The position numbers were made by a program, and so were the translations under genes. DNA of 64,000 bases from Opeltia flavorubescens (taxonomy: Eukaryota; Ascomycota; Lecanoromycetes; Teloschistales; Teloschistaceae). The notes below the pieces were generated by a model, which did no database searches, was not told where the DNA came from, and was given only the letters and a program-made list of their open reading frames with translations. Position 1 is the first letter of the stretch; every line of letters begins with the position of its first letter. Shown here piece after piece: positions 1 to 64,000 of the stretch. Location: assembly GCA_000442125.1 (NCBI GenBank), contig KE546976.1:558001-622000 (forward strand), read 5' to 3'.

Positions 1-629
1 AGGTAATGAACGGACCAGGTGGCCGGGCGCTTGGGGGAGAGAGACGCATTCATTTGCTCATTCTGGCATTTGTGATACCACGGGTCTCTGACCCATTGCA
101 GGCGTTGCATCTCTGGTTCGGAAGATAATGACCACAAGCACCATGGTGGCGAAAAAAGTTCAAGCGAGCAATCAAACAGAAAAACTTGCCAGGCCAGGAA
201 CAGTGCATAGCTGCACTACCAATTTCCCTTGTGCAATCTTGCAGTGTGCAGTGATCGGCAGCTTACCTTGTATGCAAGCTGCAATATCCCGTTTCTATCA
301 AGTCCACAGAAGAGGTAATTATCCGAGTAACTCTCAACATCCTTAATGACCATTCGAAGCAAATGTATTTATAAATGATGCTTCAGAAATTGATGGGCGG
401 GTTTTGGTCAAAATAACAATACGTCAGATATCAGCATTATATGCCCGGTAAGGGGCTGTCTTTTGGGCTAGCGAATAGCTCGTCGCGGCAGCTCCATTAG
501 GGAACATAGTAGACATTAGAGTAGCGTAAGCAGAATATGATCCCCGGTTGAAATAGGGAATGCAGTACATCCTAGAAGCGAAGAAACAACTCAAGATAAT
601 ATAAGATCTTAAAATTCTTCCTCTATTAT
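1..629. other. Left-edge region without a supported gene
   Basis: No gene can be supported here. On the minus strand an open reading frame runs from about position 120 off the left edge and could be the end of an exon of a gene outside the window, but it matches nothing I recognise. The stretch immediately before the tRNA gene is A/T-rich with no obvious element. Confidence 0.3.
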
Positions 630-756
630 GCATCAATAGTTCAGGGGTTAGAATTCGAGCTTCCCATGCTCGAGAGCGGGGGTAAGTGCTTCTTCAGTCC
701 AATATGATTGGAGTGCACGTCTAACATTACCATTAAGTTCGAGTCCCCGTTGATGC
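630..756 (+). tRNA. tRNA-Gly (anticodon CCC) interrupted by a 56-nt GT-AG intron in the T arm
   Basis: Removing 682-737 leaves a perfect 71-nt tRNA-Gly: 7-bp acceptor stem (630-636 with 750-756), D arm GTTC/GAAT, anticodon stem CGAGC/GCTCG around loop TTCCCAT, 4-nt variable loop, and T arm CGGGG-TTCGAGT-CCCCG. This matches the usual eukaryotic tRNA-Gly plan. The insertion splits the T arm between positions 53 and 54, whereas known nuclear tRNA introns in fungi lie next to the anticodon (37/38). Its ends are GTAAGT and AG, with CTAAC at 721-725, the signals of a spliceosomal intron of typical fungal size. Because the intron ends in G, the genomic B box still reads GTTCGAGTCC, so Pol III promoter function may be intact. 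It could instead be a tRNA pseudogene with a chance insertion, but all arms pair without error, which argues against that. Confidence 0.85.
682..737 (+). other. Putative spliceosomal-type intron inside the tRNA-Gly gene
   Basis: The 56-nt insertion starts GTAAGT and ends AAG, with a CTAAC branch-like motif whose A lies 13 nt before the acceptor. It also holds a hairpin: GTGC (686-689) with GCAC (715-718), and inside that TCCAAT (698-703) with ATTGGA (707-712) around an ATG loop. No run of four T is present, so it should not terminate Pol III. What is seen are the signals and the clean reading of the tRNA without it; removal by the spliceosome is inference. Confidence 0.7.
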
Positions 757-766
757 AAAAAATATA

Positions 767-777
767 TTTTTGTTTTT
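767..777 (+). terminator. Pol III terminator of the tRNA-Gly gene
   Basis: Two runs of five T (767-771 and 773-777) start ten bases after the tRNA 3' end, which is the usual RNA polymerase III stop signal. Their presence supports active transcription of the gene. Confidence 0.6.
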
Positions 778-990
778 GTTGGTCTTCTTATCTCAGATTC
801 CCGCAATGCTGAACTCTGTTTTGTTTCTTGTATTCCAAGACTTTGTGCTGATTCGACAACAGGTCGTTTCAGCCTTAAGTGTTGATTACATCATTGGGGA
901 TTTATGCCCGTTCCTGTGCTAGCCAGCCGTTTCTCCACGCAATTCTGATTGTATATCACTTCGAGAGTATACTCGTTGGTATTCCTGGAC

Positions 991-2208
991 ATGACCTCTG
1001 CGAAGATCCAGAAGACGATCGCTCGCCAGCAGGAGAAGTATACAACTTGTTTCCCGCCCCCTCTCTCTCTCTTTCCTATCTCAACCCCCACTCTCAAACT
1101 CTTGAGACACATACTTATCTCACTCGACCATATGTAGGATTTCAGAAGGCCAATTCTATGAAGCTCACCAGCAGCTTCGAGTTATTGCCTCTCGCTATGT
1201 CAAATCCGAATCCTGGGACGCGGCCATCGATCTCCTCTACGGTGGAGCATTGGCGTTGCTAAAAGCTGGGCAGGGGGGCAGCGGTGGGGACCTCGCAATG
1301 TTTTTGGTGGATGTCTTGGGGAAAGCAGGAAAAGAGGGAGGAGTTGGGGAAAAGAGTGTGTCTCTATCTAGCGCTGTGTTCGGTCAAGGTATGAAGGACA
1401 CGCTGACCAGAGGATTTTGTCATAGGCAAGCTGTTGACGGTATTACGGGCTTTCCCGGCAAAGGAGCCGACAAAGAAGAGATTTGTTGCGGAGATGATCA
1501 ACTGGTCGAGTCGAGTCGGGGAGTATCCGCTAGGTGATCCGGAATTGCACCATGTAGCAGGAAGTATATTCGCAGAAGGTACGATGTTCTGTCCCATCAA
1601 GCAATCGCTGTTATGTTCCTCCCGCACTCATCACGCAACTAGAGTGCGAACCGTATGAGGCCGAGCGTCACCTCGCCCTGGGCACCAAAGACTCCCCTGA
1701 GCAGCTTGCCCAATGCGAATACGATTGGTACACACAGGATGAGCCCAATACTGCCGCCCTCTACGCAGCTCGAGCTATCTTCCCATACCTCGTTGTTGGT
1801 AACCTCCGTTCCGCGAACAAAGCCCACCTCATTTTCACATCCCGCCTCCACAGCAGCAATAAATCCCTTAGTGTCCAAGAAGTCAGTAGCAAATCATCCG
1901 ATATGCGCGTCTATCCTATCCTTCCACTCCTAAATTTCCTCGGCTTGTTACTACTGGCGATACAGAGGGGTAACAGCGACCTATACAGGCAGTTGGCGAA
2001 GCATTACGCCCCGCACGTAAAGGAGGTGGGCTTATGGGACGATGTCTTGGCCCAGATTGGAGAGATGTACTTTGGCATTAGGATACCAAGGCAGGGTAAT
2101 CCGTTGTTCGATATGATGGGAAGTATGATGGGGTTTGGGGGTGGAAGTCCCAAACCAAAGCCAAAGAAGTCAGACGTGCCGCCTCCCCCAGCGGTGGACC
2201 TGGATTAA
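991..2208 (+). CDS. GET4: Get4, tail-anchored protein insertion (GET pathway) factor
   Basis: Four exons: 991-1037, 1138-1388, 1426-1578, 1643-2208, giving 338 residues. Get4 pairs with Get5 in the cytosol and bridges Sgt2 and Get3, so tail-anchored proteins are passed to the ER insertion machinery. The family helical-repeat signature is clear: EGQFYEAHQQLRVIASRYVK near the N-terminus, then AAIDLLYGGA, MINWSSRVGEYPLGDPELH in the middle, QCEYDWYTQDEPNTAALY, and a C-terminal region with LLAIQRGNSDLYRQL. It ends in a low-complexity tail rich in Gly, Pro and Lys. Intron 1 (100 nt, CT-rich) is longer than the others. Length fits the fungal family. The start is the ATG giving MTSAKIQKTIARQQEK. Confidence 0.95.
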
Positions 2209-2521
2209 AATACCGGGCTGGGATGCGGGATTTGTCAATAGTGACTCGGTAAACATTAGGCCACCAGAAGACTGTTATTGCGGTTTTCTGCTCAACTCAG
2301 TTGTGCTTCCTCGGCCTCGTACATCCAATTATCATTGTCCAAAGCAGCAACCTTTCGTCTAAGACTCGCCTGTACCGCACCGAGGAGCTCTGGAGTGATT
2401 ATATTAGTTAGTTGTTGTGGAAAGTACGAGCGCTATTGCAATGCCAACCCATCTTATCACTGGGAACAAAGCTCCGGCTTTTGTAAGTTTCCAGTAGTCG
2501 TTCTTCAAGTCCTAGTCTGGA
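2209..2521. other. Intergenic, nothing recognised
   Basis: Short spacer between the GET4 stop and the end of the small minus-strand reading frame. Reading frames here are short and match nothing I know. Confidence 0.4.
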
Positions 2522-2872
2522 TCAGCCTGGTTGATCTCGCAATCTGATTGCATCAAAACGCGTTGACATACTCTCTTTCTCACTATGCGAGGCCTCCTCA
2601 TTCCCTCCGGCGGCTTGTTCTTCCTCCACGGGCAGCAGTTGGGGCATCTGAATCTGTGGATCCCCATTCTGATCTCTCATCAGAATATCTGAGCTATCAT
2701 CGTAGCGCGTCTCTGGCATGCTGGCTGTACCGGAGGAAGTCGTTGACGCGCCTCCTGCCGCCGATGGGCCAGTAGGTCGACGGATGAGATGATGGCCATG
2801 GAAGAGGTTGCGGCGGGCAGGGTTATTGGTGGTACCCATAGTTTCCCGAGACGCTGTAGGTCGAGACGTCAT
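2522..2872 (-). CDS. Small hypothetical protein (116 aa), polar and acidic
   Basis: An uninterrupted 116-codon frame with an ATG start, read away from the MITE. I do not recognise the family. The N-terminal third is basic and Ser/Thr/Asn-rich (NPARRNLFHGHHLIRRP), the middle is Ala/Gly/Ser-rich, and the C-terminal half is acidic (LLPVEEEQAAGGNEEASHSE), ending near RFDAIRLRD. No signal peptide or membrane segment is visible. The composition suggests a largely disordered, perhaps nuclear, protein. It shares its upstream region with RAI1, and a MITE sits there. It could be one exon of a longer gene. Confidence 0.45.
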   Translation of the reverse strand: MTSRPTASRETMGTTNNPARRNLFHGHHLIRRPTGPSAAGGASTTSSGTASMPETRYDDSSDILMRDQNGDPQIQMPQLLPVEEEQAAGGNEEASHSEKESMSTRFDAIRLRDQPG

Positions 2873-2945
2873 AGAATGGTAATTATGGAAGAAGGATAGA
2901 ATTCTGCGTTCCTCTCAGTCATGGGTCTCGCGTATTTGATTTTCA

Positions 2946-3303
2946 GGCTGCGTCTATAGTACAGAGGAGCTAATTCATGCTCTAATTTAGCCTTATCTAG
3001 TGTGCTGAGTTTTATCTATCTTTTCCCAATTATTTCATTCTGCCAAGTAAAACGTAGGATACGAGATTAGAAGGCTATAAAGTAGGGGAATAACGATTGT
3101 CAATGATCGTAGAACTGTAAAAACCTTAGGATACTACGTACCCTTCAAACGTTGTCCTGTAGGGAGCTTGAAGTAGAGAGAACACCGGCGCCAGCGAGGT
3201 AGGAACGCGTTCTCCGTGTGGTTCATCACAAATTTGAAGCTCAACGCACTAGATAACGCTAAATTAATGCATGCATTAGTTCCTCTGTACTATAGACGCA
3301 GCC
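2946..3303. mobile_element. MITE, copy 1 (long terminal inverted repeats, 8-bp target duplication)
   Basis: A 358-bp element with no coding capacity. Its ends are inverted repeats of about 64 bp, starting GGCTGCGTCTATAGTACAG on the left and mirrored on the right, with a few mismatches. It is flanked by identical GATTTTCA on both sides (2938-2945 and 3304-3311; the match extends one more base). An 8-9 bp duplication and long TIRs fit hAT- or Mutator-type non-autonomous elements. It lies between the divergent small ORF and RAI1, so it now forms much of their shared promoter. A relative is found at 25,931-26,267. Confidence 0.9.
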
Positions 3304-3484
3304 GATTTTCAGCCTCGAGGGCGTGATCTACAAGGCTGCAAATGAAGCCGAACCAAATTCAGGACCCCTTACTTGATCGATGCAGCCATGTTCCAAATAG
3401 ATCAACGATGCATACTGATCTATCAGTATCCCGATTAATCAACTTGAAGTTAACGTATCTATTCTAGTCTCGGGGAAGGTCGCG

Positions 3485-5082
3485 ATGGCTCGCTTCGACA
3501 TTCAACCCCTGAGTCGGTTCACGACTGGGTTTAATGCATCTATTGGGAGACCAAGGGTCGATTTCCCCATCCTCACAAGACTGCAGGCATTAAGCTTAAT
3601 TGACGGTAGGAGATTGCGTTTTTTTCGTATGATCATGCACATCGTTTCCACCTCGACGAACGTTCATTGCGTTACTACTATCCTCCTAGGATCGGGGCCA
3701 ACCTATCCGAGGGCTTTGATACATTCGAGCAACTGGATGATGCGGCGGATGATCACCTTGATGGTCTGCTTGAAACCATCACCGACTTTGAACGGCGGAC
3801 ACGCACCAGATGCCGCGCTGATATAATCACTTGGCGAGGCATGATGACCAAGATCATGGCTACTCCTTTCGATGTTTTCAATGGGTACGCATGCTTCTTT
3901 ACTTAAGATTGCTTTTAGCATTGATTCTCGAAGTTATGAGATGAATGCAACCAGATTCCAAGTGGGCAGGTCCTTGGTTCCTCGTGGCTGAAGGCAAGCT
4001 GTGCATGCTAATATGCTATCCCAAGGACACAATGTAAGTTGATAAGCGCCTGCCTCGGTATCTTCGTATGAATGCCAATTCTTGCAAGCTTCATCGAGGA
4101 GAACCACGCACATAAGCTTGAATCAAGACAAGCACAGCACAACCAGCTTGCTCAACCAGGGACCGCATCCCAAGATCTAATGAGCTATTGGGGTGCGTTC
4201 CCCCTTTCTCTTCCACGCAACCATTCTACCCCTAGGCCTCCCATTTTTAAATGAAGTCCAATCACAGGCTATAAATTCGAAACCCTTTCTCTCCTCCCCG
4301 CTCCTTGGGCTGAAACTTCTCGCGAATACATCGAGGGCAGGGAAGACCTCACCGTCAGCAACAGCGCCCAATACTGTTCGATCGTCAAAACCGGTATCGG
4401 CAAATCAAAACTTGTCCTGGGCGGTGAAGTCGATGCACGTAAGTTCCCGCTACAGTCCTCTAGATGTTACTCTCAAGACTCCCTAAATAGCCTTCAACTC
4501 TCTTACCCTCAGGAATTCTAGTCTGGGACGCCAAACCCTCTGACCCTGCCTCCCCCATCAATTGGGTTGAGCTCAAAACAGCCGCCACTCCGCTCTCTGA
4601 CAGGGATACACTCAAGTACGAGCGTAAACTTCTCAAATTCTGGATCCAGTCATTCCTCCTTGGCGTTCCTAAAATCATCGTTGGTCTTCGAAGCAAAGAC
4701 GGGATTCTGCAGAGTCTAGAGGAGCTCGAGACCGCCCACATCCCAAGATTGGTAAAGGCGAAGGGGAAAGGTAGCTGGGATGGGAACGTGTGCATCAATT
4801 ACTCGGCAGCATTCTTGGAGTGTACGGATACCCCCTGAGATTTTCTTGCATTTTATGTAGGGTTATGTGTTAGGCTTCTTGCTTGTGCTTACTAGTAGAT
4901 CGACAGGGTTAGGTGCTGTGATCACCGAAGATGGTGGGATTTGGCGGGTACGGAAAAGGGAGAAGATGCCGGTGGTCGAGGTATTCAAGGTAGAGGAGAG
5001 CGGTCACGGTGATATTCTCTCGGATGATTTTGTCAAGTGGCGCAGCCGCGATGATCGGGGAAACGAGGTATCGATGCCTTAG
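3485..5082 (+). CDS. RAI1: Rai1/DXO-type decapping nuclease, partner of the Rat1 exonuclease
   Basis: Eight exons: 3485-3556, 3610-3884, 3934-3961, 4026-4033, 4089-4192, 4268-4438, 4513-4821, 4907-5082, giving 380 residues. Rai1 removes incomplete or NAD-type 5' caps in the nucleus and stimulates Rat1. Family blocks appear in order: EIAFFSYD, RYYYPP, GFDTFEQLDDAADDHLDGLL, WRGMMTKIM, MNATRFQ, DTIFIEENHAHK, YWGYKFE, GGEVDA and WVELKTA. The last two carry the expected metal-binding acidic residues and lysine. Exon 4 is only 8 nt; it restores the conserved junction FQ-DTIFIEEN and has a GTAAGT donor. Intron 7 removes in-frame stops. RAI1 is convergent with MOD5. Confidence 0.93.
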
Positions 5083-5656
5083 CCCCTAAAATGAATACCC
5101 TACGCAGCAGCGGAAGGGATAACAGTTTTCCAACAACCATGGTTCGTTAGTATCTTGACGGTGTTTTTCAGCCCAGGTAGTAGCGAAAATCGGTTGATGC
5201 TCTACAGAGATGGGGAAGCTTCCGGTGTTCCCTACTTCAGAGATGTGAAGCCATACTCGGTCATTAGTGATCAGGCCTGGCATCACCACTAGGATCATTG
5301 GGGAGGGTGTTGATCCTTCTCAGAGCTTTACCTAAACATGGAAATTGGTCCCAATAACCATTCTGGTTTTGCCTCAGAATTGTGACGTAACGTGTAAATC
5401 GGAATGTGTGGTGTCCTAGCTCCAGCATTGCAGGTAAAAATTCAAGGTGTGACGAAAGTCCAACTTCCGCCGGAAGCTTGAGCGGCGTTGCTTGGATTAT
5501 CGAGGGCGTACACCGGTCTAAATGGACCTCGGTATCCTGCCTAACAAACTTGAGTATTGGCATTGAACGCCTCCAAGGCATCGGATGTGACTAGTCACGG
5601 TCATCTTTGCATTTAGTCATTCGTCCTATACAGGACCGAAAGGACAGCCAGGCTTT
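5083..5656. other. Intergenic between convergent RAI1 and MOD5
   Basis: Contains a minus-strand open frame of 105 codons (5264-5581) with no recognisable motif. It lies between two 3' ends and is probably not a gene. Confidence 0.35.
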
Positions 5657-7060
5657 TCAACTGGGATTTTTTGGATACAGCACTTGCCAATCTATTGGCG
5701 TTCTAACCGCTCTTTTGTGCTTCTTAGTCCTTGGGTGGGCATCCCATTCTTTTTGTGTCATCAAAGTCATTTTACATATCTCACAATACCGTGCTTTAAT
5801 TTGCTGTTTTGCAGAAGGAATAAAAGCCTTACTTTCGACGTTGGATGGATTACTTGGCGTTGGACTTTGTCTTCCTTCAAGAAATGCAGATACAACAGTA
5901 CATGCAGTCGATCCGACTTTGTGCTGCCACTGGAGATGCTCAGTACCATTGAGCAGTGCTAATTTATCCCGTACGCCATTTTCCTGGAAGGCTTCAAGTA
6001 GCTTGCGTCGGATCCATCGATGTTGCCGCCTAGCATACTGCCGCGTCGCAGCCTGAGTCTTCGCAACGCCTTTTTTTTTGAGCTCTGCAAGACGACCGAT
6101 AGGTAGGCTACCCTCCTCGTCCGCTACGATGTATGGGAGTAGTTCCTTGAAGCCAATAGCAGCCCATATACCACTGCTTTGATCGACGTGATTTCCACCG
6201 TCCTCCTGCTTCTTTAAATCCTGCAGCATTGACCTCACTTCTTCCGTCAAACCAGATCGAACCATATTTTCGACGCGTTGATTCAACCTTACAGACAACT
6301 CATCAAGGTCTGCATAGATCCATAGTATCAAAGCGTCATATCGTAGCGGTGACAGATCTATCTGGGTAGAGATCCTGCTTTGCTCCTTGGTCTCAAGTTC
6401 CAGAGACTGGCGTTGATGGATTTTAGACATCGATTCGCGTTGCTCGCGGTATAGGTCCGATGGCTTTTTACCCGTCGTAAAATGGACCTCTAGACTATGC
6501 CGGATTTTTCGCCGGTCATTCGGATGCCATCGCGATGCATGCTCTGGATCAATTTTCTGAAGCTCAGCAAGCATATCCTCTGTAGATGCTGCTAGTATAG
6601 GCCATTCCCTCTCCTGGGCTTCGGTGGTACGATGACCCGCGCCCAGATTGGCTAAGCTATTCTCGAAGAGGAGTGATTGAATGTAATAATGGGTGCCACC
6701 AACCACGATGGGGATCTTGCCTCTGTCGACTATTTCATGGATGATCCGATCGGCGGCTCCGACAAACTTCCCTACCGCCCATGGTTCTTCATTCAAACTG
6801 ACACAGCCTAGAAGATGATGTGGTATCGATTTCCTCTCGGTAAAGGGTAATTTGTTTGTTGCTATCGGCAGACCCTCATACATCTGCAACGCGTCTGCAT
6901 TGATGATTTCGCCATTGAATTTCACGGCTAGTGAAACTGCAAGCTAGAGTAATTTAGCAGGCATAATCAAACTCCTCCAGGTCACGCATACTTCAGATTT
7001 GCCAGTACCAGTAGCCCCAGCGATTGCTATGACACGGTGCTTCGCGAATGACGTTGACAT
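5657..7060 (-). CDS. MOD5: tRNA dimethylallyltransferase (i6A37 synthesis)
   Basis: Two exons, 7060-6992 and 6943-5657, with a 48-nt intron; 451 residues. The enzyme adds an isopentenyl group from DMAPP to A37 of tRNAs reading UNN codons, in cytosol and mitochondria in yeast. The first exon holds the P-loop GATGTGKSE, which the intron follows directly. Then come INADALQMYEGLPIATNK, the HHLLG block and VVGGTHYYIQSLLFEN. The C-terminus has a matrin/U1-type zinc finger, CEICKMTLMTQKEWDAH followed by KKHKR, as in eukaryotic family members. The 5' end faces CAF16 across about 270 bp, which likely holds both promoters. Confidence 0.95.
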
Positions 7061-7333
7061 GGATAACCGTTGAAATGCCTGACACAGCATCGATTATTGA
7101 TGAATTGCCCATGCCTAGCTCTACCGATTGTTCGGCCGTGGACATTTCGGTGCCGATGCCTCTAAGGCGCTCGGCATAACCCAGGCGCGACCCGCTCGCT
7201 TAGAGCACCTCTAAACCCCGTTCTGTCGCGAAAACATCCTTTGAACGTCATCATCATCCAGTCGTTGCCGCACACGGACAAGTAAAAAACGCAGAGGACT
7301 CCATTGTTTTCACTCGCTGTGCCACACAGGGCG

Positions 7334-8243
7334 ATGACCCAAAGCGACGACGGCAGGGAAGGAAAGGCACCATCTATTGCCGTCAACTACCTGTCCTATA
7401 CCTTCCCAGATGGTTCGTCAGGCCTCCAAGACGTGTTTCTCGACCTCCCACCTGGCAGTCGCACCTTACTTATAGGCGGTAATGGCAATCTTGTACTTGC
7501 GAAATCTTATAGCCGTGCCCAGCCTGACTATTGATTAAGCAAATGGAGCCGGCAAGACAACCCTCCTTCGTCTACTCTCTGGCAAACGTCTCGCACCCAG
7601 TGGAACAGTCAGCGTGGCAGGCGTTGATCCCTTCAAATATGGGCTAGAAGGCGTTACTTACCTCGGTCTGGAATGGGTCTTGAACCCGATTGTCAGAACT
7701 GATATTGATGTTCCCACCCTGTTAGCATCAGTAGGTGGTAATCATTACCAGCAACGACGGGATGAGCTCCTTGGTGTTTTGGACATCGACCTTTCGTGGC
7801 GGATGCACGCTGTTAGTGATGGGGAGCGGAGGCGCGTGCAGCTAGCAATGGGTCTCCTAAGACCGTGGCGTGTCCTGCTGCTGGACGAAATCACCGTTGA
7901 TTTGGATTTGCTCAGTCGGAGCAACTTTCTAGCTTTTCTTAAGCAGGAGACTGAAATCAGACCCTGTACCATAGTATACGCGACACATATCCTTGATAAC
8001 TTGGCCCAATGGCCTACACACCTGGTCCACATGCACCTTGGTCGAGTCAAGGAATGGGGACCACCAGAGAATTTTCAAGCGGAGATGCCGCAGAACGGGA
8101 ACAGTCGTTTAGGAGAGTTAGTACTTACCTGGCTGAAGCAAGACCTAAAGGAAAGAGGGCCTCGGCAAGGACTGGCTAACGAGGGGAAGACGTATGAAAA
8201 TTTTGAGGGCCGAGGAGGTTATGGAAACGAGAAAATGACTTGA
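7334..8243 (+). CDS. CAF16: Caf16-like soluble ABC ATPase (Ccr4-Not associated)
   Basis: Two exons, 7334-7478 and 7540-8243; 282 residues. This is a single ABC domain without membrane segments. Walker A (GANGAGKTT) is created by splicing the 61-nt intron. The signature reads [18 protein letters not shown], followed by Walker [13 protein letters not shown] and the switch His in ATHI. In yeast, Caf16 binds Ccr4-Not and Mediator components; that role is known of the family, not shown here. The start chosen is the first ATG, before [19 protein letters not shown]. The gene is convergent with ELP2, with about 150 bp between stops. Confidence 0.9.
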
Positions 8244-8395
8244 AATGCATTCGAGTTGTGTGTCTTCCGACAGCTTCAACACGCTGGTCATATCCACTGG
8301 TTCCTCTCAGTTGACGTTCTTGGATGGGTGAGTCACGTATAAATCCAGTCGTTGTATAGGGCTGTATGCTAGCAAATTCATATCTGATTCGCATG

Positions 8396-10928
8396 CTATT
8401 TTACATCGAGAGATATCGATAGGACTCTTATCGAGCAATCTTCACTAGAAATCGCCAATTGCCCGGATGGTTGATCGGGAGTCTTTGCATTAAGGTCCGT
8501 GTCCCGATCTGTTATGTGAGGCCGCCATCGAAGCTGTGTGATAGATTTAGAAGCATAAAAGCTAGGTAGGAAGTCAGCCCTCATCGGTGCTCGACGAACA
8601 CGTTCACTTACCAGTTGTCAAGCCTGTGAGATGAGCTGATAGTCAATGTAGGTTTCGTGATCAGATGTATGGTCACGCTACCATCCTCCTCCGCCGCTGC
8701 CAATACTAGTATGTTTTCCAGGGCTTGAAGTGCATCGACTGCTGTAACCGGCGAAGCTGTGGAGATTGTGGTTATTGCCTCTTTGTCACTTTTCGCAAGA
8801 TCCCAGACTTTACAGGTCTTGTCTCTGCCAGCAGTAACGAATATTTCTCCTGCTGTGCTCGGCGCCCAGCAAGCGCTCAGTATCATTCGTGAATGAGCTC
8901 TCAGGTTCCTGGTTTTCATGTGGAACACTGAACGGTCGATGTCATTTCTTTCAAATAAAGCCCACTGTCTGTCTCGTCCAGCGCTTAGCAGATATCGATC
9001 GTCGTTTCTGAATTGTAGAGATGTCACAGTCAAGGAGTGAGCGGTCAGGGATGGTCCTACGGCTCTCCAATTTCTGGTTTCAAACAGGCGAATGACCGCA
9101 TGGTCCAAAGAGCTAGCTTTACAAGCTGTGGCGATGACTGAACCATCATGGCTGGAGGCGACAGCAGAAATCTCGTAGCCATGCCCATACAATTTCTCTC
9201 TCTCTGGCCACAGAGTGTGCCGTGCAAGATCATCTTCAATTGGAGGACGTGCTTTCTCTTGGGTCGCCTTGTCGGCTGAAGGAGCAGACGGTGATGAGCT
9301 AACCTCTGTGAATGGTCTATCTTGATCCGACAGATTTTCAGCTCCCTTTTGCACCGTTTTATTCGACAACCCCAAGACGGGAACATTGGCAGCTCCGGGG
9401 AGCTCCTTCTCGGAAAGAGTCCATATACCGCAAAGCCTTCGTAGCAGCTCAGCTGTACACTGAGGCTCGTCGAATACCCTCAACAACTTCTCATCTGCAC
9501 CTGATACGAACTGGAGCTCACCCACGGTATCAATGCAATTGAGATCATAGCCATGGATCTGTGGTCGCCCAATCTCATGCCAGGATTTTCGTCCTTCGCC
9601 AATCCACTCTGCATGCAGCCGTGTCGTTTGGTCTGATCCAGTTGTGAGAAGGTAAGAGCCATCCTTAGCCCAAGCAATGTCCGTCGCCGATTTTGTATGG
9701 CCACTGATACCGACGCCATGCACCCAACGCTGGCGATCTCTGTCATAGTTCCACAGCCTCCAACTACCGGTCCTCCCCAGGCTGACTACACTCTGTCCGT
9801 CATCTGACCAAAGTCCGGTCCAAAATCCTCCTACACCACCAGTCGCTGTTGTTGAACCCTTCTGTGCACTAATCTCGCCAAGCCGAGTAGTACAAACCCA
9901 GACTCCAGAATCCGTATCGGTGTCCCACATGGCGAGCGAGCTGTCAGCTGAAGCGGAGAGGAGCCGTACTTTCCCATCGTTCCTTTGCCACGCAACCGTG
10001 TAGATCCAATCCTCATGGCCGAGGAGAAGAGCTTCGAAGGTAATGAAAAACAGATCGGACGCAGTGCGAACTTTATGTGTCTTGTTCGACAAGAGACTCT
10101 CGAAATCAAGGTTCTCTTCTAGTTTATGGTCATTTTCTTGCATAGATTTGGTGATTTTATGAATGCGCCAAAGCCTGATGTACTTATCCTGGCTTGCGGA
10201 GGCTAGTAGAAAGTCACTATCGACGCCGTCGTTCTCTACTGTCACGGCCAGCGAGCGAATCCAACCTTCATGCCCGCTGAGCGTTGCCTGATGAGTAAAC
10301 CCGTTTTTACTCTTGATGTAGACGTAGATGTTGGCTTGTGTGCCGGCTGCTGCCAGGAGGAAGTTATCCTGATCTAAGGCAGACAAAGCGAGAGCTAATG
10401 GAAGGAATTTCGGGCTGGTCTGAATGGTTTGCAATACAGATACTTTCCACTTAGGATTCGCACGATCAACCTTCCAGATCTTGATGAATGCATCAGCTCC
10501 ACCTGAGGCAAGTATCCCACTCCCTCGAACAACAGCTAGGCAATTAATGGAGCCCGCGTGGCCTGCGAGTATGCCGGCTGGACTGTAGAATTTGTGATGT
10601 AGCTGGTCAGGCTCCCAGAGTCTAATTGTCTGATCGACCGAGGCACTGACTATTAAACTTGACCACTCTTTCGCAGGACGAAAGAATTTTACAGCAATCA
10701 CATCTTCACTATGGCCGCGTAGAAGTGTGGAAACGCCTTCGTAGGGATTTCTCTTAGTTTATAAGCTCAGGGAATCAACGATGTAGTTTTTAATCTTACC
10801 AGAGGATCCCAAATCGCTACATTCCTGTTACTCCCAAAAGCTACCAGTCCAGTAGTCGAGTCCCAGTCCGCGGCCGCTGGATGTCTATTGCCGCCTGCAG
10901 AGATGTATTCGTTCTGAAATTTGACCAT
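8396..10928 (-). CDS. ELP2: Elongator complex subunit 2, WD40 protein
   Basis: Three exons: 10928-10800, 10752-8612, 8561-8396; 811 residues. Elp2 is the double beta-propeller scaffold of Elongator, which makes cm5U34-type wobble modifications on tRNA. WD repeats are seen along the whole length, for example SSLIVSASVDQTIRLWEPD, GHAGSINCLAV, GHEGWIRSLAV, GHEDWIYTVAW, YLLTTGSDQTTRLHAEW and FVTAGRDKTCKVWDL. The unspliced reading stops at 8608, but a strong GTAAGT donor overlaps that stop and the next exon supplies the typical Elp2 end (SKSITQLRWRP, LAISSEDCSIRVL). Exon 1 encodes MVKFQNEYISAGGNRHPAAA. It shares a 475-bp divergent promoter with URM1. Confidence 0.95.
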
Positions 10929-11403
10929 TCGCGGCCACAAGTATTTGTCAAATAATAAGCTAAGCAGAATGTTGGACTCCCGTGAATTAACCGATTACGG
11001 TTCTGGGCTTTGGAATCTCGAAAATTTCCTGTCATCTAGATTACTGTACTACCTTAGCTTCTAGGTACCCCGACAGCACTAAACAAGCGAAGCCTCTCTT
11101 GGTCCCTATAAAAATAAGTGAATAGAGGGGCCCGCCTTGGCACTCCTTTACCACGGGAATCGCTATACAAACAACGGATAATATCTCCTGTTAATTTCAA
11201 GCAATTTGAATAAAATTATATATTCATACTCGGAAGCCCTATCAGAGCTACTAACTCAATTTTCTGCATAAGATTTACCCAATTTGGTTGGAAATCGTGG
11301 TGTCGCGTTCGCCTCTATTCACTTTTTTTTATAGCCGAGGGCCTCTGCTCTAGGAAGTTTATTCATATTGCTGGATCCAGAACAGACATCCGATCAAATC
11401 ATT
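10929..11403. promoter_or_regulatory. Shared divergent promoter of ELP2 and URM1
   Basis: The two start codons point away from each other across 475 bp. No other reading frame of note is present. A T-rich run lies at about 11,321-11,332. Both genes act on wobble uridine, so co-expression from one control region is plausible; this is inference from layout only. Confidence 0.5.
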
Positions 11404-11841
11404 ATGGCTCACTCCAACCAGCCTGTAGACGGTATCTCTGTTACTGTCGAGTTCACGCATGAAGTCCCGACTTCGAGTAAGACTGAATGGATTGCTAATC
11501 TACTTGCAGTGGTGGACTGGACATGCTTTTTTCTAAGAAGCGAAAGCATTCAATATCACTACCCGCAGCCGACGAGAATGACCGTCCATCAAATATAGCG
11601 TATCTTGTGCGCTACTTGTGCGAAAATCTGATGACGGATTGCAGGAAGGAATTCTTCGTCACCAATGACAATATGTTCGCGACCCAAGCTAACATTATCG
11701 ACAGACGGCTAACTGAACATTAGCCGCCCCGGAATACTTGTTCTTGTCAACAACGCTGATTGGGAACTCGAAGGCCAAGGCGAATACGTCTTGCAAGAAG
11801 GCGACGAAATCCTATTCGTATCTACGTTGCATGGGGGTTGA
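11404..11841 (+). CDS. URM1: Urm1, ubiquitin-related modifier and sulfur carrier
   Basis: Three exons: 11404-11456, 11510-11674, 11724-11841; 111 residues. Urm1 carries a C-terminal thiocarboxylate used for 2-thiolation of U34 in tRNA and can also be conjugated to proteins. It has the family core [18 protein letters not shown], then [17 protein letters not shown], and ends with the required LHGG. The first intron must begin with GC (11457), because only this junction gives VEFTGGLDML in frame; a nearby GTAAGA would shift the frame. The second intron begins GTTCGC, with a CTAAC branch motif. The gene is convergent with the PFK26-like gene (79 bp apart). Confidence 0.94.
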
Positions 11842-11920
11842 TATCGATGTACCATAAGACATGCGCCACCAGTATGATCTCGGACAACTCTTTCCCTAAC
11901 GCATTGTGTCACCAATAGAT

Positions 11921-14073
11921 CTAATCTCGAAGTGCTCGCTCAACGAGGAGTAATGAGCCATCCCCTGGTTCAGGGGGGACGGAATGTTCGCTGGGAGGTG
12001 ACATGATGTTGTTGTGGGACCCGACTGGCTTGGGAGTGCCAGGCCCGACTCTCGGCGATCCTAGATTCATTGGTGTAGCTGTCCCGCTTGGTGCCTCACT
12101 GGGGGGCACAGGAATTTTGAGATCTTCGGGCGAAGGGGGGATTATCTCTGGAGGCAGATCAGGGATACGAATACTGCTTGCTTCGTTGTTGTAGCTAGCC
12201 GGAATAATCTCAACGATTTCATTTCGCGGGAAAGATAGGCTGGGGATGTCGGTGGCATTGCATGCCATCAGATATCCGTATAACACTCGCAGTACGCTTT
12301 CGTGCGCAATTATCAAAAGATCGTCTTGTTGACGCTCTAATTCTAGGATGATTGGCTCCAAGCGAACCGCTAAGTCGTGATATGACTGTAGACGCGCATC
12401 AGCAGGCTCCAAATTCACAGGCATCCACTTCTTCTCACCTCTGCTCTTGGATATCGATGGTGGTATGGATCTGCTTCATGCTTTGCAACCTCGTCCGGAA
12501 GTTCGGCCCTGATCCGTTTCTCGGACATCCTTTCGCAAACACCCGGATTGAGTGCGCTGAGTTGGGTCCGCTGCCGTACGCTGTAACCTTGGTCATAAAG
12601 CCAGTCGGCCGTCTCAACGGTCCGTCTGCGGGTGGATGTCCAGACTTTTAATGGCTTCAACGGTACTTCTGGTCCGCCACGTTCCACCAAAGCTTGCCTT
12701 TCCCCATCTCTGTGCTTTAACAAGGCTTGACCCATCTTCTCAGCGTACAATCTGCCCTGATCAGAAAGACCGGCGTCAGTCTTGTACGAGTCTTCCTCTG
12801 CTGTAGTACCAGCCTGAACACGATTAGCAATGGAAATGGTAACCCCTCTTAGACCGAATTTACCCTTGCGAAATAAGTATGCTTCGATTTGATATGTAAA
12901 TTGAGAAGATAGAAGACAATACGATGCGACAGATAACCGAAGCTACAGTTGTTGATCGTTATTCGTTCGCCAGCGTTGAACATCTACAGGCCAGTTAGAT
13001 TGGCCAAGTGAGGCTTTGCAAGAACGGCGGTCACCTTTATGTAATTAAGCTCTGACTCCTCCATGGTCTCAAAATGGGGTATTTTTGCACTCATTCTCGA
13101 TAGATAATGTTTGACGGCATCTTCAGATGACCAACCAATATACTGCAATTATTCAGATTTGATAGCTTATTCAATGCAACCTTCGCACTCACATCAGGAG
13201 ACGATATTTTGACGCTTCGAACATTCTCCTCGATGATCCGCTCGTCAGTGCATGCCGATTCGATAAAAAGAGTCTACCGACCTGTCAATAACGAGCATGT
13301 TCAGCTCTATGCCAATTTTTCGAGGACTGACTTCAACGTCATGCTTTCCGAATTCCTTTGCAAGAGATCGTCGTCCGGCAGCAGTTGGGTTAACAGCATC
13401 GTATATAGCTATTTGACCATTCTCATGATTGAGAAAATGGTAAATCTCTTCTCGACATTTCTTGAGAATCTTCTGACGGAAAAGTACGGACTTTGCAGAT
13501 GCTGCCCGCACCAGCATTAGTTCGGAGCGCACAGAAGTGATCGATCTAGATTGTGAGCTCACCGTTGACAAAGAAATAATCCTCGGGTATGGATTCACCG
13601 GGTCCAAGATTGCTTCTACGATAATCGCCCAGATGAAACACTCGCGTCTTAACTCCAAGCCTTCTCCGGGATCAATGAACAACAGCAAAATTCTGTCTTC
13701 TTCGAACATACCATCGGAGATATCTTGCTAGTGCCACAGAGATATGTCTGACAAGCAGTTGTTATCATGCCGAGATTCCACAAGACCGACCTTATTGACG
13801 ATCACTCACGTCTTGCCTCTGGCGGGGAGGCCGACAGTTGCTATTGCTATTCTTCCAGAATGGAACAATCGACCGGATTCCGTGCTGTTGCCGTTCCGCT
13901 TTAATAAGGGCTCATACATAATGACTGGAGGAGAGTAATGTCTACCTATAAAGTTGTGCTGGGGCAAGCTCCTCTCTTGCTGGCAGATCATGAATAGCAT
14001 CTACAAAAGTACTGGATTTTCGTCGGAAACGGGGTGCGTTAGCTGCAACATCTGCAGTCCTGAACCACGACAT
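11921..14073 (-). CDS. PFK26: 6-phosphofructo-2-kinase with degenerate bisphosphatase domain
   Basis: Ten exons: 14073-13946, 13884-13810, 13747-13712, 13660-13563, 13501-13332, 13273-13193, 13142-13035, 12983-12864, 12813-12439, 12385-11921; 551 residues. It makes fructose-2,6-bisphosphate, the activator of phosphofructokinase-1. The kinase half shows the P-loop VGLPARGKT, VFHLGDYRRSNLGPG, RQKILKKCREEIYHFLN and TLFIESACTDERIIEENVR. The phosphatase half is present (VWTSTRRRTVETADWLYDQ, IIAHESVLRVLYGYL), but the catalytic RHG reads RAG (about residues 272-274). The active-site His is Ala, so phosphatase activity should be lost, as in yeast Pfk26. The C-terminal 60 residues are Pro/Ser-rich. 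The exon 1 start is less sure than the rest. Confidence 0.92.
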
Positions 14074-14483
14074 GAGCAAATCTATGAAGGGTAGCCGTGT
14101 CTATCAGATGGTTGTAATTACGACAGACACAGGATTGGCCCGGAGCATTCGGAGGGCGCACTTACAAGAGCGTGTCCATTGCAGCAAAGTGATGACGATA
14201 TGATAGAAAATTTAATTGAATGCTCAGGAAGGATTTAGTTTCTTCTGTACGGATTTGAATTGTCACGTAGGTTGCTAGGTAGGTATGGTGTCGAGTCATC
14301 ATCGACCTTACTCAAAGCGGTCAGAGAGAATTTGGCGCTAAAAATCTTTGGTTGCATAAACATTTGTTTAGAAGAAGTATAGTCTTAGACTTTTTTTGTG
14401 GCAAGTCCGTTCCGACAATTTTGGGCTATTAGGATACCCCATCATCCATACTCGTGCATCACCGGCGCGCACCCTTGCGAAGA
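14074..14483. promoter_or_regulatory. Divergent promoter region between PFK26-like gene and TOM40
   Basis: The 410 bp between two opposed start codons. I see no gene and no recognised site; a T-rich run lies near 14,391-14,398. Confidence 0.4.
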
Positions 14484-15704
14484 ATGGCGGACGAGAAATA
14501 CGCCTCGATACCTTCCGGGTTGGCCAATGACAACGCTCTGGTCTCAGCTGTACGAAAAACATACCTGTCATTTCTAGAACGGCGAGATGCCTTGGGCTTG
14601 TCGAATCCCGGTACATTCGAGAACATCAATCGAGAAGTGCAACGGGATGTCTTCCTGACCAATTTCATGTTCACCGGTCTACGCGCGGAATGGAATAAAC
14701 CTATTAGCAACAACCCTATCTTCCAGCTCTCACATCAGCTTTCAATGGGTGCCCAAGGCATGTCACCGTATACGTTCAGTGCCCTCTATGGTAGCTCGAA
14801 AGTAGGTTCCGTCCCGAGGTTTTCCTATCATTAACTAAAACGCAACCCAGGTCTTTCTTCAAGGTACAATGGAAAGTGATGGCTCACTGGTTGCAAGATC
14901 TAATTACCGTTGGAACGAATCTCTGATATCGAAGACAAATGCGCAAATACAGTCAGGTCAAAGCATGCTCTCAATTGAAAATGATTTCAGTGGAAGAGAC
15001 TTCACCGCTTCTCTCAAAGGGATGAACCCTTCAATTATAGAAGGAGGTCTCAAGGGTATATTCATCGCAAGCTATCTGCAGTCCGTTACTCCTAGTCTCG
15101 CCCTTGGTCTGGAAGCAGTGTGGCAGCGAGTGGCAATGAACTCGAGCCCGGAGGCACTACTTTCTTACGGCGCAAGGTACAAGGGCTCGGACTGGATTGG
15201 GAGTCTCCAAATGCAGACGGAAGGACCGCAAGGAAGTGGTATCAGCTCCTCATATTGGCGAAAGTTGACCGACAAAGTTTCTGTTGGGACGGACCTGAGC
15301 CTACAGTTCGCACCGGGCTTGGGTGGTCCAAGTGGCCTGATGGGCGGAAGCTTGCAAAAAGATGGTTCCGCGTCCGCAGGTGCCAAATACGAATTCAGAG
15401 CCTCGACATTCAGGGCGCAAGTGGACAGCAAAGGTCGCCTCAGCTGTCTATTAGAGAAAACAATTCTTCCTGCCGTTAGGGTGACTTTTGCTGGAGAGAT
15501 GGATCATCTCAAGGTACGTTCATTGGCACAGCTAGCCTCTAAGGCTGTGCTTGCTCCCTACATGTATGGCGGGGATCATGCTGACCGCCCAACTACTAGC
15601 AACAAGCCAAAGTCGGAGTCGGTGTTTCCGTTGAAGCAATGAGCGAAGACCTAATGGAACAGGCAGAGAAAGGCGGAGTGCAAGCTCCTTCAGTTCCTTT
15701 CTAG
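14484..15704 (+). CDS. TOM40: Tom40, mitochondrial outer-membrane import channel
   Basis: Three exons: 14484-14801, 14851-15513, 15600-15704; 361 residues, close to other fungal Tom40 proteins. Tom40 is the beta-barrel through which nearly all nuclear-encoded mitochondrial proteins enter. Recognisable blocks are [50 protein letters not shown] and [19 protein letters not shown]. The third exon gives the soluble tail [14 protein letters not shown]. The ATG at 14484 gives [13 protein letters not shown]; an upstream in-frame stretch begins only with GTG and was not used. Confidence 0.95.
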
Positions 15705-17254
15705 TGTCTTCCCTTGGTTATGGGTTAATACCTTCCACTCCTGTCATCGACTTCTCTCGTTGTCTTAATACAGACCCGGATCACTCGATGAAAGATCCAT
15801 TGCATAATTATGTTCGGTGTCCGGTTTCCTAGATCATTGGCCGGGCCTTCCGAGGTATATATTAAACCTATCGGATTCAAGACTTATCAGGATATCGTTT
15901 TATTCAGCCCAGCGTCATGTACAATGTTGAGTTGCGGTTAGCACGTAAATCTGTTGGAAGTATCTGCCCATTTCTATTTCTTTATGCCTTTAGGCTTTCC
16001 ACAAAATCCCGTTCAGTAAGTGCTTGAGCGGCTCCAGAAAATAGTGGCTTGGACACTGTGTCTTCTGGGTGGAATTCAAGAGCTATCACAATCGTCAAGA
16101 CGATTAATCTGTCATCTACTATCTGATAATGTCGGCGCGCGCGATTTAAATTACTATACTGGCTGGTGATATTAGATTTTCGTGAAAAGCTTATATGATG
16201 ATCAGCTGGTGGGTTCAGCCAGCTATTTCCCATCAGAGGCTAAGAAGAGATTTCACGGAGAGCGTGTTCAGTGAACATGGCGGTGTACATGCTTGCAGCC
16301 GTTGGGTCCTCACGAGATATTGAATATCCGATTTGCCCAGGAATCAAAGTACTCAAATGATGATCTTTGTGTTCCCATAATCTGTTTTTCAATAGAAGAT
16401 GGAGTTGATCCTTATCACATATATTCGATTCATAGAGGGTCATTCTAAGCGATACACGGAAGTGTGATGAGACCGTATTTCGTAGATATATTCCAAGATC
16501 AGGGTGTAACCTACTTAAAAGCCATGGATTACTATGAAGGACTTCTTGTTCATTGCTTTTACATGTATGCTTCTATCATCGTTAGTATTATGGCAAAGGG
16601 AGCTTAAGTGTTGGTTCCGAGGCGCCAATTCATATGCGGCTCCGAAGAGTAAGGTAGAAGTAGCTTCTGGCAGAATTCGACGTCGATACCTCGGACTTGA
16701 TAGAATACGCGGTTTACGAGAGCCTCAGGAACGGGTCAGCACTTACTCTTTAGCTTGCCGCTGTGGGTCTAAGATGACCAGCTGCCCAATGGCCAGGCAA
16801 CACGCCTGTCGTACTTTGTCGTATCCCTACAATTCCCAATCAAATGCCATTAGGACGCGATCGGCAATCTGAAAAGATCCACTTCGTGCATTAGCTGTTG
16901 ATATCTCGCTACTTTCTACGTGCACCAAGGGCAGATTCCAAGCTCCAATCACCTTGCATACGTCCCTGTCGTCCGTTTTGGTTCTATTGAAGTTCTATTG
17001 AAGCCAGCTTAGACGTTCTCAAGATGAGCTACAGGCCGGCATAGCCCTTTCAAGCCCAGCCGCTTCCGCGTTAAACAGCAGACGACTAGTCACAGTAGTG
17101 CTCCAACCTGGGCAAAGTGGGGTGGTTCATGAAGAGTGCCAGTCGAGCCAGTCGCTATCGAAAGCCTATGACGCAAGTGCTTTAACACCAGACCATCGCC
17201 TTTGGCTTAGAGAATCCAGTACATCAGGCACCACCATCTGGAGCTGCTGTTTTA

Positions 17255-17872
17255 TTACGGGTCCGTGAAGGTAGCAAGCTTTGTTGTTCTGGATTCGGAA
17301 CTTCGCTGTGCTAGCGATTTTGGCGAATAGTTAAATCGTAGGAACCCAGACAGTCGGCCCATGCACGACATTCTGCTTGGTCTCACACATCGTATGGCCC
17401 AAGCATCAGACTTGTCAAAGCTCGGAGTGGAGGTAAGTGGACTTTCGCTCATTGACCTATTGGAGAGCGTCTCCAAGCAATCGACTGGGCTATCCATAAG
17501 CTTAACTGCATCATAAAAGGCGCCAGTGAGCCTTCCTATTGGGGATGGTCCACATGGTGTGCGGGAACCATGAGTTGCTAGCAAAAACAGCGAGATGGGT
17601 TCATGCCGTTCTAGCTCATGTGCTCCCACCATAGGCAGGTACAGACAAATGATGGCCAGGCCTCGAGTGATGGAAGTTCCCCCTCGTCTCCAGGAGGGTG
17701 GGTTTATCCACCTGGCTGGGGCGGGAGCAACTGGTTGGGAACAAAGTTGGATTGAAATGAAGCGGTTTGATGCGCGTTGCTCATACATGGTCGAGGTGCG
17801 ACACAATAGAAATCGTAGATCCAATCTAGTGGCATAACGAAGTGTCAAGGGAGACGTTCCTGCTGCGGGCAA
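17255..17872 (-). CDS. Unrecognised 205-codon open frame, doubtful
   Basis: The longest frame in the gene-poor interval. It starts with ATG and is Ser-, Arg- and Leu-rich, with no signal peptide, membrane helix or family motif I can name. Its length is noteworthy, but the amino-acid make-up looks like translated noncoding DNA. Listed only so that it can be tested. Confidence 0.15.
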   Translation of the reverse strand: MPAAGTSPLTLRYATRLDLRFLLCRTSTMYEQRASNRFISIQLCSQPVAPAPARWINPPSWRRGGTSITRGLAIICLYLPMVGAHELERHEPISLFLLATHGSRTPCGPSPIGRLTGAFYDAVKLMDSPVDCLETLSNRSMSESPLTSTPSFDKSDAWAIRCVRPSRMSCMGRLSGFLRFNYSPKSLAQRSSESRTTKLATFTDP

Positions 17873-18934
17873 CTAAATGTAGCCTAGAAATGTTGTCCCC
17901 ATGACCTCTTGTGTGCTCCAAGCCTCTGGCAGCAATAAGTAAACTAACCGAGAATCTCTTCCCCTCAAACTCAAAGCCCAGATGCACGCTTCTTTGGATT
18001 TCTTTCTCAAAATCAACCTCCTAGATTATCCTCGACTCTTCCTGTCCACCACTTCTTCTCTCAGTCCCTAGGTCATTGTTTCTTTTCCCATCTTGACCGT
18101 TGGTCTCGCCGCATCCCAAGCTGCAGACTCGGCCGCTCCCTCCGTCAGGCAGTACCACCTTCCACCGCGCTTGTTCCCCGACCATTCTGTTGCGCATCAT
18201 CGTGGCTTGCTTTCCGCACTCTCTCCTTAATGGTATGCTTTTATCTGTGCAGCCTGTGAGTTGGACCGCTTGAGCAGGCTCCTCTGGTTCTCTTCACGGC
18301 CATTGCTTCAACCAGGCTTACCAAAGCTCTTTGATTGCCCCTTGCGCTCCAGCCAAGGTGTATACCATAATCGAAGGTCGACCTCGAGGAAATTGGGTAT
18401 TGCAAGAGAAGATCTATACCTGTGGAGTGTTGTTGTTCTGTACACCAGGATTTATTCAATCCACTTTTATGGTGTGACTTTTCAGCCTCTGAATAGCTTC
18501 AATTTCTTGCCATTGCGTTCGATCCGATCACGTTCAAGAAAACGAGATAAATCCGATCGCAGCACCGTTGAACAGTCAGTCCTGCAGCCAGAGAAGCTTA
18601 CCACATAAATTCGATCACCCGTTGGCCTGCCTTACCGGAGGGATTCAAATGCTGTAAAGTTCTGCTGGTGCAGAAGGGCACAACTGGATTTTCTTTGCTA
18701 CGTAACCGAAACCAGCTTGGACATTATTCTATTACCCGTTCATCCGTTCGGGTCCAACCAGATCTATCCAGGCAGTTGTGTTACAACATCTTCCATAAGC
18801 CAACGAAGCTCCTAGCCCAAACACTCCTTAGTGCTCCAACTTCCGACTTTCTGGAGAGGGTGCCTACGTAACGCCATTATTACATATTTCATTCACCTGA
18901 GGTCAGCTGCCAACTACCTCTTGACTCACTTCTT

Positions 18935-18984
18935 TTCTCCTCCTCCTCCTCCTCCTTCTCCGCCTCCTCCTCCTCCCTCCTCCT
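18935..18984 (+). repeat. (CTC)n/(TCC)n microsatellite in the GSK3 leader
   Basis: About 50 bases of almost uninterrupted CTC/TCC triplets, ending roughly 160 bp before the GSK3 start codon. It is probably part of the transcribed leader or core promoter, where pyrimidine tracts are common in filamentous fungi. Confidence 0.75.
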
Positions 18985-19147
18985 ATTTCGCAATCTTTAC
19001 GATTTCAATTCTTCGACCCCACCGAGCAAGTTTTCGGGCATAAAGGAATCTTCCAGGACCTTTAATTATCGAATATTGCAAAGCCAGGGTTGAGGTCTGT
19101 CTTAACACACGTATTGAATCAACTCCTTTAGTCCGGTTACTGCCGGA

Positions 19148-20666
19148 ATGTCATCTTCAACTCGCCCAACTGGGTTCTCAGGCCTACGTCTTGGAGGTAA
19201 GCAAGACTATTATTGGTCAACTAGAGCATCTTTACTTACAGGCTTGGTAGAAGTCGTCCGTGAAAAGGTTCAAGATGGCTTAACAGGTGAGACCAAGGAG
19301 ATGCAGTATACCCAGTGCAAAATTGTAGGCAACGGTTCTTTTGGAGTTGTCTTTCAGACCAAACTTTCTCCTTCGGGCGAAGACGCTGCCATCAAGCGCG
19401 TTCTTCAAGACAAGCGTTTCAAGGTCAGCCTATGTCATCAGCATTGTGTTCGTACTACGAATTGACCTTTTCAAAAGAATCGCGAGCTACAGATCATGCG
19501 TATTGTGCGCCATCCCAACATCGTAGAGCTGAAGGCCTTTTATTACTCTAATGGAGACCGCGTAAGTCGAGAGGCATAGTGGGCAGGCGATTTGGATGAG
19601 TCCAGGCGAGCTAATTGATTGTTTAGAAAGAGGAGGTCTACCTGAACCTAGTTCTAGAATTTGTCCCCGAGACTGTATACCGCGCCTCTCGCTTCTTCAA
19701 CAAGTTAAAAACGACCATGCCGATCTTGGAAATCAAGATTTACATCTATCAGCTCTTCCGTTCACTGGCATACATCCATTCCCAGGGGATCTGTCATCGC
19801 GACATCAAGCCTCAGAACCTACTACTCGATCCAAGTACCGGTGTCTTAAAGCTTTGCGATTTTGGCAGTGCTAAAATCCTTGTTGAGAACGAGCCGAATG
19901 TCTCATATATCTGTTCGCGTTACTACCGAGCGCCGGAATTGATCTTTGGCGCAACCAACTACACGACTAAGATTGGTAGGACGTATCGCCTCTTTCTTAA
20001 GCTTCACACTAACGAGCTCTCTAGACGTTTGGTCTACTGGCTGTGTGATGGCCGAGTTGATGCTTGGGCAGCCCCTCTTCCCTGGCGAGTCGGGCATCGA
20101 CCAGCTTGTTGAAATCATCAAAGTACTTGGCACTCCGACACGTGAGCAAATTCGTACGATGAATCCCAACTACATGGAGCATAAATTTCCACAGATCAAG
20201 CCTCACCCATTCCAGAAGGTAGCTTCCCTACCCACTCTTAGAGCGTGGGTCCCGGAAGGATGTCTGACGGGTGTGCAGGTCTTCCGCAAGGCGTCAAGTG
20301 ATGCCATTGAGCTCATTGCGGCCCTTCTTGAATACACTCCGACTCAACGCCTCTCTGCAGTCGATGCAATGTGTCATCCATTTTTTGATGAACTTCGCGA
20401 CCCTCAGTGTCGCTTCCCAGATTCTCGTCACCCCAATGCAGGCTCCAAGGAGATGCCGAAGCTGTTTGATTTCACCCGTCATGGTAAGCTTGGCCCGGGT
20501 GCTCAGGGAGGTGGTTCGCTTAACATCCATAGAACTCTCAATTAGCCCGGAGAAGAATCACATCCTGGTTCCAGCTCATGCGCGACAAGAACTCCGTCTC
20601 AAAGGCATCGACCTCGACAGTTTCACGCCCATGCCAAAGGAGGAAATGATGGCGCGCCTAGATTGA
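19148..20666 (+). CDS. Glycogen synthase kinase 3 (GSK3/shaggy family)
   Basis: Seven exons: 19148-19196, 19242-19423, 19478-19561, 19627-19975, 20025-20218, 20279-20483, 20533-20666; 398 residues. It is a CMGC Ser/Thr kinase. Visible parts are the glycine loop [10 protein letters not shown], the ATP-binding Lys in [13 protein letters not shown], catalytic [17 protein letters not shown], and the GSK3 activation loop with the phosphotyrosine site [17 protein letters not shown], followed by [12 protein letters not shown]. The C-terminus [15 protein letters not shown] is typical of fungal GSK3. It corresponds to the GskA/Rim11/Skp1 group. The start [15 protein letters not shown] is supported by the conserved short N-terminus. 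A long pyrimidine-rich leader lies upstream. Confidence 0.95.
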
Positions 20667-21434
20667 GGTTAGTACAGAGAGACACGCACTACGAAATCTA
20701 CGTCATCGACAGCGATCATCAGTGTTGCGTCGGTAGTCACCAAGTCTTCTCCGGCCATCATTCTTCTTACCGATGGCTCTTCTGGTCATGAGACTTCATA
20801 TAAGCTTATGGGCACAGAGTGAGAGCGGCCCGGCAGATTTTCATCACCAAGAGACGGCTAAAAGCACGAAGCAAAGGAAGCTGTACGAGCGAATAGAGAT
20901 TTCACGAATGACGATGATGGAAATGGCAGGTTGTGGGGATGCAGACAGACATGGGGAGCGAAACAGGCAGGCAACAAATGTTGTCTTGATGGCTCACCAG
21001 AGTGAGATGATCAGCTTTTACTTTCTCTCCAGATTATTACTACCAAGTAATCAAATACATCACTTCTTAACTATATCTATGATGAGATGTATGTATGGTG
21101 TACCACGCGGCGTTTATACATTTCCAAGAACACGATCGGAAAAGCCTCTATATCGTGTAAGGCGATCGGGACCCGAAAATGTTAAAAAGCTGGATGACTA
21201 TGTCTTTGAACAATGATGGCTACTCCTCGGATAGTCTTTGTACTTGATGATTGCTGTTGTATCCGGAAATGACGCGTCTTTAAGGTGATAGCGACTAGCG
21301 CTAGTCGCCAGGCATAAGAGTAATCCCTTTTTTACGATCCTTCACAATTGCCCGCAATCGAACAGGCGCTGCTCACAACAAACAACAGCATTACATGCTT
21401 CGGTCAATTGAAAGTGATATCTTACATGCTGGAC
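20667..21434. other. Intergenic between GSK3 and CBP80
   Basis: Both flanking genes are on the plus strand. A plus-strand open frame of 147 codons (20,773-21,216) has no recognised motif and is probably chance. The stretch should hold the kinase 3' end and the CBP80 promoter. Confidence 0.4.
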
Positions 21435-24205
21435 ATGGCCGACTACGAAAGACGAAATGGTGGCCAACGTGGAGGCTACAACCATCGGAAACGACGACAT
21501 AGAGGTAAAGCATCTATCAGAGCTTAGGACCATGCGCTGACGCACTTACGGAAGAGGACGATGATCTGGACCGTCGCCCACCCCGCAGACAGTACCAGGA
21601 GCCGGTGCACCTCAAAGTACGCAAGCAGTTACTCACCATCGCTGAGTCGGTACGTACAGCCTGGACATCTTCCTCCCCGACCTGGCCAGCTCTGACGGCC
21701 AGCAGCCGCTCAAGAAGACCGATGAGGAAATCAAAACTATCGCAACTATCGTCGCTGAGAATCGTGACGACGTTGAAATATGTGGGACCTTTTCGGACTT
21801 GATTCTGCAACTGTAATGACTCTTTGCCTTGATGACTATCGGTGTGTGATTGACATTCAAACAGAATCACCGAACAAGCCCTCAAAATCCCTTTCGTCGC
21901 AGCAGTTACACTTGTTCTTAACGCTCGGGCACCTGAGCTCGTCCAAGATATACTAATAAAGTCGACAATGGCCCTCAACGAGCAGTTCAAAGCCGGAGCA
22001 TGGCGCGAAGTCAAACTTCTCTTGCGCTTTTTGGCTTGCTTACAGGGTATTCTGGAAGACAACGGCGTCTTTCCAATCTTGGAAGAGCTGTTCTCCCGAT
22101 CTGTAGATCTGCAGACTGCTTCGTCGGAAGATGTAAAGCCACTTCTTCCAGAAAGCCGATCCAGCTGATCCTTTGGCAGAGTCTTGGGCTGGAGATTGTG
22201 AAGATCATTCTTCTGACAATACCCTACATAATGGCTTCGTCTGCGTCAGGCTTCGGAGTGCATGCCACATCCCTATTGGAGAAGACAGACATCATTGCCT
22301 CGACCCCCCACGCACTCGAGGCTCTGGTCGACCCATACCCCGGAAGCGGGAATGATACGGGCCATGAAGTGCAAAGTGTCATTAGTCTCCTGCAAAAGCA
22401 GCTACAAGGCGAAGCTGACCGGTCGTGGGAGCTGGCTTGCCTTCCTCGTCCGTGGAATACATCTCCTGTCGTGGATGAAGCCGAGCTAAGTACACCGACA
22501 AAGCACTCCTTGCCGCTTGTCACCGTGCCTTCTCCAGTCTCCCCAGGTGTCCGGGCTCAACTACCGGAAGTCTACTCCTCGGTCTATGCGGATCAAGACA
22601 TCGAGACAGTACCACCAACATCAAATATTGCATCGCTCTTGCTCAGAGACTCGCTCGTTGATACCATCAACACTCTGGACTACAATCGAAACGCCACAGC
22701 GAAGTTTCTGATCGATTTGGATTGCTATTTCTCCTCAGAAACCTTCGTCAAACGAGCTACCCCATTCGATAGACTTCGGGAGGTTGAAGCAGGCAAGTCG
22801 ACTTGGAAACCCGAAGATGTGGCTGTTGATGCTGTTTTCTCTCAACTACTACAGCTGCCGAATCCGCAGCACAAGTTAGTTTACTATCATGCTGTCTTGA
22901 CGGAATCTTGCAAGATTGCACCAGCAGCGATTGCTCCAAGTTTAGGCCGTGCTATCCGCTACCTCTACCAAAACGTTGATGCAATGGACATGGAACTGGA
23001 GTATAGATTCATGGACTGGTTCACTCATCATTTGAGCAATTTCGGATTTACTTGGAAATGGACCGAATGGTAAGGGACCTGTCATTGGACTCGTGAATGG
23101 CTCCTTACAATACTGCAGGGTTGATGACGTTGAGCTCCCTCTAGCCAAGCCAAAGAAAGCATTCATTGTCGGCGCTCTTGAGAAAGAAATCCGTCTGAGC
23201 TTTGCGCAACGCATCCGCGGAACCCTTCCAGAACCGTACCAAGCCTTGATAACAGAAGCGAAGGAGAAAGACATTCCCGATTTTAAGTATAGTTCTGACC
23301 GTAAGTAAGCTTCTGCTAGTCTCCTGCTGTCCACATTGATGTCCTAACCAAAAATTGCAGAAACACCATACGCGCCCCAAGCTCGAGAGATCCTTCGGCT
23401 CCTCAAGGCAAAAGCTCTCGACTCCGAAATTGAACCCCACCTACAATCTTTGGAGGCTGAAGCTGCCTCGCTTGGTGTCGATGACACCCTCGTTCCTTCC
23501 ACAGACGCCTACATAACCGCAATTTGCTTCATTGGCAGCAAATCACTCTCGCATGTCCTTAGCTGCATTGAACGCTGCAAGGATCGGCTGCTGGCCCTTG
23601 GGCCTCGATCAGAAGCCGCAAGACGACAGATTATTTCATCCGTGATGGATTACTGGACCGAAAAACCCGGTGTGGGCGTCAATATAGTAGATAAGTTGCT
23701 CAACTATACCATCTTAACTCCAATGAGCGTTATCAACTGGGCGCTGGTGGATAATATCGGTAAAGGCAAGATCCTGACACAGGCACATATGTACGAGATG
23801 ATCGCAAGTACAATACAAAAGGTCACCAACCGTGTCCGGCAGATCGCCATGGCAAGGAGCCAGCCTGGATTGCCTGTAGACCAGATTGCGATGTTGGACG
23901 AGACCTTGGGGAAAGAGAGAGCCCAAATGAAGGAATTGTTCGCGACCGTAGAGGACGCGCTCGTGGGCGTGGCGAGCGGAATCGTAGACGAGATGGCGGA
24001 ATCGAGGAACCAGGATACAGAAGGGGAGGCAGTGTTGAGAGGGTGGGGCGAGAGGTGGGTGAGGGTTTTCAGGAGGAAGATGGCTGTTGAAGAGGCTTGG
24101 ATTGGAGAGGTATTGGCAAATCCGGAAGGCACGGATGGTCTGGCGGCAAATGGAAATGGGGTGCTGAAGATGCAGGAAGAGGATGTTGACAACGGAGTGT
24201 CGTGA
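21435..24205 (+). CDS. CBP80: Nuclear cap-binding complex large subunit (CBP80)
   Basis: Seven exons: 21435-21504, 21555-21649, 21703-21812, 21865-22132, 22180-23069, 23119-23300, 23361-24205; 819 residues. With CBP20 it binds the m7G cap of new Pol II transcripts and assists splicing, export and decay. The N-terminus is Arg/Gly-rich (YERRNGGQRGGYNHRKRRHR). The MIF4G regions show LITEQALKIPFVAAVTLVLN, EVKLLLRFLACLQGILEDNG, LGLEIVKIILLTIPY and RNATAKFLIDLDCYF, then the C-terminal block WYWTEK-like VMDYWTEKPGVGVNIVDKL. Introns 2 and 4 were placed by frame: a read-through there gives stops or breaks the conserved sequence. Confidence 0.94.
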
Positions 24206-24643
24206 TCCTTCTTCTCTTCGGACGATCCAAGTTCAGTGTTTAGCAAATGCTGGGTGGATCGGATGCGGTTCACACTCTCTGGACAGCGTCGCGATAGTCG
24301 GGGTCATCATGTGGGCAAAGGGAATATTGTGCGGTAGAGGATGAGAACGTCCGTAAATTGCTGGGTATGATTATAGCATCTGTATGATATTCGTCGACCG
24401 AGCAAAGCTGAGCATATGCAGCATGGAAGAAGAGCCATTGTCACTGTCCATCTCCGATACTCAATGCACCAAGACTTCTTACGAGAGCGTCTTTGTGCCT
24501 GTTCAAACATCACTTTCGAAACTATGAAACACAGAAAGGTGCGATTCCACACGGTCATTTGCCACCTCGCCATATGGACTTCCAATTTAACGTACCGGAT
24601 TAATTTAGTATTTCTTCATTCAACACTTCCCGCACAGGCTGGT
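24206..24643. other. Intergenic between convergent CBP80 and ERG3
   Basis: The 3' ends of the two genes face each other. Nothing recognisable lies between. Confidence 0.4.
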
Positions 24644-25846
24644 TCACAGGATTTTTTTCTGCAGCCTCCGCACTTCGTCGCCATAATCTCTATCGTCGTC
24701 GCCTTCCACCTCCTTCTGCACCGTTTCCATTTCCTTGCATTGGCGTTCCCACTCCTGCTTACTCATTTTCGATTCTCGTCTGAATAATTCATCGTTGGGT
24801 TTGCGATATGAGCCACCAAACCGATCCCAGAGGGTGGTAAATTGGCCATAATTGTAATTGAAGTAGAGATGGTGCATCGTGTGGCAAGCTGCGCCATTAA
24901 TGATACTGGAGTTCGCGACGTATTCGCCGTCATCTATTGCAACATCAGTTTGAGATCGACTTCTGCAGAGTCTTGCCAGGAAGTTCTGAGCCTGAAATGC
25001 TGCGTCAAGGAAGACCCATTACTTACGGATGAAGACGGTCCAGACATTGATGAATGCAAATAGGATTACATAGGCGACTTTGTTCAAAGGAAAAATAAAT
25101 GGGAAAACGTGATAAGGTACGCTCTGCGCGAAACCATCCAATGGATGGAAAGCATGGCTGGCATATGGCGTTGGCATGATCCACTTATGATGGGGCTTGT
25201 GTAAAGTCTTGTAGACACGAGGATGGTGCAGGCCTCTATGGATCCAATATATGAAGAAGTCGGTAAAGCAGATGAAGAGGGGGAATTGGAGGACGTTGTA
25301 CAGCCAGAAGGGTGCATCGGCCGGCGCATCGTACAGTCTGGCGTACCCCCGCACTTCAGCTATAAAGAATGGGACAGTAAAGACAGACATGACAGGAAGA
25401 GCGGCAGATGCCTGTTTGATCTCGAGGGACACCTGATTTTTGAGGTATTTTGGGTGGGTGAAGGTAGCATGGTCGAAGACGAAGTAGTAGGATAGGGTGG
25501 CACAAATGAAGTATACGATAAGGCCAAAGATCCTGGAGACTGTATCAGTATTGATGGAAGCTTAAGGCACTGATTAGACAAGGTACCAAGTTATGAGGTA
25601 TAGGCTTAGAGTCTGCCTCCATGCATTGTCCCTAGGCCAGGTGCTCATGAATGCGTATTCCGATGCTTCGAGCTTCCAGAGTTGAGTGGACGGATGAACG
25701 GCCGTCGGTATCTCGCGCATACTCGAGAAGGTCGCGGAGGCATTGTTGACGACGTGGATACCATGTGCAGGGCTGGGAATTGGAAAAGCAGTGGCGTAGA
25801 GACGATCGAGAAGGAAAGTATCAAATACTTCAAGTACGATATCCAT
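24644..25846 (-). CDS. ERG3: C-5 sterol desaturase (ergosterol synthesis)
   Basis: Three exons: 25846-25587, 25532-25027, 24933-24644; 351 residues. It introduces the C5-C6 double bond of ergosterol in the ER. The di-iron histidine clusters of the fatty-acid hydroxylase superfamily are all present: HRGLHH, HKPHH and HTMHHLYF. Hydrophobic membrane segments surround them (IFGLIVYFICATLSYYFVF; FPLFICFTDFFIYW; VAYVILFAFINVWTVF). The C-terminal 60 residues are charged and probably cytosolic. A MITE sits only 85 bp upstream of the start codon, so the proximal promoter has been altered by insertion. Loss or change of Erg3 is a known azole-resistance route in other fungi (family knowledge). Confidence 0.95.
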
Positions 25847-25930
25847 ACTGGTTGTAGGGAAGCGTCAATTGAGTAAATCTGAGTTGATCGTCAAAATTGT
25901 TTCGACATCATCCATGCTAGGCGACTTTTT

Positions 25931-26267
25931 GGCATCGTCTATAAGACAGAGGTACTAATGCAAGCCACTCTCTAGCGCTAACTAGCGCGCTAAATTCTAT
26001 CCACTTTATATTTTTCGCCGAGTATAACGCACCAAGAACTTTAAAAGATGTAAAGGGTAACAACGAGAAAAGAGCTACAACGTAAGTATATGTAGAGGTA
26101 CTTACACATCGAGTTCTGCAGTATCAGGCATTTTGAAAGGAAGGAACAACTGCGTCGGTAAGGTATAGGCGCGTACTCTGAAGAAGTCACGACGAAGATA
26201 AAACTAAGTAAGCTAGTAAGCGCTAAAGTGCGGCTTACATTAGTACCTCTCTCTTATAGGCGCAGCC
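25931..26267. mobile_element. MITE, copy 2 (same family as 2946-3303)
   Basis: A 337-bp noncoding element with inverted ends of about 55 bp. The left end reads GGCATCGTCTATAAGACAG and the right mirrors GGCTGCGCCTATAAGAGAG. The core CTATA-ACAGAGG-CTAAT is shared with copy 1. No clean target duplication remains, suggesting an older insertion. It lies just upstream of ERG3. Confidence 0.8.
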
Positions 26268-26431
26268 GTTTTTAAAAGACTGATTATAGAATTCTGAGGT
26301 TTACTATACGGACTTGCCTATCATTTTGTTTCACATTCAAACATAGATGATCTCCTCAAACAATCTCTAGCACTCTTCGGAATTCGAAGTCAAACCCTTT
26401 CCTTGTTTCATCGCTTGTTCCGACTTGAACT

Positions 26432-27433
26432 TCATGCTGGATTACCCTCGCCAGGACACGCTTCGTCTTCTGTCTTTCCTTTGGTCTGCCCACATTCAAA
26501 TGTCTTATTCGGATGTGAATCCTTTCCACGTCCTCTGATGCCTCTGTTACTCAATTTGTACAAAGTCGCAAAATGCTCCCATGGCTCCTTGTCCGTTGCC
26601 AAGGCCGTATCTCCTTCTCGCATCGACGCAAGTTTGACATTTAGTTCGCGAAGTGTTGCGGTGTGAAATTTATCCTAGTGTGACTAACTCCCATTCAGTC
26701 TATACAACGAGATCTATGGGCAAGAGATGCATCGTACCTTGAGATTTCCCAGCTGAGTGAATTGCCTACCACAATGCTCGAGCTGGCAAAGAAATGGCTT
26801 GACCTTAGCATGATCGATCATGTGCGTGCGGACATTTCCACGTTGCGAAAATCTCTTTCCATATTGTCTGCATGAATAGGGTCTCTCGCCTGAGTGGCGA
26901 CGGTACACCGCACATGAGGTGCATTCATTTGAATCGAGTCGGTGATTTCTACTTTCAGGTTCCCACGCTATGAGAAGCCATGGCCGCACCCCACTGCTTT
27001 GCAGACCTATGACGAGAGTCTTAGCAAAGATTTATCTATCATTAGAGCAATCGCCACGTACAAAAGGCTTGCGCCCAGTATGAGCTCGCATATGGATCTC
27101 GAGATAGGCTTGCTAATAAAAAATTCTAGCGCACGATGGCATGCCACATTGATGACTTTTCCGATCTTGTCGGTGGCCACGGCGGGTGCTGATATGCTGC
27201 GGAGTGTCTGTCTCAAAACCTGGCATCGTGATTGGAGGGCTGCCATTTTGAGCCTGTGGAGCAGTTGGATGACATATTGTGCGTCGTGATTTGATTTGGA
27301 TAGTTCGCACCAACGTGTCGACATCATTGGTATTAGACTCCTCGGTTGATCCGGAACGCAGCTGCTGTTCCGGTGCCAGGTTGGATTTTAAAAGCCTTCC
27401 AAAGTCGAAAACCTCAGGCTCAGTTTTTATATC
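26432..27433 (-). pseudogene. Decayed C2H2 zinc-finger transcription factor gene
   Basis: Read right to left, the frame gives VDTLVRTIQIKS and then the first finger SHQCGMPSCARIFY, which meets an in-frame TAG where a CAG (Gln) codon is expected, followed by QAYLEIHMRAHTG. The next finger has lost its first Cys (KPFVRGDC) and ends in TAA. A later finger, RPYSCRQYGKRFSQRGN, has lost its second Cys. The last finger (FLCQLEHCGRQFTQLGNLK) is intact. After a probable intron (26,737-26,675) the tail FHTATLRELNVKLASMREGD is typical of a widespread Pezizomycotina factor. The CAG-to-TAG change fits C-to-T decay. An exon boundary lies near 27,433; further 5' exons may exist but were not found. Confidence 0.75.
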
Positions 27434-28709
27434 CTGAACAATCTAGGGTTTAGTAGCGTTATTTCCGCGAATAGGGGCTAAATACGATTTGTAGGTGATT
27501 AGCGTTGGAAAAGCCCCGGCACCATGACTAGGGAGCGTAGGTGCTCTTGCTGAATTGCTTAGAGGGCAAGCCATACAGACAGCTGGGTAGTTTAAGCCAC
27601 GGGAGCCAAGTCAACGCAAGAGCAAATACTGGGCCAAGAGAGAATATCAAATGTGGAACCAAACACTTGCAACGCTGCTCCCAAGAATAAGTCTGTCTTC
27701 TCCAACGGAACATTACTCTCTAGAATCATGGCGGCTGTACTGCCGGGCCCGGAGGCAGTGAGAAATGCACAGTTAGCAAGCAACGAATCAATTGCAGGGA
27801 GTGCAATGATAGTATGGAAAGTTGAGATGACCATAGGTCCAAACCTCGCCCCGAACACTGATACATTGAAGGCAATTCAAGCACTGGATATCAGCCGGAC
27901 AAGGAGGATATAGACACAACTACTACCTAGACCATCAGGAAATGCTTAGCCGGTAAGTGAATGTCCTAAAGCATGAAAATCAGGGGGAACGTCATATTCT
28001 AGTGAGTTGCCATCAAATCCGTCCGGATCGGGATAGCTTCACACTTGGAAATTAGAAATACCAGATAGGTAGACATGGCCGGCCCAGCGTGGAGAAGGTA
28101 ATGTCTAGCCACCGTGCCGAATGCTTTTGGGGGGAAAGAGCAGTGTTCACAGACAATAACACATGGCCAGGCGGCTCGAGCGAGCAACCACCCGCTACGT
28201 CGTCGATCACGCCACTGCTAAGATTTGAGCAATCCGTGGTCGTAACAATGCCATCTTATCAGCAAAAGTTCAGACCAATCAGCTCGGAACCCGCATACCC
28301 ATCTACCGCCCACCTTCATTCCATGTGAGGACAAACTGCGCAGCTGGGCGTAATGCTAACGAGCAATCGCCCTATAATTTTGACTCCCTCGGAGATGCAT
28401 TTGAGGTAGATACTAGCTATACCTCGTGATCCGTGGATGGGTAATCTCCTCTCAACATTGGCACAGTTCAAGACGTTGGTGCCCATCTTGCGCAGAGTCG
28501 CAATTGTTGTGAAGAAGTGCATTTGAAGATCAACCCGGATGTGTAAATGACGATCTATTCAATCAAGCAGACGCAGTCTTGGATTTCGCCTCCTACGGAA
28601 TAACTCCAAGCATCAATATACAGCCATCCTTTAACATACGGTTTCGAATACCAACCAGCCAACGAGCTTACCATTCGTTTGATACCTGAGATTGATCAGA
28701 CCTCCACCT
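27434..28709. other. Interval between the zinc-finger relic and TUP1
   Basis: It may contain lost 5' exons of the zinc-finger gene and the 3' flank of TUP1. Two overlapping open frames of about 87 codons on opposite strands lie around 27,590-27,910; neither is recognisable. Confidence 0.35.
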
Positions 28710-31070
28710 TCACTGCCAAGGTCCATATCTGATACAGCCACTTGTTAGTCCAAGGCTACAACTTATATTCGGGACAAACTTGCCTCCAGATACGTGCTGC
28801 CTTGTCTCCGCTGCCGGTAGCGAAAAGCTCACCCTGAGGGCTGGGGGCCACAGAAATAACTGTGAAGTAACGGCAGTCAGCATGCATATATCAGTAACTA
28901 CTTGCTCACTCCTGGAATTGTTAGTGTCGTCTGAGGTTGTCACGTCATTACCTGAATTCTTATGTCCTTGGAGCATCAACTGCGCATCTCCTGTCCGAGG
29001 ATCCCAGAATTGTACACCTCGGTCTTTGGAACCGCTCAACACCCAGCGACCGTCTGGTGTGAGAGCCACACTCAAGACGAAATCCTAAGTTTCGTCAGCT
29101 AATGTAAAGCGGCCTGAGACTCTGTAGAGAGGTGATCATCACCTTATGACCTTCGAATGTCTTCACACACTTGCCCACTCGCTCTCTAGAACCAATACCA
29201 GGACCCATCATCCCCCGAGTGTCAGCCAACTCCCACATCTTAATGGTCTTATCCAAACTGCCACTGACGAGTGATCTACCGTTCGGTGCAAAAGCCACCG
29301 AATAGACGCTATCCTTGTGCCCCTCGTTGCCATCCAGCCTGTCGATAAGATGGCCAGTACGCACGTCCCACACCCTTACGCTCTTGTCAAGAGACCCTGC
29401 CGAAACGAAGTCACCCCCTGGTGAGATAGCGACGGTGGTCACGCCATCGTCAATGTTTAGACTCAAGACCTCGCGACCACTATCAATGTCCCATACTCGC
29501 ACTGTTCGATCCCCGCTACCCGAGGCAATGTGCTTGCCGTCACGGGCAAAATCGAGAGAGTAGATATCTTGCTCATGCCCGACGAAAGTATTTCGAATCG
29601 CCTGTGAGGCAATATCCCAAACCTGAAATGTCTCATTAGATCGCGTTCAACAAAGGAGGAGCATAGACAGACCCTGATTTGCTTGTCTTCTGNACCAGTT
29701 GCCAAGTACTTTCCATCGGGACTGAAGCAAACGCTCCGGATGTAGAGATCGCCTTCCTTGTCGACTGATTCGTCCTGAAGTTTTGTAACTTGAGCACCGG
29801 TCCCTACATCGAATATTTGCGCCGAGCGGTTGCACCCGGTTGCGACATATCGACCGTCATAGCTAAATCTGACACAGCACACGACGCTGTCGTGGCTTAA
29901 AGTGTGCACGAGATCAACATCGAGCACACGTGGGATCCGCGGGTTAAATATCGCAAACCAATCGGCGCCTTCACGCTTTTGCTCCGGCCGTAATGACTCC
30001 AGCTCAAGATCAGCCAGGTTGTTGATGATTTGATGGCCTTGATGCTGGGGTGGTGACGGTGGTCTCCCGAGTTGCGGTGAAGGTCTAGGGTCGGGATACG
30101 AAGTGGACGGAGCTTGATGTGGAGTGGTCGGCCCTGGAGGCCCACGGTTTATCCGCCCTTTTCCTGGGCCTGGGGATGCTGTCGTTTGCGGGGCCTGCTG
30201 ATTGTATCCTTCGATGCAGATCAGTCATCCAAACTCGCCGCAAGAGGAGCCTTCCAGTCGTGTCTGACTGGACAATGACTTACCACCATTTACCCCGTGT
30301 GGTGGAGGATAGCCACCAAAACTGCCCTGCTGCAACCCCTGCGAGCCTCCCATCTGGTGAGTAGGGGGGACCTGTTGTTGCTGCTGCTGCTGTTCCTGAG
30401 TAGGTGGAACAAGGCCAGGAGCCCCCTGACCTGGTGGGTTTGCCATGATTCCTCCAAAGAGGTTGCTTGGACCATGGCCAATGACAGGCGGCTGAGGCTG
30501 GGGGACTCCTGCATGTGGAGGTAGACCATTAATGTTCACATGAGAGGGTGGTCCACCGCGAGCCTCGAGCTCATGACGGAGACGTGCGATATCCTCTTCG
30601 TATCTTTGCAGCCAGAATTTAGATCTTTCCTATCCGTAGCCATTCGTCTACAACGTACCTTTGTTTGATTGCGTTCTGATTCTGTTCCAGGTTGTAGACT
30701 TTCTGCCTGACTAGCTCCATCTCCTGCACCTGCTGCGCCACTAGTGATTCTATCAGTGTCTGTACTCTCAGGTTTGCCATCTGGCTTCTGCAGCTTCGGC
30801 AGCGGTTGGATAATCAGTCCCCTAGTGCTTGAAGCTCCGACTTTCGATTTGGTGATGGTGCGTCTATAAGACATGGACTGCCAGACAAAGCTACGGAAAC
30901 CTGCAGCAGAAACACGGATGACATAGCATTTGGAAAACAGCAAACTCACTATTTTGCTCATATTCACCAGCACGGCTCTGCTGATTGTCAAACTCTTGAC
31001 GGACCTGGTCCAACAGTTCCGTCAAACGGCTGCTGGGTGCAGGAGGAATTCCACGATGCGCGTTATACAT
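28710..31070 (-). CDS. TUP1: Tup1/RcoA-type transcriptional co-repressor
   Basis: Eight exons: 31070-30950, 30740-30659, 30603-30284, 30208-29673, 29622-29143, 29084-28952, 28859-28784, 28728-28710; 588 residues. With Cyc8/Ssn6 it represses many gene sets through histones and Mediator. The N-terminal 90 residues form the tetramer coiled coil ([51 protein letters not shown]). Next comes a Pro/Gln-rich linker with a run of seven Gln, the conserved [20 protein letters not shown], and seven WD40 repeats (such as [36 protein letters not shown]). Intron 1 is long (209 nt). The last intron begins GCAAGT (GC-AG) and leads to a 19-nt exon giving the end WRYGPWQ. Base 29,692 is N, leaving one residue unknown. 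Confidence 0.94.
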
Positions 31071-31983
31071 GCCGACAGTACTCTCTTGATAACGTTGATG
31101 AGCAGACCAACAATGTGGTTTAGAGTTGAATCGCGACTAGGCCAAGTTACTTGTACGCGGCGGAAGTGGCTTCCCGGTGCTCTGGGCAGCTAAACGGCAC
31201 AAGCTTGAAAAGTTTATCAATTGCAAGGCGGCTGCACGGACAGCTGAGAATTCTAACAAAGAGTTGGGTGGGCGCATAGGTAGGAAAGTGTGGTCAGTGG
31301 AAGGGTGAGGGCCTGGCTGCTTTCCTACTTCAGCGAAACCTAGACGGGGGCGTGGGAGTGTCTGTAGGCGCGACGTCAGTAAAGAGCAATATGCGCCGCA
31401 AAGTGGCAAGTAAATTTACCGCTCTTTGATTGAGACCGCGATAGGTGGGGAATTTGCTGGCCAAAGACTAGAGAGGGTTTTGGTGAATTGGTGGTAGTGG
31501 ATGGGGTTGGTTGATTGCAAGGATGAGGCTCAGTAAGATGGAGCAAGTATCGTTGGGGAGGAAGCTGGACCATGACCAATAGAAGCGACAAGCTTGGGGA
31601 AGTGAACTGGGGGCCGAAGGAGCAGGCTAGAAGTGGGATGTGGAGTCCAGCTAAACTTTAGAGAGCATGGCATAACAGCGGGACGGCGGTTCGCTAATTC
31701 CCGTTGTTCGCAATTATCAAACTCTATCTTCGTGTTTCGTGCTTAGTTCTTCGATCATTCATGTCTCAAAGTATAATCCATCCTGATTCGTCATTGAATA
31801 GATATTTTAACATTCCTACCCACGGTCAGATATCGTTCGTTTTCAACCCAGTAGGGTGATTGCAGATGCATTAATCGATACGCACTCCCAGTCAACCGTT
31901 TCCTTCCAGATGACATGTTCTCATTAGGGTAATATGTGCACTAGATCAGCATTTTCATCAGAAAGAAATCCTTGACTGTTAAG
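31071..31983. other. TUP1 upstream region / FLX1 3' flank
   Basis: No gene recognised. The long space 5' of TUP1 fits an extended leader and promoter, as is common for regulators. The FLX1-like gene on the same strand transcribes toward lower coordinates and ends at 31,984. Confidence 0.4.
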
Positions 31984-32988
31984 TTACAGGATTCCTGGCA
32001 GGAAAGTCTTCGTCTTCTCGTAAACCAAGAATGTGACCCAGGTGCTGGGCAAAACACGCACCAGATTCGGCCCTAATCCCCTGTAAAACCCTCTGAGACC
32101 TTCTTGTTTCCAGATCTGGGCAACCGCATCTCTGGCACTCTTATATGTCTGGTTAGCTTTATACATCTGCAACCTCGCTCTCACCACCTGATATGGGTAG
32201 GTTGCACTCCCCGCAAAGATCTTGGAAGCACCACTCAACCAGAGAAGATCCACAGTCCCAAGACCCCCTTCCCCTATGCCTAAATGGCCGGCGCGGTGCT
32301 GTTTGAGCTGCTCATATAACATGAATTGCAACGCTCCGTGAGATACACCAAACAAGGATGGTACGAGGCCACTGTAAAAGCCCCGAAGACCTTCTTCTCG
32401 GTAGATTTCATGAGTACCATGTGTAATTGATCGATATGCGCCTGGACTGTTGAAGGCGCTCGATAGCATTCGGGTCTTGATTACCCAGATTGGGTTGGTG
32501 CATATCGCGGTCAAGGCTCCTATTGCGGATCAGCACGTCGAGCTCTTGGTTCTTAGGAACGTGCAGGAAACGTACCGGCAATCCCAGAAGCCATGAAATA
32601 GTCGTAGTATGATAGTCCATTGTTGGAGGAATAGTATCGCACAAGGACCGATTTGATTCGACTGTACCAAAAGAAGTACAGCGCCCAGCTCACAGAGTTG
32701 CCGATTAGATTTGGGGAAAGTCCTCGGTAGCATCCTTTCGATATGCCTTCGTTCTGGATGATAACCTGTACGAGGCGCAAAGAAGTGCCAAATGGAGTTC
32801 TAGATGTACGGTCGACTACTGTCCGTTAGAACTTATTGCAACCTTTCTCGCGTGCAATGGACACTACCACCTTGCAAACGAGTTTTGAGAACGTCGAGTG
32901 GGTGTGCTACCAACGTTGAGGCCAGTCCAGCAACGAAACCGGCTATTGTCTCTACAAGCGGAAGGGATGGCGGGTTGTGGCTCGTCAT
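31984..32988 (-). CDS. FLX1: Mitochondrial carrier, FAD/folate type (Flx1-like)
   Basis: Three exons: 32988-32871, 32815-32576, 32519-31984; 297 residues, the standard carrier length. The three repeats carry the signature motifs PLDVLKTR, PIWVIKTR and PYQVVRAR. The Trp in the second motif, and the text around it (ICTNPIWVIKTRML), are typical of the Flx1/folate carrier group in the inner membrane. Other blocks: GFVAGLASTLVAHP, YRGLSPNLIGNSVSWALYFF, GFYSGLVPSLFGVSHGALQF and FYRGLGPNLVRVLPSTWVTF. Substrate is inferred from subfamily resemblance; a pyrimidine-type carrier is less likely. Confidence 0.88.
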
Positions 32989-34162
32989 GAAAGCATTAAT
33001 ATAGGACGCAGCGAAGAGGTGAAGGTAGTAAATTTAAGCTTGACGAAGCCGCTCCGCTAGGTATTCCACATTTCGGGAAAATCATGACGAAGCTAGGTAT
33101 GCTCCAGTTTATTAGATCGCTTCATCACAGAAGTCTCAGGATCCCCAATCTGGGGCAAGATCAAATGCCAACGCTCCGTCTCAGAACCTCACAAATCCCA
33201 CATCACATAAACATCCATATCCATCTGTGACTTCGTCCCGCACGAGCATCCTCGATTTTTTTCCCTAATGTGCAAGCGGAGACACGAGTCTACATGCATC
33301 CATGAGTATCGCCAATCCGCGTGCAATTCTTAGGCAAGCTCATACTTAATTAAAGTGGGTTGGGGAAGACTTCGCGTATATCCTAGAAAACTCAGCCTCT
33401 GTATAAGCATTGCCAGATGTAACCATCAAGCTCACCCAGATAAATGATCAAAGGCAGATAACCACTGTGTAGACTCAGCATATTATTTTTGCGCCGGGCA
33501 GAATTACGGCTCATACTAATGCATTGCGACTCTGGAGAAGTCAATCGCCTTCGTTATCCTCTCCTGTTCGACTCATTAACTTCGTATAAGAGAGCGCTCT
33601 AGATTTCACTGCACCTTTGACTCATCTGATAATGGGAACATATCGATGGTATGGTAGGACGATATTTTGTAGCCCAAGAGTAACCAGCCGCCCATTTACG
33701 AAATTGATCAGTCGTCGCGCTAAGACTGTTCTGAGCGTAGGTCATCCCGCTTTTCTTGCATAATACTTCACAGTCACAGTCGTCTATTTGAAGACACTGT
33801 ACCGTGCAATACATGGTCTGTATGATATTCAACAAACCTTTTGCTTTCCTTAACTATTGCTACATGTGCCTTGATATCTCTTTCCACATGACACTGAACT
33901 CTTAATCTATAGCGACAAGGAGTAAAGAGTGGTTAATTCCGAGAGCTCTGGAGCTATCAGAGCTTTATCATGCTGGAAGCGAAAACCTAGGTACTTCAAT
34001 GCTACTTCCCTTGCTTATCGGCCGTTGGAAGTGACTTAACGTTCTTTGAGATTTCACTAGTGATATATTCACAGTCCCTTAGGCGCTGAAGTTTAACAAC
34101 ATCTGCCTTTACCGGTTCGGAATTTTTGTCCAACATCACATTCCCTTGGCAGACTGTGCAAG
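32989..34162. promoter_or_regulatory. Divergent intergenic region between FLX1 and HSH49
   Basis: Both neighbours start outward from here, so promoters of both must lie inside. A minus-strand frame of 78 codons (33,599-33,835) is Cys-rich near its start (YCTVQCLQIDDCDCEVLC) but has no signal peptide and no known family, and is probably chance. Confidence 0.4.
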
Positions 34163-35326
34163 ATGTCAGGCGCAAGACATTGGCAAGCGAAGTTTAACTC
34201 GATGATCCCAACATGAAGGGCTAACGATTGCTAGGGAACAAGACAAGGAAGCGACGGTCTACATTGGCAATCTGGACGAGCGCGTGTCTGACAGCCTAGT
34301 CTGGGAACTGATGTTGCAAGCTGGCCGTATTGTCAATGTTCACCTACCAAAAGACAGAGTGACTCAGACGCATCAAGGCTATGGTTTTGTGGAATTTATC
34401 AGCGAAGAAGATGCGGAATACGCCGCAAGGATCATGAACCAAGTCCGACTATACGGGAAACCCATCCGGGTGAACAAAGCATCCGCCGACAAGCAAAAGA
34501 CAGTTGAAATCGGAGCTGAATTATTCGTGGGTAACCTTGATCCCATGGTCACGGAGCAAACATTGTACGATACGTTTGGCCGCTTTGGCAGTCTGGTCGC
34601 TGCCCCAAAGGTAAAGTCAATCTTAACCAGTGGCCGAACGTCTTCGTATTCAATGATTGTCTCTAGGTTGCGCGCGATGACGCCAATCTGTCTAAAGGAT
34701 ACGGCTTTATTTCTTTCTCCAACTTTGAAGCATCAGATGAAGCCATATCCAATATGAACGGCCAGTATCTAATGAATAAGGAAATATCCGTCCAGTATGC
34801 GTACAAGAAGGACGGCAAAGGCGAACGCCATGGGGATCAAGCCGAGCGTATGTTGGCAGCGCAGGCGCGGAAACATAATGTTCAGCCTACAGCCCAGCCT
34901 ATCCCAGTCAGTCTTTTCTCTAGTGGTGCCTCAAGTGTCCCTGCCGCTATCCTAGATATGGACAGTGTACGTGTAGGTAACGGAAGCCAAACAATTTCAG
35001 GAGGATACATTAATGGTCGACCACCAACCTCCAGTACAAATAGTCAGAGCGTCCCTCCCTCAGGGCAACAACGTCCCTCCCCACACTCTCAGCCATTACC
35101 CGCACCTCCCTCAGGACTACCTGCCCGACCCCCTCCATCACAAGCTGGATATGGCGGTCCACAGGGCTTTTTACCCCCTGGCTTTAGCGTGCCGCCACAA
35201 CAGAATTTTCCACCGCCGAACGGAGCTCTTCCGCCAGGATTCAATTCCTCGTCAGGTTTCACTGCTGGACCCCCACCTGGGCTTCTACCGAACTCTCAAA
35301 TTCTGGGATACGGGCGAATAAGGTAG
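34163..35326 (+). CDS. HSH49: Splicing factor 3b subunit 4 (Hsh49/SF3b49)
   Basis: Three exons: 34163-34191, 34235-34610, 34667-35326; 354 residues. It belongs to the U2 snRNP SF3b complex that recognises the branch site. Two RRM domains are clear. RRM1 shows [20 protein letters not shown] and [18 protein letters not shown]2 shows [20 protein letters not shown] and [18 protein letters not shown]. After [19 protein letters not shown] comes a long Pro/Gly-rich tail, typical of the family. The first exon encodes only MSGARHWQA plus part of the next codon. No neighbour relation is evident. Confidence 0.95.
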
Positions 35327-35713
35327 TATATATACGGATGAACGACACAAACGATCAGAAGATGGAACACTGTATTTAGCGTCCATCGAAGGGACTGTTA
35401 TTAAAATCATATCCCTTCCAGCGGATTGTAAAGACAGTCACAAAAGGATTGATCAAGCATCGGATTATCCCATGGTTTTTGCAACGGAGCTCCAAATCTC
35501 ACCAAATGTACTGCAGCAAGACTGGGTCAGTGTACAGAGTGACAAAACTAAGAGGGTCAAGCTGGAGGAAAAGCGAGCAAAGTCATCCGAGGAACAAAGT
35601 ACATAGGTGGATCCTAACGAGGGACGCGTACGATGTGCTGTGACAATGTGAAGAAGCCAAGGACGCTTGTTAGAATATAGCAATAGCGTTTGGGTTCTGA
35701 TAAGAATGCCTGG
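35327..35713. other. Intergenic between convergent HSH49 and the DUF2015 gene
   Basis: Two 3' ends face each other. Nothing recognisable. Confidence 0.4.
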
Positions 35714-36132
35714 TCACGAAAATGATACAAATTTCGGGTCCTTCGGCCTTCCGTCTATACCAATATTGTTTCTCGCAAACCCTTGTTCCATGTATATCCT
35801 CCGTGCCTCGTCAAAGTCAACCCCCCTGACCTTCATGATCTTCTGTACTTCGCGCTTGGCTCGCTGATCCAGACCCTGACGAGAATCGCCGGCTACTACA
35901 TTCGCAGACAGATCAAAGTGACCTGAAGATAGTCCAGCTTCCATGTCGTTCGAGAAGGATGAAGGCAGCCGGTCATAGACGTAGCCAGGGAGGGGTATTA
36001 TGTAAGCCCATTGGTTCCTGGTCAGATAGAGGGCTATTGAGATCAGTAGTTTCCACTCGCTGGTCGATCGCAGCACGCACCAGTCGCGAGAACAAATGAA
36101 AGGAATGTCAAAAGATATAAGATATAGCCCAT
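35714..36132 (-). CDS. DUF2015 family small fungal protein
   Basis: Two exons, 36132-36077 and 36017-35714; 119 residues. The N-terminus is a hydrophobic anchor or signal (MGYILYLLTFLSFVLATG). The rest matches the conserved fungal family of unknown function DUF2015: LPSSFSNDMEAGLSSGHFDL, GDSRQGLDQRAKREVQKIM, DFDEARRIYMEQGFARNNIG and the end DGRPKDPKFVSFS. Function is not known; an N-terminal membrane anchor with a soluble helical domain is what the sequence shows. The donor GTGCTG was chosen because it alone joins the exons in frame. Confidence 0.88.
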
Positions 36133-36460
36133 GTCCACGACGCTTTCCAGCTTGTGTTATTCACTCAGATTCGGCTTGTGACAAGGGCTGTATCATGAGA
36201 CCAAGATTCATCCGACAAAAGATTGAAGCTTCCGAGTGACAACGATACAAGGCTAGATGGTTATTTTAAGCCGTTGAATATTAAAACTCTTGATGAGCAA
36301 CGACGAGTAGACATGATAAAGAGGTTACGGCGGAGCTCCTGACAAGGCTGAGACTTCGCGCTTGTTTGAATTAGCCCCGATCACAACCGACTATCATTCC
36401 ACGCACAATCAATCAGCTTCCTCACTTTTACGTTGAAATTAATCTTCGAACGGGTCCACC

Positions 36461-37162
36461 ATGACAAACGATACTAATGTGTCGTCCGATTTGATCTGGG
36501 AGATTTGCAGTAAGTCTTATTCTGACTGCAGAATAAAGTCGCCGACTGTTGGTGATAGGGTCTAATAATGCGTATTTGGTCAAGCGCAAGAGTGCTGGGG
36601 GGAGCCAATTCTCCAAAGATCCGCTGAACCTAATGAACAAACATTCCAGAAAGGTTTGATCACAGAAATATCTCATTCTTGATAACGAAATTGACTTATG
36701 CTGCAGTATGACGGTTTCGTAAATACCAAAGTAAGAGTCCTGCGCCACCAAGCGTCTCACCAACTTTTTATAGTTTGAGTAGACTCGACAATATTGATGA
36801 TCGCAGGCAATAGGAATACATTCAGCAGAGAAAGGAGGAGTCACTTTGATTACTAAGAGAACCAAGCATCAAAATCGTCCGACGACCAACAAGCATGAAA
36901 TTACGTGGGCAGGGAACAAGTCAGGACCCAAGTCAGTAGAACTAGGTGATTTATGGAAGTACCATCGCTGATTGATGGGTTAATTAGGATATACAAAGGC
37001 ATTGTCAATTACACAGCCAAACAGAATTACCGTGCGGACCTCCGACGGGAAGCAGTGGCTCGTGCAAGTGCCATACGTTTGTCATATCAAGAGAAGAGAG
37101 ATATACCTGAAAGAAAGCCTCGCGGAAAGAAGGCGAAAGCTGCCATAGAGAAGGCATCGTGA
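36461..37162 (+). CDS. RPL28: 60S ribosomal protein eL28
   Basis: Five exons: 36461-36509, 36559-36653, 36707-36730, 36807-36931, 36988-37162; 155 residues. eL28 is found in most eukaryotes but not in baker's yeast. Family features are VSSDLIWEICRSNNAYLVKR, FSKDPLNLMNKHSRKYDGFV, AIGIHSAEKGGVTLITKR and NYRADLRREAVARASAIR, with a Lys-rich end. Exon 3 is just 24 nt. The symbol here means the L28e family, not yeast Rpl28 (uL15). Confidence 0.93.
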
Positions 37163-37440
37163 TGTCGGGCTGTCAGCTAGGCACATGAACTCCAAAAGCT
37201 TCAAGCAAGGGAACGGTGACCGAGAATATGTGTTACTGAATACATCCATAATAGCCTTGTCATGAAGATACTGCCACGTAGTTCTCCTCGGGCTATTGAC
37301 CTTCATTTAGTCACCCGCAGTATTTTGCTTCTAGCGATACCATGGGGCCCAATCATAGTCAAGAAAGTTTTCAATTCAGTTCCATTCTCAAGACTATACG
37401 CTAAGAAGCTTGTCAAAGTGACCGAGTAACAATTAAGTGT
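37163..37440. other. RPL28 3' flank
   Basis: Ordinary-composition spacer between the ribosomal protein gene and the degenerate repeat tract. Nothing recognised. Confidence 0.3.
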
Positions 37441-38420
37441 GTATCCCCGATTCCAGGAATGATTGTCTAGTGATCCCGAACTATAGGGTCTAAAGCTAGC
37501 TCTCTAAGGGAGTCGCGTGGCAATATTATATGTAGTCTATATCTGATAAAAGCCCGTCCTCTAAGTACATCAATACCTATATGGATTATTGCCCTTGTAA
37601 GCCGTCCAAGTTCAAAAAGAGGATAATTAAAGTCTAATTGAATTAAGATAGTATAGCCTATTGTTAAAGACTTTTGAAATATTGCAAAAAATGTTGCAAA
37701 AATTACCTCAATAAGAATATATATAAGCTAAGACCCCTATTAAAAACCTTAGCGGAAGGCTATAGTTTGAGATTTCTGTTTTAGGACAGTTCCTCTTCAT
37801 GAAACTGCCTTTAGGCAGTATTTATAATAAGCTAGTAGTAGAACGGCTAAGTAGATACCTTAGTAGTACGTATTATATCTCACTCAGTTCTACTAGAATA
37901 ACCGTACTAGTTCAGTTTTTATAGGGTTTCGTACCTATAAAAGGAACCGCCTATTACTAAAATCTATTTACTATATAAAACGACTAAGACTGCTAAGCTT
38001 CGAAGCTTAAAATACGCCTAGTAGTAATATTATCAACGCTATTAAAAATCTAATACTGAATTCGAGTGATTTACGCGATTTCCTCCCGTAGAAGCTGGTC
38101 GGGCTCTTTAGGGGTGGTAGATAGTAGGTAGTAGAGGTAATAAGGTAGTAGCTAGCTACAAGCGACCAGTAGATCAAGTGGTAATTTTAGGTATAGAAAA
38201 CTTCTTAAAATTTCGAGTAGACTTTACTAGGAAGTTGTATAAGAAAGAGGGTTTTTTTAATAAAAACGGTTTCTAAAAGGGGACGTACGCAAACTGGCAC
38301 TGCCTAAAGGCGGCCTGAGCGTAAAAAACGACTCCCATAAAAAACCGTCTAGAAACCGTTCTGCTACCAAATTCTGAACCTCCTATGGGTCGCTAAGGAA
38401 TGTGGGAACAATCATTCAGG
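37440..38420. repeat. Degenerate A/T-rich repeat tract, family unknown
   Basis: About 1 kb with many stops in all frames, TA-rich composition and several short palindromes: ACTGCC-TTTA-GGCAGT near 37,805; TTTTATAGG with CCTATAAAA near 37,920; and AAACGGTTTCTA with TAGAAACCGTT between about 38,267 and 38,375. It looks like a mutated transposon remnant, perhaps with folded-back ends, but has no family motif. It also holds an AAAAAATGTTGCAAA word found again at the start of the large A/T island. Confidence 0.5.
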
Positions 38421-38631
38421 GTTTAGTTTAGTAGGTACAGATGGTTAATCGGATTATACCCGGCCCTACAGAGCTTCGGTCCGAGACGGTAGGTGCCGTA
38501 CCCCGCTATGGTGGGATGATAGATGTCTTCCGGAGACTTTATCGCTAAATTCCGCACACTGGAGACCATATTACCACCGAGAGCAATTAACTGTCAGCCA
38601 GCTCCACGATTAGGAAAAGGGATTACCGACG

Positions 38632-39998
38632 ATGAAAGCCGGTCAGTTGATGGACCTCAAGTTAGATTTCTATTGATCCAAGCTGATAAGTTGATGTTCA
38701 GTTGTCTGTGGTGCTTCTGGTGGCATTGGCCAGGTGCGAGGCACATTAACCCCTAATGCCTTCACGTACATGGGCTAATCAACAAGTAGCCATTGAGCTT
38801 ATTACTCAAAGCCAGTCCCTTGATCGATGAGCTTTCACTATTCGATGTCGTTGGAACTCCGGGTGTCACGGCAGACCTATCCCATATCTCCTCGATTGCT
38901 GTAAGCAGTTAGTCAGTACCGCTACTACCAGACTAACATGCTGGATAGAAAGTCACGGGCTATTTGAAGGAGGATGATGGCCTCAAAAAGGCATTGACTG
39001 GCGCCGATGTGGTTGTGATCCCCGCTGGCGTTCCTAGTCAGTATACTCCTGGCTCTACTGGCGCGGGTCGAGGCTGAACGGTGCTTAGGAAAACCGGGAA
39101 TGACGCGTGACGATTTATTCAATATCAACGCCGGTATCGTGCGAGACCTAGTCACTGGTGTCGCAGAAGTTTGCCCCAAGGCCTTCATACTCGTCATATC
39201 TAATCCAGTAAACTCTACTGTCCCGATCGCCGCTGAGGTCATGAAGAAAGCTAGCGTATTTGATCCGAAACGTCTCTTTGGGGTTACAACCCTTGATGTG
39301 GTTCGTGCAGAAACGTTCGTTCAAGAAATCACTGGGGAAAAGGATCCCTCAAAGACGATTATCCCAGTCATTGGCGGTCACTCGGGCGAAACCATAGTGC
39401 CGCTATTCAGCCAGGCCAAGCCAGCTGTGAAGATTCCAACAGAAAAGCTAGGGCCCCTGATCAAGCGTAAGGCCCGTGACCGGTCATCGAAAGCCTCAGA
39501 CTGATTCGGAACTAGGCGTCCAATTTGGCGGAGACGAGGTCGTTCAAGCTAAAGGTGGCGCGGGGTCGGCAACTTTGTCAATGGCATACGCAGGTTTTAG
39601 GTATAGTCCGTTCTCCTATTGATGCAATATCGTTTGACTGATTCGACGTTATGATACAGATTTACCGAAAGCGTTATCAAGGCTATCAAAGGCGAGAAGA
39701 ATATTGTCGAACCATCATTCGTGTACCTTCCCGGGGTTCCGGGTGGTGATGCTATCGCAAAAGAGACAGGAGTTGACTTTTTCTCTGTCCCTATCGAGCT
39801 CGGAGTATGCCCCAAATGCGTGTATTCCTTGTACGTTTACTCATCAGCGTCTAGTTGTCGGGAGCGGAGGCAGCCCAAAACATTCTACCTTCTGTGAGCG
39901 CAGAAGAGAAGGAGCTTCTGGAAGCATGCAAGGCAGGATTAAAGGGAAGCATCGACAAGGGGGTCGAGTTCGTTGCCAAGTCCCCGGAGACAAAGTGA
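38632..39998 (+). CDS. MDH1: Malate dehydrogenase, cytosolic type
   Basis: Eight exons: 38632-38641, 38702-38733, 38790-38900, 38949-39036, 39089-39466, 39516-39600, 39660-39804, 39855-39998; 330 residues. It interconverts malate and oxaloacetate with NAD. The N-terminus [14 protein letters not shown] begins directly with the Rossmann loop, so there is no mitochondrial presequence. Other blocks: [49 protein letters not shown], the catalytic [15 protein letters not shown] and [20 protein letters not shown]. The first coding exon is only 10 nt. The end reads SPETK; a GTGAGT donor overlaps the stop, but splicing there would also end the protein at once. No peroxisomal SKL-type tail. Symbol generic. 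Confidence 0.94.
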
Positions 39999-40315
39999 GT
40001 AATCCAAGGAGCATTGTACAGACTCTAGCCAATATCATGGAATCGGGATGAACCTGTGGGAACGGATGCGCTGATAAATGCAACTCCTAGATAGACTGTG
40101 ATCTGCGAAGACAATTATTCAAGAAACCGAACAATACCCGGTTTTTAGACCTGAATTTTTCATCGATGCCCCTTGATAGTCAATATTTAGACAGGCTTGG
40201 CTTGAGACATCATCCGCCTTACTTTGTGCTTCTTAGAATCTGGTGGCAGTAAGTAGACCGAGAGAATACCAATAGTCGCTTGATGCAAATTGGCCTGTGA
40301 AATGCAAGGAAGCCG

Positions 40316-41069
40316 TCAACTTTTGGAATCCACGATTTTGATCTGAAAGGTCGCTCCAGGGAGCTCGGAAATCTCCGCTTGGACTGCCGCATTGATACCC
40401 ATGCTAGCCAGCGCTCCCCTTATTACGCCGCAAGGGAACCATAGGAACTGCAATATACATTAGCCATCATAAGAGACTTGTCTCCCATACGCTGTTCCAT
40501 ACTGGTTGAGCTCCTGAGACAGCTTCCGTCCGTGATGGCATACTCATGCGAGCAAATGGTCGAAATGAATTATCCGTGAGAACATAAATGCCCTGGTCAT
40601 ACCAATCAGATCTAATATCACCCCGTAGCACATCCTAAGTATACCCGATGATTTGTCTTAAGATTGTCAATTTGCTTCCGGAATACCAACGTCCACATAT
40701 CCTTACAGAGAAACTTGATCATATCTAGGGTGTCAATGAATCGAGGTCGATCTCTTGAAAATCTACAATAAGATGTTAGCTCCATCAGCTCGAGACACTT
40801 TGTTACCATGTATGTGAAATTAGCGACCTCTCTGCCAGCCCTTGTCCAACCCTATAACCCAGGATATCCAGCCTTCGAAAAGCATTTTCATTCTGCTCTT
40901 CCTCATCCAGGATCTTGCTACCAATTTTTCGGAAAGCCACTGGCTGCGTAGCCGGTCTATATGCTGACGGGACCATCTCTATCAAGAGCAGGTCGAAACA
41001 CGTCGAATTCAAGTATGTTGCGTGAGGATCAGATGTATTGTACGGCGGCAGAGGTGTTTCGAAGGACAT
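40316..41069 (-). CDS. TRS33: TRAPP subunit Trs33 (Bet3/TRAPPC6 family)
   Basis: Four exons: 41069-40828, 40762-40645, 40592-40503, 40447-40316; 193 residues. Trs33 is part of TRAPP, the exchange factor for Ypt1/Rab1 in ER-Golgi traffic. Matching blocks: LNSTCFDLLLIEMVPSAYR, FRRLDILGYRVGQGLAERFS, DMIKFLCKDMWTLVFRKQID, NLKTNHRGIYVLTD and FLWFPCGVIRGALASMGINA. The start ATG at 41,069 gives MSFETPLPPYN; upstream codons are in frame but lack an ATG. It is the last intact gene before the A/T island. Confidence 0.92.
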
Positions 41070-41500
41070 CGGGTCTTGTGAAATCAATCCAGGTCAACCA
41101 CTGTGTTCTAGGGTAGGATGAATCTGACAATGAAGTCTCGATCAGTACGATAGAAGCAAAGATGCAGTGGCAGCGACGTATCGAGGCTCATATGGGCATA
41201 CAAAAGACCTAAAAGCAACGGTACTTCATATCCAGAACATTCATCGCTCGGAGGAATCGTGTAATATGCAAGATACACTTCAACCCGTATCAGAATCGAG
41301 CCATCAAGAATTATCAAAGGACTGGCATCCAAATTATACTCTAGGTGTATTATTCCATACTAAAGCGTATAACAAATTGGTAATATCAACTTACGGATGA
41401 TAACAGCAAAGGTTTTGGGGTATCTAATGGAATCGAATATAAACGAACATCTAAGCACAAGTTTGCGTAAGCCCGCGGCGCCAAAATCGCCGATTCGAAC
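41070..41500. other. TRS33 promoter and edge of the A/T island
   Basis: Normal-composition DNA for about 400 bp upstream of TRS33, then a G/C-rich word (CCCGCGGCGCC, near 41,472) after which composition falls abruptly to nearly pure A/T. No gene. Confidence 0.4.
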
Positions 41501-42244
41501 AATAAAAAAAATGTTGCAAATTATTCTATTCAAAATCTCTTAACTTATTTTGATTCCATGAGAATATTTGAAAAAAAAAAATATAGATTTTTATATATTA
41601 TAAATCGTTTTTTTAATTGTTTTAATAATTAATTATAGTAAAAAAAAGTTATTTTTATTTTTAAATAAACTCAGATTATAAATACAGTTAAAATAAAAAT
41701 TCTAAAAAAAATTAATATAATAATAATAATATATTAAATATTTTATATATTAATTTTAATTAAAAATTTATTAAAAATTATAAAAATATTTATTATATAA
41801 TATATAATGAATAAATTTAAATATATATTAAAAATTTTTATTTTTTAAAATATTTAATTATATATATTATTAAAAGTTTTATTATAATAATTTTTTAATA
41901 TACTTAAATTTATAAACTATTTAATAATTTTATATTAATAATTTTAATTTTTAATTCGATTTAATAATTTATATATAATAATTAATTTATAATTTTATTT
42001 TTTTTAATTATTTATAATTAAAGAATAAAAATTTTATAATAATTAATTATTAAAATTCCTTATAGTTTTTATAAATATATTTATAAAAAATATATTAATA
42101 TTAATTTTATTATTTTAAATTTAAATAATCAATAAAAATTTAAATATTTAATTTTAATAAATATATATTATTTATATTTTTTTTTATATTTTTTAAATCT
42201 AAATAAAATATAAAATAATCTATTTTTTATATAATAGATTTAGT

Positions 42245-42335
42245 AAAAAAACAATCTAGTTAATTAAAAAATTAATTTCCACCCGTTTATTTATTAATAA
42301 TAAGCTATATTTAATAAACGAAAAATAGTAAATTT
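42245..42335 (+). repeat. Direct repeat copy A in the island
   Basis: About 90 bp sharing with 44,480-44,570 the word ACCCGTTTATTTATTAATAA and the following text, including AATAAACGAAAAAT. Inside, CGTTTATT and AATAAACG are inverted partners, so each copy can fold. The element family is not known. Confidence 0.6.
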
Positions 42336-42532
42336 AAATTAGAATTTGCAGTTAGTATAACTTCTTATTGTTTTTATATAGTATTATATAAAAGAATTCA
42401 ATTTAAAGCGCTTTACGAGTATATTTTAACGGTATAAAAATTATAAAATTTGGATTAAAATTAGTAGCGCTACTAGCTGTAGAAGATTTGCGCTGGCGAT
42501 TTTTATTATACGCTCGCTGAATAAATTAATAG

Positions 42533-42600
42533 AGCTGAAAAGCCTGATAAAATTGAAAAATTTAATAGAATTAAAAAGTCTAATAAGTTTAAAAGAATAA
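42533..42600 (+). repeat. Imperfect 18-bp tandem repeat
   Basis: Three to four degenerate units resembling AATTGAAAAATCTAATAA follow each other. In one frame they give a repeated charged peptide pattern (Lys/Glu/Asp/Pro). Probably part of a decayed element. Confidence 0.45.
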
Positions 42601-44479
42601 AAAAATTTTTAAAAAATTATTTAATTTTTAAAATATAAAATATCAAATTTAATTATTATAAACTAGATAAATTCGACGCTTTCAGCGTCGATTAATATAG
42701 CACGAAGCTTCTGCGCCGAAATCGTTCCTGGTTATTATATAAAAATCGCCTATATATTAAATCTTTACAGTTAAATAATATAGCTAGTTTTTATCTAAAA
42801 TTAATATATAATAGCTTATTTAAAAGCGTTTATTGTATATTTTTTATATAAATACTTTTTATCTATATTAAATTAGAACTGGATATATTATATATATATA
42901 TAGTTTATATATATAGTTTATATATATAGGCGGTTTCGATAGAGAATCTATAGTATAAAATAACTTTTTAGCGTCCGAATTAGGCGATTTTCGCGGAATT
43001 GTACGGAATTATTATAATTATTAATAGATATATATTTCTTTTAAATTTTTTTAAAAAAATTTGAATTTTTTTATTTAATAATATAAGAAAATTATTATTA
43101 AATATTAATAAATTTTTAATTAAATATATATTATATTTTATTATTTATATTTATAAAATTTATAAATTTATTTATTATATAATAATTTTATTTCAATTTT
43201 ATCGATTTTATTAAAAATATATATAAAATCGCTAAATAAAAAATTTATAAATTTCGAGTTAAAAAATTATATAATAGAATATAAAAATATTAATCGAAAT
43301 AATATTAGAATTAATTACTAGAGTATTAATAATTTAAAATTTATATAATATTTATAAAATATAAACGCTATTTATATTAAATATAATATTTATTTCTATA
43401 TATTTTATAATTATTTAAATTTAAATTTTATAATTATATTTTTTTATTAAATATATATTATATATTTAATATTATTCTATAAATTTTAAAATATTTAATT
43501 TATAAATAACTATATTAAATTTAAATTTAAATTTAAATTTTTTAGATATTATAAAAAAATTTAAAATAATATAAATTATTTTTAAAAAAATTTTAAAAAT
43601 AAATTTATAATTTTTAATTTTTAATTATATAAAATTATAAATAAATATAAAATTAATATAATAATAAATTTTTTATAAACAATTTTTTAAAAAATTATTA
43701 TTTTTATTATATAATAATAAAAATTTTTAAATATATTATAATAATATTAAACTATTTTTTAAATATAAAATTATTTAAATATTTAATTTTTAATTTTAAT
43801 TAAATTTCAATTTATATATAATAAAAAATATAAAATAATTATAAAATCTATAAAAAATTATATTTTTTTAAAAACTATAAATAAATTAAATAATCAATTA
43901 TTATAATTGTATTTAAATATAATTTAATAAAATTTCTTTTATTTTTAAAATATTTTTCTAGCGAATATTTTTTAAATTATATATAAATAATTTTATTTTT
44001 TTTATTTAATTATTAATTTTTTTTATTTTTTTTTTATTTTAAAATTATAATAATATTTTATTTTATAAAAATAATTTATCTATAATTATTAAAATTAACC
44101 TTTTTAATTATAATATTAAATTTATTAAAATTTTTTATTTTTTAAAATTATCGTTTAATTTTATAAATTATAATTATTTTAATAAATAAATAAATTTAAA
44201 TCTAATTTTTTGTATTTTTTATATAACTTCTATTATTTATTTTTTATTAAAAATAATCTATAATAGAAAATTATAATTTAAAAATATATAAAAAATCAAT
44301 TTTTTAAATATTTAAATAATATTTTTAAATAATTATTTAATATTTAAAATTTATTAAAATTAAATATTATTAGTAATTTTTAAAACTAATCGAAACTTTA
44401 TTTAATATATATAATATCTATAATATTTAATAATATATTCAAGCTATTTTTATAATCTATTCTTTTTATAATCGAATTT

Positions 44480-44570
44480 AAAAAAAAAGGGTCCAGTTTA
44501 TATAAAAAATTGATATCTACCCGTTTATTTATTAATAATAAACTATATTTAATAAACGAAAAATATTAAA
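44480..44570 (+). repeat. Direct repeat copy B in the island
   Basis: Second copy of the repeat at 42,245-42,335, same orientation, about 2.24 kb away. The pair may be the ends of one element or two insertions of the same short element. Confidence 0.6.
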
Positions 44571-44604
44571 ATCTAACTAAATTTTAAATTAAATATTACT
44601 TTTT

Positions 44605-44892
44605 TAGTTTTTTAAAAAAAAATATATAAAATAGTATAAAAAGGATATAATAGTAGAGAAACTATATAAAAATATAAATAATAATCTAGCGTTCTACTAT
44701 TATATATACGGAGCTATATATAGAAAATATATATATATTAATATTTAGAGAGCTATAAATATTAGAAAAAATTCCTCTAATTATATAGGCCCTTTTTCCT
44801 ACTAGTATAATATAGCGATATAATATTTTAGCCGAAGTTATATAATAGTTTTATAATAGTATAATAAATTAAATTATTATTAACTATAATAA
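44605..44892 (-). mobile_element. LTR-like sequence, inverted copy
   Basis: About 288 bp that is the reverse complement of 60,485-60,771, shown by long shared stretches such as GGCCCTTTTTCCTACTAG-like text next to TATAATATAGCGATATAAT. A purine run borders its 5' side. It is a solo LTR or the 3' LTR of a minus-strand element of the same retrotransposon family. Heavily mutated fossil. Confidence 0.55.
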
Positions 44893-47800
44893 TATCCTTT
44901 TTTTATAATAATATTTTTATTATTTTATAATTAAGCGATATATATATAATAAATAATTAAGCTTTTTATATAAAGCGCGCGTATTTAAACGCGTATTAGT
45001 TAAATTAATAANTTAAAANTANNNNATANTAATANNNNTTTATATATAAAACGTTTTATTATTATATATAAAATATATAAATAGTTTTATTTTATATATT
45101 AAAAATTATTTAATATTAATATTAATATTAGCTATCGCGTTATAATATATTATTAATACCTTTTAATATTTATTAAATATTTATATTAAAATATATTTAT
45201 AAAAATTAATATTATTTAATANTTTTATTTAATAGTTATATTATANTATAATAATTATAATAATTAAAACTATTAAATTTTAAATAATTTAATTTATATT
45301 ACTAGCGTTATAAATCTCGCGTTAAATAGTATAATTNTATTTTTTATTTATAAATATATAATAAATATTTTTTTTTTAGTATAAATCTATTTTCTAATTT
45401 AAATTTTTATTATTTTTACTATACTTTACCTTTATTTACTAGTTTTATTTTTTTATAAATTTTCTTTAATTTTTATATTTTTTATTATAAGTTTTAAAAC
45501 TTTTAAAACTTTAATAATTAAAAAAAATTTTTANAATATATAAACGCCTAATATTTTAATATTATTAAATACTTTAATTTTATAAAAGAATTACTACTAT
45601 TAATATATTAAAACTAGTATTATAATATATATTATTTATTTAATACTACTATTTAATAATTTTTAATAAAAAATAAATAAAAAATAATTTTATTACCTAT
45701 TATATTCTTATTTATTATATAAAATCTAGTATTAGTTCTAAATATTATATATATTATTTTAAATTTTAAAAAAAATATAAGCTAATATATTAAGTCTATA
45801 TATCGCGGTAGTTTTTTTAATTTATATAAATCTTTTAAAAATTTATTTCGATTATTAATAAGATAATCTCCGCTATTATTACTACTAATATTATTAATAA
45901 TAATAAAAAGCGATATATTACGCGCTATTTATATATTATTATCTTTTCTAATTATAAATAAATTAAAGTTTAGGAAAAAACTAAAATGTAGACTGGTTAG
46001 GTCGGGTCGAATTGGGTCGGGTTAAACCCAGATTTTTAGTTTAGTAGTCGGTTTTAAATTAGATTATTAGCGAATTAAGTTAAATCCGGGTTAAATTACT
46101 AGCGAGTTAAGTTAATTTTAAGTCTTAAATTTTAAATTAAAAGTCGAGTTAAGTTATAAAATTTAAATTAATAACTTAATTTAATAATTTAACCTAACCT
46201 AACTTTTTTATAAATTATATTAATAAAAATTTAAACTTTAGAATTTAAATAAAATTTTTATTTTATTATTATTTTTAAATTATATTATTTCTAATTTTAA
46301 TTTAATTATATCGACTAATAAATAAAATTTTAATAGAAAAACTTAAATAGTTTAAGCTTTAAATAAATTTTATTATTAATATTAAAAAAAATATATTTAT
46401 TTTTTTTATTTATAATTATAATAAATATATAATATTATTAAATAGTAATAAATTTTAAATATTTAAACTTTTTACTCGATTTAAATATATATTATATTTA
46501 ATTAATAATAATATTAAGCTAATTTATAGAATTAAAAATAAATTATATATTTTTATTTTAAATAATTACGCGTTTTATATATATAATAATAAATTAAACG
46601 TCTATTATATATTAAAATTATAGTACTAGTAATATATAAAAATAATATATTTATTTTTAAAAAATATTACTATATAAGTTTTTATAGCTTTATATAATAT
46701 ATTTAATATATTTAATTAAATATAATTAATTATAAAATTTTTATAGTTATTAATTCTATAATTTTATATATTAAAAAGTAATTTTTATATTAAATAGCTA
46801 AATAATATTTTTAAAAGTAATAATTTAGTAATTTTTTAATATTAATAAGTTTTTTATAAAATAATAATATTTAATTTAAAATAATACTATTATTAATATT
46901 AACTTATTTTACTATATAGATAAAATATTATTATTTTATATTATTTTATTAATTTTTTTTTAACTAACTCCTTCGTTATAACGGATCTTTCTTTTATAAT
47001 TAATTTTTATACCGCGAGTAACTACTCCTCTACTATACTTTTTATTTTATATATTTTTTTTATTTTAAATATTTATAATCCGAAATAGTTTAAAATAATT
47101 TTTTTTTTAATATATTAACTTCGCTAACTAGAAGTATTTCTACTATTAAATAGGCCTATATTTAATAAACCTTTATAGTTTAAAATTCGATTACTATTTT
47201 ATAATATATAGCTTAGAATATTTCTAAAAATATAACTACTCTCGCGCGAATATAAAAAAATTAACTTTTTATTATTTAATAAATAACTATTTTTTTATAG
47301 ATTCGAATAGGCTAATAAATTACTATTTTTAACTATATATATTTTATTATTCGAATCTATCTAAAATTAATAAATAATAATATTTTAAATATATTACTAT
47401 AATATATTATTAATATATTTTATTTATATTTTAATATCTAATAGCTATATAAACGCGTTTTTTATCGTTATTAATAAAAATACGCGGTAATCTAACTAGT
47501 AAATAAAATAAAAGAATAACTAGTAAAAATAAATATAATAAATATAAAATATATAAATATTTTAATTAAATAAAAATATATTAAAATTATTAAATAATAC
47601 GATTCTATAGTATATAGGATAAAAAAAATATTAAAGTTAGTTAATTAATTAAAATAAAATTTTATAATTAAACTCTAATTTTTAATAAATAATTTTAAAT
47701 TAAGTTTAAAGTTTTTACTTTAATATTAAATTATATATATTATTATATATAAAATTTTATTTTATTATATTTAACTATATTTTATTATATATTATTATAT

Positions 47801-50800
47801 CTCGTTTTATTAATCTATTATTAATATTTACTATATAATAATTATATAATATAATATTAGAGGAAAAGAAATTATATATATAAATAAATATAGACTTTTA
47901 AACCTAATTTAAAACGGTATAAAAATTTAAAAAAACTATTACCTATTAAATAATTAATAAAAAGGAGAAAAAAGTATTTAAATAAAATCGCCGGGTTAAA
48001 AAAAATAATTCTCGGATTATAAATAATCTATATAGTAATATATTAAAATAATATAATTTATATTTTTATTAATTATTTTTAAATATTATATTATAAAATA
48101 AAACGGCGTAAATTATAAAATTAAAAAAAAATAATTTAAGCGGAGAAAATAGTATTACTAATTAAAAAAAAGTTTATTATAATAATATTAATTTTATTAG
48201 TAATATAATCTAGTAATATAATAAATACGGNCGCTAATTTTAAATAATATAAAATATTTAAAATAGTAGAAGGCGCGTTAATAATAATATTAAAATATAT
48301 AATATTAACAGTCTAATATATTATATAGCGCGTTATTTATAAAATAGGGCTTAATAAATTAAAATTTACTAGTATCTAAAATCTAGAAAAAAAGTAGAAT
48401 AAATTTATAAAAGAGTTTAGGACCGCTATAAATAAAAAAAGTAAGAAAATCCCTTTATTATATACTAGCGATAACGATAGAATAATTAAAAAAGTTAATA
48501 AAAAAATAGAAAAAATTATTAAAAAATATATTATATAAAAAAATATAAAATCTTTAAAAAATAATTTATATAATAAAGATAATAATAAATAAAATAGTTT
48601 AAAAATCTAAAATATATTACTTTTAAATATTATTTTAGTATTTTTACTATTTAGTTTTTAATTTTATAAATTATTATTATTAAATAATTTAAAAGCTTTT
48701 AAAATCCGAATAAACTTTATAAATATTATAGTTTTTTTTTATAAGGAAAGACTAGCGGGATTTAAAAAAAAACCCGATTTATTATAAATTTAAAAACTTT
48801 AAATAACCTTTAATTCTTTTTTAATAATAAAATATAAAAATAAAATAAAATAATTAAATTTCTTTAATTATAAAAAATATACAATTTAAATTTTTCTTTT
48901 TATCTAAATTAAAAATCTGTTTAGCGCTATTTATCCGATATTTTATTAAAATTAAAGCTTATTTATTTAAATAATATATTAAAATTTATTATAATTTTTA
49001 AAATAAATTTTATATTTTTTTTTTAAATAGTTATCTATTTTTTATAAATCGCTACTAGTTAAATATTTAAAGGAACTTTAATATTTTAATTTTAATAATA
49101 TATAGAGGTAATATATTTATTATAGAATAAATTATATATATATATTTTAATAGCTTTTTATAATATAGTTAACGCTATAAATTAAATTCGTTTATTTTTA
49201 TTTAAATAATTTATTATTAGTTTTTATATTAATTACGCGAACGGAACTTTAGAAATAATAAAATCAGTCGATTTTTAATAATAAATAATTTTATAAAACG
49301 CCGTTTTTTTTAATTTAATTAAACGTTTTATCTAAATATTATTAAATATATTAAACTTAAATATATTACCTAAATATATTATTTTAGTAACTTTATTTAT
49401 ATTACGATTATTTAATATACTATTTTTTTTATATATAGTTTTTTTAATAGCTACTTCGACGGATTAATATTAAAATTATTAATAATATATTAATAGAGTA
49501 TATTACTTTTAGTAATTAATATTATATTTTATTTATATTAAATTATAAAAATACTAAGTGTTAAAATAATTATTAAAAATAAAATAATTTTATAAATAAT
49601 AACTTATTTAAAATTCTATAGGTAAGTTAATTTATATAAAATTAATTTATAGCGGAGTTATTTCTTAATTTATTACTATTATTAATATTTTTAATCTATT
49701 TTAAATATTTACTATTTAAGCGCTAATATAATTCTATTATAAATACCGGTTATTATATTAGAAATAAATAAGTTATAGTTAATAAAATCTATTAAATACG
49801 CGAGAGAATAGTATAAAACTAGATATAATATTTATAAAAGGTTTTTATTTAACGTTTAAATATAATATAATACTATAATATAATTATATAATATTAATTA
49901 ATAAAAATTATTAGTAAATTTAAAAGTGTTAGAAAAGGATAAACGCTAGAAAATAAATAAAAATCGAAAATACTAAAGATTTTATAATAATATATTTAGG
50001 TAATATAAATTTATTATATACTAATAATCTTTTAATTTTATACCTCGAATTAATTTTATAAATAAGAGTAATTATAGAATATAAAAATTAATTATAAATA
50101 TTCGACTCTATAAATATAAGTTCTATAATTATAATATAATAAATATTATATATATTAATTATCTTTATATAGTTTAAAAAGCTAATTATAAATCTAATTA
50201 TCTAGTAAATCCTATACTATATAAAAGGTAGCGATTTAATACCCGATTCGAATAAAATTTATTATTAATAAAAGAATAAAATAAAAAAATTATATTATAG
50301 TAGGGATAGTATTAAAATAATTATTCTAGACCGCTTTACTATTATTTATAATAAGAGGCTAGTTATAATTAATAATAAAACGAGTAAAATATACCTATAT
50401 ATATAAAATAATTATCTAGATATATATTTCGCTATAAAGATTTCCTATATTAAAAGCTTTAAAAATAGTAATAAGTAGAATATATTATTAAATAATATTA
50501 TTATAATTATATTACTTTATTAAATTACCTATAAAAAATATCTATATATATTAAAAAAATCTTAATTTTTATTTTTTTATTATATATTTATGGTTTTTAA
50601 TTCGTAAAAACTTTATAAATAATAAATTAATAATATATAATTAAATAATTTTAAATAATAAATTTAATATTTTTAGAGTTATTATATATAAGATTTATTA
50701 TATAAATAAAGTTTTAAATAATTATAGTTTTAGTATATAAAGTTAAAATATTATAATTATTTATTATTTTTTAATTTTAATATTATTACTACTAACCTTT

Positions 50801-53744
50801 TATTATATTATTATTATATAGAGTATTCGATATTTAGAAATATACTATATAGTATATAGTATACTATTATCTAAGTTATAACGCTAATTAAAGATAATAT
50901 ATTAAGGTTATATATTTCGATAAATAGAATATTTATAGATTTTAGTATTTTAAAAGTATTTTAATTATAAAAAGAAATTTTTTTTTAATATAAAACTTAA
51001 TTAAAATAGTATTATTAAAATAAATATAATAATTAATTAAATTTATTATATTAAACTAATATTTTATTAATTTAATCGTCGCTTTTATTTTAAATTAGAT
51101 ATAGTCGCCCTTTAAAAAATTCGCTGTTTATAATATATAATAGAGCTTTTTATTTTTAAAGCAATCTTTATATAATTTATTAAAAAAATTATTTTAGATT
51201 ATTATTCTAATATAGGGCTTTATATTTAATTATAGGCTTTATATATACTTTAAAAAATAATAAAAGCTTATATTATCGCTTTTTTTAATAGTAAATATAT
51301 TACTACTTTATATTATTAAAACGAAGTTACTAACTATTAATAAATATTAAATTTATAGCTATTTATACTAAGCGTATTACTATAAAAAAAAAACGCGAAA
51401 TTTATTTTTTTATTTATATATAATTTAAGTTATTTTAATAAGTAGTTATTCGGGTATCGATTATTATAGGGGTAGCTAGGGGTTTAATAAAAATAGACGA
51501 GATTAAAAATATAACTTTTATAATTAAATAAATAATAATATATTATTTTTTTATATTATCTTTTTATATAATATATAATAGTTATATATTACGCGAATAG
51601 GTATAGTATTTAAAAATCGCTTAATTAATTACTCTTAATATAATACTTTTTAAAAATATAATTTAAAGATATTTTTTTTATTTAATAGTATATATCTAGG
51701 TTTAAAATACTTTAAAGATATTATTAATTAAATTATTTTTATTTTTACTATTAATTTCTTCTTTTAAACTCGTCTCTAATTATTTAATTATTTAATTATT
51801 TAATTATATACTTTTAGTAAAAAGGTAAAATAAATAGCTTCTCGTATATAATTAAATTATTATTATTTATTTTATTATTAATAAAACTATATAAAAGCTT
51901 AACTTAATTTTTATAATAATTAACCGTTTTTTTAAATATTAGGTTTTAAATATTAAATTAAAAAGTAATTCTATTAATAATAATTTTAATAATCGGGTTC
52001 TAAAAAAGATATAAAATTAAAATTAAAAAGAAATATTTATTTAAATATTAAGCGTATTATTTATATTTTTATACTTATTATAATTACCTTATAGGCTTAA
52101 TACCTAAATCCTTATTATAAAATCATAGTCTTTTTTTTTAGCTTTAATCCGTAGATAATTTTTAAAGTTCGAAATTAATAAATAGTTAATAAAGCTAGAA
52201 TTTATATTATTAAAGTATATTATTATTAATTATATACTTAATTTTATTTTTATTTATAATAATATTAGAAGTTTAAATTATATTTATTATATTATTAAAT
52301 TTTTTTTTAGCGGTTTTAAAAACCGTAGTCTTTTTTAATTTATTGTTCGCTTTTAAGTATATAATAGAATTATTATTTAAAATAATAAATAAATAATAAA
52401 ATATATTAATTTATTTTTTTAATTATTATTATTAGTAGCCTTTAATTCTTTTAAAAATTATAATAGCTTAAAATTTTAAATAATAAAATTTAATAAAGAT
52501 AGAATAAGCTTATTATAAAAAATTAATAATACCCGATTTTATTCTTATTTTTTATAGATTAGTATATTTATAGAGCTTTAAATAAAGTTATATAATTTTT
52601 ATTAGAAATAATAATTTTAATAATATTTTTTATTTAATTCTAATAGAATTATTAAATTAAACTATTATTTAATTATACTAGATTTAATATTAATATTTAT
52701 TATAAACCGTAAGCTGTTTAATATTTAATATTTTTAGCGTTAAATTTTTTTTTATCGCTATATTATAAATATAGTAGCCTGATATAAAACGATATTTAAA
52801 ATTAAAAAAGTTAAAAATTATAAATTTATAAAAAATCCGGATTTATTAATTAAATTAGTACGGATTAATAATAATAATAATAAAATAATAAATAGCGAGT
52901 ATAATAATATAATTAAGTAATATAAGTATAAATTATACAAATTTTTAATTAGTATATATTTTTAAAGATTAATTATATAAGAAAATAGATTATAAAAATT
53001 AAAAATTAGTAGATAAATTCTTTATTATTTTTTTAATTATTATTTTTTTTATATATTAAAATTTTTTAAACTTATATTAACTATTTAATAATAGTTATAA
53101 AAGCCCGGCTAATAATATTTAAAAATATTAGCTAGCCGAAACCAACCTAATAATAATATAGATAAATAATATATTCCGAGTTTATAGTATAATTCTATTT
53201 TAATATTAATATAGAATTCGATTTAATTAATAAAAAAAAAGATTAATTAAAATACTATATCTATTATACCTTTAATTATACAGCGGATTTTTTTTTATAT
53301 AAGTATAGACGATAGAAAAACGGATAATATATTTAATAATTAAAAAGTAGAAATAAAAAGGATAGTATATATCGGAAAAGTTATAGAAATAAAAGTACCT
53401 AGTCCTTTAATAATTAATAAAGGATTTTTAATTATTATTAAAAATAATTTAATAAAAAAATTATATTTATAAATAGCTATAAACGATTTAAATATTATAT
53501 TAGTAGTATTTTAAAATTGAAAATTTTAAAAAAATAATAGATAATAATAGGTATTAAAGTATATTTATAATAACTAGAATTATTAATATTATATTATACT
53601 ATTTAATTATATAGTTAAAAATTATTAATCGAACTAGTTAAAAATTATATTTATTAAAATAATAAGTATTAATATTTAAATCGACTCTTTAATAAATAAT
53701 ATATAAAAATAATATATTATTTATATTTATTATATCTATAAAAC

Positions 53745-53838
53745 TATTCTTTTTTTATATTATTCTTTTTTTTTTATTATTCTTTTTTTTACTAGTCTTC
53801 TTTTTTTTACTAATCTTTTTTTTTTTACTAGTTTTTTT
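53745..53838 (+). repeat. Tandem T-run/ACTAGT repeat
   Basis: Four to five units of a T-run followed by TACTAGTC or ATTATTC (13-18 bp each), for example near 53,781-53,826. Low-complexity tract within the island. Confidence 0.55.
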
Positions 53839-54980
53839 ATTACTTATTTCCTTTTAGCTTTTATTTTTTTTATAAAAATTGTTTTTTTTAATAAATATTA
53901 TATCGTTCTTTTTTATATAAGTTTTTAAAATTTTATTTATTTCTTTATTAATTTCTTTGAATAACCCTTTTAGATTTTATTTATAATAGAGCGATTTAAT
54001 TTTCCTATTAATAATATTTATAAAATTTTTAACTATATTTTTAAATATTTTTAATTTATTTTTAGGGTTTTTTAAATCTATTTTTTAAAGTTCCGCGGTA
54101 CTAGTATAATAAATAATCTATTAAGCGATGATATTAATAATAAAAATTATATATTTTAATATTTTAAGTAAATCCGATCGTTTAAATATAAATTAGATAA
54201 GTATTAGATTTAAAAAAGATAATTATTATATATTATATTTTTTATATATATTACCTCTTTAAAAGTCTTTTTAAAGATAATTATAATAATATTTATTTTT
54301 TCCTTTTCTTTTATTAATACTTTAACTCTTAACTTCTATTTAAATATTAACACTAGGTAATAATTAATAAAGCTAGTAGTTATATTATTCGAATATATTA
54401 CTATATTTATTATTTATTATCCTTTTATCTTTTATTTTTATTCGAACTAATACTTTTAATATTTTTTTATCTATAGACTATTTTTATTTATCTATATAAT
54501 CGGCTTTTTACTATATATAAAGTTTAACTTTATTTTTATTTTATTTTAATCCTCGTTTTCTACTAGCTACGGTTTTTAGATTAGTAGAATATAGTTTTAA
54601 TTTTATAAAAGAAGCTATTATAATAAAAAAAATTAAGTAAAACCTTTTATATAATAGTAAAAACTTAATTAAAATAGTAAGTTTAGTTAATAAGATAAGT
54701 TTAATTATAAAATATTAATCCGGCTAGCTCTATAAGGCTAAAAGTTTTTAACGCTAAAGCGTTTACTTTAATAATCGGAGTTAAAAATACGTTATATACG
54801 CGATTAGTTCTTAAATATTTAAAGAATAATTTTATTATTAAATATACTAAGTTAATTCTATTAATTATTATTATAATTAGTATAATTAATATAATATATA
54901 ATTAATAAATTATAAAATTTAAATTTTATTTTTATATAAAAAACTGTTATATTATATTAATTTAATAAATTTTATTAATA

Positions 54981-55051
54981 TCTTTTATAATTTAGTAATT
55001 ATAATTTTCGGGTATTTCTATTATATTCTAGAGGTTCTAGGTTCGAATTTT
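54981..55051 (+). other. tRNA-like relic with intact B-box word
   Basis: Inside otherwise A/T-only DNA, 55,037-55,049 reads AGGTTCGAATTTT-like text, preceded at A-box distance by TTTAGTAATTATAATTTTC. Together they resemble the D and T arms of a mutated tRNA or of the head of a tRNA-derived SINE. Acceptor pairing cannot be shown convincingly. Confidence 0.3.
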
Positions 55052-58000
55052 AATAGAAATCTAGTATATTTATTCTTAAAATCCGACGGTAAAAATAAAA
55101 TATAATTTTTTAAAATATTTTAATTTTAGCTAAAATTTTTTAAAAGAAGTTTAATACTAGAATTATAATATATAAAAAAAATAATTTAGTTTTTATTAGA
55201 ATTATAATTTTAAATAATTAAATAATATATATTAATAAAATATTTATAACTTTTATATTCTTTATAAATAATATATTATAATAATATATATTAAATATAC
55301 TAACTAAAATAATATAATTATTAAAATTTTTATTATATTATTTTTATATTTATATTCTAGGTATATTAGCTTTAATAGAATAATATAATATATAAATTAT
55401 TAAAACTCGGCCGTTAATATTATTTTATTTTTTAATACTTAAATAATCGTTAATAAATAAATAAATTAAAAATTTAATCTAACTTAGTTTATTTAAAATA
55501 TTTAATATATTTATTTTATTTTTTTATTAAATAAAGTCTAATTTTATATTTTTTAAAATAACTTTATAGATATTCGCATAATATATAATATATTTTATAA
55601 TTAAAATTATAATCCTAATTACTTAAATTTATAAAAGATTAAAGCTATTTAATCTAGCGATTTTATATTATTTATTTAATTTATCCGCTAATAATAAAAA
55701 GGTTTTAATATTTATTTAATAAAATTATTTAAAATTTTAATTATTCTTTTTACGTAATTAATAAATAAATTAGTAAATAATATTTAAAAGAAATTAAAAA
55801 TTTATATTATTACTAGTTATAATATAAAAGCCGCGTCTATATTATAGTTTTTTATAGCTGCCTTTTACTATAGTAAACTCTCGTAGATAAATATTAAAAA
55901 CTTATTTAATATAACAAGTAATTATATTATTTAAATATATTATTATATATTTTTTAAATAATCCTATTCTTTTTAATTTAAAACCGAGCTAATTCTTTTA
56001 ATAAACGCGGTTTTATAAAATTCTACTATTAATTTATAGTTTTAAAATTAGCGATAATATAAAACTCGGCTTAATAATTAACTATAATTTATATATAAAA
56101 GTCTATATAGTTATTATATTATTAATTACCCCGCGAGTAGGAGTATATTAATTATAAAATCGTATATAAATTTTTAAACTTTAAAGCTATATTTTTTAAA
56201 ATAAAAAAATAATAGAATAATAATACTATAAAAGGCTATATATATTAAATAAATTATTAATAAAATTTAATTCGATACTATTAAAATTAAATTTTAAAAC
56301 AATTTAAACTATTTATAAAGCCGTATATAAAATTTATAATTTATTACTTTTTTTTAATTTGGTTACTTTTATAACTATTATTTATAATAATTAACAATAG
56401 CGCTTATTATAAAAGGTAATATATAAAATTTAAATATTTTATAAGTTTAGTACGCTAATAACGCTTTAATAATCTAACTTTTAAATTCCTTTTTTAAGAA
56501 TTTTAAACTATTAGATATAGAAAAAATAATATAAAAAGATAATATATTAAAGTATAAAGTGCTAATATTTCGCTAGATAAAATATTAAATTAAATTAGGA
56601 CGTATAATTTTAAAAAAGATTTATTAATACTAGAAATTTATAAAAAATTTAATATTTAAAATATTATTCGGTCGTTTTATCCGGGGGTTTATACTAAATA
56701 TATAATCTTTTAAAAAAAAAATAGTAATTAAAATTTAAACCTCGGTTTTACTAGCGCTTTAAAAAAGTATTAAAGTTTATATAATATTAGTATTTAAATA
56801 TAAATATATTACCTATTAATATTACTAGTAATATAGAGCTAAAAATAAATAATTATTAATCTAATAACTATTTATATTAAGCGGGTTACGATATAATAAA
56901 AGGATATAATATTTATTTTATATTTAGTAAGACGGATTAAATAGCTATTTTAGTCGAAAAAAAAAGAATAGAATAAAAAAAAAAAATATAAAATCTATAT
57001 TTCAAAATTTAAAGAATAATATTATATTATTTTTTTATAAAATCTTTAAAAAGGATATAAAAAAATAAATTATTATTATTTATTAACTAGTATATTTTAA
57101 TAATAATAACTCCTAGTTTAAAATTATAAAAAAGATTTTTATATAATTTATTTATTTTCTTTTATTAATAAAGTAAATTCTATAATTCGCTTATTATTAT
57201 TTTTTATCCTAAATCTATTATACGATTATTATATTTAATTATTATAGTTTATTCTATATATAATAAATTTAATTAAGCCCGGTTCTACTAATAAATTTTT
57301 TTTATAAAATTAAATACCCGTTTAATTCTAATAAAGAATATTAAATAAAAAAAAATATCCTAAATTATTTAAACTAATCTAAAAAAATTAAAATTATTAT
57401 TTTTCTAAAATTACTAGTCTAGTATATATTCGGTAATATTTATATTAAAATATTATTTTATTTTTATACAATTTTTTTAAGTATATATAAGCGGTCGAAA
57501 AATACTAGTTAAAACTAGTATAAATAACTATATAAAATTAATAAAGTATAGATATATTACTTATATATATTACCTATTAAATCTTTATAAATTAATTATC
57601 TTATATTAAAATATTAAAAGAGTCGTTATAATTTTTATTAAAATACTCTAGAAATTTCTTTTAATAATAATTTATAAAATTTTATTAACCAGGTTTAAAT
57701 ACTTTATTAATATTTTAATTATAATATAAATTTAATTTTACTATTAAATTTAAAATATTAGCTAGATTCTATATTAATCCGTCTTTTTTTTTTATATATA
57801 AATAATACTTTTTAAGTTTCTAAATTACTATTTAATAGGCTTTTATTATAGTAATTTTCATAAAATAATATAATATTTTAAAAGCTTCTTCTACTATTTT
57901 AAAATAATTATATATTTTAATAAGAACGCGGGATATTAAATAAATACTTATATTAATAGTCCGTGAAATAATAAGCGTAAAATTATAGAAAAAATAAAAT

Positions 58001-60484
58001 ATAATATTAAAAAATAAAAAGAATAACTAATTATAGGTATTTAGATAGATTTTATTAAATTTATTATCCGATATTCGAAGTTTATTAATATAGATTTTAA
58101 AGACTTTATATAATTAATATATTTAATAGATTATTAAATATATCAAATTCTATTAAATATTAATATTTTAAAATAAACCCTTTAATTTATAATTTTCGTT
58201 TTTTTTTAATTAAAGTTATTTAAAATATAATTTACGCTAAAAAAATATATTAATATAAATAATAAGCGTGTAAATTTAAACTATTATTAATAACTTAACT
58301 TTTTTTAATATATTATTTTATTATATTACCTTTTTTATTATATTTAATAACCCTATATTAAGATTATTAAAATATTTATCCCTTAAATTCTAGTTTAAAA
58401 TATTATTTATTATTTATAATTCGATCGTTATAATAAAATCCTAGACTATAAAATTAATAATATAAGCTAAATATAGTAAAAAATTTTTAGTCTTTTTCTA
58501 TTTTTATTTAAATTAAAAGAGTTTATTTTTTAATTTTACCTTTAAAGTATTATTTAAATTTATATTATTAGTAATAATACCGAGGAGTTTTCGCCTAATT
58601 TAATAGTAATTAATAAAAGTTAATATTTTATTATATTATATTTTATTAAAATAATTAATATTTAATAATATAAATCTAAATAACTATTTTTAAAACTAAT
58701 ATTAGTTATTAATTTAGTATATTAGTACTTCTAGATATAAAATTTTTTAAAGGCTAGACTAGGTATTTATTATAAAAAAAACTCGATTTATATTTAATAG
58801 CTTATTATAAATCTTTTTATAAATATTAATATAATCCTTTTTAATTTCATTAATTAAAATTATTCGATAATTAAATTATAAATTAAAATAAAGTATTTAA
58901 AAAAAATTTTAAAAAATAGAATTATTAATAATTTATAAAAGAAAATTAAGCTATATAAAGATTTTATATAACTAGCAGTTCTAAGTTTTTTAATTAAAAT
59001 CCTTATTATTATTTATATAACTTTTTTTCTAAAATACTATATTAATAATATATTACTTTTAAATATTATTTATTATTTTTTTACGCTTAAAACTCGCTTT
59101 AATATTTAATTAAAAATTTTATTATTTAGCTTTTTAATAAAAAGTAGAGATTATATATTTATATATAATTAATATAATAAATAAACCGAAAATAATAGAA
59201 TAATTAAAAATTTTAGCGTAATTTTTATAAATAATTATAAATTTATTATTAAAAATCGAAGCGGTTTATTTAAAATTAGATTAATATTTTAAATAATTTT
59301 TATTTAAACTATCTATTTTTCGTATTTAAAAAGGATTTACGAATTTATTAAAAAGATCCTTAATTTATATTATTATAAAAATAGTTAATTATTAAATTTT
59401 AAAAATTTTATAAATATTATTATATTATTAAACGTATTTATTATTAATTTAAAAAATTAAAGTTAAATATTAAAATTAAATTTCTTCTATTTTTATCTAA
59501 ATTTACTCTTATTTCTTTTAATATAAATATATTAATATAATAAATATACTAGTATTTTAATTTAAAAGCTAACTCGTAAATTAATTTAAATAAATATTAC
59601 TAATTAGCGAATTTAGTATTAATTCTTTATTAAATTTATTTAGATTATTTCTTCTATAAAAAGGATTCGGTTAATTTTATAATAATAGATTAATAATACT
59701 ATTATTAAATATAATTTTATCTTTATATAGTAGTAATATAATAGGATAATATAATAGAATAATATATAAATAATAGTTATAGTTATTAAATATTAATACG
59801 ATTTTAACTATAGTAAAGAAAATTAATACTATAGAACTTATATTATAAGTTATATTATTAAATTTAAGTAAGCTTTTAGCGGGTTAATTAAATTAAATCT
59901 GATTTAAAATTAATCTATTAAAAATCCGACCCGATTTAAAATCGATTTATTAAGAATTTAACCGGCTAAAATTCGATCTAACTTAAATTAGGTTCTAGGA
60001 TTTTTTAACCCGACTCGGGTCGATTCTGGGTCCAGATTTTATCTATAAAACCCGGTCGAGTGACTAGTCTACTAAAACGCGGTAAAAAAAGACTATTAGT
60101 ACTTTTAATATTATTAAAACTATTTATATTTTAAAANAATTAATTAATATAAATATTAATATAATATATTTTATTATATATTTATTTTTTTTATATAATT
60201 TTATATATTAATTTTACGCTAGAACCGTTTAAATCCTTTAATCGTTAAAAAAAAATAATTAAATTCGATTAAAAAAAATAATCTTTCCTTTATTAATAAA
60301 AGCGAAGTAGAAGAAAATAATATTATTATATAGTTTTATATTTATCTAGCGCTTTATATTTATTTTTAATATCTATTTTTATATATTTATTTTTATATTC
60401 TATTTTCGAGCCTATATTATTTTCGGGTAATTATAGTTTTAAAATCTATATTTTAATAAAATTTTCTTTTAATTTTAATTTTTT

Positions 60485-60771
60485 TGTTATAATTAGCAAT
60501 GGTCTAGTTTATTATAATATTATAGAACCGTTGTATAGCTTCGGCTAAGATATTATATCGCTATATTATACTAATAGAAAAAAGGGCCTATATAGTTAAA
60601 GGAATTTCTTTTAATATTTATAGCTTTTTAAATATTAATATATATATATTTTCTATATAAAGCTCTATATATTCAATAGTAGAATATTAAACTATTATTT
60701 ATACTTTTATATAATTTCCTTACTATTATATCCTTTTTATATTTTAATATCTTTATTTTTTATAAAAAACA
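60485..60771 (+). mobile_element. LTR-like sequence, 5' LTR of the gypsy-type relic
   Basis: About 287 bp starting TGTTATAAT and ending AAAAAACA, i.e. TG...CA ends, with a TATA-rich centre. An inverted copy lies at 44,605-44,892. The internal region to its right reads in the plus direction, so this is best seen as the 5' LTR of the element at 60,772-64,000. Fossil. Confidence 0.6.
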
Positions 60772-63700
60772 GTTCGATTATATCGCGAAGCTATAATATA
60801 AAATAGTAATAATAATATTACGCTTATAATTAGATTATAATTATTAATAAATATAGTTATACTATAAAATAATAATATAAATAAACTTATTAACGATATT
60901 TTAAATATAGAAATTCGAGCTTTTAAAGTAAAATAAGCTCTAATTTATTAATAAAGAAAGTTAGAAATATTAAAAACTAAAAAAAAATTAAAATTTCTAA
61001 AGCTATTTATTATTATATATTAATAGTAAATTTTTAAAATTTTAATTAACGACTTTAAACGTATTAAAAAATAGAAAATAAATAAAAAATTAAAGTTAAA
61101 ATTTTTTAATTCTATTTAATATAAAAGTAAAAATTATATAAAATATATATTATTTAAATATAAATATAAATATATTTTTAAAATTTATTTAATTATATAT
61201 AAAATAAAAGCTTTAATAATTTTATTTAATATAAATTATTTTAGTTATTATCTAGCGAATATATAGAATTAAATTAAAAAAACGAATTTAAATACTAGGT
61301 TTAAAATAATCTAAAAAAAATAATTAAAATTTTTATTAGATTAATTCGATTTTTAAACTATTTATAATATTAAAATAATATTATAATATTTTAACGCGAA
61401 GTACTATAATAAATAAAATATTTTTTTATTTATTAAATATTTAAAAAATTTTAAAAATTATATAAAAAAATTTTTACTAAATTATATTCGGGTAAATATT
61501 TTAAAAAACGCTTTTTAGAATAATATAGCTGATAAAATATTTAAAATATTTAACTTTTTAAAAATATATTAGAGGATTATTAATTAAATAATTAAAATTA
61601 GATTAGTTTAATTATAATATTAAACGTATACTAGTTATAATAATATAAATACTAAAGTATTAAATTTTAAAAGCTATAAAAATAGTTAAAAAGGATAAAA
61701 TTTATTTAATACTATTATACTAGCGATTAACGTAAATATAATAATAATTAGTTATAAAAATTATAAAGGCTAGTATAATTTCTAAAAGTATAGCTTAAAT
61801 AGTAGCCGCGGATTTTATAAAAATAATAATATATTAATAATAATTATTTATTAAAAATATAGTAAAAAAGGTTATAAAAAACCCGATTACTTTTATAAAA
61901 ATAAAAAAGGAAAAAATAAAACCTAATAAATATTATTTTTATACTACTAGATTATTAATAAATAAAGCTATAAATATTTTATTTAATTATAAATATAATT
62001 ATTTAAAAGAAAAAATAAAAGGTTAAATTAATTATATTTATTAATTATAATATAAGCCTGAATTTTATATTATAATATTATATAAAAGAGCTAAAGTTAT
62101 ATAATAACTATAATATTAAAACGCTAATTAAAATATTAAATAATATAAGTTTAACTTATTTTTAAAAATATAAATTTCTAATTAACTTTACTAATTTAAA
62201 AAAGGAATCTAGAATAATAATAGATAAATATATTAAAATAAATATTAAATTCTTTAATATTATATTTAATTTTTTATAATTATATTAATATAATCTAAAT
62301 ATTAATTAAATATATATATAATAGATATAACGCGATTTTAGTACTATTCTAATAGGAATAAATATTAAACTAATCCCGGCTAAAAAATTAGGATATTTAT
62401 TAAAAATAGAAGAATTTAAATAGTTATATCTTTTTAATATAGAACTATATAATAAAAATAATATAATCGCTTTATATAATATTAAAGAGGCGATTTTATT
62501 TAAAAAATATACTAATTTAAAAAAGGTTTATAACCTTTAAAAAGCTAATAAACTTTTTAAATATTTTATAAATAATTATACTTTTAAAATAACTAGTAAT
62601 CTATTATTTAAACTTTTATATAATCTTTTAATTATTAAATTAAAAATTTTATAAATTTATATTAATAAAAATTTAATAAAAAGGTTTATTTATTATTTAA
62701 TATTATAAACTAGCGTTCCGATTATATTTATAAAAAAAAAATAGTAACTTTCGCTTTTATATCAACTACTAGGAACTAAACCGAGTTATTATTAAAAACC
62801 AGTACTTTTTTCCCCTAATATTAGAAGCCTTAAATAGGCTATATAAAATAATAATTTTTACCTATTTAAATATCCGGAATATTTATTATTATATTAGAAT
62901 CTAAAAGAGTAATAAATAAAAAATAATATTTTATATTTATTATAGCTATTTTAAATATTATATTATATTATTTAATTTAATAAATACTTTAATTATTTTT
63001 TAAATATATATTAATAACGTTTTTAGAAACTTTTTAAACTTTTTTATTATAATATATATAAATAATTTACTAATCTATTCTAAAAATAAAGCCGAGTATT
63101 TAATATATATATAAAAAATTTTTATAAAACTATTATAATATAAACTATATATTAAATTAAAAAAATATTTATTTAATATATATAAAATTAGATTTATAAA
63201 ATTTATTATTCGCTTTAATAGTATTATAATAAAAAAATTAGTCTCTTTTAAAATCGTACTATAATATATAGTATTTTTTAAATTTATAAACTTTTATTAA
63301 TATTTTATTAAAATATTCTCGCGGGTAGTATTACTACTAATATTATTATTAAAAAGTAGTAATAAAGGGAAGTTTAATATTAAATTTATTCTAATTAAAA
63401 AAATAGCTAATAGATTTAAAACGTTAAAGAAACGTTTTATAATAGCATTTATTTTATAATAATTTAATTATATACTTTAAATTTATATTAAAATAAATAT
63501 TTTAAAGTATATTATTTTAATAATTATTTTACAGCCCTTTAATACCGGTATATAAATCTACTAGTATTTTATCGCCTACTAGTCCCGGAAAAAAAACGGT
63601 TAAATATAACTATAATATTAGAGATTCGGAAATACTAGCTATTATTTATACCTATAAATAGTAGTAATATTATATTAAAAAAGCTTTTTATAAAATAAAA

Positions 63701-64000
63701 ATTATTATTAATTATATAAATTTTTATAATTTTTTTATAAAAAAAAAATTTAACTATAAAAACGCTAGATAATAGAAGCGATTAATTAGGCTAGATTTAA
63801 ATTTAAAATATAGGCCGGATAAATTAAACTTTATTAATATAGTATTAATAAAAAAATAACTATAAAATATTTAAAGCCTATACTACTTTTAATATTCTAG
63901 ATTAAAAATATATTTATTTAATTTTATACCCTAGAGAATTTTAGGAAAATTTTAAAAAAAGTATAAAACCGATTATAAGTTTTTTAAAGATTTAGTACTA
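60772..64000 (+). mobile_element. Ty3/gypsy-like LTR retrotransposon relic, partial at window edge
   Basis: The plus-strand text right of the LTR keeps faint order of a gag-pol region: a reverse-transcriptase-like part around 62,800-63,250 and an RNase H-like part around 63,500-63,720. It is broken many times over by RIP-type change and cannot be functional. The 3' end and second LTR lie outside the window. Confidence 0.6.

Follow-up and report, generated by a model that had tools for sequence, protein, structure and literature searches.

Can a nuclear tRNA gene harbour an intron of the type removed by the spliceosome? The question is raised by a tRNA-Gly(CCC) gene of a filamentous ascomycete, which lies on the plus strand at positions 630-757 of the window (the whole 64-kb stretch of DNA analysed here) and is interrupted at Sprinzl position 53/54 by an insert of 56 nt (Table 1). 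Judged from the sequence, this is probably a nuclear tRNA-Gly(CCC) gene with a major-class (U2-type) spliceosomal intron, whose Pol III pre-tRNA would be spliced by the major spliceosome. This reading is the best supported one, and splicing itself is what we infer from the signals described below.

Table 1. Features of the split tRNA-Gly(CCC) gene and the mRNA intron used for comparison
Feature	Position	Strand	Description
TATA-like element TATAAG	600-605	+	-30 from tRNA start
5' exon of tRNA-Gly(CCC)	630-681	+	52 nt, nt 1 to Sprinzl 53: acceptor strand, D arm, anticodon arm (CCC), 5' T-stem strand
GT-AG intron (putative), 56 nt	682-737	+	donor GTAAGT 682-687; branch motif CTAAC 721-725, branch A 724; acceptor AAG
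Intron-internal hairpin (predicted)	686-718	+	12 bp with internal loop, -14.4 kcal/mol, z -3.19, 0/200 shuffles equally stable
Genomic B box AGTTCGAGTCC	736-746	+	10/11 versus GGTTCGANTCC; second base G is the intron's last base
3' exon of tRNA-Gly(CCC)	738-757	+	T loop TTCGAGT, 3' T stem, 3' acceptor strand, A73
Pol III-type terminator	767-777	+	T5 runs 767-771 and 773-777, starting 10 and 16 nt after A73
CBP80 mRNA intron (very likely)	23301-23360	+	60 nt, GTAAGT, CCTAAC, CAG; evidence: open frame, location between two CBP80 domains

Exons and restored cloverleaf of the split gene

The joined exons form a mature tRNA-Gly(CCC) of 72 nt including A73, with stems of 7, 4, 5 and 5 base pairs, and the sequence across the junction reads CGGGGTTCGAGTCCCCG. 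Since the D loop (8 nt) and the variable loop (4 nt) are short, the 5' exon reaches Sprinzl position 53 with so few nucleotides. ARAGORN detected no tRNA at the locus in the intact, insert-bearing sequence. After removal of the insert it reported a tRNA-Gly(CCC) with 21/21 paired stem positions and the T loop TTCGA; full cloverleaf pairing, the CCC anticodon, a TTCRA T loop and A73 are all present in the joined sequence. The initial annotation had described a faultless 71-nt tRNA-Gly(CCC) with a 56-nt insert at 53/54. Sequence, insert and position were confirmed, whereas the length and the end at 756 omitted A73 and are corrected here to 72 nt and 757. The register of the insert is ambiguous by one base: deletion of 681-736 yields the identical product, and only one of the two registers has GT-AG borders.

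A scan of 2,058 internal deletions of the gene giving products of 68-95 nt, scored by stem pairs and T loop, revealed a single product (in two equivalent registers) that combines 21/21 pairs with a TTCRA loop; among the best eight deletions listed, six others attained 21 pairs without such a loop. ARAGORN accepted 618 of the 2,058 deletions as tRNAs and is thus permissive, so that the strict cloverleaf count is the figure to trust. As a control, each GT-AG segment of 40-120 nt on both strands of the first 41 kb was removed (n=23,960). Three removals produced a tRNA, all at the split-gene locus: the exact insert, 686-743, and an opposite-strand segment, 689-730, that lies inside the insert.

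ARAGORN, run both with its intron option and without it, detected no further tRNA in the window, and Rfam at gathering threshold gave no match across the window. A lax Rfam search of 580-800 returned a sub-threshold tRNA match at 630-701 (21 bits versus a threshold of 29), which extends into the intron, as well as three lower-scoring hits in other families, which were taken for chance. Energy minimisation of the joined tRNA predicted a rod (-29.0 kcal/mol) rather than the cloverleaf (-25.9 kcal/mol). Unmodified tRNAs often favour non-cloverleaf folds in such predictions. The predicted rod lends no support to spliceosomal maturation.

The gene might be dead or dying, with a recent intron-like insertion (an introner, a reverse-spliced or a stray intron) in a redundant tRNA-Gly(CCC) copy that yields no mature tRNA. 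A single tRNA-Gly(CCC) locus was seen, within the window. GGG accounts for 31/181 Gly codons in seven stop-to-stop ORFs of the window, so the codon needs a reader; it can, however, be read by tRNA-Gly(UCC) via wobble, so that the fungus may be able to do without the split gene, which could be dead. We nevertheless consider this unlikely, as no decay is visible in a gene with 21/21 stem pairs, a TTCGA loop and intact promoter and terminator motifs. The best-scoring other match of the insert in the window is only 10 nt long, an introner family was not seen there, and inspection of the insert's ends by eye revealed neither a terminal inverted repeat nor a target duplication beyond 1 nt. A ready-made spliceosomal intron would itself be spliceable, so that an insertion of this kind shades into the spliceosomal reading.

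Splice signals of the insert

The insert begins with GT and ends with AG, and its donor GTAAGT conforms to GTRWGT. The branch motif occupies intron positions 40-44 and places the branch A 13 nt before the end of the intron (last G), and the acceptor is the sole AG 3' of this motif in the insert. For fungal introns, RCTRAY is given as branch consensus, 6-36 nt as the range of branch-acceptor distances and 15 nt as the mean for U3 introns (PMC5832005). The spacing in the insert lies within this range, and its branch sequence TCTAAC deviates from the consensus at the first base. The acceptor AAG departs from YAG, which is a strong preference and not strictly a defining feature of U2-type introns. 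In the predicted intron hairpin, GUAA, the branch motif and the acceptor are unpaired, and donor bases 5-6 are paired.

The frequency of such signals was counted at a fixed length of 56 nt over 81,886 positions (both strands of the first 41 kb, with two registers each). GT...AG ends were found at 576 positions, at 8 together with a GTRWGT donor, and at 6 when a branch motif with at most one mismatch was added; with this branch motif and one donor mismatch also allowed, the count rose to 38 of the 81,886. The strict combination of GTAAGT, CTAAC and AG occurred at two positions. Because the two registers of the insert fill two positions, the strict set is found at 0/81,884 others and the set of GTRWGT and branch motif at four. 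With free spacing, the pattern matched twice in the 64-kb window (the insert and the CBP80 intron of Table 1) versus 0.48 matches expected, and at least two matches were obtained in 11 of 100 shuffles; in this form it is not rare over the whole window.

The CBP80 match is very likely a real mRNA intron, since it is flanked by two MIF4G-like CBP80 pieces and can be excised without closing the frame. When an upstream intron at 23070-23118, or less likely 23019-23118, is excised as well, the frame is open for 478 or 461 codons, respectively. As it shares GTAAGT and the branch core, the insert carries the donor and branch core used in an mRNA intron of the same genome. Eighteen further motif-selected candidate introns of the window were not counted as evidence, as the set certainly includes false introns (three have a GAG end); two of these 18 end in AAG. 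The spliceosomal look noted in the initial annotation is thus borne out by donor, branch, spacing, length and the signals shared with the CBP80 intron, but not by the acceptor AAG and the first base of the branch motif, which are off consensus.

Group I and group II introns have a catalytic core of some hundreds of bases. A self-splicing intron of either group was rejected, the insert being 56 nt long and giving no Rfam intron match. A canonical bulge-helix-bulge (BHB) intron was likewise rejected: the canonical motif (3-nt bulges, 4 bp) pairs at 2/4 helix positions in either register, and the insert lies at 53/54 and not at the fungal 37/38.

If the insert were removed by the tRNA splicing endonuclease and a ligase, in the way of the ectopic introns in Cyanidioschyzon merolae, the GT-AG look would be a matter of chance; we regard this as highly improbable. 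A relaxed motif could serve, as a fully paired 3-bp central helix was found in 12 of 864 configurations, all of them in the register shifted by one base; a fully paired helix of 4 or 5 bp was found in 0/864. The fungal endonuclease cuts at 37/38, and the splice signals, absent from the 81,884 other positions, would have to be coincidental. Two published points help this explanation: an intron at 53/54 is described in the C. merolae tRNA-Ile(UAU) (PMC9602550), and in the nucleomorph of Guillardia theta a defined BHB is lacking from many of the ectopic tRNA introns (PMC3978253).

Spliceosomal removal is favoured because donor, branch motif, branch distance, first AG and length all fit, because no BHB with a 4-bp helix is present, and because the CBP80 intron shares the signals. 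The sequence, its signals, the restored cloverleaf pairing and the absence of a canonical BHB are observed or computed directly.

Pol III signals, genomic context and a candidate maturation pathway

Promoter and terminator elements were recognised by motif from the known consensus of the B box and of Pol III promoters and terminators, and the A box was judged intact by eye. No run of four or more T was found within 630-757. The B box spans the splice junction, and in genomic DNA the AG of the intron replaces GG; it still matches 10/11 because the last base of the intron supplies the G before TTCGA, and once spliced it matches 11/11. When an AG-ended intron was placed at 14 points, following mature nt 48 to 61, the B box stayed intact for the four insertions 5' of the 53/54 border, matched 10/11 at the border itself and at most 8/11 for the nine insertions 3' of it, which offers a reason why position 53/54 would be tolerated. 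The spacing between A and B box is enlarged by 56 nt in the split gene. TFIIIC tolerates such enlarged spacing. For the tRNA genes of some plants and fungi, an important role of upstream TATA boxes has been described (PMC3978253).

The window has about 48% GC and is gene-dense until about 41.5 kb, with genes for eukaryotic proteins including GET4, IPP transferase, Elp2, Tom40, a protein kinase, CBP80 and a mitochondrial carrier. The kinase is presumably GSK3-like, and among PDB entries the Tom40 piece is best matched by 5o8o, which we take to be Tom40 of Neurospora crassa. Two tRNA-modification genes, IPP transferase (5657-6943, minus strand) and Elp2 of Elongator (8608-10758, minus strand), are found no more than about 10 kb from the split tRNA, which is probably a coincidence. 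The remaining part (41500-64000) is an AT-rich block with 12.3% GC, a longest stop-free run of 76 aa and many diverged AT-rich repeats. Its (CA+TG)/(AC+GT) ratio of 0.11 reflects CA/TG loss of the kind left by repeat-induced point mutation (RIP), and the block looks like RIP-ravaged heterochromatin or a centromere. Gene content and the RIP-like block are in keeping with a filamentous ascomycete. The window contains 18 N bases, 15 of them at 45012-45534 in the AT-rich block and the others at 29693, 48231 and 60137; the N at 29693 falls in a WD40 gene that we take to be probably Tup1.

Pattern searches with the locus gave 0 matches in viral contigs, and the GET4 protein piece had no relative there. 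Among prokaryotic genome contigs, the pattern of the tRNA 5' part up to nt 53 matched once, in a Pacearchaeota contig (L001, 5869-5913), which is probably an archaeal tRNA. Because only viral and prokaryotic sequences were searched, these negative results carry little information on fungi.

About 230 nt downstream of the tRNA, and on its strand, lies the GET4 gene, with a likely start codon at 991. The insert might consequently be part of a Pol II read-through transcript, e.g. an intron in a long GET4 5' leader, and a tRNA would arise only if the spliced RNA were processed, or never. That spliceosomes act mostly on Pol II transcripts speaks for this explanation. Pol III-type signals, however, tightly flank the tRNA, and the excision borders match the demand of the cloverleaf within the one-base register, for which a leader intron has no reason; we therefore hold Pol II read-through to be very unlikely.

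For spliceosomal maturation of a Pol III transcript, we infer transcription, splicing and the order of steps as follows. Pol III would make a 128-nt precursor (TATA at -30, intact A box, B box 10/11, T5 terminator), in which the T stem could still pair and the T loop would be unable to form. U1 would pair with G/GUAAGU and U2 with CUAAC, the intron hairpin would bring the donor near the branch, and the spliceosome would ligate GGGG to UUCGAGU. The T loop would form after splicing, to be followed by RNase P, RNase Z, Psi55 formation and CCA addition. The precursor was predicted to fold into a long rod at -46.6 kcal/mol when unconstrained, versus -40.8 kcal/mol with the cloverleaf stems enforced. 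Against spliceosomal maturation we count the AAG acceptor, the TCTAAC motif one base off RCTRAY, donor bases 5-6 within the predicted hairpin, the predicted rod folds of precursor and joined tRNA, the motif pattern with free spacing, which is not rare, and the possible redundancy with tRNA-Gly(UCC).

Our opinion is evenly balanced on a wider proposal drawn from these signals, in which the major spliceosome would act as a tRNA maturation enzyme in an ascomycete, T loop and nearly intact B box would hinge on the intron, the supply of a GGG-reading tRNA would perhaps be regulated, and such genes would have been overlooked because eukaryotic tRNA finders ignore introns outside 37/38. The case would also show that annotation can miss tRNA genes, ARAGORN and Rfam (gathering threshold) both being blank at the split locus, and the retention of the B box at 53/54 provides a simple, testable rule. 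If the proposal is true, the mRNA splicing machinery makes a tRNA, which joins two RNA-processing pathways held separate and extends the U6 and U3 precedents to the adaptor of translation itself.

Comparison with known tRNA and small RNA introns

We know of no spliceosomal tRNA intron in print, and an exact-phrase search of the open-access literature found none. A phrase search of the same literature for T-arm or non-canonical tRNA introns matched only a C. merolae paper and tRNAscan-SE 2.0, whose non-canonical intron search is described, in the relevant passage, for archaeal candidates (PMC8450103).

The canonical introns of fungal nuclear tRNA genes, at 37/38 and cut by the tRNA splicing endonuclease, share with the insert their location in a nuclear tRNA gene; position and borders differ, and the insert has no canonical BHB. 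Closer in position is the T-arm intron of the C. merolae tRNA-Ile(UAU), which according to passages of PMC9602550 lies at exactly 53/54, as in the tRNA-Gly(CCC) described here. The position alone is consequently not new, which corrects the initial annotation. The same passages report that Pus4 of this red alga makes no Psi55 while the T-arm intron persists, and that D- and T-arm introns supposedly leave before the anticodon intron (PMC9602550). The disrupted tRNA genes of C. merolae are described as BHB-mediated (PMC3978253); in contrast, the insert has no BHB with a 4-bp helix, and its GT-AG ends and branch motif are those of an mRNA-type intron.

Among the closest known cases are spliceosomal introns of other small RNAs. 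U6 snRNA, small and structured, is a Pol III transcript, and its introns in Schizosaccharomyces pombe and other fungi likewise have GT-AG borders and are removed by the spliceosome. A B-box-like promoter element is located in the S. pombe U6 intron, a situation that would be matched here by the share of the tRNA intron in the B box. The host differs, being here a tRNA whose T loop would be unable to form before splicing.

Among small structured RNAs, only U3 and U6 are known to carry introns frequently (PMC5832005). The principle therefore has precedent, and the initial annotation, which knew of no described case in fungi, needs correction on this point. For U3 snoRNA introns, present in the great majority of Pezizomycotina examined, the same paper gives GT-AG borders, an RCTRAC branch in 129/138, a mean branch distance of 15 nt and a YAG acceptor in all but one (PMC5832005). 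The insert resembles them in its GT-AG borders, branch motif and comparable branch distance, and differs in the host RNA, in length (56 nt versus a mean of 92 nt) and in its acceptor (AAG versus YAG). What appears to be new here is thus a spliceosomal-type intron in a tRNA, which would extend the known cases of small structured RNAs, a claim that rises if splicing is shown.
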